IMG/VR virus record: IMGVR_UViG_3300027499_000011
Location: 1 to 42,732 of that record
DNA: 42,732 nucleotides
From: a virus
Strand: one strand, 5' to 3'
Shown here: one piece after another, positions 1 to 42,732 of the stretch
Layout: the number at the start of each line of letters is the position of its first letter
How positions within the stretch are numbered: position 1 is the stretch's first letter
The notes under the pieces: generated by a model
What the model saw: only the letters and a program-made list of their open reading frames with translations
Told to the model about the DNA's origin: nothing
Database searches by the model: none
Program-made: the position numbers and the translations under genes

Positions 1-3000
1 GATCAAGATCAAAGTCAACATTGCCGATATAAGTATTAAATACTTTCTTTAATCCATCTGCAATAGCTTCTGCGCCCTGATCAAACGCATTGCCATCAGT
101 ATTAAACTGTGGCATACTCCGAAGCATAGCCAAGTTTGCCTCATATGCGCCTTGAGACATACCCACAGATTCCGGCGTGTATTGCCCTAAAAATATAGCC
201 GCTGTATGAAACATCGCGACCATACTCTGTACTGTAGTTATCTCAACCTTATTTCCTTTAAGACGAGCAGTTACTGGACGTGCTGTAACCTGACCTTCGG
301 GAGTATGCTGTTCCTTTAGTGCAATTACACGAACACCCGGTGATTTTTGGAGATCCTCTAAATTGCCGGGTTGAATACCATTTCTCCATACTAAGCCATT
401 CTTCCTCTGGTATCCAATATTAGCTGTAAGGTCTAACTCTCCAGCATATCCTAAAGCATCCCGTACAGATTGTCTGGTCTTCACTATATTCACCATAAAC
501 CGGGTATCTGATACTTCGATACCAAGCTTATATCCATTACGAAGGGCTGTTATCTGGTCGGGCTTGAGAATTGCTGCTGCCCATTCCGGATTCTCTAAAG
601 TAACTAACTGCCCATTATAGAAAATACCATAAGCCTCATTTAATAGAGTGCTACCATTGGCTGGTATATAGCGCAACTCAAGCACCTTTCCATTAAAGCC
701 TTTAAGAACATCTACCGGATAGTCCCGTTTTAATTCTCCAGTTGTGGCATTTGTAAGGCTAAAAGTTAAATTTACAGTAGTAGGAGAACTATTGTCTGTA
801 ACAAGATTCTCAGGTTGGGGAACTAATGCAACCCCGCCTATTTGAGTTTCTGTAGGTTCTTGTGGGCTTAAAGTTTCAGGTGCATCTTCAGTATATACCG
901 AATCAATAGCATCTGCGTCTTCAGGAATTAAAACATCTGTATCCGACAACTCCTCGTCGTAGATGATATCCATAATGTCATCCTGCTCAGGAACAGCTAC
1001 ATCTACAACCTCTCCCTCCTCATCAAGCACCACGTCTGGAGTATCGAAGTCATATATATCTTCAACCACAACACCGGATTCAGCAGGAACTTCTTCGGCT
1101 AAATCTTGTGGTGGAGTAGTATCCCGTAAGATTTCCTCGTTAGCTTCCTTCTGCTGGTATTCATCCTTTAATGCTTCAGCCCTTTCATTGGTGTTCGGGG
1201 TGATCTTCTTTTCAATAGAAGAACGCATCGAAGCGATAAACTTATCATATCCACCCGGCTCAAGCAGAGAGTTGTAGGCATCTACCAAAGCCATACGGTC
1301 ATTAACGATACGGCTCAAATCCGCAAACTGTTTGCGAATATCATCGTAGTCAGCACGGGTATTTGTGTTGCCTAAACGAATGAGCAAGTCATTCATCTCA
1401 AGCAGGGTATCTAACCGCCGAGTAAACTCATCAGTATCATAAGTATACTCTGCATTGACATCTATAGCATCTACCTTAGGTGCAAACTTGTTGAGGGCAT
1501 TATAGATCAGAGTCTTGCGATTCTCTAATGCCTCTAATTCTTCAGCAAGTTTGTTGAGTTCAGCTTCACGCTTTGCCGCCTTTGCCTCATCCACATTCTT
1601 GATAATACGACGCGCTTGCTTTGTCTCTAACTGCTTATTTATATTCTTGATTTTCTGGTTGATACGAGTTAACTCATCAACCTTGTCGATGGATATGTCA
1701 AACTCCTGCTGAAGTTTTAATCCATCCAAAATTTGATTACCGTTAATATCCTTTAACTTATTCGCAAGTCCGTCTGCAATAGACTTCTCACGAGCATCAC
1801 GATTCTTAACGTCATAGATAAGCTTAGCGATACCTGCATGGACTTCAGGATCTTCTCCACGGTAAATCTTAGAAGCTTCAGCATATGCATCCTTTACACG
1901 AGCCATATTCTCCGTGTAAGAACGGATAGTATTCTCCTTACGACGGCGAACTTCCTCATCAGAAAGTAAAGCTGCATCTTGACCTAAGAAATCTCTGTAG
2001 TCCTCTACAGACATATCACGGAAGATAGCTTCTGCCTCTTCCACAGCCATATCATATCTTCCAGTTACAATCTTAGAAGATGCGTGGCTAAAGAGCATAT
2101 CGCCTTCAATGTCCTTCGCCTCTTTAAAATCTTCTCTATCTACTGCGCCTGACATCTGCTTCGACAAGACCGCTTGTCTACGGACGTTATCAGATTCAGC
2201 ACGAAGTATCTCCAGCGTACCGGGATCCTTCTCCATAAGGCCCATTACACGCCGAATACGATCATCATTTTCTACCTGTTCAGCCTTGATACCTGCAATA
2301 CCACCGTATGCCTTATATGGTATCTTCTTGCCTCCAATATCAAAGGTTACAGAGTCAGGGTCGCCGATGTATTTGGAGGTGAACTTGCCACCAACCATAA
2401 AGGAAGGCAAGCCAAGAGTACCAATAAGAAGACCCATACCGATTTCCTTCAGGCCATCAGCAGACGAATAGGTTTGCTGTAAACCGTTTTGGAAAGAATC
2501 GTACAGAGAAGCAGCTTGGATATTTCCTTGAGCGTCATACTTATCAGCGATATAGTCCTCCGCTGTACGAGAAATAACTCCCTGACCTCCCTCTTCCACA
2601 AATCCTTCATACAGAGGACTACGCAGGTATTTAGATGCAGCAAGTGCCCTACGTCCCGGACTAACCACATTCAGAGGTATATACTCCGGCAAGTCAGCCA
2701 CAGTTTTATTTAAGAACTGCGATGCACGATTTAATTGAGAATCCGTCAACGAGGATTTCGATACCGTACGCATCGTCTTCATACCCGTATTTAGGCCCAC
2801 ACCAAACACACGAGGAATAAGTAAGGCGTTACCGATACCTACCAACGCGAGGTTAGTTCCAAATACAGCATCGAAGACCTGCCCATTCTCCTCTTTGAAC
2901 TGCTGCTCCATCTCAGGAGTAAAGGATCCGGGGCCATACAGCATCTCGTGCTGAGCCTTACGGTCTGCAATAGCTGTAGCCTGTACGGTACGTGCTTCCA

Positions 3001-3943
3001 TACCCGCCTCCATACCAGCACCCGTAAGCAACTGACGGCTTACCCGACCAACCGTATTGATAGCACGCGCCCTATTTACTTGACCTGCAGCTTGTGTCAA
3101 TGCAGTTGCCGCCTGAGTAGCTGTAGTAGTAGCACCCAAAGCCGCTCCCTTTACAGCATCATCAACTATATTACCAGAAATTACTTTCTGTCCTCCTGTA
3201 GCAATCGACTTTAAAAGCTTTGCACCACGAGCAGCAATACCTGTAGTAGCTGCGGCTTGTACAGGAGCAGCAGCACCTAACGTAGCTGCACTTGCTGCTG
3301 TAAGGGCGGCTTCAGTTACGATGGCTCCAGAGATAAATGATAACCCTTTCAGGACATCATCAGTAAAACGCATACCATCGCTAAGCGCAGTTTCCTTATC
3401 CCGTAATTGGAAACGCTCTTCGGTAGCTTCAGTTACCTTGTCTAAAGAGTTAGATAAGCTATTATCGTATATGGCAGACAGGTCGCCTGTAACTAAAGCT
3501 TCTCCAGCACCATAAAACATACCAATGCCCTGTGCTGCATTGATACCCGTATTGAGTATAAACTTGGCGCCAGCATTGGTAATCTGATCTAAATAGGTTT
3601 GGCTTGCAGCAGCTGCTTTATTTGCTTGAAAGGGACTCTCATAGCTAAAGTTCTCAGCTACACCTTGGGTACCTCCCAAACTCAACCAGCCAATATCCCA
3701 TCCAGTTGTTTGATATTTATCAATATCCTCTGGGCGGTTATTGTAACCTGTGTATAAACCAAGTTTGTTTTTACCAGCATTATATACGTTGGTATTAAAT
3801 GCTCCTAAATCCAACTCCGTAGAATTGGTATTAGATGGTTTAACCGGAGTAGGTTGTCCAGATAGTGCTTGATTTATTTCCTCTGGAGTCGCATCTCCAA
3901 GGGGAGAAAGGTCGGGAGCACCTACTTCGTCGTCTTCAAACAT
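1..3943 (-). CDS. Very large virion cargo-type protein, C-terminus beyond window
   Basis: An open frame of 1,314 codons starts at ATG 3943 (sharing its A with the TGA stop of the upstream gene) and runs off the left edge, so the C-terminus is missing. Order within the visible part: a polar N-terminus; an Ala/Gly-rich, weakly hydrophobic stretch at about residues 200-300; a long charged helical region with likely coiled coil at about 700-930; a very acidic, probably disordered linker at about 940-1030; then a more globular segment to the edge. No catalytic motif is visible. In crAss-like phages, giant proteins in this position are packaged in the virion and ejected, and a virion RNA polymerase is encoded nearby. 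The cargo role is inferred from position and composition. Frame openness was checked closely at both ends and read through the middle. Confidence 0.8.
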   Translation of the reverse strand, partial: MFEDDEVGAPDLSPLGDATPEEINQALSGQPTPVKPSNTNSTELDLGAFNTNVYNAGKNKLGLYTGYNNRPEDIDKYQTTGWDIGWLSLGGTQGVAENFSYESPFQANKAAAASQTYLDQITNAGAKFILNTGINAAQGIGMFYGAGEALVTGDLSAIYDNSLSNSLDKVTEATEERFQLRDKETALSDGMRFTDDVLKGLSFISGAIVTEAALTAASAATLGAAAPVQAAATTGIAARGAKLLKSIATGGQKVISGNIVDDAVKGAALGATTTATQAATALTQAAGQVNRARAINTVGRVSRQLLTGAGMEAGMEARTVQATAIADRKAQHEMLYGPGSFTPEMEQQFKEENGQVFDAVFGTNLALVGIGNALLIPRVFGVGLNTGMKTMRTVSKSSLTDSQLNRASQFLNKTVADLPEYIPLNVVSPGRRALAASKYLRSPLYEGFVEEGGQGVISRTAEDYIADKYDAQGNIQAASLYDSFQNGLQQTYSSADGLKEIGMGLLIGTLGLPSFMVGGKFTSKYIGDPDSVTFDIGGKKIPYKAYGGIAGIKAEQVENDDRIRRVMGLMEKDPGTLEILRAESDNVRRQAVLSKQMSGAVDREDFKEAKDIEGDMLFSHASSKIVTGRYDMAVEEAEAIFRDMSVEDYRDFLGQDAALLSDEEVRRRKENTIRSYTENMARVKDAYAEASKIYRGEDPEVHAGIAKLIYDVKNRDAREKSIADGLANKLKDINGNQILDGLKLQQEFDISIDKVDELTRINQKIKNINKQLETKQARRIIKNVDEAKAAKREAELNKLAEELEALENRKTLIYNALNKFAPKVDAIDVNAEYTYDTDEFTRRLDTLLEMNDLLIRLGNTNTRADYDDIRKQFADLSRIVNDRMALVDAYNSLLEPGGYDKFIASMRSSIEKKITPNTNERAEALKDEYQQKEANEEILRDTTPPQDLAEEVPAESGVVVEDIYDFDTPDVVLDEEGEVVDVAVPEQDDIMDIIYDEELSDTDVLIPEDADAIDSVYTEDAPETLSPQEPTETQIGGVALVPQPENLVTDNSSPTTVNLTFSLTNATTGELKRDYPVDVLKGFNGKVLELRYIPANGSTLLNEAYGIFYNGQLVTLENPEWAAAILKPDQITALRNGYKLGIEVSDTRFMVNIVKTRQSVRDALGYAGELDLTANIGYQRKNGLVWRNGIQPGNLEDLQKSPGVRVIALKEQHTPEGQVTARPVTARLKGNKVEITTVQSMVAMFHTAAIFLGQYTPESVGMSQGAYEANLAMLRSMPQFNTDGNAFDQGAEAIADGLKKVFNTYIGNVDFDLD

Positions 3944-5409
3944 CAGAAATTGTTTTTAATATATTGGGTACCAACGAGGAAGCGTACTTGTTGTTCATCC
4001 AGCCCAGTAAGCTTTTGACCATTTAGCGTAAATGGTTCCCCACTTAAATTGTACATTCCAAATTTACCATTTTCTGATTTTACTTCGATACCAAGTATAT
4101 TATTTTTATATGTGGGAATCGTTCCAATCAAAAGTTTATTAAACTCAGTATCCATCCAAGCTGATGCTAAAAAAGGTGCTTGTGCTCTTGTTTCGCTATT
4201 GCTGCTATTCTGCAATTGCATAATAACTCCCCCTAAAGCACCTTCTCCCAGTGCTTGGCTTATCTCACCAATAGGAACAAGTGCAGTAAACTGTCCCTCC
4301 TGACCGTTTTGTTCGTAATTCACTTGAATAAGAGGTTGCCCTGTTTTAGGATCAAATCCTGTAGTAAGGGAGGTTTTTATATTTTTAGCCCCATTACCAA
4401 GGCTAACATCTTCATGTTTAAATCCATTTAATAAATTACCCTGATAATCCATTAGTCCAACTTGATTCCCTGCCCACAGGTTAAACTGATCATCAATCAG
4501 GCTGTTACTAATCCTATCGTCAATCACTGAATAAACTCTATCCGGTGCATCAGTATCATCTGTGACAACAGGCAAAGCTGCTACTACTGGTTCAGTTTCT
4601 ATAAGCTTCTTCATATCGGGAGAAAGCTGTTGTGCCTTACCCGCATTACGTTCTGCTATCTTCCTACGTCCAGCATTGAGAAGCTGGTCTTGCATCGTCT
4701 GTAACACACCCATCTGATCTTCTCCGCCCAACTCAATAAAGGGCTGACCAAACATCTGCTTAGACAAGTCGTTAATCTGCACACGTCCTTCAGGAGTATT
4801 CTGATACGCAGTCAATCCAGCACCCGATCCTAAGAACTCCTGTAATGCACCAATATTAGCTGTAACCTCTGAGTTACGATCAAATAGGTCCAGCATAGCC
4901 TTATCGTAGTCAGGTCTTCTGGTAGGGCCACCCATAAACTGTCTTGCTCTTCCTTCTTGGTCAAAGCTGCTGAATGTATACGGATCATGCCCAGAGTAAA
5001 CTACGTTCTCTGCACCGTGCATCATAGCAAGCTGACGTTCCTTCTCCTTTATCTCATTAACCAACTTACCGTTAGATACGACGGTTTGATAGTCGGCATC
5101 TCCCATAATGTTACGGGCCATATTACGAACTTGAAGAACTCTATTTTGAAAGTCCTTCTTTTCGCTTGCCTCGTCGATAAGGGATTTTACTTGTTCAAAA
5201 TAACCTTGAACATAACCTTTATCTCCTTCTGCGGAGTTTGCCATCTGTGTAGCTAAAACCGTTTGGAGTTTCCCTGCCTCTTCCTGAGCGGCATAGAACT
5301 GTCTATCCATACGATCATAGTAATCTTTTACAGCAGCTGTAGGGATACCAACCATAGTGGGCTGGTATTCAGCTAATGCAAAATCTCCGGGTATATACTT
5401 ACTCGCCAT
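3943..5409 (-). CDS. Conserved virion (cargo) protein, 488 aa
   Basis: The frame could start at 5475, but that would overlap the upstream gene by 65 bases. ATG 5409 lies one base after the upstream TAA and gives the N-terminus MASKYIPGDFALAEYQP, so it is preferred. The protein is soluble, helical in its first half (about residues 20-140, many Gln, Glu and Lys) and mixed or beta-rich later. There are no transmembrane segments and no enzyme motif. A protein of this type, with an N-terminal helical segment following a short Pro-containing lead, recurs just before the giant genes of crAss-like phages and is counted among internal cargo proteins. That comparison is from memory. It is translationally coupled to both neighbours. 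Confidence 0.8.
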   Translation of the reverse strand: MASKYIPGDFALAEYQPTMVGIPTAAVKDYYDRMDRQFYAAQEEAGKLQTVLATQMANSAEGDKGYVQGYFEQVKSLIDEASEKKDFQNRVLQVRNMARNIMGDADYQTVVSNGKLVNEIKEKERQLAMMHGAENVVYSGHDPYTFSSFDQEGRARQFMGGPTRRPDYDKAMLDLFDRNSEVTANIGALQEFLGSGAGLTAYQNTPEGRVQINDLSKQMFGQPFIELGGEDQMGVLQTMQDQLLNAGRRKIAERNAGKAQQLSPDMKKLIETEPVVAALPVVTDDTDAPDRVYSVIDDRISNSLIDDQFNLWAGNQVGLMDYQGNLLNGFKHEDVSLGNGAKNIKTSLTTGFDPKTGQPLIQVNYEQNGQEGQFTALVPIGEISQALGEGALGGVIMQLQNSSNSETRAQAPFLASAWMDTEFNKLLIGTIPTYKNNILGIEVKSENGKFGMYNLSGEPFTLNGQKLTGLDEQQVRFLVGTQYIKNNF

Positions 5410-5410
5410 T

Positions 5411-7843
5411 TTATTCAGCAGTTGTTTCGGTAGTGTATTGTGTGTCATACGGACGGTTAGCAGCATACAATGCATTCGCTAAGCCCGGCTGGTAGATATT
5501 CTTGAGGTAATCGCTTACTGATGCACTCAGGGTATTTAAAGGTGCAATACGCAAGTTAGCATCCATCATTTTACGCTCATTAGCAAAAGCTACAGAGTCT
5601 TTGATATACTCGTTACGCAAGTTATCATTTGCTAACCTTACGTTCGTAGCTAAAGCCTGATAAGATTGCTGTGCTTGCTGTCTTTGTTGTTGGTCGGCGC
5701 TACGTAGTCTTGCCTCTTGGTTGAATCGTTCTGCCAACATCCCTTGACGTAATGCAGCAGCCTGAGCCGAACTCAACATAGTATTCCGAGATTGAGCTAT
5801 AGTAGCATTACGGACATCTTGCAAAGCCTGTCCAATATTGCTCTCATATTCAAACTGCGGAACCATAGTCGTACGAGGAGCCTGAGGAGCCTGTAAGTCA
5901 GCTAAGGCATTACGAGCTACACGCGCACTTGCCATAGACGCTAAAGCAGGTATAGCTTGCATCCAAGACACTTTAGGAACATTGATTGTATCTCCTTGGA
6001 CTTCCTCAATATTCAATTGAGGAGCAGCCTTAGGAGCACCCATCGTTGCAGCAGGAGGAGCAGCGGTAATGAAACCCGGAGGAACTTGTATTCTTGGCAT
6101 CTCAGCTTCTCCCTGTGTTACATCCACAGTAGCCATATCTGTTACTCCGGGAATTGCAGGAGTCGTAACTTGATTCAACTCAACATCTGGAACAAGGCGG
6201 GGAGTATATTGATTCGCAAAAGATCCAGCCATAGAAATCCCCCGCATAGCATTAGTTCCCATATTAGCTACCTGTGTAGCATATTCAGGATTTACTGGCC
6301 CCAGTCCCAAGTTCAATATACCTGCCCTACTTGCGGAATCATCTCCATACAATATCCAATTAGGACGAGTCTGTACTGCTTGTGTAGAACGAACTAAGCC
6401 TGTAGAAGTAGAAGGTGCGCCTTGTGGTATAATTCTAACAGCACCTTGAACTCCTTTAGGGCCAATAGCAGGAAGACCTACTAAGTTTCCTATTAATCCC
6501 TCACTACGCAAGCGAGATCCTTCTGCAGTTGTTTCTGCATCGATAGGTTCTCCAGCATATTGTGCTCGATATTCGTTCCAAGGTGTAACTCCTTGAGTAC
6601 CCTTGCCCCTTTGAGTTGTAATAGTTCCGGGAGCCTTTGCAACTTGGTTAGATGCAGCAGTGAGTTTGGCAAATGCTGTACCCGGATTTGAAATTAATTC
6701 AGCAAGTGCATTAACTCCAGTTGAATAACCAGCAACGGATAAAACCTGTTGAATGTATGTAGGAGTACCTCCTGTATCTACGCTTGATTGAGATAAGGGA
6801 TTTTGCAATATTGTCCTCCAAGCTTCTGCTGTGGTCGGACGAGCATCTCTCGTATGGTTATAAGTATATGTAGTAGGTTTAGGATTGTTAACCCAAGATT
6901 GTGCCTGATCTGGAGGAACAGCGAATGCCTTTGAAGCAGATGGAGGAATAGCTTGGAATTGCTCTTGAATAGATTTGTTGCTATTGGGATTAACAAATCG
7001 GATATCTACAGCATTATATCCTCCTTGTGCGTTAGGAGCATATACGTAGTTCCCTTTCTTTTGTATCTCTCCAGTAATAGCTTCCCCTCCAAAACTTAAA
7101 ATAGGAGCGTATTGAGCTAATCCACTTGCAACAGCTTGTCTATTTGTCCTTGCCTCAGGCTGACCAGTACCAGTTTGTGCAAATGTTGGTGCAGTAGCTT
7201 GATTAGATACATTAGCACTTGACTGCCCATACCCGCCAGATGCAATGGTAGAAGGTCTATTTTGAAGCGGGGTATTGCTATATTGCTGTAGAACCCCAAT
7301 ATTAGTAGCACCTCTGGGAGCATCAGGATTCATCTTAATGCCCTCCATAACGTCTACAAGAGTATCTCTGTATGTTGGCTTTGTTGCATACTTTCCTAAT
7401 CCTTCAATAAATTCTCTTGGAGTATTTGCACGAAAAGCAGCGTCATAATTAGGTTGTGCCTTTAACCAAGCAAGTTGGGCTTTAGATGCAGCATCTAAAT
7501 TTGGAAAGAAGAAAAAATCCGAATTTCTTGATTCTTCTACACCATTAATTACTTCTGTTGTTTTTTTATTCCTTTTCTCATAAGGAATACCTAAGCTTTT
7601 AAAAAGCTCTGCATTTTTATCGTCATATTTAATACCAAAATAGTCGTCAGTACCACCACTTGTTACTTGCCAACCATTTTCTGTAGCCCACTGTGCTACA
7701 GCTACCTCTGGGAATGGATGACCAGCATTTACAGCAGCAGCATATATCCGCGCTGCATTACGACGCTTTTGCTCTTGTGTAAGCTCATCACCGGATGGAT
7801 TCTCCGGTGCTTCAACAAATCCCCCCGTTACGAATTTTTTTTT
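5411..7843 (-). CDS. Glucosaminidase-domain virion protein, read by -1 frameshift from the 208-codon ORF
   Basis: This frame opens inside the A10 run at 7835-7844, just after an in-frame TGA, and runs 810 codons to TAA at 5411. It has no ATG, GTG or TTG before ATG 7348, which would give a 645-residue fragment. The first 165 codons are clearly protein-coding. AVAQWATENGW contains the likely catalytic Glu (residue 259 of the fusion), followed by DDYFGIKYDD and, near the end of the domain, KYATKPTYRD. These align with QFAYESGWG, FGIK and GYATEPNYPQ of the neighbouring gene, so it is a second glucosaminidase-like domain. The rest is Pro/Ala/Gln-rich with a helical Gln-rich region near the C-terminus. 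A -1 shift gives a 1,014-residue fusion (8454 to 5411). Its role would be a virion-borne peptidoglycan hydrolase. Confidence 0.8.
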   Translation of the reverse strand, partial: KKKFVTGGFVEAPENPSGDELTQEQKRRNAARIYAAAVNAGHPFPEVAVAQWATENGWQVTSGGTDDYFGIKYDDKNAELFKSLGIPYEKRNKKTTEVINGVEESRNSDFFFFPNLDAASKAQLAWLKAQPNYDAAFRANTPREFIEGLGKYATKPTYRDTLVDVMEGIKMNPDAPRGATNIGVLQQYSNTPLQNRPSTIASGGYGQSSANVSNQATAPTFAQTGTGQPEARTNRQAVASGLAQYAPILSFGGEAITGEIQKKGNYVYAPNAQGGYNAVDIRFVNPNSNKSIQEQFQAIPPSASKAFAVPPDQAQSWVNNPKPTTYTYNHTRDARPTTAEAWRTILQNPLSQSSVDTGGTPTYIQQVLSVAGYSTGVNALAELISNPGTAFAKLTAASNQVAKAPGTITTQRGKGTQGVTPWNEYRAQYAGEPIDAETTAEGSRLRSEGLIGNLVGLPAIGPKGVQGAVRIIPQGAPSTSTGLVRSTQAVQTRPNWILYGDDSASRAGILNLGLGPVNPEYATQVANMGTNAMRGISMAGSFANQYTPRLVPDVELNQVTTPAIPGVTDMATVDVTQGEAEMPRIQVPPGFITAAPPAATMGAPKAAPQLNIEEVQGDTINVPKVSWMQAIPALASMASARVARNALADLQAPQAPRTTMVPQFEYESNIGQALQDVRNATIAQSRNTMLSSAQAAALRQGMLAERFNQEARLRSADQQQRQQAQQSYQALATNVRLANDNLRNEYIKDSVAFANERKMMDANLRIAPLNTLSASVSDYLKNIYQPGLANALYAANRPYDTQYTTETTAE

Positions 7844-7844
7844 T
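7789..7844 (-). promoter_or_regulatory. Candidate -1 frameshift/slippage site with downstream hairpin
   Basis: The minus strand reads ten A residues (7844-7835) at the end of the 208-codon ORF. The -1 frame has a TGA immediately before the run and the 0 frame has TAA five bases after it, so any shift must take place on the run itself. Codons AAA AAA AAT are a good tandem-slip substrate, and A runs of this length also promote RNA polymerase slippage. Twenty-five bases downstream is a perfect 7-bp stem, CACCGGA/TCCGGTG (7809-7803 with 7795-7789), with a 7-base loop. That spacing is longer than the usual 5-9 bases, so the hairpin's role is uncertain. Confidence 0.6.
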
Positions 7845-8454
7845 CACCCTTCATTGTGGGTGTGTATCCTCCGTACATATAACCTGCCATAGGGGTAGGT
7901 GCTGGAGGGTTGTATTGTAAGGGCACCATACCATACTGCATTGCATTATTGTAGTCTTGCAATACATATGGATTAGTGCCGATAGTACGAGGGCTAATTG
8001 TATTTAATTGACGCTGGTTGTAACGAGACAAGGCGAAATCCAAAAGTTGGTTTTGGCTTGGCATATTCTGGTACATAGCTGCCATCTGCATAGGATACAT
8101 AGGGGCAGGTTGTGTAGCAGATAACTGGCTTAATCCAGACAACAGGTTTCCTACATTACCACCTCCACGCATCATCGGAGGATTACCTCCATACATCATC
8201 TGCGGGGGCATTTGTTGTGCCATTTGAGCAGCCATCATAGGATCCATCTGCGGAGCCATAGCTTGCTCCTGTTGCATACGCATCCCTTCGTTAGCTTGGA
8301 TCAAAGCATCCATAGCCCGTTGTGCTTTTTCTAAATTCTTACGGGCAGTATTAGCCATCGGCCCTGATGGATATTTAGACAAAACTTCTTCCTGCTTACG
8401 GATGTAGTTAGCAATAGTAGTTGCTACTTCCGCGGGAGTTTGTTTTTTATTCAT
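7828..8454 (-). CDS. Met/Gln/Pro-rich protein, 0-frame product of the frameshift gene
   Basis: This 208-residue ORF starts at ATG 8454 in a 4-base ATGA overlap with the upstream glucosaminidase gene and stops at TAA 7828-7830. Residues 1-65 look helical. Residues about 65-105 are a low-complexity run rich in Met, Gln and Pro, and the end contains Gly-Tyr repeats (GYMYGGYTP). The last codons are GGT GAA AAA AAA AAT TCG TAA, so translation ends straight after the A10 run. It probably supplies both a short protein and the N-terminus of the 1,014-residue fusion. No enzymatic motif is seen. If the true run were 11 A, this stop would not exist and the two ORFs would be a single gene. Confidence 0.75.
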   Translation of the reverse strand: MNKKQTPAEVATTIANYIRKQEEVLSKYPSGPMANTARKNLEKAQRAMDALIQANEGMRMQQEQAMAPQMDPMMAAQMAQQMPPQMMYGGNPPMMRGGGNVGNLLSGLSQLSATQPAPMYPMQMAAMYQNMPSQNQLLDFALSRYNQRQLNTISPRTIGTNPYVLQDYNNAMQYGMVPLQYNPPAPTPMAGYMYGGYTPTMKGEKKNS

Positions 8455-10262
8455 CGTAACATATTTAAAATTGCCGAAGCATCAAATTTCATTGCATCGC
8501 TGAAGACATAACCGCCGTCTGCACCTTTAGTAGGTATACCACCGTTTGAATGTTTTGGGCCTACAGCTTTGTGTAACTGGCCTCCCATATTCATTTTTTT
8601 ATATGCACCAGTTCCCAAAGATACAGGTTTTTCATTAGGATTACTTAAAATAACCTCACCACCCTCCGTCTCATACTGGGGAATGGTATTCGGCCCACCC
8701 AACTCTTTTTTATTAGCTTGTGATATCATCCTATAAGTTGGATTCTTCATTAACATATCGTAAGCACTCGTAACCTGAGATTGTGCAGCAGGAGGTGTAT
8801 AAACCTGCATAGGATATTGCCGCTGACGTTTCTGAATAGTTGCCGCTATCCTCATTGCCTCTTGGGGATAGTTAGGTTCTGTAGCATATCCAGCAGCTTT
8901 TAATGCCTCTAAATATTGTTGCGGATTAGCTGCTTGACGTGCGGCTGCATAGCGTGGCTGATTGATAAACTCAGCATAAGCACGCATGCTATCTTCTAAA
9001 GTTGGGAAACCTAAAAAGACAGCATCTTCTGAGGTCTTCTTCCCGTTTACATATTCTCCTGTCTGTACCTGATCTCCAACTGAATATGGAATACCTGCTC
9101 TTTCTAAACGTGCTTGAAAAGTGGGATCCGCTTTAATGCCAAATACAGAGTTAGGAGCAGGTTGGTTATTGCCCCAGCCACTTTCGTATGCAAACTGGGC
9201 AGCTACGGCTTCAGGAAATCTCATTCCTAACTTTTGAGCCATCTGATACACCTCTTGGCTACGGGCAGCTTGAGCACGCATAACATCTTCCCAAGCTAAC
9301 TTACCCGCTTTATTGAGCGCATCTATATCAGTTCCCCACTGAGTATACTGTTTGGTGTATGTAGGTGGTTTGGGGGTAGGGCCGCCGTTATCCATTTTTA
9401 TAGCATCTACCTTACCACCATATTTTGCATATGGGCCAGCAGATGGGCCTCCCGTAGAATTGTAACCATACATAGCACGCTGATAGTCGCGCATTGCTCC
9501 AGTATTGGCAGCAAGTTGTGCGCTCCGTGTATCAGCTAAATTCTCGTGCCATTGATCTATTTGTTCTGCACGTTGTGTAAAAGCCTTTATACCTCCTGCG
9601 ATAGCCCCAACTGCTGTACCAATAGGGCCAAATTTAGATCCCTGCCCTGCACCTTGTAATGCGCTACCAGCTATGTTAGCAAAGGACTGTGTAGGAGCTT
9701 GGTATGCAGTACGCTCTTTCTCCATATCTTTTACCAACTCCCCAGCAAAGTTTAACCCAGCAGTTTTTAAAGATCCTAAAGCTTGTGCATTAGCGTGTTT
9801 GCCCAACACATCAGCAGCTTGACCCCCCTGAACATTCGTATATGTCGAGTTAATACGCGGTGATATGTCATTCATAAGACCATTCTCACGAATATTACTT
9901 AACTGATTTCTAAAGTCAGTTACATATTGACTACCAAAGTTTGGGCCTGAGGGAATAGTATTGGCAACTGGATTGGCTAATAAGCTGGAATCTGTATCGA
10001 GAACAGATCCAACTTTATTCATATCCATTTTAGGGGTAGGCGTATAACCGTATCCTACATTGGATATATCAGGATTTTGAGCAATACCTTCTTTAGAAAG
10101 AGGATTATTAGCCAGCTGAGGATTATTGTAAAAATTATTTAACTGCCCAGATTGCAAAAGGCCCATCCAATCCCGATACGTTGCATTATAATTATAAGCC
10201 CTATATTCCCCATATAGAGCATCAAGCTCTTGTTGAGATAACTGAGACCACCACTCGTTCAT
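8451..10262 (-). CDS. Virion protein with glucosaminidase (GH73-like) domain, 603 aa
   Basis: Predicted to cleave the glycan backbone of peptidoglycan during DNA entry. Residues 1-190 are polar. Residues 196-226 are Ala/Gly-rich and could insert in a membrane. The glucosaminidase-like domain spans about 330-485, with AAQFAYESGWGNN (likely catalytic Glu360), NSVFGIKAD at 371-379, TGEYVNGK and GYATEPNYPQEA at 458-469, the hallmarks of FlgJ/LytG-type domains. The C-terminus has GGEVILSNP and VGPKHSNGGIPTKG, a Gly-His-Gly pattern I recall in other crAss-like virion proteins. It sits between small basic genes and the frameshift gene, which carries a paralogous domain. TAATG and ATGA overlaps couple it to its neighbours. 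The protein is much larger than an endolysin, which argues for a structural location. Confidence 0.85.
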   Translation of the reverse strand: MNEWWSQLSQQELDALYGEYRAYNYNATYRDWMGLLQSGQLNNFYNNPQLANNPLSKEGIAQNPDISNVGYGYTPTPKMDMNKVGSVLDTDSSLLANPVANTIPSGPNFGSQYVTDFRNQLSNIRENGLMNDISPRINSTYTNVQGGQAADVLGKHANAQALGSLKTAGLNFAGELVKDMEKERTAYQAPTQSFANIAGSALQGAGQGSKFGPIGTAVGAIAGGIKAFTQRAEQIDQWHENLADTRSAQLAANTGAMRDYQRAMYGYNSTGGPSAGPYAKYGGKVDAIKMDNGGPTPKPPTYTKQYTQWGTDIDALNKAGKLAWEDVMRAQAARSQEVYQMAQKLGMRFPEAVAAQFAYESGWGNNQPAPNSVFGIKADPTFQARLERAGIPYSVGDQVQTGEYVNGKKTSEDAVFLGFPTLEDSMRAYAEFINQPRYAAARQAANPQQYLEALKAAGYATEPNYPQEAMRIAATIQKRQRQYPMQVYTPPAAQSQVTSAYDMLMKNPTYRMISQANKKELGGPNTIPQYETEGGEVILSNPNEKPVSLGTGAYKKMNMGGQLHKAVGPKHSNGGIPTKGADGGYVFSDAMKFDASAILNMLR

Positions 10263-10456
10263 TACTTCTTCTTTTTAGAGATTTTACGAAGGGTAGTCGC
10301 GAGATTGGCTTGACGTACAGTAGTAGTATCGTACTTCTTAGGATTCTTCTTTACCGCCATAGCAAATGCAGCAGCAGTCAACCCACGCTTTTTAGCTTTC
10401 GCTGTAAAAGCACCGGGACGCTTAATAGCTTTTTGTATCCAATTAGATTTTTTCAT
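10262..10456 (-). CDS. Small highly basic conserved protein, 64 aa
   Basis: The protein starts MKKSNWIQKAIKRPGAFTAK and ends in a lysine tail (KISKKKK). About one residue in four is Lys or Arg and there are almost no acidic residues. Short proteins beginning with a similar Trp-Ile-x-Lys-Ala-Ile-Lys-(Arg/Lys)-Pro-Gly-Ala phrase are common in crAss-like phages next to the tail module, from memory. They may bind nucleic acid or be packaged in the virion; the sequence does not decide. The start is a TAATG-type junction with the downstream gene, and the upstream gene ends one base before its ATG. Confidence 0.8.
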   Translation of the reverse strand: MKKSNWIQKAIKRPGAFTAKAKKRGLTAAAFAMAVKKNPKKYDTTTVRQANLATTLRKISKKKK

Positions 10457-10457
10457 A

Positions 10458-10751
10458 TCAGCATTTCCATCTGCGGCGAGCTTGCCTTAAACGTGAATTG
10501 GGATCTTTAGCCGCTGAAGGAAACATCTTCATCTGGCCTGCAGATCGTGCACAAAAAGATTTCCTTCTCTTTGCGTCTTTACTGCCCGCTTTTACCTTTC
10601 CAGTTACTGCTGTCTGTAACTTACTTCCGGGATTGGCTTTCCGATAAGCCCGTACTCCTGATGCAGTCATACCTGCCCCTTGTTTAGTTGGGCGATAGTT
10701 TGCACCTGCACCTTTCGTTGTGCGACGTATGGGCTTTTCAGAACGTGCCAT
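10458..10751 (-). CDS. Small basic protein, DUF6321-like
   Basis: This 97-residue, strongly basic protein has the phrases GMTASGVRAYRKANPGSKLQ, then AVTGKVKAGSKDAKRRKSFC, ARSAGQMK, and a C-terminal Arg-rich RQARRRWKC. The order 'Lys-Gly...Thr-x-x-Gly-x-x-x-Tyr...Gly-Ser-x-Leu', then 'Arg-Arg-Lys-Ser-Phe-Cys-Ala-Arg', then a terminal 'Arg-Trp-x-Cys' matches my memory of the phage family DUF6321. Its function is unknown. The conserved cysteines (in SFCAR and at the last residue) suggest a small fold or metal site, but this is speculative. It lies between a small membrane protein and the 64-residue basic protein. Confidence 0.8.
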   Translation of the reverse strand: MARSEKPIRRTTKGAGANYRPTKQGAGMTASGVRAYRKANPGSKLQTAVTGKVKAGSKDAKRRKSFCARSAGQMKMFPSAAKDPNSRLRQARRRWKC

Positions 10752-10963
10752 TATTTTACAATTTGATTCTTAGCTAAAAGAAGTTTTATTTCCTGCATAT
10801 CTCGTACTAACTCAGAGAGGATATCTCTGATCTCGTCTCTTCCGTTTTCTAAAAACTCAAGACGGGTTTTGATTTTGGATTGTTCCACTACTTGGCGTAT
10901 ATAGACCGTAAGTATAGACCCTGATATAACAAGTATCTCATACACGGTAAGTGATGTTTCCAT
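10751..10963 (-). CDS. Small membrane protein with coiled-coil tail, 70 aa
   Basis: One hydrophobic segment near the N-terminus (about residues 6-24, VYEILVISGSILTVYIRQV) is followed by a charged amphipathic helix from about residue 28 to the end, with a coiled-coil pattern and no cysteine lipobox. Proteins of this shape in phages include holin-like and spanin-like lysis accessories and small virion membrane proteins. It follows the muzzle gene by 43 bases and overlaps the next gene by one base (TAATG). A lysis role is possible but not shown; the clearer holin lies at 17.5-18.0 kb. Confidence 0.7.
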   Translation of the reverse strand: METSLTVYEILVISGSILTVYIRQVVEQSKIKTRLEFLENGRDEIRDILSELVRDMQEIKLLLAKNQIVK

Positions 10964-11006
10964 TTTTAGATATATTATAGTATTAGATTACAGCGCATTC
11001 TACAAA

Positions 11007-14000
11007 TCAACGGGCACTCAATCGTGCGTTTGCTGTAACCTCGTACAAATATAGTAAAGCTTTGACATCAGCGTCTCTTACCTTGCCTGTTTCTAAGCGC
11101 AGTACGATATTATCACTTATAATATTTCTTTTCTCGTAATAAGGTTTATTAGGATTAAGATTAGAAGTTATAAGTTGACCGTCCAATGACATCGTTGGTT
11201 CATCCCTATCCGAGATAATATCACGGAAAGCATTGAATTTCCAACGTCCTTCTTGCAATCTTACCGTACCAATTGGAACGCCTAACTGTGGATCAGGTTC
11301 GTAGAGTGCTACATAGCCGCTATTGTGCGTATCTGTAAAGACCAAGGCATAATCGAAGTTGTACTTATACTGATTATGTAAAGCCCCATTAGCAGGAGAG
11401 AAGGTATCATCAAATACTGTAATACCACCAATTACTCTTGGGTTCCAATAAGCTTTTGCAATCCACTCAAACGATCTCCAATGTGCAGCTTTAGGCGCAC
11501 CAAATGCAATGTCTATAGATGCTTTAACATCAGCCTCAGGTAAAACCTTTGGGGAGTTATAACGATATACTTTCTGCGGGCCAGCATTTTGGATACCATA
11601 CAAGCCATCTAATCCTCCAATAAGAATATCAGCATTATAATTATGGAAGGATACCCAAGCATTATTGTCAAAGCTAAAACTGATGTAAGTATCCTTAGGT
11701 GCCCACTTCCAAGTCTGAGGGTCACTAATAACCACGTTATATGGGCTAAGACCTGAGTTTAAAATATAGCCGTATGTATAAAGTTCTTCTTGTGTATTAG
11801 GGAATCTTGCAGGTGTTACATCCTTGCTTGTGGTATTCCTAATAAACAATACAACACGATTGGTCTTCTCATCATACGCAGCAGCTACACCATTCATAAA
11901 GCTATGGGTAGCTGTAAGATTACTACCTCCTAATTCTGTAGGGTAATCGTAATTCGCACTTGTAGAGAATATATATCTCCAAAATCCTTTAAATATATCT
12001 AACTCTCTATTGAAGAAATCCCGCATACCATTGGACGAGATTTCTTTTAATTGACCATTATAGAGAAATACCTTCTTACGTGCTAAGTCAACAAAGAAGT
12101 AACCAGCAGGTGTAAGAACACAGGCAGCTTTATTCTGCGTACCAGCATATCCAAACTCTGTAGTAAGGATCTCTTGAGGACGTACATCGAATATATCCCC
12201 ATCACCAAGTGCAGCTACACCACTTGTAGTAACAATCTTCTCCTTGCCGCTTGTGATGTATAATGACTTCTCGTGATGAATAAGAAGCTTATCTCCGTAG
12301 TCCTGAAGATTGGTAATCGGCCCTCTATCTTTTGGCTGCTCTAAGTAATCTAATGGGGCAAACTCCCGAATAGTCATACGTGTACTATCCGGTTGGAATG
12401 CTAAGCTTCTGTGTATACGGTAGGGGAACTTATTTAACTGAGGGTCGTCGGCATTGTAAATCAGAGGTTGCTGCCATTGATTAAGCTGCAAGAAGTCGGA
12501 CTTAAAGGTATACTCGTTATTTTCTTCTGGGCTTGCTGGTCTATATACAAACTCCCAATCATTCAAGTTGGTTTGGTATGTATCTCTGAATAAGTGGTTA
12601 TAAGGCGTGTATACTGAGTTGTAGTAAACTGTAGAGATAGTACCTGTTTCTGCATCTACAGTTCCCGCTCCACCTGCTATTACCCCATCTGTAGCTATGT
12701 ATCCCCAAGTACCATTATTTGCAGATTGATCATTAAATCTTGCATTAGCCCCCATAGGAGCAGTAAGCCTAAAACGATACATAGATCGTATTACATCACC
12801 TACAGTATATCTTGGACGATGCCAAATGCTATTATTGAAATCTGTATAAACTCCCCTACGAGGGTATGAGAAATTAATAGGATTTGCTTGATTAAATTGC
12901 ATACTGCCACACGCAGGAGTACAGGCTACTAAATCCTGAAGAGTATATCCTTCATAGCAATTTCGCGCAACTCGATTGTAGTTACCAACCATTATTGGCT
13001 GCCGCGGTACTTGATTACTTGCAATAGTAGTTACATCTAATAATATTCCTTGCTCTGCAAAATTCCAAGTATTCTCTCCAACATTACCAATAATATTAGG
13101 TATGTTTTTATACGTATATTCTAAACTCTGCAACAACTCTTGCCCATTAGTATACTCGCCAAAGTCGTTAATTTGTAAATTACCATTCCACAATGAAACC
13201 ATAGATTCCATACCGTAACGGTTATCGAATCCTATTTCATCATCTACATTATTAGACGCTACATATTTATTTTTAGCTATACCTAAAATCTCACAGGTAT
13301 ACGGAATTTGTTGCGATATAAACCCTCCATTTAAAACACGAGGTTGGAATATTGCTTTACGTTGTTTGCCATATATGCTTTCTGGATCTGTTGGCGCATC
13401 ATCTTCAGGATTTCGAGCATAAAAAATAGGTTCCTGATCTGTACGTAAACCTATTATATGGTTTTGATCAAAATCTCCATTTACGGCATCGTAGTAACCT
13501 TCCACATCTGCAGATTCACTTTGGATATAGTGAAATACTTGTTCTCCCTTAAAATACATTGGCCCCTCAATACCCGGCTTGTCTTTAATCATTCCAAACT
13601 CTGGGCTTATACCACACTCAAGTCTTATGTAACTTGAGTAAGAATTGGTACCATAATTTGGGTCGCCACTAAAATTCCATTTATTTTTAAAATCCGTAGA
13701 TGCAGGTATAAAGTTCTCATTGTTAGAAGAAACATATGAGTTTCTAACCCATAAGTTATATGTCGTTTGGCTATAGTGTTCTCTATTGCCGCCGCCATTA
13801 CCAAACTCTGCAAACCAGTTAGGGCTACCGTGTATTACTGGGCTTGTACCTTGAACGATACAGTTAGATCCAGTACGCTTAGCATAATAAAAACGGACGC
13901 CTTGATATCCAGCCGGTATATCTACATTGTGAAAAACCAGCTTTAAACGGGGGTTCTTTCTATCGTTCCAATCATATCCCATCTCTTTAAGCCAAGAGAT

Positions 14001-15671
14001 ACTTGGCATACGATGGTGTGATACGGGTTTATTTGCAATCTCTACTTGTTCTGTCGGTACTGTGCCAATACTTAACGTATCATACAAACTATATTCCCCA
14101 AGATTTAAAATCCAACTTAGTGGATGTACTGTTTGGTCGGGGAAGTTTGCGGGATATAACTCGTCTTGGTTTTGCCAAATACCTAAAAGTCCTTTAGTTG
14201 GGCCTTCTGCACTACAAATAGCAGTACAGCGACCCATCCAGTATTTACCCCCTTCCCCAAAAATATTCTTATCTATATTTAAAAAATTCATCAACCCCAA
14301 GTAGTTGGGTTGAGTAGGAACAATATTAGAATCCAGAATAGTCTGTAACGAGTTATTTAAATTTATCTCATAATAGTTTTTAGCTAATGCATCTGGATGA
14401 TAATCAATATTGTAAGGAGCACGATATGTAACCAAATCAATCTCTTCCCCAATCACACCCGCATTTAAAACATTAGTAAGGATAGGTCTGCCGGGAATAT
14501 GGTATGCTGGGCTATATGATCCATCATCACGAATAAATGAGACATACAAAGCATATACCTCGTCGGGCATAAATCCAGTATTCTCAGGATACCCTACTTC
14601 ATCCAAAGATTCGTCTTCGGTTAAGTATGTTTCTTCTGTAGCATGATCTTCTGGCGTATTATTATCTATGATATGATATTCAGGCCATATTGCATTTGCT
14701 ATTTCTTGTAAAGAAACGTCTTCTTTAGTTTCTAAGTTAGCGATATACAACCGATTATCGTGCATCTCCATAGAGCCTACACGAGTATAGCTCTGAGGCA
14801 TAACGGTAATATCCTCCAGAGTAAGTTCTTCTAACGTAATAGCACCAGTTAAAATTCTTGTACTGATGGTATATGGTGCTGTACTTATTGTGCTTGCGGT
14901 ACTAAATCTCTGAACAACACGTACAGAGATTTGATTATTGATAACACTTAGTAATACAACATCAAGGAACTTATGGGATCGGCCTACATTTTCTAATCGA
15001 ATGTTTAAGCCGTTGTTATTGCCCCTTACATAGAAAGGGCCAGCCAAATCTGTAACCTTAGTTACACCACCATCGTCTGTGATATAGCGTGTACCAACAA
15101 AGTATGCTCCTTCAGCTAATTCACCTCCCGTCACACTATTGCCCGTTATCTGAACACTATTTATTTGGGGGAACAAGTAAAGGTCTTTGCCATCAAAGAA
15201 CTCACCATATACTCTATCAATATTTACAATCTTAGGAGGAGCATAGCCGTTAGTAAACACCACATATCTATCCCCATTAAAATACTTAAATGATACTACG
15301 TCAAAGTCATCAAACCGACTGAAATCAAGAGCGAAGTAGTTATTTTCAGTTTGAGCTAAAACTTGGGTAAACTGAGAACCTATCGGTGCATTAGGCCGAT
15401 AAATCCATATAGAACCTAAATTAAAATCAATACCGGGTATAGGAGAGACAAGGTTGCTTATCGCAAATACAACCCACTCCCCATCATCTAAAACGTGTAC
15501 TCCAAGAATGTGATTGTTGAATTGAGAAAACAATCCATAGAACTCTGCACCACTCTCCTGAATAAGGGCATCAAGTTGTTTCCCATAAATAAAGTTGTAA
15601 GCCCGACGGTAGGTTCCATCGGGCTGATTCTGTGGAGAAACGTCGGTATTTATTCCTTTAACAGGTTTCAT
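11007..15671 (-). CDS. Muzzle-type large tail protein, 1,554 aa
   Basis: The longest complete gene in the window. The N-terminus MKPVKGINTDVSPQNQPDGT, followed by an Arg-rich Tyr-Arg-Arg-Ala-Tyr-Asn stretch, matches the opening of the large tail proteins of crAss-like and other Bacteroidota podoviruses. A later segment (about residues 1190-1240) has FGYAGTQNKAACVLTPAGYF, then VDLARKKVFLYNG and an ISSNGM phrase, also typical. The protein is rich in Tyr, Asn and beta-strand-like sequence with no transmembrane helix. In the phage crAss001 virion the protein of this type forms the muzzle at the distal end of the tail. It follows the ring-protein gene with a 4-base ATGA overlap, which supports the assignment. 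The precise structural name is inferred from order and length. Confidence 0.82.
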   Translation of the reverse strand: MKPVKGINTDVSPQNQPDGTYRRAYNFIYGKQLDALIQESGAEFYGLFSQFNNHILGVHVLDDGEWVVFAISNLVSPIPGIDFNLGSIWIYRPNAPIGSQFTQVLAQTENNYFALDFSRFDDFDVVSFKYFNGDRYVVFTNGYAPPKIVNIDRVYGEFFDGKDLYLFPQINSVQITGNSVTGGELAEGAYFVGTRYITDDGGVTKVTDLAGPFYVRGNNNGLNIRLENVGRSHKFLDVVLLSVINNQISVRVVQRFSTASTISTAPYTISTRILTGAITLEELTLEDITVMPQSYTRVGSMEMHDNRLYIANLETKEDVSLQEIANAIWPEYHIIDNNTPEDHATEETYLTEDESLDEVGYPENTGFMPDEVYALYVSFIRDDGSYSPAYHIPGRPILTNVLNAGVIGEEIDLVTYRAPYNIDYHPDALAKNYYEINLNNSLQTILDSNIVPTQPNYLGLMNFLNIDKNIFGEGGKYWMGRCTAICSAEGPTKGLLGIWQNQDELYPANFPDQTVHPLSWILNLGEYSLYDTLSIGTVPTEQVEIANKPVSHHRMPSISWLKEMGYDWNDRKNPRLKLVFHNVDIPAGYQGVRFYYAKRTGSNCIVQGTSPVIHGSPNWFAEFGNGGGNREHYSQTTYNLWVRNSYVSSNNENFIPASTDFKNKWNFSGDPNYGTNSYSSYIRLECGISPEFGMIKDKPGIEGPMYFKGEQVFHYIQSESADVEGYYDAVNGDFDQNHIIGLRTDQEPIFYARNPEDDAPTDPESIYGKQRKAIFQPRVLNGGFISQQIPYTCEILGIAKNKYVASNNVDDEIGFDNRYGMESMVSLWNGNLQINDFGEYTNGQELLQSLEYTYKNIPNIIGNVGENTWNFAEQGILLDVTTIASNQVPRQPIMVGNYNRVARNCYEGYTLQDLVACTPACGSMQFNQANPINFSYPRRGVYTDFNNSIWHRPRYTVGDVIRSMYRFRLTAPMGANARFNDQSANNGTWGYIATDGVIAGGAGTVDAETGTISTVYYNSVYTPYNHLFRDTYQTNLNDWEFVYRPASPEENNEYTFKSDFLQLNQWQQPLIYNADDPQLNKFPYRIHRSLAFQPDSTRMTIREFAPLDYLEQPKDRGPITNLQDYGDKLLIHHEKSLYITSGKEKIVTTSGVAALGDGDIFDVRPQEILTTEFGYAGTQNKAACVLTPAGYFFVDLARKKVFLYNGQLKEISSNGMRDFFNRELDIFKGFWRYIFSTSANYDYPTELGGSNLTATHSFMNGVAAAYDEKTNRVVLFIRNTTSKDVTPARFPNTQEELYTYGYILNSGLSPYNVVISDPQTWKWAPKDTYISFSFDNNAWVSFHNYNADILIGGLDGLYGIQNAGPQKVYRYNSPKVLPEADVKASIDIAFGAPKAAHWRSFEWIAKAYWNPRVIGGITVFDDTFSPANGALHNQYKYNFDYALVFTDTHNSGYVALYEPDPQLGVPIGTVRLQEGRWKFNAFRDIISDRDEPTMSLDGQLITSNLNPNKPYYEKRNIISDNIVLRLETGKVRDADVKALLYLYEVTANARLSAR

Positions 15672-16468
15672 CGCATCAGTCGTTCTTGTGTGTTATTCCC
15701 AATAAAGAAATCGCTGTGGGCATTGATGTTTGGTAACATTCTCACCCACATATTCTTGAACGCTTCCATCTTGTCTATGCTCGGGAAGGCAGCTTGGTTC
15801 TGTGCCTTGACACAGTACTCGCCCCATTTCATATCTGCTGCCTGCCAATCGATGAAGGGGTGCGTATAACCCCCCATCAGCATCTGACGAATCACGTACC
15901 ATTCAAGAGCTTGTTTAAAGTAAATATTGTCTGGAACTAAAGGATAGCCGCAATCATCTAAAGGAAAGGCAGTATAGTGAATCTTTACCTTACCCTCTTC
16001 AAATGAGGTTTGGATATAGTCCGGATTGATCACATAGTAATCTCCTCCGCCATATCCTGACGCACGCACTTGCATACGCTGCTTGAACGTATTGTTACCA
16101 GACGGGTGTTCTGCTGCCTCTGTTTGAAATACTGCTCCTGTAGCCGCTATATTGTCTCCATATGGCTGTGGGTTAGTAGTACGGTCGGCACGGGGTAAAT
16201 CGTATACCGTAGTGTCAGTACCGTAGGGTAAGGCAGATCCGTTGTATTCTACCTGAAGGATATCTACCAGTTCGCAGGGAAGGAGTGCTCGGTGATTTTT
16301 AACCTCCAACTCAATACCACGCTTCTCAAGACCCGTAAAGTATCCAATATATTCCAATGCCTCCCCAATCCACTCAATAGCATCAACAACCCAAGAATCT
16401 GAATTAGGTTTCAGATCCCGGAAGATTTTAGCTACGACAGCTTTGGAGGATACCGTTTTATAGATCAT
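15668..16468 (-). CDS. Ring/neck (tail connector) protein, 266 aa
   Basis: Starts MIYKTVSSKAVVAKIFRDLK and contains WVVDAIEWIGEALEYIGYFT near residues 26-45, a pattern I associate with crAss-like ring proteins that stack between portal and muzzle. The middle is beta-rich (residues 60-170), and the C-terminal third is helical (FKQALEWYVIRQMLMGGYTH). It overlaps the upstream gene by 4 bases (ATGA) and the muzzle gene by 4 bases. Position directly before the muzzle gene fits the ring protein nearest the tail tip. The assignment rests on context and remembered patterns; it could equally be called a tail tubular or tail stabilisation protein. Confidence 0.75.
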   Translation of the reverse strand: MIYKTVSSKAVVAKIFRDLKPNSDSWVVDAIEWIGEALEYIGYFTGLEKRGIELEVKNHRALLPCELVDILQVEYNGSALPYGTDTTVYDLPRADRTTNPQPYGDNIAATGAVFQTEAAEHPSGNNTFKQRMQVRASGYGGGDYYVINPDYIQTSFEEGKVKIHYTAFPLDDCGYPLVPDNIYFKQALEWYVIRQMLMGGYTHPFIDWQAADMKWGEYCVKAQNQAAFPSIDKMEAFKNMWVRMLPNINAHSDFFIGNNTQERLMR

Positions 16469-16920
16469 TTGAAATTTAAGTAGGCAAATTCATCTTGTTT
16501 CAGTTTGGTTACTAATGCTCTCTTGTTTCCCTTTACCCCACCGTTAGGAGTAAAGCTGTAAACGCTTTTATTCTTTACTAAGCAACGGGCCTTTTCCCAA
16601 TGCCATCTGAAGTAGAAATCGTCGGTATAGTAGACAATGGTTCTGATACCCTCTTTCCTAAGCTTGTTGGTCTCTCCCCAATCCACTGTAGGCTTGTTAA
16701 AAGACCTTGCTATCTTCTTAATGCGTATGCTACTCAACCTGTGGCCCATATTAAAGGAGTGCCCCTCTAAAATAAGCCCACTGACCTTCTTATTAAACTC
16801 TGACACCACATACTTATAGAGAGTATAAGTTACTGTGGTCTTAGGGTATTTCTTCTTGTAAAACTTGTAGGCATCTACTGCACCTACATTACTCACTGAG
16901 CTGAATTTCACTCGCATCAT
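16465..16920 (-). CDS. Tail/neck assembly protein, 151 aa
   Basis: A basic 151-residue protein starting ATG ATG (16920). It contains the phrases TVTYTLYKYVVSEFNKKVSG, ILEGHSFNMGHRLSSIRI and FYFRWHWEKARC. A similar layout (a YK..V..FN helix, a GH..N.G..L.....I turn, then an aromatic Phe-x-Trp strand) is found in small proteins placed between ring-protein genes in crAss-like phages. No enzyme motif is seen. It overlaps the preceding gene by 32 bases and the next by 4, implying coupled translation. It is probably a connector or head-closure component; this is inference from context. Confidence 0.72.
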   Translation of the reverse strand: MMRVKFSSVSNVGAVDAYKFYKKKYPKTTVTYTLYKYVVSEFNKKVSGLILEGHSFNMGHRLSSIRIKKIARSFNKPTVDWGETNKLRKEGIRTIVYYTDDFYFRWHWEKARCLVKNKSVYSFTPNGGVKGNKRALVTKLKQDEFAYLNFK

Positions 16921-17539
16921 CTGTTCTATCTTCTAAGCGGAGTTCTAAAGACAATATTGACTGTGAGACACGTTGTACCATATCCATAGACATTGGGTAC
17001 TCCATATCTGCTGTAAAGATTTCTGTGTTGTTGCAGCATACGTATCCATACAAATCAGACGGATCCTCGAAGATGCCTTTTACTAAAATCTTCTTAGGTG
17101 TCGTATTGTAGACATAGATTCTGTCGTTAGTATAGATGTACTGAGGATGTTGCTTACTCCATTTCGAGTAACGCGAGTAATCCGCTTGAACTGCCGTAGT
17201 TCTTTGGTAAGGTTGTTTTGCATCCACCGTACCAACATATATAAAGTCAGATCCATCGTACAGGCGAACTGGTCGGGGTACCTTTTTGACTGTGCGCCAT
17301 ACGGTACAACCAATGTTCTCTTGGTAGCAACACTCCATAGCACTTGCCTCTTCCATCTCCAGACAGTCCAGTTGTTGGATAAACTGAGAGGGAATACTGA
17401 AGTTCCTCTGTTGGTCTTGACGGATGAATAAGGCACGATAGTAGGCAACCATCATTTTGAGCCGTTCACGAAGAACGACATCATCAGGCTTACCTACTTG
17501 GGTAGCAAGGTTATATACAATTTCGTTTAGCGTTGCCAC
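16889..17539 (-). CDS. Ring/neck (tail connector) protein, 216 aa
   Basis: The N-terminus MATLNEIVYNLATQVGKPDD starts a helical region with VLRERLKMMVAYYRALFIRQ (about residues 22-41). A beta-rich part follows, including RPVRLYDGSDFIYVGTVDA and a conserved-looking NDRIYVYNTTPKKILVKGIF segment. This helix-then-sandwich layout is characteristic of ring proteins in crAss-like phage necks. Two adjacent cysteines (ECCYQENIGC) may be structural. It begins 13 bases inside the end of the holin gene and overlaps the next ring-type gene. I am confident of the family class, less so of the exact ring position. Confidence 0.77.
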   Translation of the reverse strand: MATLNEIVYNLATQVGKPDDVVLRERLKMMVAYYRALFIRQDQQRNFSIPSQFIQQLDCLEMEEASAMECCYQENIGCTVWRTVKKVPRPVRLYDGSDFIYVGTVDAKQPYQRTTAVQADYSRYSKWSKQHPQYIYTNDRIYVYNTTPKKILVKGIFEDPSDLYGYVCCNNTEIFTADMEYPMSMDMVQRVSQSILSLELRLEDRTDDASEIQLSE

Positions 17540-17976
17540 GGCATTTTATTTTTATCAATAGATCGAACAACAAAGTAGCCTCCTATAGTTGTGATAAGTA
17601 CTGTTTCATAAATAGAGATCCAAGAATCCTTTACCTCATACTCTATCTTCAAGCTATCCAAGATGATAAAGAGATAAAGGAATACAATAAGAGAAGCAAG
17701 CACAAGAGGACGGACATTTACAGCTAACCAACTATTGGAACTTGTATCGTATTTCCAACGCTCGGTTATCTCTTTCTGTTCTTCTACGTGGAGTTGCTGC
17801 ATCATCTGCATCAACTCTTTCTTTTCGGCAGATGAGAGGCTTGGTTCTTTATCTATTAAATTCTTCAGTACTCCCAACATTCCCTGATCGGGTAATGCAT
17901 CCCCTACAACATCGAGGATTTGAGGAGCCTTATCTTTAAGCCACGCACCTATCTTGGTGTCGCGGATTTTTTTCAT
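17527..17976 (-). CDS. 3TM-type holin (GTA_holin_3TM-like), 149 aa
   Basis: Predicted to permeabilise the inner membrane at lysis. A charged N-terminal half (residues 1-75) leads into ERWKYDTSSNSWLAVNVRPL (72-91), the hallmark of the 3TM holin family named from gene-transfer agents: Arg-Trp, Asp, Ser-x-Ser-Trp-Leu, Arg-Pro. Transmembrane segments follow at about 90-108 and 122-140. The first family segment is amphipathic here (about residues 15-40). The start ATG 17976 is four bases downstream of the 52-codon gene's stop. It sits among ring-protein genes with no endolysin beside it; glucosaminidase domains occur further downstream in large virion proteins. Confidence 0.85.
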   Translation of the reverse strand: MKKIRDTKIGAWLKDKAPQILDVVGDALPDQGMLGVLKNLIDKEPSLSSAEKKELMQMMQQLHVEEQKEITERWKYDTSSNSWLAVNVRPLVLASLIVFLYLFIILDSLKIEYEVKDSWISIYETVLITTIGGYFVVRSIDKNKMPWQR

Positions 17977-17979
17977 AGA

Positions 17980-18138
17980 TCAATTATTCCTGATTGTAAA
18001 ATTACAAAAAGTAAACTGATATAAGTTGGCACCAATGTCAACTATTACATCTAACACAGTAAGTTTTCCAAATCTTACTTTGATGAGAAACTTGTCAGCT
18101 TGTTTAGCTCTATTTCTCCAAGAGTGAGTGAATTTCAT
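17980..18138 (-). CDS. Small hypothetical protein, 52 aa
   Basis: Read by eye in the gap between the holin and upstream genes: ATG 18138, TGA 17980-17982. The protein starts MKFTHSWRNRAKQADKFLIK and ends CNFTIRNN. The N-terminal half is basic and the C-terminal half hydrophobic and beta-like. Its AATAAA-type leader resembles other starts in this genome. It neatly fills the gap between two coupled genes, which supports it, but I recognise no family. Confidence 0.5.
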   Translation of the reverse strand: MKFTHSWRNRAKQADKFLIKVRFGKLTVLDVIVDIGANLYQFTFCNFTIRNN

Positions 18139-18149
18139 TTTATTAATGA

Positions 18150-18275
18150 TTAAGGTTTAACTTCTTCTAAGCTCTGTAATGCTTGAATGCCCATATGCAC
18201 TTCGATATAAGGATGTTTGGACAGATATTGAATTACAGAGTTCAATACCTCCTCAGAAATGATGTAGTGTTTCAC
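18150..18275 (-). CDS. Small conserved-type protein, 41 aa, GTG start
   Basis: Starts at GTG 18275, overlapping the TGA of the upstream gene (GTGA), and ends at TAA 18150-18152. The predicted protein begins MKHYIISEEVLNSVIQYLSK, followed by a His-Pro-Tyr and a Val-x-x-x-x-x-Ile-Gln-x-Leu-Gln pattern. Short phage proteins with an 'Ile-Ser-x-Glu-Val-Leu...Tyr-Leu...Pro-Tyr-x-Glu-Val' layout are familiar to me from other tailed phages, where their function is unknown. The overlap with the upstream stop and the helix-like composition support a real gene. Confidence 0.6.
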   Translation of the reverse strand: MKHYIISEEVLNSVIQYLSKHPYIEVHMGIQALQSLEEVKP

Positions 18276-18607
18276 GGTCTTTCTACTGGTTGTCCGGGTT
18301 CAAAGATTTCAATTGCTCCCTGAAAAGGATTAATGTCATTCCCATTATAGTCAATAACAGGACTATGCAACCGTTGATAGCATTGTTCGATTAGGTTTAA
18401 GTTGATGTCAGGAAAGAAATCGTTATTCTCAAAATAGAATGTAACAAATTCTAAAGGCATCTTGCCATTGATACGGCTTGCTTGATCGTAGTATCCTGCA
18501 AGTATCAACTCGAGCCTCTTGTTATGCCAATCTACGTTGGTTATAGAAACCTTCCAGTAGTTTAGCTCAACCCCATATTGGGTTTGTATTGGTTGTAAAA
18601 GTGCCAT
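18272..18607 (-). CDS. Hypothetical tail-associated protein, 111 aa
   Basis: A compact mixed alpha/beta protein. TQYGVELNYWKVSITNVDWH near the N-terminus is followed by RLELILAGYYDQASRING. Small proteins with a 'Gly-x-x-x-x-Tyr-Trp-Lys-Ile' phrase commonly follow fibre genes in phages and may be tail accessory proteins. There are no catalytic or membrane features. Its ATG overlaps the stop of the LamG-type gene by one base, and its own stop overlaps the GTG of the 41-codon gene, so it belongs to the same translationally coupled string. Confidence 0.7.
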   Translation of the reverse strand: MALLQPIQTQYGVELNYWKVSITNVDWHNKRLELILAGYYDQASRINGKMPLEFVTFYFENNDFFPDINLNLIEQCYQRLHSPVIDYNGNDINPFQGAIEIFEPGQPVERP

Positions 18608-19410
18608 TATAATCCAAATCTTGATTTAGTGTTATTCCAATTAGTTGTTACTTCGGCGGCAGTGAGAGGTCGATTGTACGAACGAATTAATCCTACCCAC
18701 CCACTTGAAAATTGAGATGTAGTATTCCACGAAAAAAACTGTTGCAAACTTCCATATGCTGAAGTATTTGTAGGGGAATAATTACCAGTGGATCGTGTCC
18801 CTTGCAAAGTTCCATTTTGATATACTTTGTATGAGTCATTAGCACCCAAATCCTCCATTGTTATAACAATTTGACACCAAGTATTTGCTGGTACATTACC
18901 TGCATTCCAATCGCCTGTTACCATACCAACAACATATGCAGTTTGAATCGACGTGTTACTCCAACGAACTCTTATTCCAACATTATTGTTAGAGAAAAAA
19001 TCGCCAGCTGAGCTTCTTCGTTGTAACCAGAATTCCCAAGTAAGGTTTTTTCTGTTAACTAAATAAAAGGTGTCGTTTGTAGTATACGCATACCCATTCA
19101 TCGTCATATGGGATGCTGTTACCGATGTCGGCCCGCTGATCCCAGCATTAAAATTTTGGTCTATATCAATATATTTTATATTGTTGTTAGTCTTTACTGT
19201 AGCGTTATTTATTATAGCATTAAGCCCAGATAAAACGATACTGTGACCCGGAGCTTGTGGATGACCAGACATATCGTATATATATCCTACAGTATATCCT
19301 TTTGGTGCTGCTGGATCCCATAAGCCGTTTAGCCCGTTAACCACAAAGGTTGCGGGATCCACATATGCCCTCGAATCGCTGTTGGCTACAGCATCAAAAA
19401 AGAATCCCAT
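18607..19410 (-). CDS. LamG/concanavalin A-like lectin domain protein, receptor-binding candidate
   Basis: 267 residues that fit one concanavalin A-like jelly roll. After a short lead (MGFFFDAVANSDSRAY) the domain includes NLTWEFWLQRR (about 123-133), WCQIVITMEDLG (about 178-189), YKVYQNGTLQG (about 193-203) and the typical last strand and helix, GWVGLIRSYNRPLTAAEV, followed by an Asn-x-Asn-x-x-x-Ser-Arg-Phe end. Such domains bind surface sugars and often form the tips of phage fibres. It is last in the fibre series, just after a small beta-sandwich gene. No signal peptide or enzyme motif is seen. The host-binding role is inferred. Confidence 0.83.
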   Translation of the reverse strand: MGFFFDAVANSDSRAYVDPATFVVNGLNGLWDPAAPKGYTVGYIYDMSGHPQAPGHSIVLSGLNAIINNATVKTNNNIKYIDIDQNFNAGISGPTSVTASHMTMNGYAYTTNDTFYLVNRKNLTWEFWLQRRSSAGDFFSNNNVGIRVRWSNTSIQTAYVVGMVTGDWNAGNVPANTWCQIVITMEDLGANDSYKVYQNGTLQGTRSTGNYSPTNTSAYGSLQQFFSWNTTSQFSSGWVGLIRSYNRPLTAAEVTTNWNNTKSRFGL

Positions 19411-19844
19411 TATGATGTTGCTCTATCGCCAACTACTGTCCAGATGTTTTCAGCTACTCTTTTAATGCCAATTACAGCATATTGACCAGAACTCTTAGCC
19501 GTAGTTCTGCTATTGACTGTAACTCCCGATGCCCCAGCAATAGTTATTTGCCCTGAATTAGCTTGCTCAAAGAGAATCTCTGTGTGGGCTTCCCAAGCAA
19601 CTGTGGACTGTAAGGGTACAGTAATCGTTACTGCCGTGGTAGAGGTGCAACGAAGATATTTGTAGGCATCAGATAAAGCTAAAGTTCTTGCTCCAGTTGT
19701 TTCAGTATCTACCGTAAAGGTTACTGTGTTAGTAATAGTGCCTGAAGGAGTGTACGATTCAAATGCGGTATCGGTCGCATTTCTACGAATAGATTGCCCT
19801 CCTGGGATTGCAATATTTCCTGCGATGTCAGAGAAGTTTGCCAT
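19410..19844 (-). CDS. Small fibre/spike beta-domain protein, 144 aa
   Basis: The core has GARTLALSDAYKYLRCTSTT, TITVPLQSTVAWEAHTEILF, EQANSGQITIAGASGVTVNS and a final QYAVIGIKRVAENIWTVVGD. The progression 'LxLxDAxKYLRCT...VTVP...FEQxxxGQxTIxxxxGVTxNS...QYAxxxxxRVxxxxWxxxGD' is a widespread beta module in phage tail fibres and spikes, often as a terminal domain. Here it is a separate gene, coupled by one-base overlaps to the long fibre upstream and the LamG gene downstream. It may assemble with one of them. No enzymatic site is seen. Confidence 0.8.
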   Translation of the reverse strand: MANFSDIAGNIAIPGGQSIRRNATDTAFESYTPSGTITNTVTFTVDTETTGARTLALSDAYKYLRCTSTTAVTITVPLQSTVAWEAHTEILFEQANSGQITIAGASGVTVNSRTTAKSSGQYAVIGIKRVAENIWTVVGDRATS

Positions 19845-22081
19845 TATGAAGCAATAATACCTTTAGTTTTTAAATCGAGTATCAGAGTGCCAACAATATC
19901 GGATAGTTGACCAAGCGTAAGAGTATCGGCATCACCAGTCCTTAAAGTGTTGAGATTTGTGAACGTAGTATATCCAGTTTGAGCTAAGCCTAAAGATCCA
20001 CCAAAAAATGTATATGCCCCATCATCTCTAATTTGGAATGTAGTTGCGGGGGTACTGTTATATAGCCTTAAAGAACTTGTTGTGCTTGTCGATCCCGCTC
20101 CACGAATAGACAATCGAATATTTCCTTCAGGACCACCTGCCCCAACAGCTACAGCCCCATCATCTCTTGTTTGAAATAGTATACTTCCTCCAGAGTTCCT
20201 AACTGTAAAGTTTTGTGTAGAAGAAGTCGAACCTCCACCATGCACTAAGAACCTATACGTTCCTGTCGAGTTTGATCCATAGGTAGCCGTACCGTCGTGC
20301 GCTATTCTAAATCTTTCTGCTAAAGTTGATGTTCCGGGTGCTACTGTACTAAACGTCATTAAAGACGGAAGAGAAGCTGGTGCATAAGTTCCAGCAGTAA
20401 AAGCTTGAATAGATGCTCCAATACCTACAGTACCTACACCTGTACTACCACCAAATGCTATTGATCCAAGTCTATCAGATGTAGTTAATGCGGCATTGTC
20501 ATTCGACATAACTACGACATTGGATCCAGCTGTACCACTTGATGCAGCCGTATTCTGCACTAAGATGCCATTCGTATCAGCAGAAGATGCAGTAATCTCA
20601 TAGGTGAGACCCGTATTAAGTCCTATACCTAATCTACCATTTGTATTGTCCCAGAATAAACCAGATGTAGCACCAAAGGCACCAGCATTATTAAACTGAA
20701 TCTCTCCAGTATTTCCAGCAGGAGTGCCCCCACCTGATACTGTAGACCAACTAATTGTCCCAGTACCATTCGTAGCTAATACTTGACCATTAGTACCATC
20801 AGATGTAGGGAACGCATAGGGTGTTTTAGTCCATAAGGTATTGCCAGAGTTACGTTGTACCAATACACCAGCCGTAGGAGAAGCAACAGATACATCCTGC
20901 AAATCGCCTAACTGATGATGTACCGTAGGACGTACAAAAACACTACCATTTGCAGAACTTACTGTAACCATAGCCACTACTATATCAGCAGCAGGTTTTG
21001 CAGGTTGTGTGCTTGTAAGCTGTCCAGCTGTACCTGAAGCATAGAGGATAGTACCTACAGTATATGTTGAAGTATTTATTCCCTTTACATATCCCACAGA
21101 TACAACTACACCTTCGGCTTCAGCAGCCATAGACTTCTCCGTAAGACCTATAAAGTATAGGGGATCGTCTACGTCTGCATCGAAAGGTTCAATCTTAAAC
21201 CGCTGCCCTTCTACACCTACAGCTTTAACAGCCGTTCCTAAAGCGATTGTACTTGCCGTCTTATTAATTGCAGGCAAGTAGGTATTCCCTAATACGAGCT
21301 TATTACCATTAGCTGTTGTAAAGACTAAAGACTCAACATCGGGGTCATACCGCATAACTCCATCACCATCTGCGGTAGTAGGAGTTAAATCGAATGTAAT
21401 AGCATCAAAGCTTGCCTCTCCGTTAGTTCCTACGAGCGCAACAGTGCCAGAAGCATTAGGAAGATAAATTGTACGATCTGCAGTAGGATTAATAGCTTGT
21501 AAGGTCGTCTCATTGGCATCTGCTGTACCTCCTTCAAATACAATTCCCGTAGAGCTTGAATCAAGGTATAAAGAGGATGTTATTGTAGGTGTAACAAAAG
21601 TTGGTGAGGAGTTACTGGTTACAATACTATTATTGCTTATAAACGTAGCAGGAGCCACGGTCTTTACGCCTCCCGGATTAGCCGCATCTACAGCAAGTAG
21701 GTAGTCACCTTTTGTAGAAGCTACAAACTTCTCTACGTTAGCTAAATCCGTAATAAGGCTTGTATTTCTCAAAGCCTCAGAATCAAGTATACCAAAATTT
21801 GTTTCTAATGTAGCTACGTCAACTTCAAGATCACTAAAAATACCATTCAATGCAGTCACAGTTGCAGCCGCAGATCCTCCAAAAACCGTGTTTGTATTAT
21901 CCCTAATTCCAGTATATGGAAACTTATATATCGCATACTCACCCGTTGAACTTTGTACAGTAATATTATTACTGAGATTACTTGCCGTCAAGTATGAGCT
22001 TAACAAAAATGTTTTAGATACTCCATCAGGATAAATAAATAAAACACTATTTGCTCGAGGTATTACTTTGATAACCGACAT
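19844..22081 (-). CDS. Long tail fibre protein, 745 aa
   Basis: A Ser/Thr/Gly/Ala-rich fibrous protein. Residues 1-80 (MSVIKVIPRANSVLFIYPDG) may be the attachment domain. In the middle, NTGEIQFNNAGAFGATSGLF, then a WDNTNGRLGIG phrase, is a classic tail-fibre motif. Near the C-terminus two roughly 45-residue repeats (about 610-656 and 657-698) each contain Gly-Ser-Thr-Ser, Phe-Gln-x-Arg-Asp-Asp-Gly-Ala. It ends LGQLSDIVGTLILDLKTKGI, a common last helix of trimeric fibres. There is no S74-type intramolecular chaperone. It is followed by two small coupled genes likely to form the tip. Confidence 0.85.
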   Translation of the reverse strand: MSVIKVIPRANSVLFIYPDGVSKTFLLSSYLTASNLSNNITVQSSTGEYAIYKFPYTGIRDNTNTVFGGSAAATVTALNGIFSDLEVDVATLETNFGILDSEALRNTSLITDLANVEKFVASTKGDYLLAVDAANPGGVKTVAPATFISNNSIVTSNSSPTFVTPTITSSLYLDSSSTGIVFEGGTADANETTLQAINPTADRTIYLPNASGTVALVGTNGEASFDAITFDLTPTTADGDGVMRYDPDVESLVFTTANGNKLVLGNTYLPAINKTASTIALGTAVKAVGVEGQRFKIEPFDADVDDPLYFIGLTEKSMAAEAEGVVVSVGYVKGINTSTYTVGTILYASGTAGQLTSTQPAKPAADIVVAMVTVSSANGSVFVRPTVHHQLGDLQDVSVASPTAGVLVQRNSGNTLWTKTPYAFPTSDGTNGQVLATNGTGTISWSTVSGGGTPAGNTGEIQFNNAGAFGATSGLFWDNTNGRLGIGLNTGLTYEITASSADTNGILVQNTAASSGTAGSNVVVMSNDNAALTTSDRLGSIAFGGSTGVGTVGIGASIQAFTAGTYAPASLPSLMTFSTVAPGTSTLAERFRIAHDGTATYGSNSTGTYRFLVHGGGSTSSTQNFTVRNSGGSILFQTRDDGAVAVGAGGPEGNIRLSIRGAGSTSTTSSLRLYNSTPATTFQIRDDGAYTFFGGSLGLAQTGYTTFTNLNTLRTGDADTLTLGQLSDIVGTLILDLKTKGIIAS

Positions 22082-23226
22082 TACGGTGTTATTTTAAAAT
22101 GTAGGTTACTAATTGATGCGCTTTGTACTACGGCATTATTAGTAGAATATTTACCATAGAACTTAAACCTAACTTTTGTAATAGAGGTTAAATTAATAGT
22201 TAGATTAGGTAAAGATAAATTATTTAAATTCTGAGCTGTTGACTGAGTAGTTGTAAAAGCCCCTGCACTTTGGGCTTGCATCGAATATAAATCTATGGAT
22301 TCAGTATCTAAAGATGTGCTTCCAGAATACGTCTCAACTTTAACACCGAAAGTAAAAGATGCTCCAGAAGTTGGTGCGGAAAAATTTCCAGAAATAGTCG
22401 ATGTTAAAATACTATATAAAATTGAATTAGCGAATTGAGATAAAACAAGTACTTGGGATCCATTTGTTGTTCCTGTAACTTCTATATAATGTTCGGATGC
22501 AACAGTGTTTATATTTATAGTAAAAGCCCCAGCAGATACTGATACTCCAGTATTCAGAGTGAAAAAGACGGGCGTATTAGCTGTATAAGTAGAGGTTCCA
22601 GATGCAGCAAGAATACTTATAGCGTCAGTGTTAGTTATATATACGGAACTTGGTAGATATGTGCCACTTCCGGCTCCTGTTCCAAAAACTCCTAAAAAGG
22701 CTAACAAATCCGCAGTTGAGACCTGACCATCATTATTTAAATCTCCTAATATTCCTGTAGTGCCTACATAACTTGTAACAGTGCCATTGCCCTGAGCAAT
22801 CTGGACTTGAATCAAAGCATTTACAAGCCACTCTACTACATTATTCGAAGCTAACTTATAATATGAATTATCTGTAGTTCTATGTACTGCAAAGTTTACT
22901 GTATCATTTGCTGCAGATGCTAATGCCTCTCCAATTGTATCATACGTATCAATTGGAAATACTGGATAGCTACTAAATCGTGTTGCTATCTCTTTGTGCT
23001 TAGTTACATCGCCCCAATACTGATTTGAAGTATCAGCAAGATCGTAATTGTATAATGTTCTATTATGCAGCACCAATCCTGCCCTCCGATTAGTTGTAGG
23101 AACAGCCTCTAAATCTGCTTGAGTAGACCCAGCAGAATAGGCGTACCCCAGTATGGTGTTGTCCTCAACACGCAATACGGGATACGCCGCTATATTTTGA
23201 ATAAAGTCACTTACCTTTATTGGCAT
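22081..23226 (-). CDS. Fibre/appendage protein with dockerin-like calcium loop, 381 aa
   Basis: The N-terminus MPIKVSDFIQNIAAYPVLRV resembles the starts of two neighbouring fibre genes and is probably a shared virion-attachment module (about residues 1-75). At 162-173 is DLNNDGQVSTAD, a dockerin/EF-hand-type loop with Asp162, Asn164, Asp166 and Asp173 in calcium-binding positions, followed by LLAFLGVFG as in dockerin helices. The remaining residues (about 190-381) are a Thr/Ser/Asn-rich beta sandwich. It overlaps the preceding gene by 20 bases and the next by one. A host-binding appendage is likely; a single loop may only stabilise the fold. Confidence 0.8.
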   Translation of the reverse strand: MPIKVSDFIQNIAAYPVLRVEDNTILGYAYSAGSTQADLEAVPTTNRRAGLVLHNRTLYNYDLADTSNQYWGDVTKHKEIATRFSSYPVFPIDTYDTIGEALASAANDTVNFAVHRTTDNSYYKLASNNVVEWLVNALIQVQIAQGNGTVTSYVGTTGILGDLNNDGQVSTADLLAFLGVFGTGAGSGTYLPSSVYITNTDAISILAASGTSTYTANTPVFFTLNTGVSVSAGAFTININTVASEHYIEVTGTTNGSQVLVLSQFANSILYSILTSTISGNFSAPTSGASFTFGVKVETYSGSTSLDTESIDLYSMQAQSAGAFTTTQSTAQNLNNLSLPNLTINLTSITKVRFKFYGKYSTNNAVVQSASISNLHFKITP

Positions 23227-23590
23227 CGGTCTTGAGAGTTAGGAACTCAATACAGCCAACCAAGGCTTGTGGTTCGATATCTAACCCATCTAAACCATGC
23301 AACTCCACCTTTTTTAGTTTGACATTTTGATCTTCATTCAGAAGAATCTCGATGTCTGTTTTAAACTGTTCGGCTACTTCGTCTGCAAGTACGAGTTCAC
23401 CTTGTTCATTCTCATAAGCCTGTGATCGGATGTCTTTGACGTATTGATCCCGGTGTTCTTCAAAGGGAGCAACTACGTCCTTTAGCTTCTGCATGTTCTG
23501 TGCTATCACAAAGCTGGCTGCAAATGGTAGTTTTTGCTGGCTAAGGGCTTGAAAAGACCGTAAAGCCTCGATACACTGTTTGAGTGTCAT
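23207..23590 (-). CDS. Small helical protein among fibre genes, DUF1617-like (tentative)
   Basis: A 127-residue soluble, mostly helical protein quite unlike its beta-rich neighbours. MTLKQCIEALRSFQALSQQK is followed by a second helix with IAQNMQKLKDVVAPFEEHRD and an acidic C-terminal part ending in a beta hairpin. The layout, small helices with a 'Lys-x-Ala...x-Asn-x-x-x-Leu-x-x-x-x-x-x-x-x-Glu' core, recalls DUF1617 phage proteins of unknown function. It could be a fibre assembly factor. It has its own candidate promoter 30 bases upstream, so it may be separately expressed. Confidence 0.68.
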   Translation of the reverse strand: MTLKQCIEALRSFQALSQQKLPFAASFVIAQNMQKLKDVVAPFEEHRDQYVKDIRSQAYENEQGELVLADEVAEQFKTDIEILLNEDQNVKLKKVELHGLDGLDIEPQALVGCIEFLTLKTDANKGK

Positions 23591-23608
23591 TACTTAAAAG
23601 TTTGAAAG

Positions 23609-23637
23609 TGCGTATCTGTACTGCAAATATATACGCA
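23609..23637 (-). promoter_or_regulatory. Candidate promoter box inside an inverted repeat
   Basis: On the minus strand TATATTTG (23631-23624) matches the Bacteroidota -7 consensus TAnnTTTG and lies 33 bases before the ATG at 23590. It is framed by a perfect 7-bp inverted repeat, TGCGTAT/ATACGCA (23637-23631 and 23615-23609). No convincing -33 TTTG is present at 19-21 bases upstream. The repeat could be an operator or an mRNA hairpin in the leader. Confidence 0.4.
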
Positions 23638-23649
23638 AGCTACTAATGA

Positions 23650-25392
23650 TTATCCTGTGATTCCTATATAATAGACTTGAGTTGCAGTCATACCATTAAT
23701 GTAAACCTTAATGTTGCTATCGTCGTCTATAACCAATTTTGGAATTACTTGATAGTAATCGTTACCATCAGCAACATACACATTTACGATTGGATATAAA
23801 TTACCTAAACCGTGGTAGATGGCAAAATATCCAGCAGCAACGTCTCCCGCAGTTACTGTAGCAATAGCTTTTACAGTTTTTGCGTATTGTACCTCTGTTG
23901 TACCTGCAGCATTAGAAACACCTGATCCGGGGAATGTAACGCCGATATTTTCAGTTGAGTAAGTTGTCCAGCTTCTCAATCCATCAGGCATTACATACTT
24001 AGTAGTATTTGTTCCCTGTAACGTCTCAGCAATACTTGCAGAAGCAATACTCGTTTGGTTCGCAGTAGTAATAATGTCAACCCAGTTATCTTGAGCATTA
24101 ACAGCATTATCCTGACGAAGTTGCCATTTATTGTTGCTGTAGTCATAACGTATACCGGGAGAATTAGCTTCAGTAACCGCTGTAGTATTATCTGTTTGGT
24201 CATAAACAAATAAACCTGCATATGTAAGTGTTGAAGTATCTACTACTGCAGCAGGTTTATTTAAATGCAAGAAGGAATCTTTAAATTGAGCGTTAGTGCT
24301 ATTAACATATGTAGTAGTACCATTAACCGTTAAATCTCCCGTAACAGTTAAACTTCCCGGTGTAATTATAGCAGATGGAAGGCTAAGAGTTACAGTACCA
24401 GATGAAGTATTAGCAGCAATTTGGTTTGTAGTACCCTGTATAGCTTGAACAGCAGCCGAAAGATTTAATGTTCCTCCAAGTGCAACCGTACCCCCAGTAA
24501 TGCCGCCACTCGTACCAATTGTAATCGAGTTGTTCGTTAATGCGCTATTAGGAACACCCGAAAGAGAAATTAATAAATTATCTCCGTGGGTCGCATCATC
24601 ATTGCCTACTGTAACTGTTACGCCGTTAGATCCTAGGAATTTGAACGTATCATTATTAATATCAGCAGCAGCAGTAGTCGTACCGTCAGTAAAATTCTTA
24701 AAAATGTTTTGTGAGCTACCTAAATCTGTATTCGTGATTGTAATCGCAGCAGTTTCAGAACCAGATCCACTAACAGAGATTCCAGTTCCTGCAGTTGCTG
24801 TAGCTATATAGTTGCCAGTCGTATGAGTTCCTAATGTAACAGCATTGTTAGCAAGAGTGAGTGCTAATGTTTCCGTGGCTGTAGCACCATCAAAAGCAAC
24901 AGAACCAGTAACAGGACCAGTAACAGAAAGAGTAATATCACTGCTCCATTTAGCAGCTGCTGAAGCCGTAACGGTTAATAGGTTTGTAGATGGGTTGTAT
25001 GTTATTCCCGGATCGGTATATATAGATACGGCTCCCGTTGTTCCAGATGCAAAAAGAACTGGTCTCGATGCGTTTGTCCCATCGACAGAAACAGTAATCG
25101 TGCTTGGAGATGTAGCGACATCTATTAAGCTTGATAATGTTTCCCAACCAGTAGCACTACCTATTTGTGCCCTATCCTTTAACACATAGTATGTTCCTTC
25201 AGATTCGACATATACCATAGTGGCATAGTCTTTAACCTGTCCAGATGCGGTCGGCGTTGTAGCATCTACAATCGCATACAATGCGGCAAGGTTAGCAACT
25301 TTAGTTCTTATACCCCCAACAACAAAGTCAGAGTTTACAAGACCTAATTGACTATTACCGTGTTGTAATATATCGGGAAATGAAATTGGCAT
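23650..25392 (-). CDS. Fibre protein, 580 aa
   Basis: A Thr/Ser/Ala/Gly-rich fibrous protein. It opens MPISFPDILQHGNSQLGLVN, then a module with ANLAALYAIVDATTP and GTYYVLKDRAQ up to about residue 90, like the N-termini of other fibre genes here and probably the attachment site to the virion. The central part has many short beta repeats with ASRPVLFASGTTGAVS and a GSLTVTGDLTVNGTTTYVNS phrase, the latter a common fibre segment followed by a 'DSFLHLNKP' strand. The C-terminal about 110 residues form a compact domain (YQVIPKLVIDDDSNIKVYIN) that could bind a receptor. No chaperone peptidase is seen. It is in the coupled fibre cluster. Confidence 0.82.
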   Translation of the reverse strand: MPISFPDILQHGNSQLGLVNSDFVVGGIRTKVANLAALYAIVDATTPTASGQVKDYATMVYVESEGTYYVLKDRAQIGSATGWETLSSLIDVATSPSTITVSVDGTNASRPVLFASGTTGAVSIYTDPGITYNPSTNLLTVTASAAAKWSSDITLSVTGPVTGSVAFDGATATETLALTLANNAVTLGTHTTGNYIATATAGTGISVSGSGSETAAITITNTDLGSSQNIFKNFTDGTTTAAADINNDTFKFLGSNGVTVTVGNDDATHGDNLLISLSGVPNSALTNNSITIGTSGGITGGTVALGGTLNLSAAVQAIQGTTNQIAANTSSGTVTLSLPSAIITPGSLTVTGDLTVNGTTTYVNSTNAQFKDSFLHLNKPAAVVDTSTLTYAGLFVYDQTDNTTAVTEANSPGIRYDYSNNKWQLRQDNAVNAQDNWVDIITTANQTSIASASIAETLQGTNTTKYVMPDGLRSWTTYSTENIGVTFPGSGVSNAAGTTEVQYAKTVKAIATVTAGDVAAGYFAIYHGLGNLYPIVNVYVADGNDYYQVIPKLVIDDDSNIKVYINGMTATQVYYIGITG

Positions 25393-25399
25393 GACTTTA

Positions 25400-26962
25400 T
25401 TAGCTTATTGTGTAAGAACCTGAGAAACCGTTAGTAGCATTAGAAACATAGAGTTTGTAAGCTACAACAACACCAAATGCATTGGTTACATTAATGGTGC
25501 CTGCAACCTTTTGGAATGCGCCTAAAACAGGAACTGACGAGTCCTGCAGTATTGAGGTAATATCAGCAACAGAAGCCGGATAAGCAATATGGATATAAGT
25601 AGCAGGATTATCTGTAGTATTGTTTATTGAAATAGCCGTGTGGCCTGCCCAAGCTGTACGTAATTGTTTAAACTTATTTGGAGTAGCACCTAATAAGTCA
25701 TTAATACTTGTAGAGGTATGAGATGCTCCAAAAGCATTCGGAGATTCCCCTACAATAAATCCAGATATAAAAGCTATTGTTGTTAATGTAGCAGATTGAG
25801 CTGGAGTAGTGTAACTTGTAATTGACTGATCGATTACTTCAATTTTATATACAATTGTATTTGCTGAATTAGATGCACTTGAATCTGTATAACTAACTGA
25901 CACAGAAGATGCTGGAGCAAGAGATCCAACATTATAAATTTCTGTATATGCTCCAGAATCAACTGATCTCATTATCCTATATCCAGTAATATCTATTAAA
26001 GGAGAATTTCTATTAATCGTAGCACTTATTTGTGAGATTATATTTCCCTTTTCGCGTACTGTATCTGTTTCACCTGTAATTGTAGATGTGGAAGTCCGAA
26101 CTTGGCTTGTAGAAGTAATAGTAGGAGCCGAATAATTAGTTACTTGCTTGGTGAAACTGTTGCTTCCTGTTGAATAGAATGCATATACTGGAGTTGTAGC
26201 AACCCCATCTTCATCATAGGGAGTTACTTTAACTGCAAAGTAAAAATCATTATTGCTGTTTGCTGTTGTTGTATATGAATACGAAGGTTCGCATAAAACA
26301 TCTGCAGGTAATCCTTGCGTATTTAATGCGGTTAATTGGGGAGTAAATGTTGCACCAGTAGCTGTATAGTCAGCCCAGTTAGAAGATGTAGTTGTATTGT
26401 AACGAACTCCTAATTCAATACTTGCAATCTTATAGTTATTTCCAGTAGTTATACTATTCCTGTTATTATTTTTAACATTAAATGAAACAGTATGAGTTCC
26501 AGTTTGGGCTGACTCACTAAAGTTCAGTGGTGTAGTAGTACCAACTATAGTTATTGTGGGAGCAACATATCCCGTAATAGCATCTTTAATGATTTGGATT
26601 GCATTCCAAGTAGATGCGTTGATCGTATCTCCGTTCACATACTTTCCAAAGCTTTGACCTGTCGGGATCTGTACAGTATACGTCTCTCCCTTTGCCTCAC
26701 CTAAAGGAACCCAATTCGCGCTGGCAATGTCATTCCACCCATCAGCATTTTCAACTCCAGTAGCTTTCCATACATATGCTAATCCTGAAGGCTTTACAAT
26801 AACAACAGATCCTTGTGCTCGTTTTGCAACTGGGATATTGCCTAATTCAGTATTATCAAAAGTTGGAACATAGAGTACACCCTTTGCATGATTTGCTACC
26901 AAATCTATAATAGGGTAGTTAGCATTCTGATTCTCTAAAGAATCTCCAAATTTTATTGCCAT
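25400..26962 (-). CDS. Fibre/appendage protein with Ig-like or FnIII-like domains, 520 aa
   Basis: The N-terminus MAIKFGDSLENQNANYPIID leads a module to about residue 90 (AKRAQGSVVIVKPSGLAYVW, then a Trp-rich WNDIASANW), the third case of this start in the cluster. Residues about 130-400 contain beta sandwiches resembling fibronectin type III or Ig folds, with Tyr-x-Val/Ile strand motifs such as VSVSYTDSSASNSANTIVYK. The C-terminal part ends VVAYKLYVSNATNGFSGSYT. The composition is polar with no membrane helix or enzyme site. It is probably a head or tail appendage that contacts the host surface; the specific location is unknown. Confidence 0.78.
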   Translation of the reverse strand: MAIKFGDSLENQNANYPIIDLVANHAKGVLYVPTFDNTELGNIPVAKRAQGSVVIVKPSGLAYVWKATGVENADGWNDIASANWVPLGEAKGETYTVQIPTGQSFGKYVNGDTINASTWNAIQIIKDAITGYVAPTITIVGTTTPLNFSESAQTGTHTVSFNVKNNNRNSITTGNNYKIASIELGVRYNTTTSSNWADYTATGATFTPQLTALNTQGLPADVLCEPSYSYTTTANSNNDFYFAVKVTPYDEDGVATTPVYAFYSTGSNSFTKQVTNYSAPTITSTSQVRTSTSTITGETDTVREKGNIISQISATINRNSPLIDITGYRIMRSVDSGAYTEIYNVGSLAPASSVSVSYTDSSASNSANTIVYKIEVIDQSITSYTTPAQSATLTTIAFISGFIVGESPNAFGASHTSTSINDLLGATPNKFKQLRTAWAGHTAISINNTTDNPATYIHIAYPASVADITSILQDSSVPVLGAFQKVAGTINVTNAFGVVVAYKLYVSNATNGFSGSYTIS

Positions 26963-26968
26963 AGTAAT

Positions 26969-27967
26969 TTAGATTATGGTGAAATCCAAAATGATGTTTT
27001 CGTTATAGGGTCCGGGTTGTGTGCTGCGGTAGAGCTTAACCGGATAAGTTGCTATTCCCTCTGTGTAATCCCAAGAGGTCTGTGGGGTTGTAACAAGTTG
27101 CCAACTGTCTGTTATATTGGCTACTCCTACGCCACTTGTAGTGGATGCTGCTTCTCTAATTGACTTACTAGCAGGTAGTAGCAAATATACATAATTGTCT
27201 TGATTAGCTGCTGCCGAGGTACAATTTAATAATACCTCAATTTCATCTGTTACAGAATCCTTTGAGTTTAAAGAGGAATCCATAACTGTAGCCCCACTCA
27301 GAAAATCCTGAAGGTTAGATATATTCGCTAATGGAGAAGCAAGAAGCATACACTTCTTACGAGATTCTATAGTGTAGGTCTTACTTGTAGATTGTGTCTG
27401 CGTATTGGCCTCGTTACGGTAAGAAAGGCTAATCGTGTAGTTCTGGTTGGTCTCTACCGATGTAGCTGTAATCGTAGCGTTATTTACAATAGATGCAAAG
27501 TATTGATCCGAAGTGTATATCGAGGGTTTAGATACAAATCCAACTTGTGTACCCCCTTGATTGGTTATAGATACTGCTAACCCGTATTGGGTAGAAAGCA
27601 TATTGATACTATTACCTATCGTAAGCTGTATCGTGGTGATGGGAGGGGCGGTACCTAAAGCGATTTTATTGATACCATTCTGCCCATTAATGACGAAAGA
27701 GATGAAATCTATCGTCGGCTCCCAGTAAGGCCCAATAATATCCCTTAAAATCGATTCTACGGATGTTCCTGCACCATAGCTACTACCCGATATAGCATCT
27801 CCAATGGTATTGGTTACAAGAATACCCGATGATATGGTACCAGCATTGCTTGAAGTACCCGGTATGTTTATCGGACTAATCGTAATATTCTCAATAACCT
27901 TTACGGTATTGTTGCTATTGTTGATCAGAACCTTATTCGGTGCGGGTTCTTGGATTATAACCTTCAT
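26969..27967 (-). CDS. Virion structural protein, 332 aa
   Basis: Beta-rich throughout. After a short lead (MKVIIQEPAPNKVLINNSNN) comes ISSGILVTNTIGDAISGSSY, followed by a Gly-Thr-Ser-Val-Glu-Ser-Ile-Leu phrase. This 'Val-Gly-x-x-x-x-Gly-x-x...Ile-Leu' layout is one I recall from appendage proteins of Bacteroidota phages. Ig-like strands follow, and the end KLYRSTQPGPYNENIILDFT is typical of proteins that finish on an exposed strand. It overlaps the 121-codon gene by 4 bases (ATGA), and the fibre gene follows 7 bases on. The exact role is not identified. Confidence 0.75.
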   Translation of the reverse strand: MKVIIQEPAPNKVLINNSNNTVKVIENITISPINIPGTSSNAGTISSGILVTNTIGDAISGSSYGAGTSVESILRDIIGPYWEPTIDFISFVINGQNGINKIALGTAPPITTIQLTIGNSINMLSTQYGLAVSITNQGGTQVGFVSKPSIYTSDQYFASIVNNATITATSVETNQNYTISLSYRNEANTQTQSTSKTYTIESRKKCMLLASPLANISNLQDFLSGATVMDSSLNSKDSVTDEIEVLLNCTSAAANQDNYVYLLLPASKSIREAASTTSGVGVANITDSWQLVTTPQTSWDYTEGIATYPVKLYRSTQPGPYNENIILDFTII

Positions 27968-28329
27968 TCTGTTGAGACTTGAGGTTTAACCTTGAACTTC
28001 CCTTCCAGTATTCTAACTATGCCACCTCCAGTTAGGAATACTTCTACATCATATATCCCTTGGTTGAAGGTAAATGAAGAAGTAATAGAGCTGGGTATAG
28101 TTAAAACAAACGTGCCTGTAGTGGTTAACGTAATATGGGCACTAAATCCTGTATCTAAATTAGTATCCGAGGATGCGCGATAGACGAAATTGCTATCTGT
28201 GATATGGTCTTTTACGGAAATACGGGCACGGGTGATTGCAATCGGCACATTAGTATTATTAGTGTACGTGATCGTAGTCGTGTAAGTTGCCCCGGCTTCA
28301 ATGATGAAGTTGTATTTACCAGCTGCCAT
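27964..28329 (-). CDS. Small beta-sandwich virion protein, 121 aa
   Basis: One beta domain starting MAAGKYNFIIEAGATYTTTI, with RARISVKDHITDS in the middle and YDVEVFLTGGGIVRILEGKF near the end. The order 'Ile-x-x-Gly-x-Thr-Tyr...Thr-x-x-Tyr...Ala-Arg-x-x-x-(Lys/Arg)...Gly-x-Tyr-Asp-Val-Glu...Gly-x-x-x-Arg-Ile-Leu-Glu-Gly' is a widespread small phage domain found in baseplate, neck and fibre-attachment proteins (BppU N-terminal-like). Coupled to both neighbours by one-base and four-base overlaps. Probably an adaptor that joins a fibre to the particle. Confidence 0.77.
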   Translation of the reverse strand: MAAGKYNFIIEAGATYTTTITYTNNTNVPIAITRARISVKDHITDSNFVYRASSDTNLDTGFSAHITLTTTGTFVLTIPSSITSSFTFNQGIYDVEVFLTGGGIVRILEGKFKVKPQVSTE

Positions 28330-29555
28330 TATCTTAAAGAGTAGTCGAATACATTAGGTTTTCCGCATCCGTTGTTTTCAATCATTACAAATCCACTTGA
28401 CGAAGACCAGCCATTACTTTCCGAATAAAAGTTACCCGTAAAAATTGGCGGTACTGCAATCTGCCGATAGTTGGCTTGATCTATAAGGTTGTTCTCAACC
28501 TCAGAATACACTCTTTTTCCTTTACGAGAATGGTAATGCCCACCAAGCATCACGTTGTACAGACCCTGCTTACCATACTCCCAAAAGACCTTTCCAATAT
28601 CGCCCTTTGAGATGTTATAATGGTTGTGTGTTAGGATATAAAATATCCCGTCTATCTCCTGCTGTAAAATTAGTGGAGAAAACACAACATTCAAAGACGA
28701 CTTTGTATCTAACATAAAAGCAAGTAGAGTACCTACAGAACCTGTAGGATCCTGATCTAACTTCTGTGACACCCTATCGTGATTACCACTGACCATATAC
28801 ACTCCCTTACAGTTGTTCAAGCTGTTTAAGAAGTTATGGAGTACCGTATAGGCAGTAATGATTACTTCTACACCGTGTCCGTGCTTGGCTAATTCGTGCC
28901 ACGTATTTGCGTGATTTAGGCCCGTAAAGGATTCTATAAAGTCGCCAAGCAAACAAACGCTTACTGACTCGTATTTTTTAGAGTTTACAATAGCTGTAAC
29001 CTCAGCCAATCGATCTACAACAACACTTACGTCGAAGTGCTGGTTAATATGAGTTCGAGCAACTTCAGCACCAATATGTAAATCAGACAATACCACAACC
29101 ACCTCCTTACTACCTCCTGTAACTTTCTTTGGGTAAAGGGATTTAATATGTTTGAGTGCCTCATTTTTTACAGCAAACACATCTACACTACACTTCTTCC
29201 TAACAAGTGTAAGTTTAACTTGGTATAGCACAGTTTTGTTTCCATTGGACTGGCTATCCCAACTGTTGCAGATGTACTTATCTACATCCCATATCGTAGT
29301 ATCTACCTTAAAAAAAGAGAGAGCATCTTCCAGCGATTGAATAGATTGCTCTCCCTTGTAAGTATATACTGTTGTATTGCTGTCTGCTTGGATTGGTGGG
29401 GCATTGTATTGCTCATAGTATTCTGCTATCATTCTACGCAGATGCCTATGACTTAATGTCGATGCCCCATCTTCAAGAATACGGTCGGCTATGAATGAAT
29501 ACGGCTCTCCCACATACTTAGAGCAATAGTCACGAACAATTACAGATATTTCCAT
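28329..29555 (-). CDS. Calcineurin-like metallophosphoesterase, 408 aa
   Basis: Residues about 30-50 look like a helix-turn-helix (LSHRHLRRMIAEYYEQY), followed by a linker with IWDVDKYICNSW (89-100). The catalytic domain, about 150-370, has all expected metal-binding motifs: LSDLHIGAE (Asp158, His160), CLLGDFIE (Asp205), VSGNHDR (Asn258, His259, Asp260), LTHNH (about 308-312) and GGHYH (about 338-342). Such enzymes cleave phosphodiesters, including nucleic acids or cyclic nucleotides; the substrate here is unknown. The N-terminal DNA-binding-like region with a phosphoesterase is a known phage architecture. It is unusual that it sits inside the structural cluster, coupled to a small beta protein by TAATG. 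Confidence 0.88.
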   Translation of the reverse strand: MEISVIVRDYCSKYVGEPYSFIADRILEDGASTLSHRHLRRMIAEYYEQYNAPPIQADSNTTVYTYKGEQSIQSLEDALSFFKVDTTIWDVDKYICNSWDSQSNGNKTVLYQVKLTLVRKKCSVDVFAVKNEALKHIKSLYPKKVTGGSKEVVVVLSDLHIGAEVARTHINQHFDVSVVVDRLAEVTAIVNSKKYESVSVCLLGDFIESFTGLNHANTWHELAKHGHGVEVIITAYTVLHNFLNSLNNCKGVYMVSGNHDRVSQKLDQDPTGSVGTLLAFMLDTKSSLNVVFSPLILQQEIDGIFYILTHNHYNISKGDIGKVFWEYGKQGLYNVMLGGHYHSRKGKRVYSEVENNLIDQANYRQIAVPPIFTGNFYSESNGWSSSSGFVMIENNGCGKPNVFDYSLR

Positions 29556-29564
29556 AAATAAAAG

Positions 29565-31088
29565 TTAGGAAACTACAACAGTAATACTATTTGTATACGA
29601 TGGTAATATTGATCTACTAAATGCTAATGTGCCATTATTCCCCAAGGGAACAGTATTAGAATTTAACAAGTTTGCTGGATTTACAGTGCCATTGTACATT
29701 TTAATTGTGTAACTATATGTACTACCAGATGCATTAAATATATTGACTGTAAACTGATCATTTTGGTTATATGCATAAACATACTTACTTACTGTTATGG
29801 CTGAAGACATTGCAATACTATTATCCACGATAAGATATATTCTGTTGGCATATATAGGATTTGCCCAACTAAATGCCACGTAAGCATCTTGGTCATATGT
29901 CTGTGGAACACTTATATTATAGGTAAAAGATTCACTATTTGGAATGGTTACAAGAGTTAATTGCGGATTCCAAGGTAATTGCAGATTAAATGTACTTCCC
30001 GGCTGGAATTGTTCTATACCAGATGGAACAAAATTTAGTGTTTTTGTACTTCCCGGCTCTATATCTGGATTATCTACTGTTATAGTATAACCCGCAAGAG
30101 TTGGCCCAAATGTCAAAGTATTGTAAGCATTGTATACAGTGATGTTCGCATACAGATTGCCTACATAACCAGCATCAAGATTATTAAATATTATAGAATA
30201 ATCTGAGGTAAGCGTTTGAAGTATACGTTGGCCTGCTGGAGTTTGATCTGCATCGTGTAGATATACAGCATATACAAGTTTATTTAAGGGACGGGTTTTT
30301 GGCCTTATATTCAAAGTTAATGACCCCCCTATCAATCCGGGATAGTAATAGTCTTGTGTTAATGTAGCAGTTAAATGATTTTTTGCATCTAATCTATTAG
30401 CAGGATAACGACCTAACCCAAGCGTTAAATCCTGAACTCCAAGTGTCCCATCCCCGTTATAATCTCCAATTACAATCGCAACTCCTTGAGACGTTACAAA
30501 AAAATCAAACGGTCGTGGTGATATATCAAGTAAAGGATTATCAGCATCTAAAATCTCACCTGCATATACAACAAAAACTTGGTTTGAAGGAACTCCAGTA
30601 AATGAGGTTTTTATCGTAAGTGGGCCTATACCTACTGGAATAGCTACTGAAAAAGAGGCCTCATTATCTGAATCTGCAACTGCGTCATATGTTGCAATCT
30701 CAACGTCCCCATCAAAAACAGAAAGATTTACAGTAAGATTAGCAATCGCATAATTACTTCCGGGAATAACTAAAAGATTTAAATTGCTCCCCATAGGAGC
30801 CGCAGTAGGGGGATTTATTATGGCAGTAAAAGAACTATGCTCGTAAAATAAAGGGCGATATCCAATCGGAGGAACATAATCCTCAAATCCATCAAATCCA
30901 GTTTCAAATAATACAGTATCAGTAGCTTTCTGGTATTGTTGTAAAAGGGTAAATGTATCTTCAATCTGACACTTGCGATCTAACTGATATTCTGCCTTTA
31001 CTACGTGCATATCCCCAACGGCAATAAACTCTTTGTTTAATGCAGCGATAAACGCCTCGGTAGTGGGGTAGTCAGCAGAGTAGATCAT
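29565..31088 (-). CDS. Appendage protein with dockerin-like calcium loop, 507 aa
   Basis: The N-terminal about 70 residues are helical and charged (AFIAALNKEFIAVGDMHVVK) and probably anchor it. Beta sandwiches occupy about 85-180. At 209-220 is DYNGDGTLGVQD, a calcium loop with Asp209, Asn211, Asp213 and Asp220 in dockerin/EF-hand positions, followed by LTLGLGRYP. More Ig-like strands follow to the end (TLVTIPNSESFTYNISVPQT). No hydrolase motif is seen. It lies directly after the 178-codon Cys-rich protein (1-base gap). It is probably a head or neck appendage. Confidence 0.77.
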   Translation of the reverse strand: MIYSADYPTTEAFIAALNKEFIAVGDMHVVKAEYQLDRKCQIEDTFTLLQQYQKATDTVLFETGFDGFEDYVPPIGYRPLFYEHSSFTAIINPPTAAPMGSNLNLLVIPGSNYAIANLTVNLSVFDGDVEIATYDAVADSDNEASFSVAIPVGIGPLTIKTSFTGVPSNQVFVVYAGEILDADNPLLDISPRPFDFFVTSQGVAIVIGDYNGDGTLGVQDLTLGLGRYPANRLDAKNHLTATLTQDYYYPGLIGGSLTLNIRPKTRPLNKLVYAVYLHDADQTPAGQRILQTLTSDYSIIFNNLDAGYVGNLYANITVYNAYNTLTFGPTLAGYTITVDNPDIEPGSTKTLNFVPSGIEQFQPGSTFNLQLPWNPQLTLVTIPNSESFTYNISVPQTYDQDAYVAFSWANPIYANRIYLIVDNSIAMSSAITVSKYVYAYNQNDQFTVNIFNASGSTYSYTIKMYNGTVNPANLLNSNTVPLGNNGTLAFSRSILPSYTNSITVVVS

Positions 31089-31089
31089 A

Positions 31090-31626
31090 TTAGCAGCCGC
31101 ATATACAGTTACATCCAGTTCCAGTACAGATGTTATCCATTAGAACAACTTTTTGGGCTGCTTTTGTAATACGCCCATTTTTTATATCAAGCAACGCGCC
31201 TTGACGAAGGATAACTAACTCGGTAAGTGTTTTAAATAAGTCCATATTACCACACTTAGAACAAGTAGATTCTAAGTAGGAATCCAGTTTAGTATTTATA
31301 CACGCATCAATCGTAGGTATATAGAGTTGATACTCGTCATACGTATAGGATGTTGCTCCTATGCTGTATGAGATTTGAAATCTATATACCCCATCCGCAA
31401 ACGATGAGAGCGGGGGAACCATGTCCCCCGGCTCTATCGTTATTGGAAAGGTTGCTGGATTAGTCAAATCGTAACCCAACGTATTGTTAACTAAGGTAAT
31501 AGCAGCAGTCGTTCCCGGAAGAGTTACTTGCACAACCAAGCTCGTCCTATCTGTTTCAATAGGAAGATGATCATAAAACTTGAAGTTGCCATTATCAGCA
31601 ACATACCTCCAGTATCCTGTAGCCAT
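31090..31626 (-). CDS. Virion protein with Cys-rich C-terminus, 178 aa
   Basis: The first about 110 residues form a beta sandwich (LVVQVTLPGTTAAITLV, YRFQISYSIGATSYTYDEYQ). The C-terminal about 65 are helical with cysteines: CINTKLDSYLESTCSKCGNM, then after a helix NGRITKAAQKVVLMDNIC and a final TGTGCNCICGC. Eight cysteines in this part suggest a metal-binding or disulfide-rich plug. I recall phage proteins of this layout, a beta domain plus a helical tail with Cys at its very end, but no named function. Neighbours suggest an appendage adaptor. Its start is 12 bases after the stop of the 267-codon structural protein. Confidence 0.75.
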   Translation of the reverse strand: MATGYWRYVADNGNFKFYDHLPIETDRTSLVVQVTLPGTTAAITLVNNTLGYDLTNPATFPITIEPGDMVPPLSSFADGVYRFQISYSIGATSYTYDEYQLYIPTIDACINTKLDSYLESTCSKCGNMDLFKTLTELVILRQGALLDIKNGRITKAAQKVVLMDNICTGTGCNCICGC

Positions 31627-31638
31627 TAGTTAGTTAGA

Positions 31639-32442
31639 TTAGGCAATGAACGTCACACCAAACACTGTTTCCAACGCAGTGTCGAAATCAGTATCAGCGG
31701 TATCGTTGAAGATAACAACCTCGTGCGTATCTAAGCGTGCACCAACCGTCTTCTCAATCATAAAGGTGTACATATTGTAGGTCGTTCCAGCAACCACCGT
31801 AGACGGAGGGATGACGGCATTCGGGCCAGCAATGTTCGTAACACCAGCAAACGGAAGTGCAGACTTCTCAACAGCTTTTGCGTGTGCGACGGTACCGACA
31901 GAGTAAACCGGAGCAACCACAGCACCAAGCGTAGATTCGTCGTTAGCAACAACTTTGTACAGCTTGTTCAACGGGAAAGTAACCGTCACAACAGAACCAG
32001 AAACTGCAGCACTTACACCGTAGAACTGGCTACCAACTTTTGCACCAATAGCATCGATACCAGCTTCGATTTCAGCAGCGGTTCCTTCAATCGTAACCAT
32101 TGCAAACTTCTCACGACCATCCGTAATATCAATTAACTTGATGTAAGGATACGTACCTGCAATAGTAACAGCAGCGGTACCTGCAGTTCCAGCAGCGTAT
32201 GCTTTCACAGACACCTTTTTCACATCAGCCTTCTTGAACAAAGGAGTTGCTTGGAAAAGATTCGTGCCAGTACCGAGATCACGCTTTGCAATGAACTGGT
32301 AGTCGTTACCATCAGCCAATGCTTCAGCAGCGGTAAGTGCACCATTCTTCATGAAGCCAATACCAGATGCAGTAGTCAAGGCACCATCGTTAGCTGCAAA
32401 TGCTGCAGCGTAGTTTGTAAACACCGTTTTTGTAAAAGACAT
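31639..32442 (-). CDS. Abundant-type structural protein (head or tail tube candidate), 267 aa
   Basis: An Ala/Thr/Val/Gly-rich, cysteine-free protein starting MSFTKTVFTNYAAAFAANDG, with beta strands such as VKAYAAGTAGTAAVTIAGTY and a C-terminus ending TDFDTALETVFGVTFIA. The coding sequence is richer in GC and C-ending codons than most of the window, as is the MCP gene, and the two share a 15-base leader, AACCCTTTAATCTTT, just before ATG. These signs point to high expression. Candidate roles are an auxiliary capsid protein, head fibre base or tube-like component. No catalytic motif. Confidence 0.77.
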   Translation of the reverse strand: MSFTKTVFTNYAAAFAANDGALTTASGIGFMKNGALTAAEALADGNDYQFIAKRDLGTGTNLFQATPLFKKADVKKVSVKAYAAGTAGTAAVTIAGTYPYIKLIDITDGREKFAMVTIEGTAAEIEAGIDAIGAKVGSQFYGVSAAVSGSVVTVTFPLNKLYKVVANDESTLGAVVAPVYSVGTVAHAKAVEKSALPFAGVTNIAGPNAVIPPSTVVAGTTYNMYTFMIEKTVGARLDTHEVVIFNDTADTDFDTALETVFGVTFIA

Positions 32443-32465
32443 TTTATAAAGATTAAAGGGTTAGA
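32443..32465 (-). promoter_or_regulatory. Leader sharing a 15-base motif with the MCP leader
   Basis: The minus strand carries AACCCTTTAATCTTT followed by ATAAA and ATG 32442. The same 15 bases precede the MCP start at 35504. No Shine-Dalgarno site is seen. It lies just after the stop of the 230-codon gene and is likely a translation enhancer or mRNA 5' element. Confidence 0.5.
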
Positions 32466-32466
32466 A

Positions 32467-33159
32467 TCATTCTGACTGAGATTGCTCAATACTATTTGTC
32501 TGGTAACGCGGAGACTCAATCGCCTCAACCATATTCCTTACAGCTATATCCACAATTTCTTGGTGGGTATGCTCTGCTAATTCGCAATCTTGGAGCAAAG
32601 ATAGATTAATTTGTGTTGGTATTCTTAGATAATCAAGGTAAACCGTTTTTAATATAAAACTTTTACCGTCCTGAAATACCCTAATGTTCTCGTCAAAAAT
32701 AAACCCCATTGGATTTTCACCTGTGCTTTTGCTAAATGGATTGCCTTGCATTGTATAGGCTTTATCCTGCTCTACTATCCGTAAGTCACGAATAACTTCC
32801 GGGTCGGAGGTGCTGACTTGGTTACCACACGGGTTGTAATGCATCGACACGCGAGCATTTACCAAGAATCGGTAATCGACAGGTAAATCAAAGTTTTGAA
32901 ATGCAACTGTAGTGCTTGGAATGATGCCATCCGTATAATCTACACTTAGGATCATACGCAGGTCATCCAATCTCTTAATGGTCTTACTAAACCCTAATTT
33001 CTTAGGGTCTGTAATAGGATGTAGACGCTGCTTAATAAAGCGATCTTGCGCTCTATTCAGCCAAAAGTCAATCTCATCCGACAAAAAAGAGTCATAGACC
33101 GAGGACCCCACCTTTTGGAGTCCTTGGTCTACGGCATAATGCATTTCTTGTACAGTCAT
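32467..33159 (-). CDS. Head-tail connector-like structural protein, 230 aa
   Basis: Starts MTVQEMHYAVDQGLQKVGSS and continues with DEIDFWLNRAQDRFIKQRL (about residues 28-46). This pair of helices, 'Thr-Val-x-Glu-Met-His...Gln-Lys-Val...Glu-Ile-Asp-x-x-Leu-Asn-x-Ala-Gln-x-Arg-Phe-Ile', is strongly patterned and recurs in crAss-like phages as a neck/ring component, from memory. The middle is beta-rich (KTVYLDYLRIPTQINL) and the end is acidic. It is two genes downstream of the MCP, consistent with a connector role. No enzyme motif. Confidence 0.77.
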   Translation of the reverse strand: MTVQEMHYAVDQGLQKVGSSVYDSFLSDEIDFWLNRAQDRFIKQRLHPITDPKKLGFSKTIKRLDDLRMILSVDYTDGIIPSTTVAFQNFDLPVDYRFLVNARVSMHYNPCGNQVSTSDPEVIRDLRIVEQDKAYTMQGNPFSKSTGENPMGFIFDENIRVFQDGKSFILKTVYLDYLRIPTQINLSLLQDCELAEHTHQEIVDIAVRNMVEAIESPRYQTNSIEQSQSE

Positions 33160-33171
33160 TGGTAGGATATA

Positions 33172-33981
33172 TTACGAAAAGGCCTTGATTTTAGCCTTTA
33201 CCGAAGTCAGAGTTCCGGAGTTCTTCTTATCCTTCAAGAAGAGTATGGTTTCCTCCATACTATCTCCCAGTACTGAATCACCGTCTAAGATTGAGTTGCC
33301 TACTTTACGGAGTATTTCTTTACTCAAACACTCGTTGATAAGGGAAACAAATTCCAAGTCCTTATCAAGTGCAACTTCTAAGAAACGATCAGGATCTTCC
33401 TCCTGCATCGATTCCAAAGTTAACTCTTTTTCTTTTACATCCATCTTCTCTGGACGCTCTCCGTATACGCGCAACACCAAGTCCATCTTAGACTCATCTT
33501 CGGAAATCTTGATGAACTCCTTGTATGCCTTCTTACGAACTTGAAGGTTTACAGAAGCCTCAAGCAATTCCTTATTCTTATCTTGGATAAAGTACTTCAG
33601 ACGCTTCGAGCCTGACAGTTCTTCTTCCGTCTTTGCCACATAGGGGTGGGCAAGAACAAACTTGTACTTGATATAGTCAAGCAAGTTGTATGGCGTACCA
33701 TCGCTGTCTACCCCAATGTCCAAATCAACACCACCTTTAGGAACGTCGATAGAGAAGTTGACATAGAAATCTTTTACGGCACGAGTAAAAGAAACATCAG
33801 TAGGACTGACGCCAATGATTTCTGGAAGGAGTGCTTTCTGTTCTGCAAGAGACAATCCTCTTACAACATCTCCTCCCGCTGTAAATACCGAACCGATTTT
33901 GCGCTTAGACTCCAAGTAGATATCGTCCGGAAGGTTCGTTGAATTGGGACGACGCTGGAGTGTTACAATGTGTGAAGACAT
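33172..33981 (-). CDS. Conserved hypothetical head-module protein, 269 aa
   Basis: Charged and mostly helical, with no membrane segment. The N-terminal part has GLSLAEQKALLPEIIGVSPT, then FYVNFSIDVPKGGVDLDIGV. The middle (about 100-165) is Lys/Glu-rich, and the C-terminal half is acidic (VKEKELTLESMQEEDPDRFL). It follows the MCP and its terminator, before the connector-like gene. A gene in this place is conserved in crAss-like phages, but I do not know its function. Its leader contains TTAAACCCTATAGTT, faintly like the MCP leader. Alternative roles include an internal head or completion protein. Confidence 0.75.
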   Translation of the reverse strand: MSSHIVTLQRRPNSTNLPDDIYLESKRKIGSVFTAGGDVVRGLSLAEQKALLPEIIGVSPTDVSFTRAVKDFYVNFSIDVPKGGVDLDIGVDSDGTPYNLLDYIKYKFVLAHPYVAKTEEELSGSKRLKYFIQDKNKELLEASVNLQVRKKAYKEFIKISEDESKMDLVLRVYGERPEKMDVKEKELTLESMQEEDPDRFLEVALDKDLEFVSLINECLSKEILRKVGNSILDGDSVLGDSMEETILFLKDKKNSGTLTSVKAKIKAFS

Positions 33982-34020
33982 AACTATAGGGTTTAACTTG
34001 TGAATTTCTAAAAAGGGTTA

Positions 34021-34055
34021 GAAAAATGGGGAGAAGACCGTTGCCCTCTCCCCAT
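34021..34055 (-). terminator. Intrinsic terminator after the major capsid gene
   Basis: The minus strand reads a 9-bp perfect stem, ATGGGGAGA/TCTCCCCAT (34055-34047 with 34034-34026), around a 12-base loop, followed by a T run that overlaps the stem end (34026-34022). It starts 22 bases after the MCP stop and 40 bases before the next gene's ATG. This would end or attenuate transcription after the MCP. Confidence 0.8.
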
Positions 34056-34076
34056 CCTCTATCAAACAAACAACAA

Positions 34077-35504
34077 TTACGACTTAACGCACTCTAAGTG
34101 GAGGCAGTTAGTAGCACGACGAATCGCGATACCACACTCCTTCATAAAGTGAACGCTCGATCCATCCACGTCAGTTGCGCGGGTGGCGTTACCTGCAAAG
34201 CCCGGAGGAACAGTAGCACCAGCAACTGCCCAACGAACCAGCTCACGGCCCTTCCGAGAGATGTACTTGATGTTCTTCTCACCATCGTAAGTAGACATAT
34301 CAAGGAACACCATACGGTAAGATTCCATCGGCAGACCAGTAACCGGGTGGCGATCAGCATTCAGTGCACGTGCGCCGTGGTCAAACAGGGGCAGGTGACG
34401 AACAGTAATCGTGTGACCGTCGATGTGCTGGTAGGTAGTGAAGAAGCCACCCATCACCAAGTTAGAACCGCTGCCAGAGACGAATGCGTTCTCAGGCGTG
34501 TTCTTGATGTAGTTGCCGCTTCCGACTTCCTGCTTCATAGCGTTGTCAAACTCTTCCAAACCACCAATACCCGTGAAGAGTACGATGTTCATCTTCTGAG
34601 CGTCAGATGCTCCGTACAGGGCATCACGGACAACAGCCTTCAACTTCTGGGCGGTGAGGGTAGAGTAGGTATCCACGTTCGGGATTTGCTCCAGAACGCC
34701 AGATCCCAAGCTAATCGGCTTACCGTTGTCATCCTTCAGGTGGATGATACCATTAGCGTCACGGTTGTATTGCGAGTACCACAATGCGTATTCGGTCTCT
34801 TCTTTCCAACGCAACATGTGCTGGTATTCCTCGAAGTCATACCACAAGTTGGTAGTACGTCCACCAACATTGAACTGGAAGTTGACGACACGATCCGGCA
34901 TGTTACCCTCGTATGCGTAAGACTTACGGATAAGAGAGATTTGGTTCCGCATTTTGGACGGAGCAACCCAATGGCTTTCGTTACCACGCGATCCGCTCAT
35001 TGCAGCCGGAGCGTACAACTGAACGAACTGACGGTTAGCTAAGGCAGATGCACCAACACCTGCACCATCGCTTGCAACGAGCTGGCAAGAGTACTCGTAT
35101 CCTCCAGCAACTGCCTTCGGATCATCCATAATACGGAGCTGAGTGCCTTCCGAATCCTCGATGATGTATTGACGAACAAACCAACGCTCAGGGAACGTCA
35201 GAACAATACGCTGGTGGTTAGCACCCGTTCCAGCTTGAGCAGTACAAGGGAGTGCCTTGTTCAACCGACCCATAACCGGGTAGTCGTACTCAATGTCATT
35301 AATGTAGTTAGTAGCGCCCATACCTTCCGTCAAGAAAGAAAGCGGGAAACGCTTGTCCTCCTGACCAGCCAGATGGGTAATAACGGGAGACAGAACATCC
35401 GGTTGCGTCAAGAGAGCCGCAGCCAAGGAGTTCTCATCGGTCATAGAAGACGAGTTGAATGTGTCTTCATACAGCCGGAGCTTTTTTAAGTTATCAGCAG
35501 ACAT
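34077..35504 (-). CDS. Major capsid protein, 475 aa
   Basis: Forms the icosahedral shell. The length fits the crAss-like MCP (about 490 residues, HK97 fold). The N-terminal region with DENSLAAALLTQPDVLSPVI and RFPLSFLTEGMGATNYINDI, followed by YDYPVMGRLNK, is what I recall for this family; the E-loop and A-domain elements follow. The coding sequence has higher GC and a preference for C-ending codons, as expected for the most abundant protein. It follows a scaffold-like gene, carries the 15-base leader motif, and is followed by an intrinsic terminator. A 314-codon antisense frame on the plus strand is a codon-bias artefact. Confidence 0.9.
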   Translation of the reverse strand: MSADNLKKLRLYEDTFNSSSMTDENSLAAALLTQPDVLSPVITHLAGQEDKRFPLSFLTEGMGATNYINDIEYDYPVMGRLNKALPCTAQAGTGANHQRIVLTFPERWFVRQYIIEDSEGTQLRIMDDPKAVAGGYEYSCQLVASDGAGVGASALANRQFVQLYAPAAMSGSRGNESHWVAPSKMRNQISLIRKSYAYEGNMPDRVVNFQFNVGGRTTNLWYDFEEYQHMLRWKEETEYALWYSQYNRDANGIIHLKDDNGKPISLGSGVLEQIPNVDTYSTLTAQKLKAVVRDALYGASDAQKMNIVLFTGIGGLEEFDNAMKQEVGSGNYIKNTPENAFVSGSGSNLVMGGFFTTYQHIDGHTITVRHLPLFDHGARALNADRHPVTGLPMESYRMVFLDMSTYDGEKNIKYISRKGRELVRWAVAGATVPPGFAGNATRATDVDGSSVHFMKECGIAIRRATNCLHLECVKS

Positions 35505-35527
35505 TTATAAAAAGATTAAAGGGTTTA
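35505..35527 (-). promoter_or_regulatory. MCP leader with shared 15-base motif
   Basis: Upstream of ATG 35504 the minus strand has AACCCTTTAATCTTT, then TTATAA. The identical 15 bases precede the start of the 267-codon structural gene at 32442. The motif begins at the stop codon of the scaffold-like gene. It contains no Shine-Dalgarno sequence and may be a translation or mRNA-stability element. Confidence 0.5.
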
Positions 35528-36562
35528 AATCAATTCGTTTAAGGGTGGTAACTGTACTGGCTTGGAGTACCCGGAGCCTCCTTTCATTCTTTTAGAAGCG
35601 GGCGGTGTTTGCTGTAACTTTTGTTTCAACGATTGTGCTTGCTGTGTATTCTTAGTCGTTTGCACAAGCTTATTCAAATCAAAATTCTTGTAAAGCAAAT
35701 ATTCCAAAGCAACCTGTGTCTCCATACTAATTTGTTGACGGTCAATCATACGCTGTGTACGACCTTCCTTATCAACGGGTTGGCTCATCCAGTTGTAGAA
35801 CTTGCTCTTATCGCTTTCTGGAACTGCAAACCCACGAAGATTACCAGTATCTATAGTGGACTTAATCGTGTTCCATTGCTGCGCTACTTCTTGTTGCTGC
35901 TGTTGGGCTTGGATGCGCTGTTGCTCTATAAGCTGCTGCGCTTGAAGCTGCTGATAATTTTGCAACTTCTTGAGGTTTCTCTCTGCTTGCTTCTCCAAGA
36001 TACCTGCATCAAGATATTCTTGTACGGTATCATTGATCTCTTCCGGCTCAAACCCCTGCAAAGATAGCCATTGTTCAACAACATGCTTCTGTGCAGCGAT
36101 ATTATCTCCACTAATATCTAAGGAAGCGTAATCCAATTGACTTCCATTGACAGCGAAGTACTGCTTGGGGTCGCCTCCGTTGTAACGATACTGAAGGTAT
36201 TCTGCAACGTCGGGGAATTGTGCAAAGACCGAATCGAGTTGTTCGCGTGCAATCTCTTCAGCTGCACTACGGGTAAACTCTACAATACCATCATAGTCCT
36301 CACTAAACTCTCCTTCAGCAGCGTAACCCAGCTTACTCCTTAGAATTTCAATAACACCCGGTTCCTCATCTTCCGGTTCTGTTGTTGATTCTAATTCTTC
36401 AACTGTGTCCTCTACTTCAGGTTCAACAGTTTCAGTAACTTCCGGCTCTGCTTCCGGTTCTGCTACTGTTTCATTCAATACAGCTGCATTGGCAGGTGCA
36501 TCATCATTTAAGAGGTTAGCAACACTAACCTTACTTAAATCCAGTGGTTTCTCTACACTCAT
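35525..36562 (-). CDS. Scaffolding protein candidate, 345 aa
   Basis: Residues about 30-72 are very acidic (Glu and Val repeats), 75-200 mixed helical with PDVAEYLQYRYNGGDPKQYF, and about 195-235 a Gln-rich coiled coil (QLIEQQRIQAQQQQQEVAQQ). A basic tail (KRMKGGSGYSKPVQLPPLNE) ends the protein. Acidic N-terminus, coiled coil and basic C-terminus placed directly before the MCP are the standard features of scaffolds, and a 'Asn-Gly-Gly-Asp-Pro' phrase recurs in homologues. No protease motif is seen. A 71-base gap separates it from the portal stop. The scaffold role is inferred. Confidence 0.8.
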   Translation of the reverse strand: MSVEKPLDLSKVSVANLLNDDAPANAAVLNETVAEPEAEPEVTETVEPEVEDTVEELESTTEPEDEEPGVIEILRSKLGYAAEGEFSEDYDGIVEFTRSAAEEIAREQLDSVFAQFPDVAEYLQYRYNGGDPKQYFAVNGSQLDYASLDISGDNIAAQKHVVEQWLSLQGFEPEEINDTVQEYLDAGILEKQAERNLKKLQNYQQLQAQQLIEQQRIQAQQQQQEVAQQWNTIKSTIDTGNLRGFAVPESDKSKFYNWMSQPVDKEGRTQRMIDRQQISMETQVALEYLLYKNFDLNKLVQTTKNTQQAQSLKQKLQQTPPASKRMKGGSGYSKPVQLPPLNELI

Positions 36563-36633
36563 ATTTTACAAAGTTATTAGTTATAGTAATAAATTATGTG
36601 CATTTCATTGCTCTCAATTCCTCTTTTTTATTA
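36563..36633. other. 71-base gap between portal and scaffold genes
   Basis: AT-rich. On the minus strand TAACTTTG (36576-36569) fits TAnnTTTG but sits six bases from the ATG and has no -33 element, so it is not called a promoter. No ORF of useful size and no hairpin were seen. Confidence 0.4.
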
Positions 36634-38832
36634 TCAACCTTTTTGCTTCATTGCTTGTACTCTTTCACGCTCTACTTCCAGTCTTGCTCTATCTATATCA
36701 TCTCTTCTGCCATTTCCATCAGAGTCCATACTGAGGGTACCTGCAAGCTTGATCTTCTCTACTTCTAACTTATTGATACGGTCGAGTTCGTTTTGTTGTG
36801 CCTCGAAGTTCTGCTTCTCTGCTTGGAGTTGTTGTGCGGCTTGAGCTTGTTGCTGGGACATCTGTTGTGCTTGTTGGGCTTGTGCCTCTTGCATCTGCTG
36901 TTGTTTAGCTTCTACTTCCATCAGGAGTTTCTTAATACTACTGAAGTTGGCACCATCCAAAATCTGTGCAATAGTAGAAGGTTGCTGTCCATTCTGTGCA
37001 AATGTCAGTGCCATCTGCTTCATCTGCTGCAACTTGTCTTGTTCCTTGCTGCTATTCTTGACAAATACGCCATACTCTGCCTCTTGGTACTCGGAAGGAT
37101 CTACCTCAATAAGGGCAGTACGCAAATCGCTCGTCACATAGGTCATCTTCTTGCCTTCTCTCCAAGCGATTTTAGACACGTCAATCAATCCCATATATTC
37201 CTTCTCTAAGAACGCTTCGTAACGACGGAACATCTCCTCAGAGATTACAGAGCTTTGGAATATAGCCCGCTCGGTAGTACCAACCCCGTCAGAGGTCATC
37301 ACATTACCCTTACGCTGACGGGTGATACCTACGTTCTCTTCCCATTCTTCCTTGATAGCTTGGAGAAGCTGGAATTGAGCAGCGATATACTGCCCAAGGC
37401 TCATATCAAGAACTTGGTATTGGTTGAATGTTACACGCTCCCGATTCTTGCCTTCTGAAGTGCTATCGATAAAGGCAAAGCCCATAGCATCCGCATAGTA
37501 CATAAACTTCTCTTCATCCCATCCGTTGCCTTTGGGGATCGTGTTAATCTCCATAAGCATAATCTTGTCCTTATTCTTGGCGATAGAGAGTTCTAAACGA
37601 TAGTGGAAGACGTTGTAAAGGATCTGGTAGGGTAGTCCGATAGAAACAACGCTGATGTTATCGCTATGGCGGTTGCTGTAGATACGTCCATTATAGGGCA
37701 GCTTGCAGTCAGAGATATTATTCATCTGATTGCGCTGGACTTTATGGGGACCAAAGTTCACATAGATATCTCCGTCAATCTGATACCCTTCCCACACTTC
37801 GTTTACCCAATAGAACTCAACCGTTTCGTTCTCTTCTGCCTTGTGGGTCTCATCGACAACCATCTCCTGCGGGTTGCCAAACTCGTCGGTATACTTCAAG
37901 ATACCTACACGAGAAAAACTCTTCCAACAAACGTGAAGTACCTCGACCATACGATCGCTCTCGTCGTCTTCAGGCTTATTGATAAAGAGAGATTGTACTC
38001 CACCGTAGCCATCCCGGTACTTTCCAGAGGGCTGCTCTAACCGATCTATATCTTGGGGAGTAAGGACATCGTAGAACTTGTCAATTACATCGTTGATACT
38101 CATTATCTTACGACGTACAACCCAATCCGCGTCCTCAATAAACTCTACGTCTGGGGATTTTTCAAAGTCAAGGTCTAACGGGCTAACGATATCATACTCG
38201 ATATCATTCATCAACACATCCTTGTAGGTATAGACCTCTCCAGTAACCAACCAATCCAAGAAGCCAAGCTGGAACTTGTCTTCTAACGACAACCAATCAA
38301 ATAAATAGTTCAATACCTCCTGACCTACAATAGCACGAGAGTCTCTATAGTTAGAGAGAACCATGCTCATATACTCATCCGGCATAGCTTGTTCCTCAGA
38401 GGGTATGTTTGTCTCCATACCCCCCTTGTTCATCTCATTGATGAAGGTCTGCTCAAGGTATTCTTTGTACTTCTCCTTGCGGTATGCATCAAAACGGGTT
38501 TGGATGTCTGCATTACGCACTACTACTTGGTATGCTACAGGACGTTTTGCCTTTTCGCCAAGCATAAGATCCACAACAGGCTTAATGATGTTGTAGTTGC
38601 GGAGTCGGGCTGGGAAGTTTTTCTTGGCCCAAGATTCACTATTATAGGGGTTGACGACATAGTTGTAGTCGGACTCCTTTAAGTTGCCGTTATAGGCCTC
38701 GTAATACGTCTGGAGGGTATGCTTGGTAGAAGTGCTGAATGAACTTCTATTGATAAACGCCTTTATACATTCCTCTCCCCATTTTTTGGTCTTTTTAGAC
38801 CGGGGAAGTTTTTGTTTTGGTATTTGAAACAT
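36634..38832 (-). CDS. Portal protein, 732 aa
   Basis: Forms the dodecameric channel for packaging and ejection. The N-terminal region has FSTSTKHTLQTYYEAYNGNL, then LRNYNIIKPVVDLMLGEKAK and RPVAYQVVVRN, a recognisable portal opening (wing/stem entry) of crAss-like phages. The middle is mixed. The C-terminal about 630-700 is a long Gln/Ala-rich coiled coil (EAQAQQAQQMSQQQAQAAQQ), then an EF-hand-like loop DSDGNGRRDDID at 703-714 and a charged helix. Asp703, Asp705, Asn707, Asp711 and Asp714 are in calcium positions. The length fits portals of this group (about 750-800). It lies 8 bases after TerL's stop. Confidence 0.9.
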   Translation of the reverse strand: MFQIPKQKLPRSKKTKKWGEECIKAFINRSSFSTSTKHTLQTYYEAYNGNLKESDYNYVVNPYNSESWAKKNFPARLRNYNIIKPVVDLMLGEKAKRPVAYQVVVRNADIQTRFDAYRKEKYKEYLEQTFINEMNKGGMETNIPSEEQAMPDEYMSMVLSNYRDSRAIVGQEVLNYLFDWLSLEDKFQLGFLDWLVTGEVYTYKDVLMNDIEYDIVSPLDLDFEKSPDVEFIEDADWVVRRKIMSINDVIDKFYDVLTPQDIDRLEQPSGKYRDGYGGVQSLFINKPEDDESDRMVEVLHVCWKSFSRVGILKYTDEFGNPQEMVVDETHKAEENETVEFYWVNEVWEGYQIDGDIYVNFGPHKVQRNQMNNISDCKLPYNGRIYSNRHSDNISVVSIGLPYQILYNVFHYRLELSIAKNKDKIMLMEINTIPKGNGWDEEKFMYYADAMGFAFIDSTSEGKNRERVTFNQYQVLDMSLGQYIAAQFQLLQAIKEEWEENVGITRQRKGNVMTSDGVGTTERAIFQSSVISEEMFRRYEAFLEKEYMGLIDVSKIAWREGKKMTYVTSDLRTALIEVDPSEYQEAEYGVFVKNSSKEQDKLQQMKQMALTFAQNGQQPSTIAQILDGANFSSIKKLLMEVEAKQQQMQEAQAQQAQQMSQQQAQAAQQLQAEKQNFEAQQNELDRINKLEVEKIKLAGTLSMDSDGNGRRDDIDRARLEVERERVQAMKQKG

Positions 38833-38840
38833 CAGTAACT

Positions 38841-40859
38841 TTATGAAAAGAAGTTGCGGTCAAAAAAGTTTGAGCTGTTTGTCTGTTCTGTTATAGTAAG
38901 TTCTCTGTTGTGCAACTCTTTTAGGTGGAACATACCCACCATCATAGCTGACACACGGTCAAAGTTTCCACTTCTATTGTATTTTATTAACTCATCAAGC
39001 AAAGCTACATCATATATATAATGAAGGTTGCATTTCTTCTCGCCAGTTTGAGATATTGCGCGTGGTGTCTTTAACCAATCTCGCAAATAGATCTCCGCTT
39101 GGCCCTTTCTTTCTCTACTTCCCATACTCATACCGTAGCTACGCCCTAACTTTTTGATTTTGATGTTATCCGTCTTATCAAAAATTTCTACTTCGGGCAT
39201 TAAATACTGAAGTAACCTGTTTCTCTTAGCGTAAGGTATTACTTCTCCCCTATCGTTTTCAAAGCCGATACGGGCATTATAGTATTCTGCAAGCAAAAAT
39301 AGGTTATAATTGTATTCATCCTGCGTATCAGGTCTTCCTATATAGCTGGCAACGATCATATCATCCGGTTTACTGAACGGATTTATGCGCTTTATAACAT
39401 ATGCCGCACCCAACGATTGCCCATAGCCATCTTGTGCATAGGGGTCGTGTGCGATGATGTACAGGTCATCGGGTATCTGGTCGTTTTCTTTGTAAGGTGA
39501 CTGATAGATTACAACAGCCCCAGTCAAGTCGTCGCCCTTTTGGTGAGGGAACTTACTGATAGCCCGTAAGTTAGGTTCTGGCCTAAACTTAACCCCTTCC
39601 TTGCTGTCTACTAACCTACCAACCGTTGCAATATTTGCAAGAGATCCGGACTTCAGTATCTCGTTTCTCCAGTCCAAGATCATTGCAGACGGGAAAAGGT
39701 TAGAGCTTTGCTGCATAAACGCCTCTTTGGGACAGAAAGGGTATTCCGTCACATACTTGTCAAGTACGCCAGCATCCTTAGAATCTCTACGCTTCTGCTC
39801 CCGTATAGCCAGTTCCGACTGTTTGGCTTTCTCCACGTTGCTATTCCCCGATGAGTCCATATAGCCAACCTTATTAAGGTAGCAAGGGAAGAAGAAGCCG
39901 CAATTCTGATGTTGTGAGCCTTCATCCCAGATGTTGGTTATAGGAAGCAGGTTATATGCCTCCGGGTTATAGAACATAGACTCGAAGTCGATAGTTCCTC
40001 CGGTCATATCGCCACCTGTACCAAACAAGATGATCTGCCCAGTAACGACATCGCCGTCTTCCACACACGGCTGGGTAGCGAGATAGGAGGACTTGAGGTT
40101 GTCGAATACACCACACTCCTCAAAGATCACGATATTGGCATCTTTACCTCTGGCGGCATCGGGATTGTCGAGGAAGGTCAACGCCTCTACTTCGCTTTTA
40201 TATCCCTTCTCTACAGGTTGCCCTCCCATATACTCCAAGTAGCTTGCTTTACGATGGTTCTGCTTGTCGATTAGCTGCCTTCTTTTAGTCCAGCCCGTAT
40301 GCTCGTTCAAGAAGTTCATATTGTCTGTAACCATCGCCATAATACCTTTTGGGTATAGGTACTTCTTGTCGAAGGCGCAGAGCAGCGAGTAACTGTTCCT
40401 TACGGTATTGAAGGTGTTTGTTACTAACGCGGCGTTCTTGTAGCTAAATCCTTTACGTCTTGCTTTACCTACGATGACGTGTCTTCCTCCATCCATAAAT
40501 CCATCTGCGACAGTGGTCGTAAGACGTAGCTTTTCATACTCGTCTTTCGCAATGCCTTTGCGAGCGATATCGAGCAGCCAGAAGAACTCATAGTCCCCAT
40601 CCCAAAACGAGGGAAAGGTAAGCACTTTGCTTTGAGCTTTACCAGCGTCTTCTGTGAGCTTTATTCGTACGAAGTTGAGGTAGAAGTAGTGGTGCCCTGT
40701 GATACGTGTACCACCGACCTCGTAGCCATTGATACACCTATCTAATTGAGTAGTCCAATACTCGTAATGAGCAGAACTTCCGGGAGGGTCAGGGCAGTAG
40801 AAGCCGTGCTCAAGGAAGTGCAGGGCATCTCTTCTAAACTCTTGGGTATTGACTAACAT
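38841..40859 (-). CDS. terL: Terminase large subunit, 672 aa
   Basis: ATP-driven packaging motor and nuclease. A TTG at 40871 would extend it by four codons into the previous gene, but ATG 40859 lies one base after that gene's TGA and is preferred. The ATPase has VGKARRKGFSYKN (Walker A-like, about 131-143) and NIVIFEEC (Walker B and catalytic Glu, about 242-249). The nuclease has AHDPYAQDGYG (Asp472), GFENDRGE (Glu534, Asp536) and GNFDRVSAMMVGMF (Asp634) as metal-binding residues. This is an RNase H-like fold with all three acidic positions present. The Walker A loop departs from the strict GxxGxGKS form, as is common in these terminases. Confidence 0.93.
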   Translation of the reverse strand: MLVNTQEFRRDALHFLEHGFYCPDPPGSSAHYEYWTTQLDRCINGYEVGGTRITGHHYFYLNFVRIKLTEDAGKAQSKVLTFPSFWDGDYEFFWLLDIARKGIAKDEYEKLRLTTTVADGFMDGGRHVIVGKARRKGFSYKNAALVTNTFNTVRNSYSLLCAFDKKYLYPKGIMAMVTDNMNFLNEHTGWTKRRQLIDKQNHRKASYLEYMGGQPVEKGYKSEVEALTFLDNPDAARGKDANIVIFEECGVFDNLKSSYLATQPCVEDGDVVTGQIILFGTGGDMTGGTIDFESMFYNPEAYNLLPITNIWDEGSQHQNCGFFFPCYLNKVGYMDSSGNSNVEKAKQSELAIREQKRRDSKDAGVLDKYVTEYPFCPKEAFMQQSSNLFPSAMILDWRNEILKSGSLANIATVGRLVDSKEGVKFRPEPNLRAISKFPHQKGDDLTGAVVIYQSPYKENDQIPDDLYIIAHDPYAQDGYGQSLGAAYVIKRINPFSKPDDMIVASYIGRPDTQDEYNYNLFLLAEYYNARIGFENDRGEVIPYAKRNRLLQYLMPEVEIFDKTDNIKIKKLGRSYGMSMGSRERKGQAEIYLRDWLKTPRAISQTGEKKCNLHYIYDVALLDELIKYNRSGNFDRVSAMMVGMFHLKELHNRELTITEQTNSSNFFDRNFFS

Positions 40860-40860
40860 A

Positions 40861-41421
40861 TCAATCTTCAAATTGTCCCTTCTTACCTCCCCCTCGGATC
40901 TTGGTGTCGGTAGTTTCCTGTCGTTTGATCTTATCCTCTAACGTAGAGATGTTGTCTATGGCTTTGGGAAGCTTCTCTGCTATCTCCAACATACGCTGTA
41001 CGCTTCGTACGATAGGGTCGATGTCCTCCATATCTACGTCTTTGAGGGCGTCTTCGATACGGATACGTAACGTGTCGATTACCTTGCTGGAGGTGAGCAG
41101 GCCTTCCCGTATGGACGTAAGGGTCTTTACCTCGGGGGTAGAACTCATCTCAAGGTATTTGTCTATAGCTGCCTTGACATACGAGTCCACCTCCCAATCC
41201 ACCAACTTCAAGTCGGCCTTGACCCGCGTCGTCCTCTCCTCCACAGGATATATGATATAAGGGCTGCGGTGATCATAAACGAAGTAGATATATCCAAACT
41301 CTTTAGGAGCTACTATCTTCTCTTTGGTCCTGTCTCTCCTATATAGCGACTTAAACTCCGCTATCAGGAGTATCTGAGGGTCCACTATTACCCTGAAGTT
41401 TTCTTCTCTGAATAATCCCAT
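40861..41421 (-). CDS. Conserved terminase-adjacent protein, 186 aa (small terminase candidate)
   Basis: The N-terminal part has APKEFGYIYFVYDHRSPYII, then PVEERTTRVKADLKL, and the C-terminus reads IRGGGKKGQFED. The 'Tyr-x-x-Val-Tyr-Asp-x-x-Ser-Pro-Tyr' start, helical middle and 'RGG...FE' end are a pattern I recall for a protein always next to TerL in crAss-like phages. The helical middle (about 90-170) could oligomerise. A small terminase role has been suggested by position only; no DNA-binding motif is obvious. Its start overlaps the HU-like gene by 71 bases, and its stop lies one base before TerL. Confidence 0.8.
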   Translation of the reverse strand: MGLFREENFRVIVDPQILLIAEFKSLYRRDRTKEKIVAPKEFGYIYFVYDHRSPYIIYPVEERTTRVKADLKLVDWEVDSYVKAAIDKYLEMSSTPEVKTLTSIREGLLTSSKVIDTLRIRIEDALKDVDMEDIDPIVRSVQRMLEIAEKLPKAIDNISTLEDKIKRQETTDTKIRGGGKKGQFED

Positions 41422-41626
41422 AATTTAACTGTGATATCCTTCCCGGTTTAACATAGAACTTCCCAAAGTACGGAAGACGTACACTGGTCAAAGCCCCTTC
41501 TTCCATATGCATCTTCAAATGCTCAAACTGTGATTCCACAATGCTAAGCACCTCATCGGGATGTGCTCCCAAATCATTTGCAATCTCCTTACAAATCTTC
41601 GCTTTTATCGAGTTCTTTCTTGGCAT
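41351..41626 (-). CDS. HU/IHF-like DNA-binding protein, 91 aa
   Basis: A TTG at 41635 could start it, but ATG 41626 (MPRKNSIKAKICKEIANDLG) is the natural start. Helices 1-2 (about 5-40) are followed by MEEGALTSVRLPYFGKFYVK, the conserved 'Gly-x-x-x-x-x-x-Leu-Pro-x-Phe-Gly-x-Phe' turn of HU/IHF, and PGRISQLNYGI. The long DNA-binding arm of classical HU is short or missing. crAss-like phages typically encode one IHF-type subunit beside TerL, so context agrees. It may bend DNA in packaging or gene control. It overlaps genes on both sides. Confidence 0.82.
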   Translation of the reverse strand: MPRKNSIKAKICKEIANDLGAHPDEVLSIVESQFEHLKMHMEEGALTSVRLPYFGKFYVKPGRISQLNYGIIQRRKLQGNSGPSDTPDSGV

Positions 41627-41810
41627 ACAACACAAACATTAATTGATAAACATATTGTCCGATATAAATCTCCGTATAGTATACAATCCCCATCTCCTCC
41701 AACCTCACAGACACCACAAACTCAAATTCCATCAACACCCCTATATCATCAAACTCATATACCAAATAATGGCTGGGTCGGTTAGATGACAAACCTGAAT
41801 ATAATATCAT
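41589..41810 (-). CDS. Small hypothetical protein, 73 aa
   Basis: It fills the stretch between the winged-helix-like gene and the HU-like gene, overlapping them by 29 and about 38 bases. The sequence is beta-like and aromatic (YLVYEFDDIGVLMEFEFVV, then YYTEIYIGQYVYQLMFVLYA) with a charged C-terminal end. No family is recognised. A shorter start at ATG 41732 is possible. The need to fill 150 bases in an otherwise gapless string supports it. Confidence 0.6.
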   Translation of the reverse strand: MILYSGLSSNRPSHYLVYEFDDIGVLMEFEFVVSVRLEEMGIVYYTEIYIGQYVYQLMFVLYAKKELDKSEDL

Positions 41811-42108
41811 CTACTATAGGAGGTGCGTGTATTATCGAATTGTACCTATATAAACCATCGTCTCCCAAAATAATAACTCCCTTATCCTTCAAACTCTTCA
41901 CATAATTATTGATCACAGCTACACTCCTGAAATTCATCTCCCTACTTACAGAAATCCTCGCCTCCGTACTACAAGCTACCTCAGGGTCGAAAGCCATAAA
42001 CAATAACAAACAATCCAATTCCCTCGGAGTCAACTTTAATATCCCATTCATCAACTCCAAATAGTGCCTCTTATGAAGCCTCGGACTCGTCGCTATATTT
42101 AGTACCAT
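41782..42108 (-). CDS. Winged-helix/HTH-like protein, 108 aa
   Basis: After a short lead, RHYLELMNGILKLTPRELDC (about 14-33) is followed by a helical middle and REMNFRSVAVINNYVKSLKD, then KGVIILGDDGLYRYN. The order 'Leu-Thr-x-x-Glu...Ser-Arg-Glu-Met...Asn-Asn-Tyr-Val-Lys-x-Leu-x-x-Lys-Gly-Val-Ile' reads as a helix-turn-helix plus beta wing (recognition helix about 75-88). Similar proteins lie near the IHF and TerL genes in crAss-like phages. Likely a DNA-binding regulator or packaging factor. ATG 42108 overlaps the upstream gene by 38 bases; an ATG at 42051 would avoid overlap but remove a conserved-looking segment. Confidence 0.72.
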   Translation of the reverse strand: MVLNIATSPRLHKRHYLELMNGILKLTPRELDCLLLFMAFDPEVACSTEARISVSREMNFRSVAVINNYVKSLKDKGVIILGDDGLYRYNSIIHAPPIVDDIIFRFVI

Positions 42109-42391
42109 TGCTTCCCTCGTATTTGCTTACTCTGTCAATCTTCTTTACTAACCTCTTCTTCAAGAGAACCCGAATATTCTTCAATAGTATAATGATGCAC
42201 TGATTCTCTACAGAGAAGTTCTTCTTCTGTAACTCATACATCCTATCTATCAACATAGTAATAACCTCCTCGTTCGTAGTCCCCCCGTTATACCCCAAAG
42301 CCGTCTTCTCCGTAAAACGTATTACCTGATAGTCATTCTCCGATTTAAAATTGTGTAGCTTATACTCTACACCCGGCGTTACTACTTCCAT
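42071..42391 (-). CDS. Possible Acb2/Tad1-type hairpin protein, 106 aa
   Basis: The N-terminal part is beta-like (VEYKLHNFKSENDYQVIRFT). A helical hairpin follows: GTTNEEVITMLIDRMYELQK, then NFSVENQCIIILLKNIRVLL, followed by a Lys/Arg-rich stretch. Phage proteins with 'Gly-Thr-Thr-Asn-Glu-x-Val-x-x-x-Leu-Ile-x-Arg...x-x-Glu-Asn-x-x-x-Ile...Leu' belong, in my memory, to the Acb2/Tad1 hairpin group, whose studied members bind cyclic nucleotide signals and block CBASS or Thoeris defence. This one is diverged, and a defence role is only a hypothesis. It has the best candidate promoter in the window directly upstream. Confidence 0.6.
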   Translation of the reverse strand: MEVVTPGVEYKLHNFKSENDYQVIRFTEKTALGYNGGTTNEEVITMLIDRMYELQKKNFSVENQCIIILLKNIRVLLKKRLVKKIDRVSKYEGSNGTKYSDESEAS

Positions 42392-42410
42392 AATTTTAAT
42401 ATTTAAAGTT

Positions 42411-42441
42411 CAAATATATTCATATATCCTCAACTCCCAAT
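42411..42441 (-). promoter_or_regulatory. Candidate Bacteroidota-type promoter
   Basis: The minus strand has TATATTTG (42418-42411), matching TAnnTTTG, with ATTG (42441-42438) exactly 19 bases upstream, close to the -33 TTTG consensus. Transcription would begin at about 42404, about 13 bases before the ATG at 42391. Confidence 0.6.
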
Positions 42442-42669
42442 ACGTAAGACACTTACCAACTCCTGCTCCTTGGGAGATGCCAAAGCCTGATAGTATTCCT
42501 TATCCAATAAACTAATCTCATATAACAACTCTATCCAGATCCTCTTGGCTTCTGCCCTACTGCCTATATCAAACTTACTCTTAGTCCCAAGGTTCGCCTG
42601 TATGGCAGCATTAATACGTAAGTAACCATCTATCCGCTCCCGTATGTGTGTATCCTTATAGTATCCCAT
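42430..42669 (-). CDS. Conserved-type hypothetical protein, 79 aa
   Basis: A small helical protein starting MGYYKDTHIRERIDGYLRIN, with a central helix (SRAEAKRIWIELLYEISLLD) and C-terminal KEQELVSVLRIGS. The 'Ile-x-x-Arg-Ile-x-x-Tyr...Leu-Gly' and 'Arg-x-x-x-Lys-x-x-Trp-x-x-x-Leu-x-x-x-Ile-x-x-Leu-Asp' pattern resembles hypothetical proteins found at the head of crAss-like structural modules. Function unknown. TATATTTG lies five bases before its ATG, so its transcript might be leaderless if that box is used. Confidence 0.65.
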   Translation of the reverse strand: MGYYKDTHIRERIDGYLRINAAIQANLGTKSKFDIGSRAEAKRIWIELLYEISLLDKEYYQALASPKEQELVSVLRIGS

Positions 42670-42673
42670 ACCG

Positions 42674-42681
42674 CAAATATA
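42674..42681 (-). promoter_or_regulatory. TATATTTG box before the first gene
   Basis: The minus strand has TATATTTG at 42681-42674, followed after four bases by ATG 42669. No -33 TTTG is present at the right spacing; the upstream sequence is G-rich instead. This is a weak candidate, listed because it equals the boxes at 42411 and 23624. Confidence 0.3.
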
Positions 42682-42732
42682 ACAACCCCCCTTCCCTTAG
42701 CCCCGTAAAGAACCCCCCGCCCAGTATACCAT

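Follow-up and report, generated by a model that had tools for sequence, protein, structure and literature searches.

Comparison with related contigs shows that two open reading frames meeting at a run of ten adenines (A10) in the DNA of a crAss-like phage are one gene, predicted to encode one protein of some 1,014 residues, and that the split at A10 is a singleton. The split is most probably a homopolymer indel, an estimate that covers jointly a sequencing or assembly error and a real allele produced by replication slippage, and the aligned loci do not support a conserved programmed frameshift site. We infer both the indel as the cause of the break and, should the run be real, its rescue by slippage. 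For annotation, the two ORFs are best treated as one cargo-type hydrolase gene. The window, by which we mean the whole stretch of 42,732 nucleotides that was analysed, encodes a Crassvirus MCP (PF23898, E 1.4e-86) and a portal protein (phrog_6547, E 1e-123), and these matches bear out the crAss-like assignment made in an earlier, sequence-only reading of this DNA.

The frame junction at A10

The junction lies on the minus strand, where A10 occupies positions 7835-7844 in the context GGTG-A10-TTCGTAACGGGGGG. The features of the locus are as follows.

11007..15671, minus strand: P0005, a 1554-aa structural protein in the muzzle position (phrog_15100, E 4e-25)
8451..10262, minus strand: P0003, the upstream gene, 603 aa, with a glucosaminidase domain of its own
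7828..8454, minus strand: the 5' ORF, 208 aa, with a conserved N-terminal domain of ~64 aa and a Met/Gln/Pro-rich linker
7835..7844, minus strand: the A10 homopolymer, the point of frame change; no other A/T run in the window is longer than 7
7789..7809, minus strand: a perfect 7-bp stem with a 7-nt loop, 25 nt 3' of A10, judged incidental
7337..7738, minus strand: glucosaminidase domain PF01832, residues 36-169 of the 3' frame, E 2.5e-9
5411..7843, minus strand: the 3' open frame, 810 codons, with the glucosaminidase domain, a variable middle and a conserved C-terminal cargo-like domain
3943..5475, minus strand: P0004, the next gene downstream, 510 aa, which by gene order occupies the place of crAss001 cargo protein C2

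The 208-aa ORF closes at a TAA (7828-7830) a few bases past A10, and in the -1 frame a TGA (7844-7846) is followed by 810 stop-free codons down to 5411. A slippage-prone sequence is therefore present at the frame junction, with A10 lying between the stops of both frames, and these stops limit the break to the run itself or the four bases after it. The layout described in the sequence-only reading was confirmed with its coordinates exact, as was its claim that the frame changes within the A run itself, with the four following bases added to the interval. Equally sound was its observation that the first 165 codons of the -1 frame contain no ATG, GTG or TTG: the first such codon is the ATG at 7348, codon 166, and the codons upstream of it offer ATT and ATA only. 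The glucosaminidase-like domain that it recognized in this start-less stretch corresponds to the PF01832 match, which scores 38.3 bits against a curated cutoff of 30.2 and lies almost wholly ahead of the first start codon.

These findings bear on the idea that the locus contains two separate genes, the second of which begins at the ATG at 7348 and leaves the glucosaminidase stretch untranslated. A 645-aa ORF with an ATG start does exist, but the 165 preceding codons are stop-free and encode a recognizable enzyme domain, and in relatives the frame runs continuously through this region. We consider two separate genes extremely unlikely.

Long A/T runs are avoided in this crAss-like clade, and the A10 of the window is exceptional. 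A third-order Markov model predicts 0.17 A/T runs of at least 10 per window, and synonymous resampling of the window's coding sequence predicts 0.095 A runs of this length. The related contigs, about 0.3 Mb in which a few loci overlap or are near-identical, contain 2 A/T runs of at least 8 (20 expected) and none of at least 9 (7 expected); the longest was 8. The shortage is consistent with slippage at such runs in these phages or their hosts, and the strong avoidance of runs of 8 or more provides a small independent sign of their cost in this clade.

One continuous gene in related contigs

To find relatives, we located contigs via the MCP and then scanned them for P0002. The relatives carry a single continuous gene in the same place, between P0003-like and P0004-like genes, of 853-1236 codons where complete. 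The N-terminal 64 aa of the 208-aa ORF share 51-57% identity with the start of the relatives' continuous protein, and the C-terminal ~199 aa of the 810-codon frame share 35-44% identity with its C-terminal part. Because both ends match one continuous protein, the two ORFs are one gene, and the earlier proposal that together they specify one fusion protein holds.

A scan with a profile of the N-terminal domain recovered 12 contigs. In eight of these the gene is unbroken from N to C terminus (L098, L099, L100, L101, L102, L105, L106 and L109, with L100-L102 closely related), and in L104 and L107 it is open as far as the contig extends. The frame breaks at other places in 2 of the 12 (L103/G016 and L108). 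L108 is missing one base, outside any homopolymer, relative to the open L107 at 99.7% identity, and its break looks like an assembly error. The break in G016 falls at L096:5784-5830 and that in L108 at about 7280, both at sites with no long homopolymer. Across relatives, the longest A run in this gene is 7. The frame transition is unconserved, since all unbroken relatives are continuous. Alignment of relatives had been put forward as a check on the recoding proposal, and it spoke against it: every unbroken relative found carries an in-frame fusion without the run. The reading of this metagenomic locus as a two-product gene is weakened accordingly by aligning relatives, the nearest usable of which share 35-57% identity with the protein across its conserved parts.

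Several further searches were made for closer or more distant matches. A direct IMG/VR search, which possibly did not cover near-identical records, did not recover this junction in any record with a different run length. Contigs whose MCP is 95-100% identical are, by length and layout, too short to span the junction. Single-protein searches with P0001, P0002 and P0005 gave no confirmed relatives, and a profile scan with the downstream gene gave no contigs beyond those already known. GTDB genome scans and a DNA search of a phage collection had no match; a protein search of that collection produced only two lysozyme-like matches, in Synechococcus phages. A PDB sequence search yielded no useful match, and scanning the window against Rfam and for tRNAs gave nothing.

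Origin of the frame break

In the explanation that we favor, the gene would specify one protein of ~1,014 residues, in which a Met/Gln/Pro-rich linker connects the conserved N-terminal domain to a peptidoglycan-hydrolase module, followed by a C1-like C-terminal domain. An indel in the A homopolymer would break its frame, either as a sequencing, PCR or assembly error or through slippage during phage replication. If A10 is real, slippage by RNA polymerase would create a heterogeneous population of mRNAs, some of them encoding the full-length protein, and this partial expression would make the break leaky. Transcriptional slippage at runs of this length is well precedented, so that some full-length protein would probably be restored in this way; since long runs appear costly in the clade, leaky expression of the gene is then probable. 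A survey of frame transitions expects homology-validated singletons to reflect errors and not genuine indels, and it asks for a conserved site before a transition is taken as programmed (PMC3711429). This scheme and the other indels in the gene are why we place error and recent allele together at so high a joint probability, which like the other probabilities given here is judged and not calculated: one-base indels of non-programmed look occur in the same gene in other contigs, and we count them in favor of an indel. Counting against it, the stops of the two frames lie close to A10, one on either side, as at some recoding sites.

In Citrobacter rodentium tssM1, an A11 run supports 20-25% frameshifting to the full-length product, and both products are needed (PMC4256274). 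The window gene is like tssM1 in having a poly-A run shortly ahead of a premature stop and in reaching its full-length protein only via a frame change at the run. However, slippage and the need for both products are proven experimentally for tssM1, whereas the window gene is known from sequence alone. In Thermus dnaX, an A9 run gives about half slippage (PMC1088944). Frameshifted poly-A genes persist in Blochmannia, and the window gene resembles such genes of Blochmannia and Buchnera in having one A-tract indel in a gene that is otherwise intact and open in relatives (PMC3017870). Those genomes, however, are rich in long A tracts, which the clade of the window avoids. A further likeness is to the phage tail G-GT and the capsid and tail Ig-extension proteins, phage structural proteins with a longer, frameshifted form (PMC5009743). 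By contrast with the window site, which is found in one contig, these cases depend on ribosomal frameshifting, and conservation of the lambda-type tail case extends widely across long-tailed phages.

We next weighed lineage-specific programmed transcriptional slippage, in which A10 is retained because RNA polymerase thereby supplies the 208-aa N-terminal protein alongside the 1,014-aa cargo hydrolase at a ratio useful to the phage. By published cases the length of A10 is sufficient (PMC4256274, PMC1088944), the 0-frame stop lies shortly after the run, and the frame beyond it is conserved and free of interruptions. No other A/T run in the window exceeds 7, and the clade avoids long ones; an A10 is exceptional in such a clade, and a longer run that keeps the frame would be even more so, which gives some weight to a functional use. 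However, the run and the split are present in no relative, the short form would end before the hydrolase and the C-terminal domain, and the relatives have no ORF layout that would yield such a form. We regard this kind of slippage as unlikely, and it keeps some weight because the nearest usable relatives are no more than 35-57% identical in this protein's conserved stretches. Were it true, and the odds are well against it, slippage specific to this lineage would set the ratio of truncated to full-length virion cargo hydrolase. A fixed A10 with a function would, within the literature searched, be without precedent among crAss-like phages. Among papers on Crassvirales and on frameshifting, represented largely by their titles and the opening of their abstracts, we found none on slippery frameshifts in crAss-like phages; in one Crassvirales paper, the term frameshift refers to sequencing errors.

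The hairpin downstream of A10 had been proposed as part of a device that sets the ratio of two products. Its stem is indeed a perfect 7 bp and lies 25 nt downstream, but it is not special: the window contains 48 stems of the same kind (1.1 per kb), and the region folds no better than its shuffles (z = -0.77). Hairpins that stimulate -1 frameshifting usually lie 5-9 nt from the slippery site, and 25 nt is too far. On the grounds of its ordinary frequency, its fold score and its long spacing, we rejected the hairpin as a frameshift stimulator. With the hairpin ordinary and the unbroken relatives in frame without the run, the claim of a designed ratio of products lacks support.

The same observations bear on a programmed -1 ribosomal frameshift on A AAA AAA, stimulated by the hairpin. 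The heptamer is in the correct phase (GA A AAA AAA AT), and heptamers of this A-rich family are shifty in E. coli (PMC4066793). Against it stand the distance of the hairpin and its chance-level frequency and fold, the absence, by eye, of a Shine-Dalgarno-like element at the usual upstream distance, and the lack of conservation of the site among relatives. In addition, transcription slippage is expected to outweigh ribosomal frameshifting in a homopolymer this long. A ribosomal mechanism is therefore very improbable.

Gene neighborhood and predicted function

The genes in the window are ordered P0005, P0003, the split gene and P0004, followed by an ORF, 1,318 codons or longer, that leaves the window. 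The stop of P0003 overlaps the start of the 208-aa ORF (ATGA). In crAss001 the corresponding order is muzzle (gp44), cargo C1 (gp45), cargo C2 (gp46) and an RNA-polymerase-associated protein (gp47) (PMC10172136). By gene order, the split gene thus lies between the muzzle-position gene and those in the C2 and RNA polymerase positions, a slot that it shares with P0003. Comparison of P0004 with gp46 did not establish homology. The C-terminal part of the split gene's protein gives weak, co-linear matches to p-crAssphage gp47, with E 6e-5 and a probability of 65%, and to the gp45 family, with E 6e-4 and a probability of 30%.

Judged from these comparisons, the protein of the split gene resembles C1, the crassvirus cargo protein, and carries an exchangeable peptidoglycan-hydrolase module. 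Shared gene order and the weak C-terminal similarity link it to C1 (crAss001 gp45; p-crAssphage gp47), whereas the hydrolase module and the presence of P0003 in the same slot set it apart. The functions of C1 may be divided here over P0003 and the split gene. As its position and domains suggest, virions probably contain this protein and eject it to breach the cell wall.

The module that follows the N-terminal domain is a glucosaminidase in the window. Among five relatives tested, it is GH19-like in three (L090, L094 and L098, of which two score slightly below the curated cutoff) and contains no recognized domain in L091 and L109. As far as domain matches indicate, the gene has a modular hydrolase slot whose content varies across relatives.

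P0003 and its relatives share a conserved C-terminal motif (...EVI...YVFSD...) that by eye is like the portal-bound part of crAss001 gp45, with a profile score that is not significant. The glucosaminidase domains of P0003 and the adjacent split gene are 35% identical over ~140 aa, so that neighboring genes of this phage may encode a pair of related wall hydrolases. Finally, the MCP of the window (34077-35504) is 84-87% identical to that of contigs whose cargo-type proteins share 35-57% identity in their conserved parts, a contrast which suggests that the cargo genes are diverging fast or have been exchanged.
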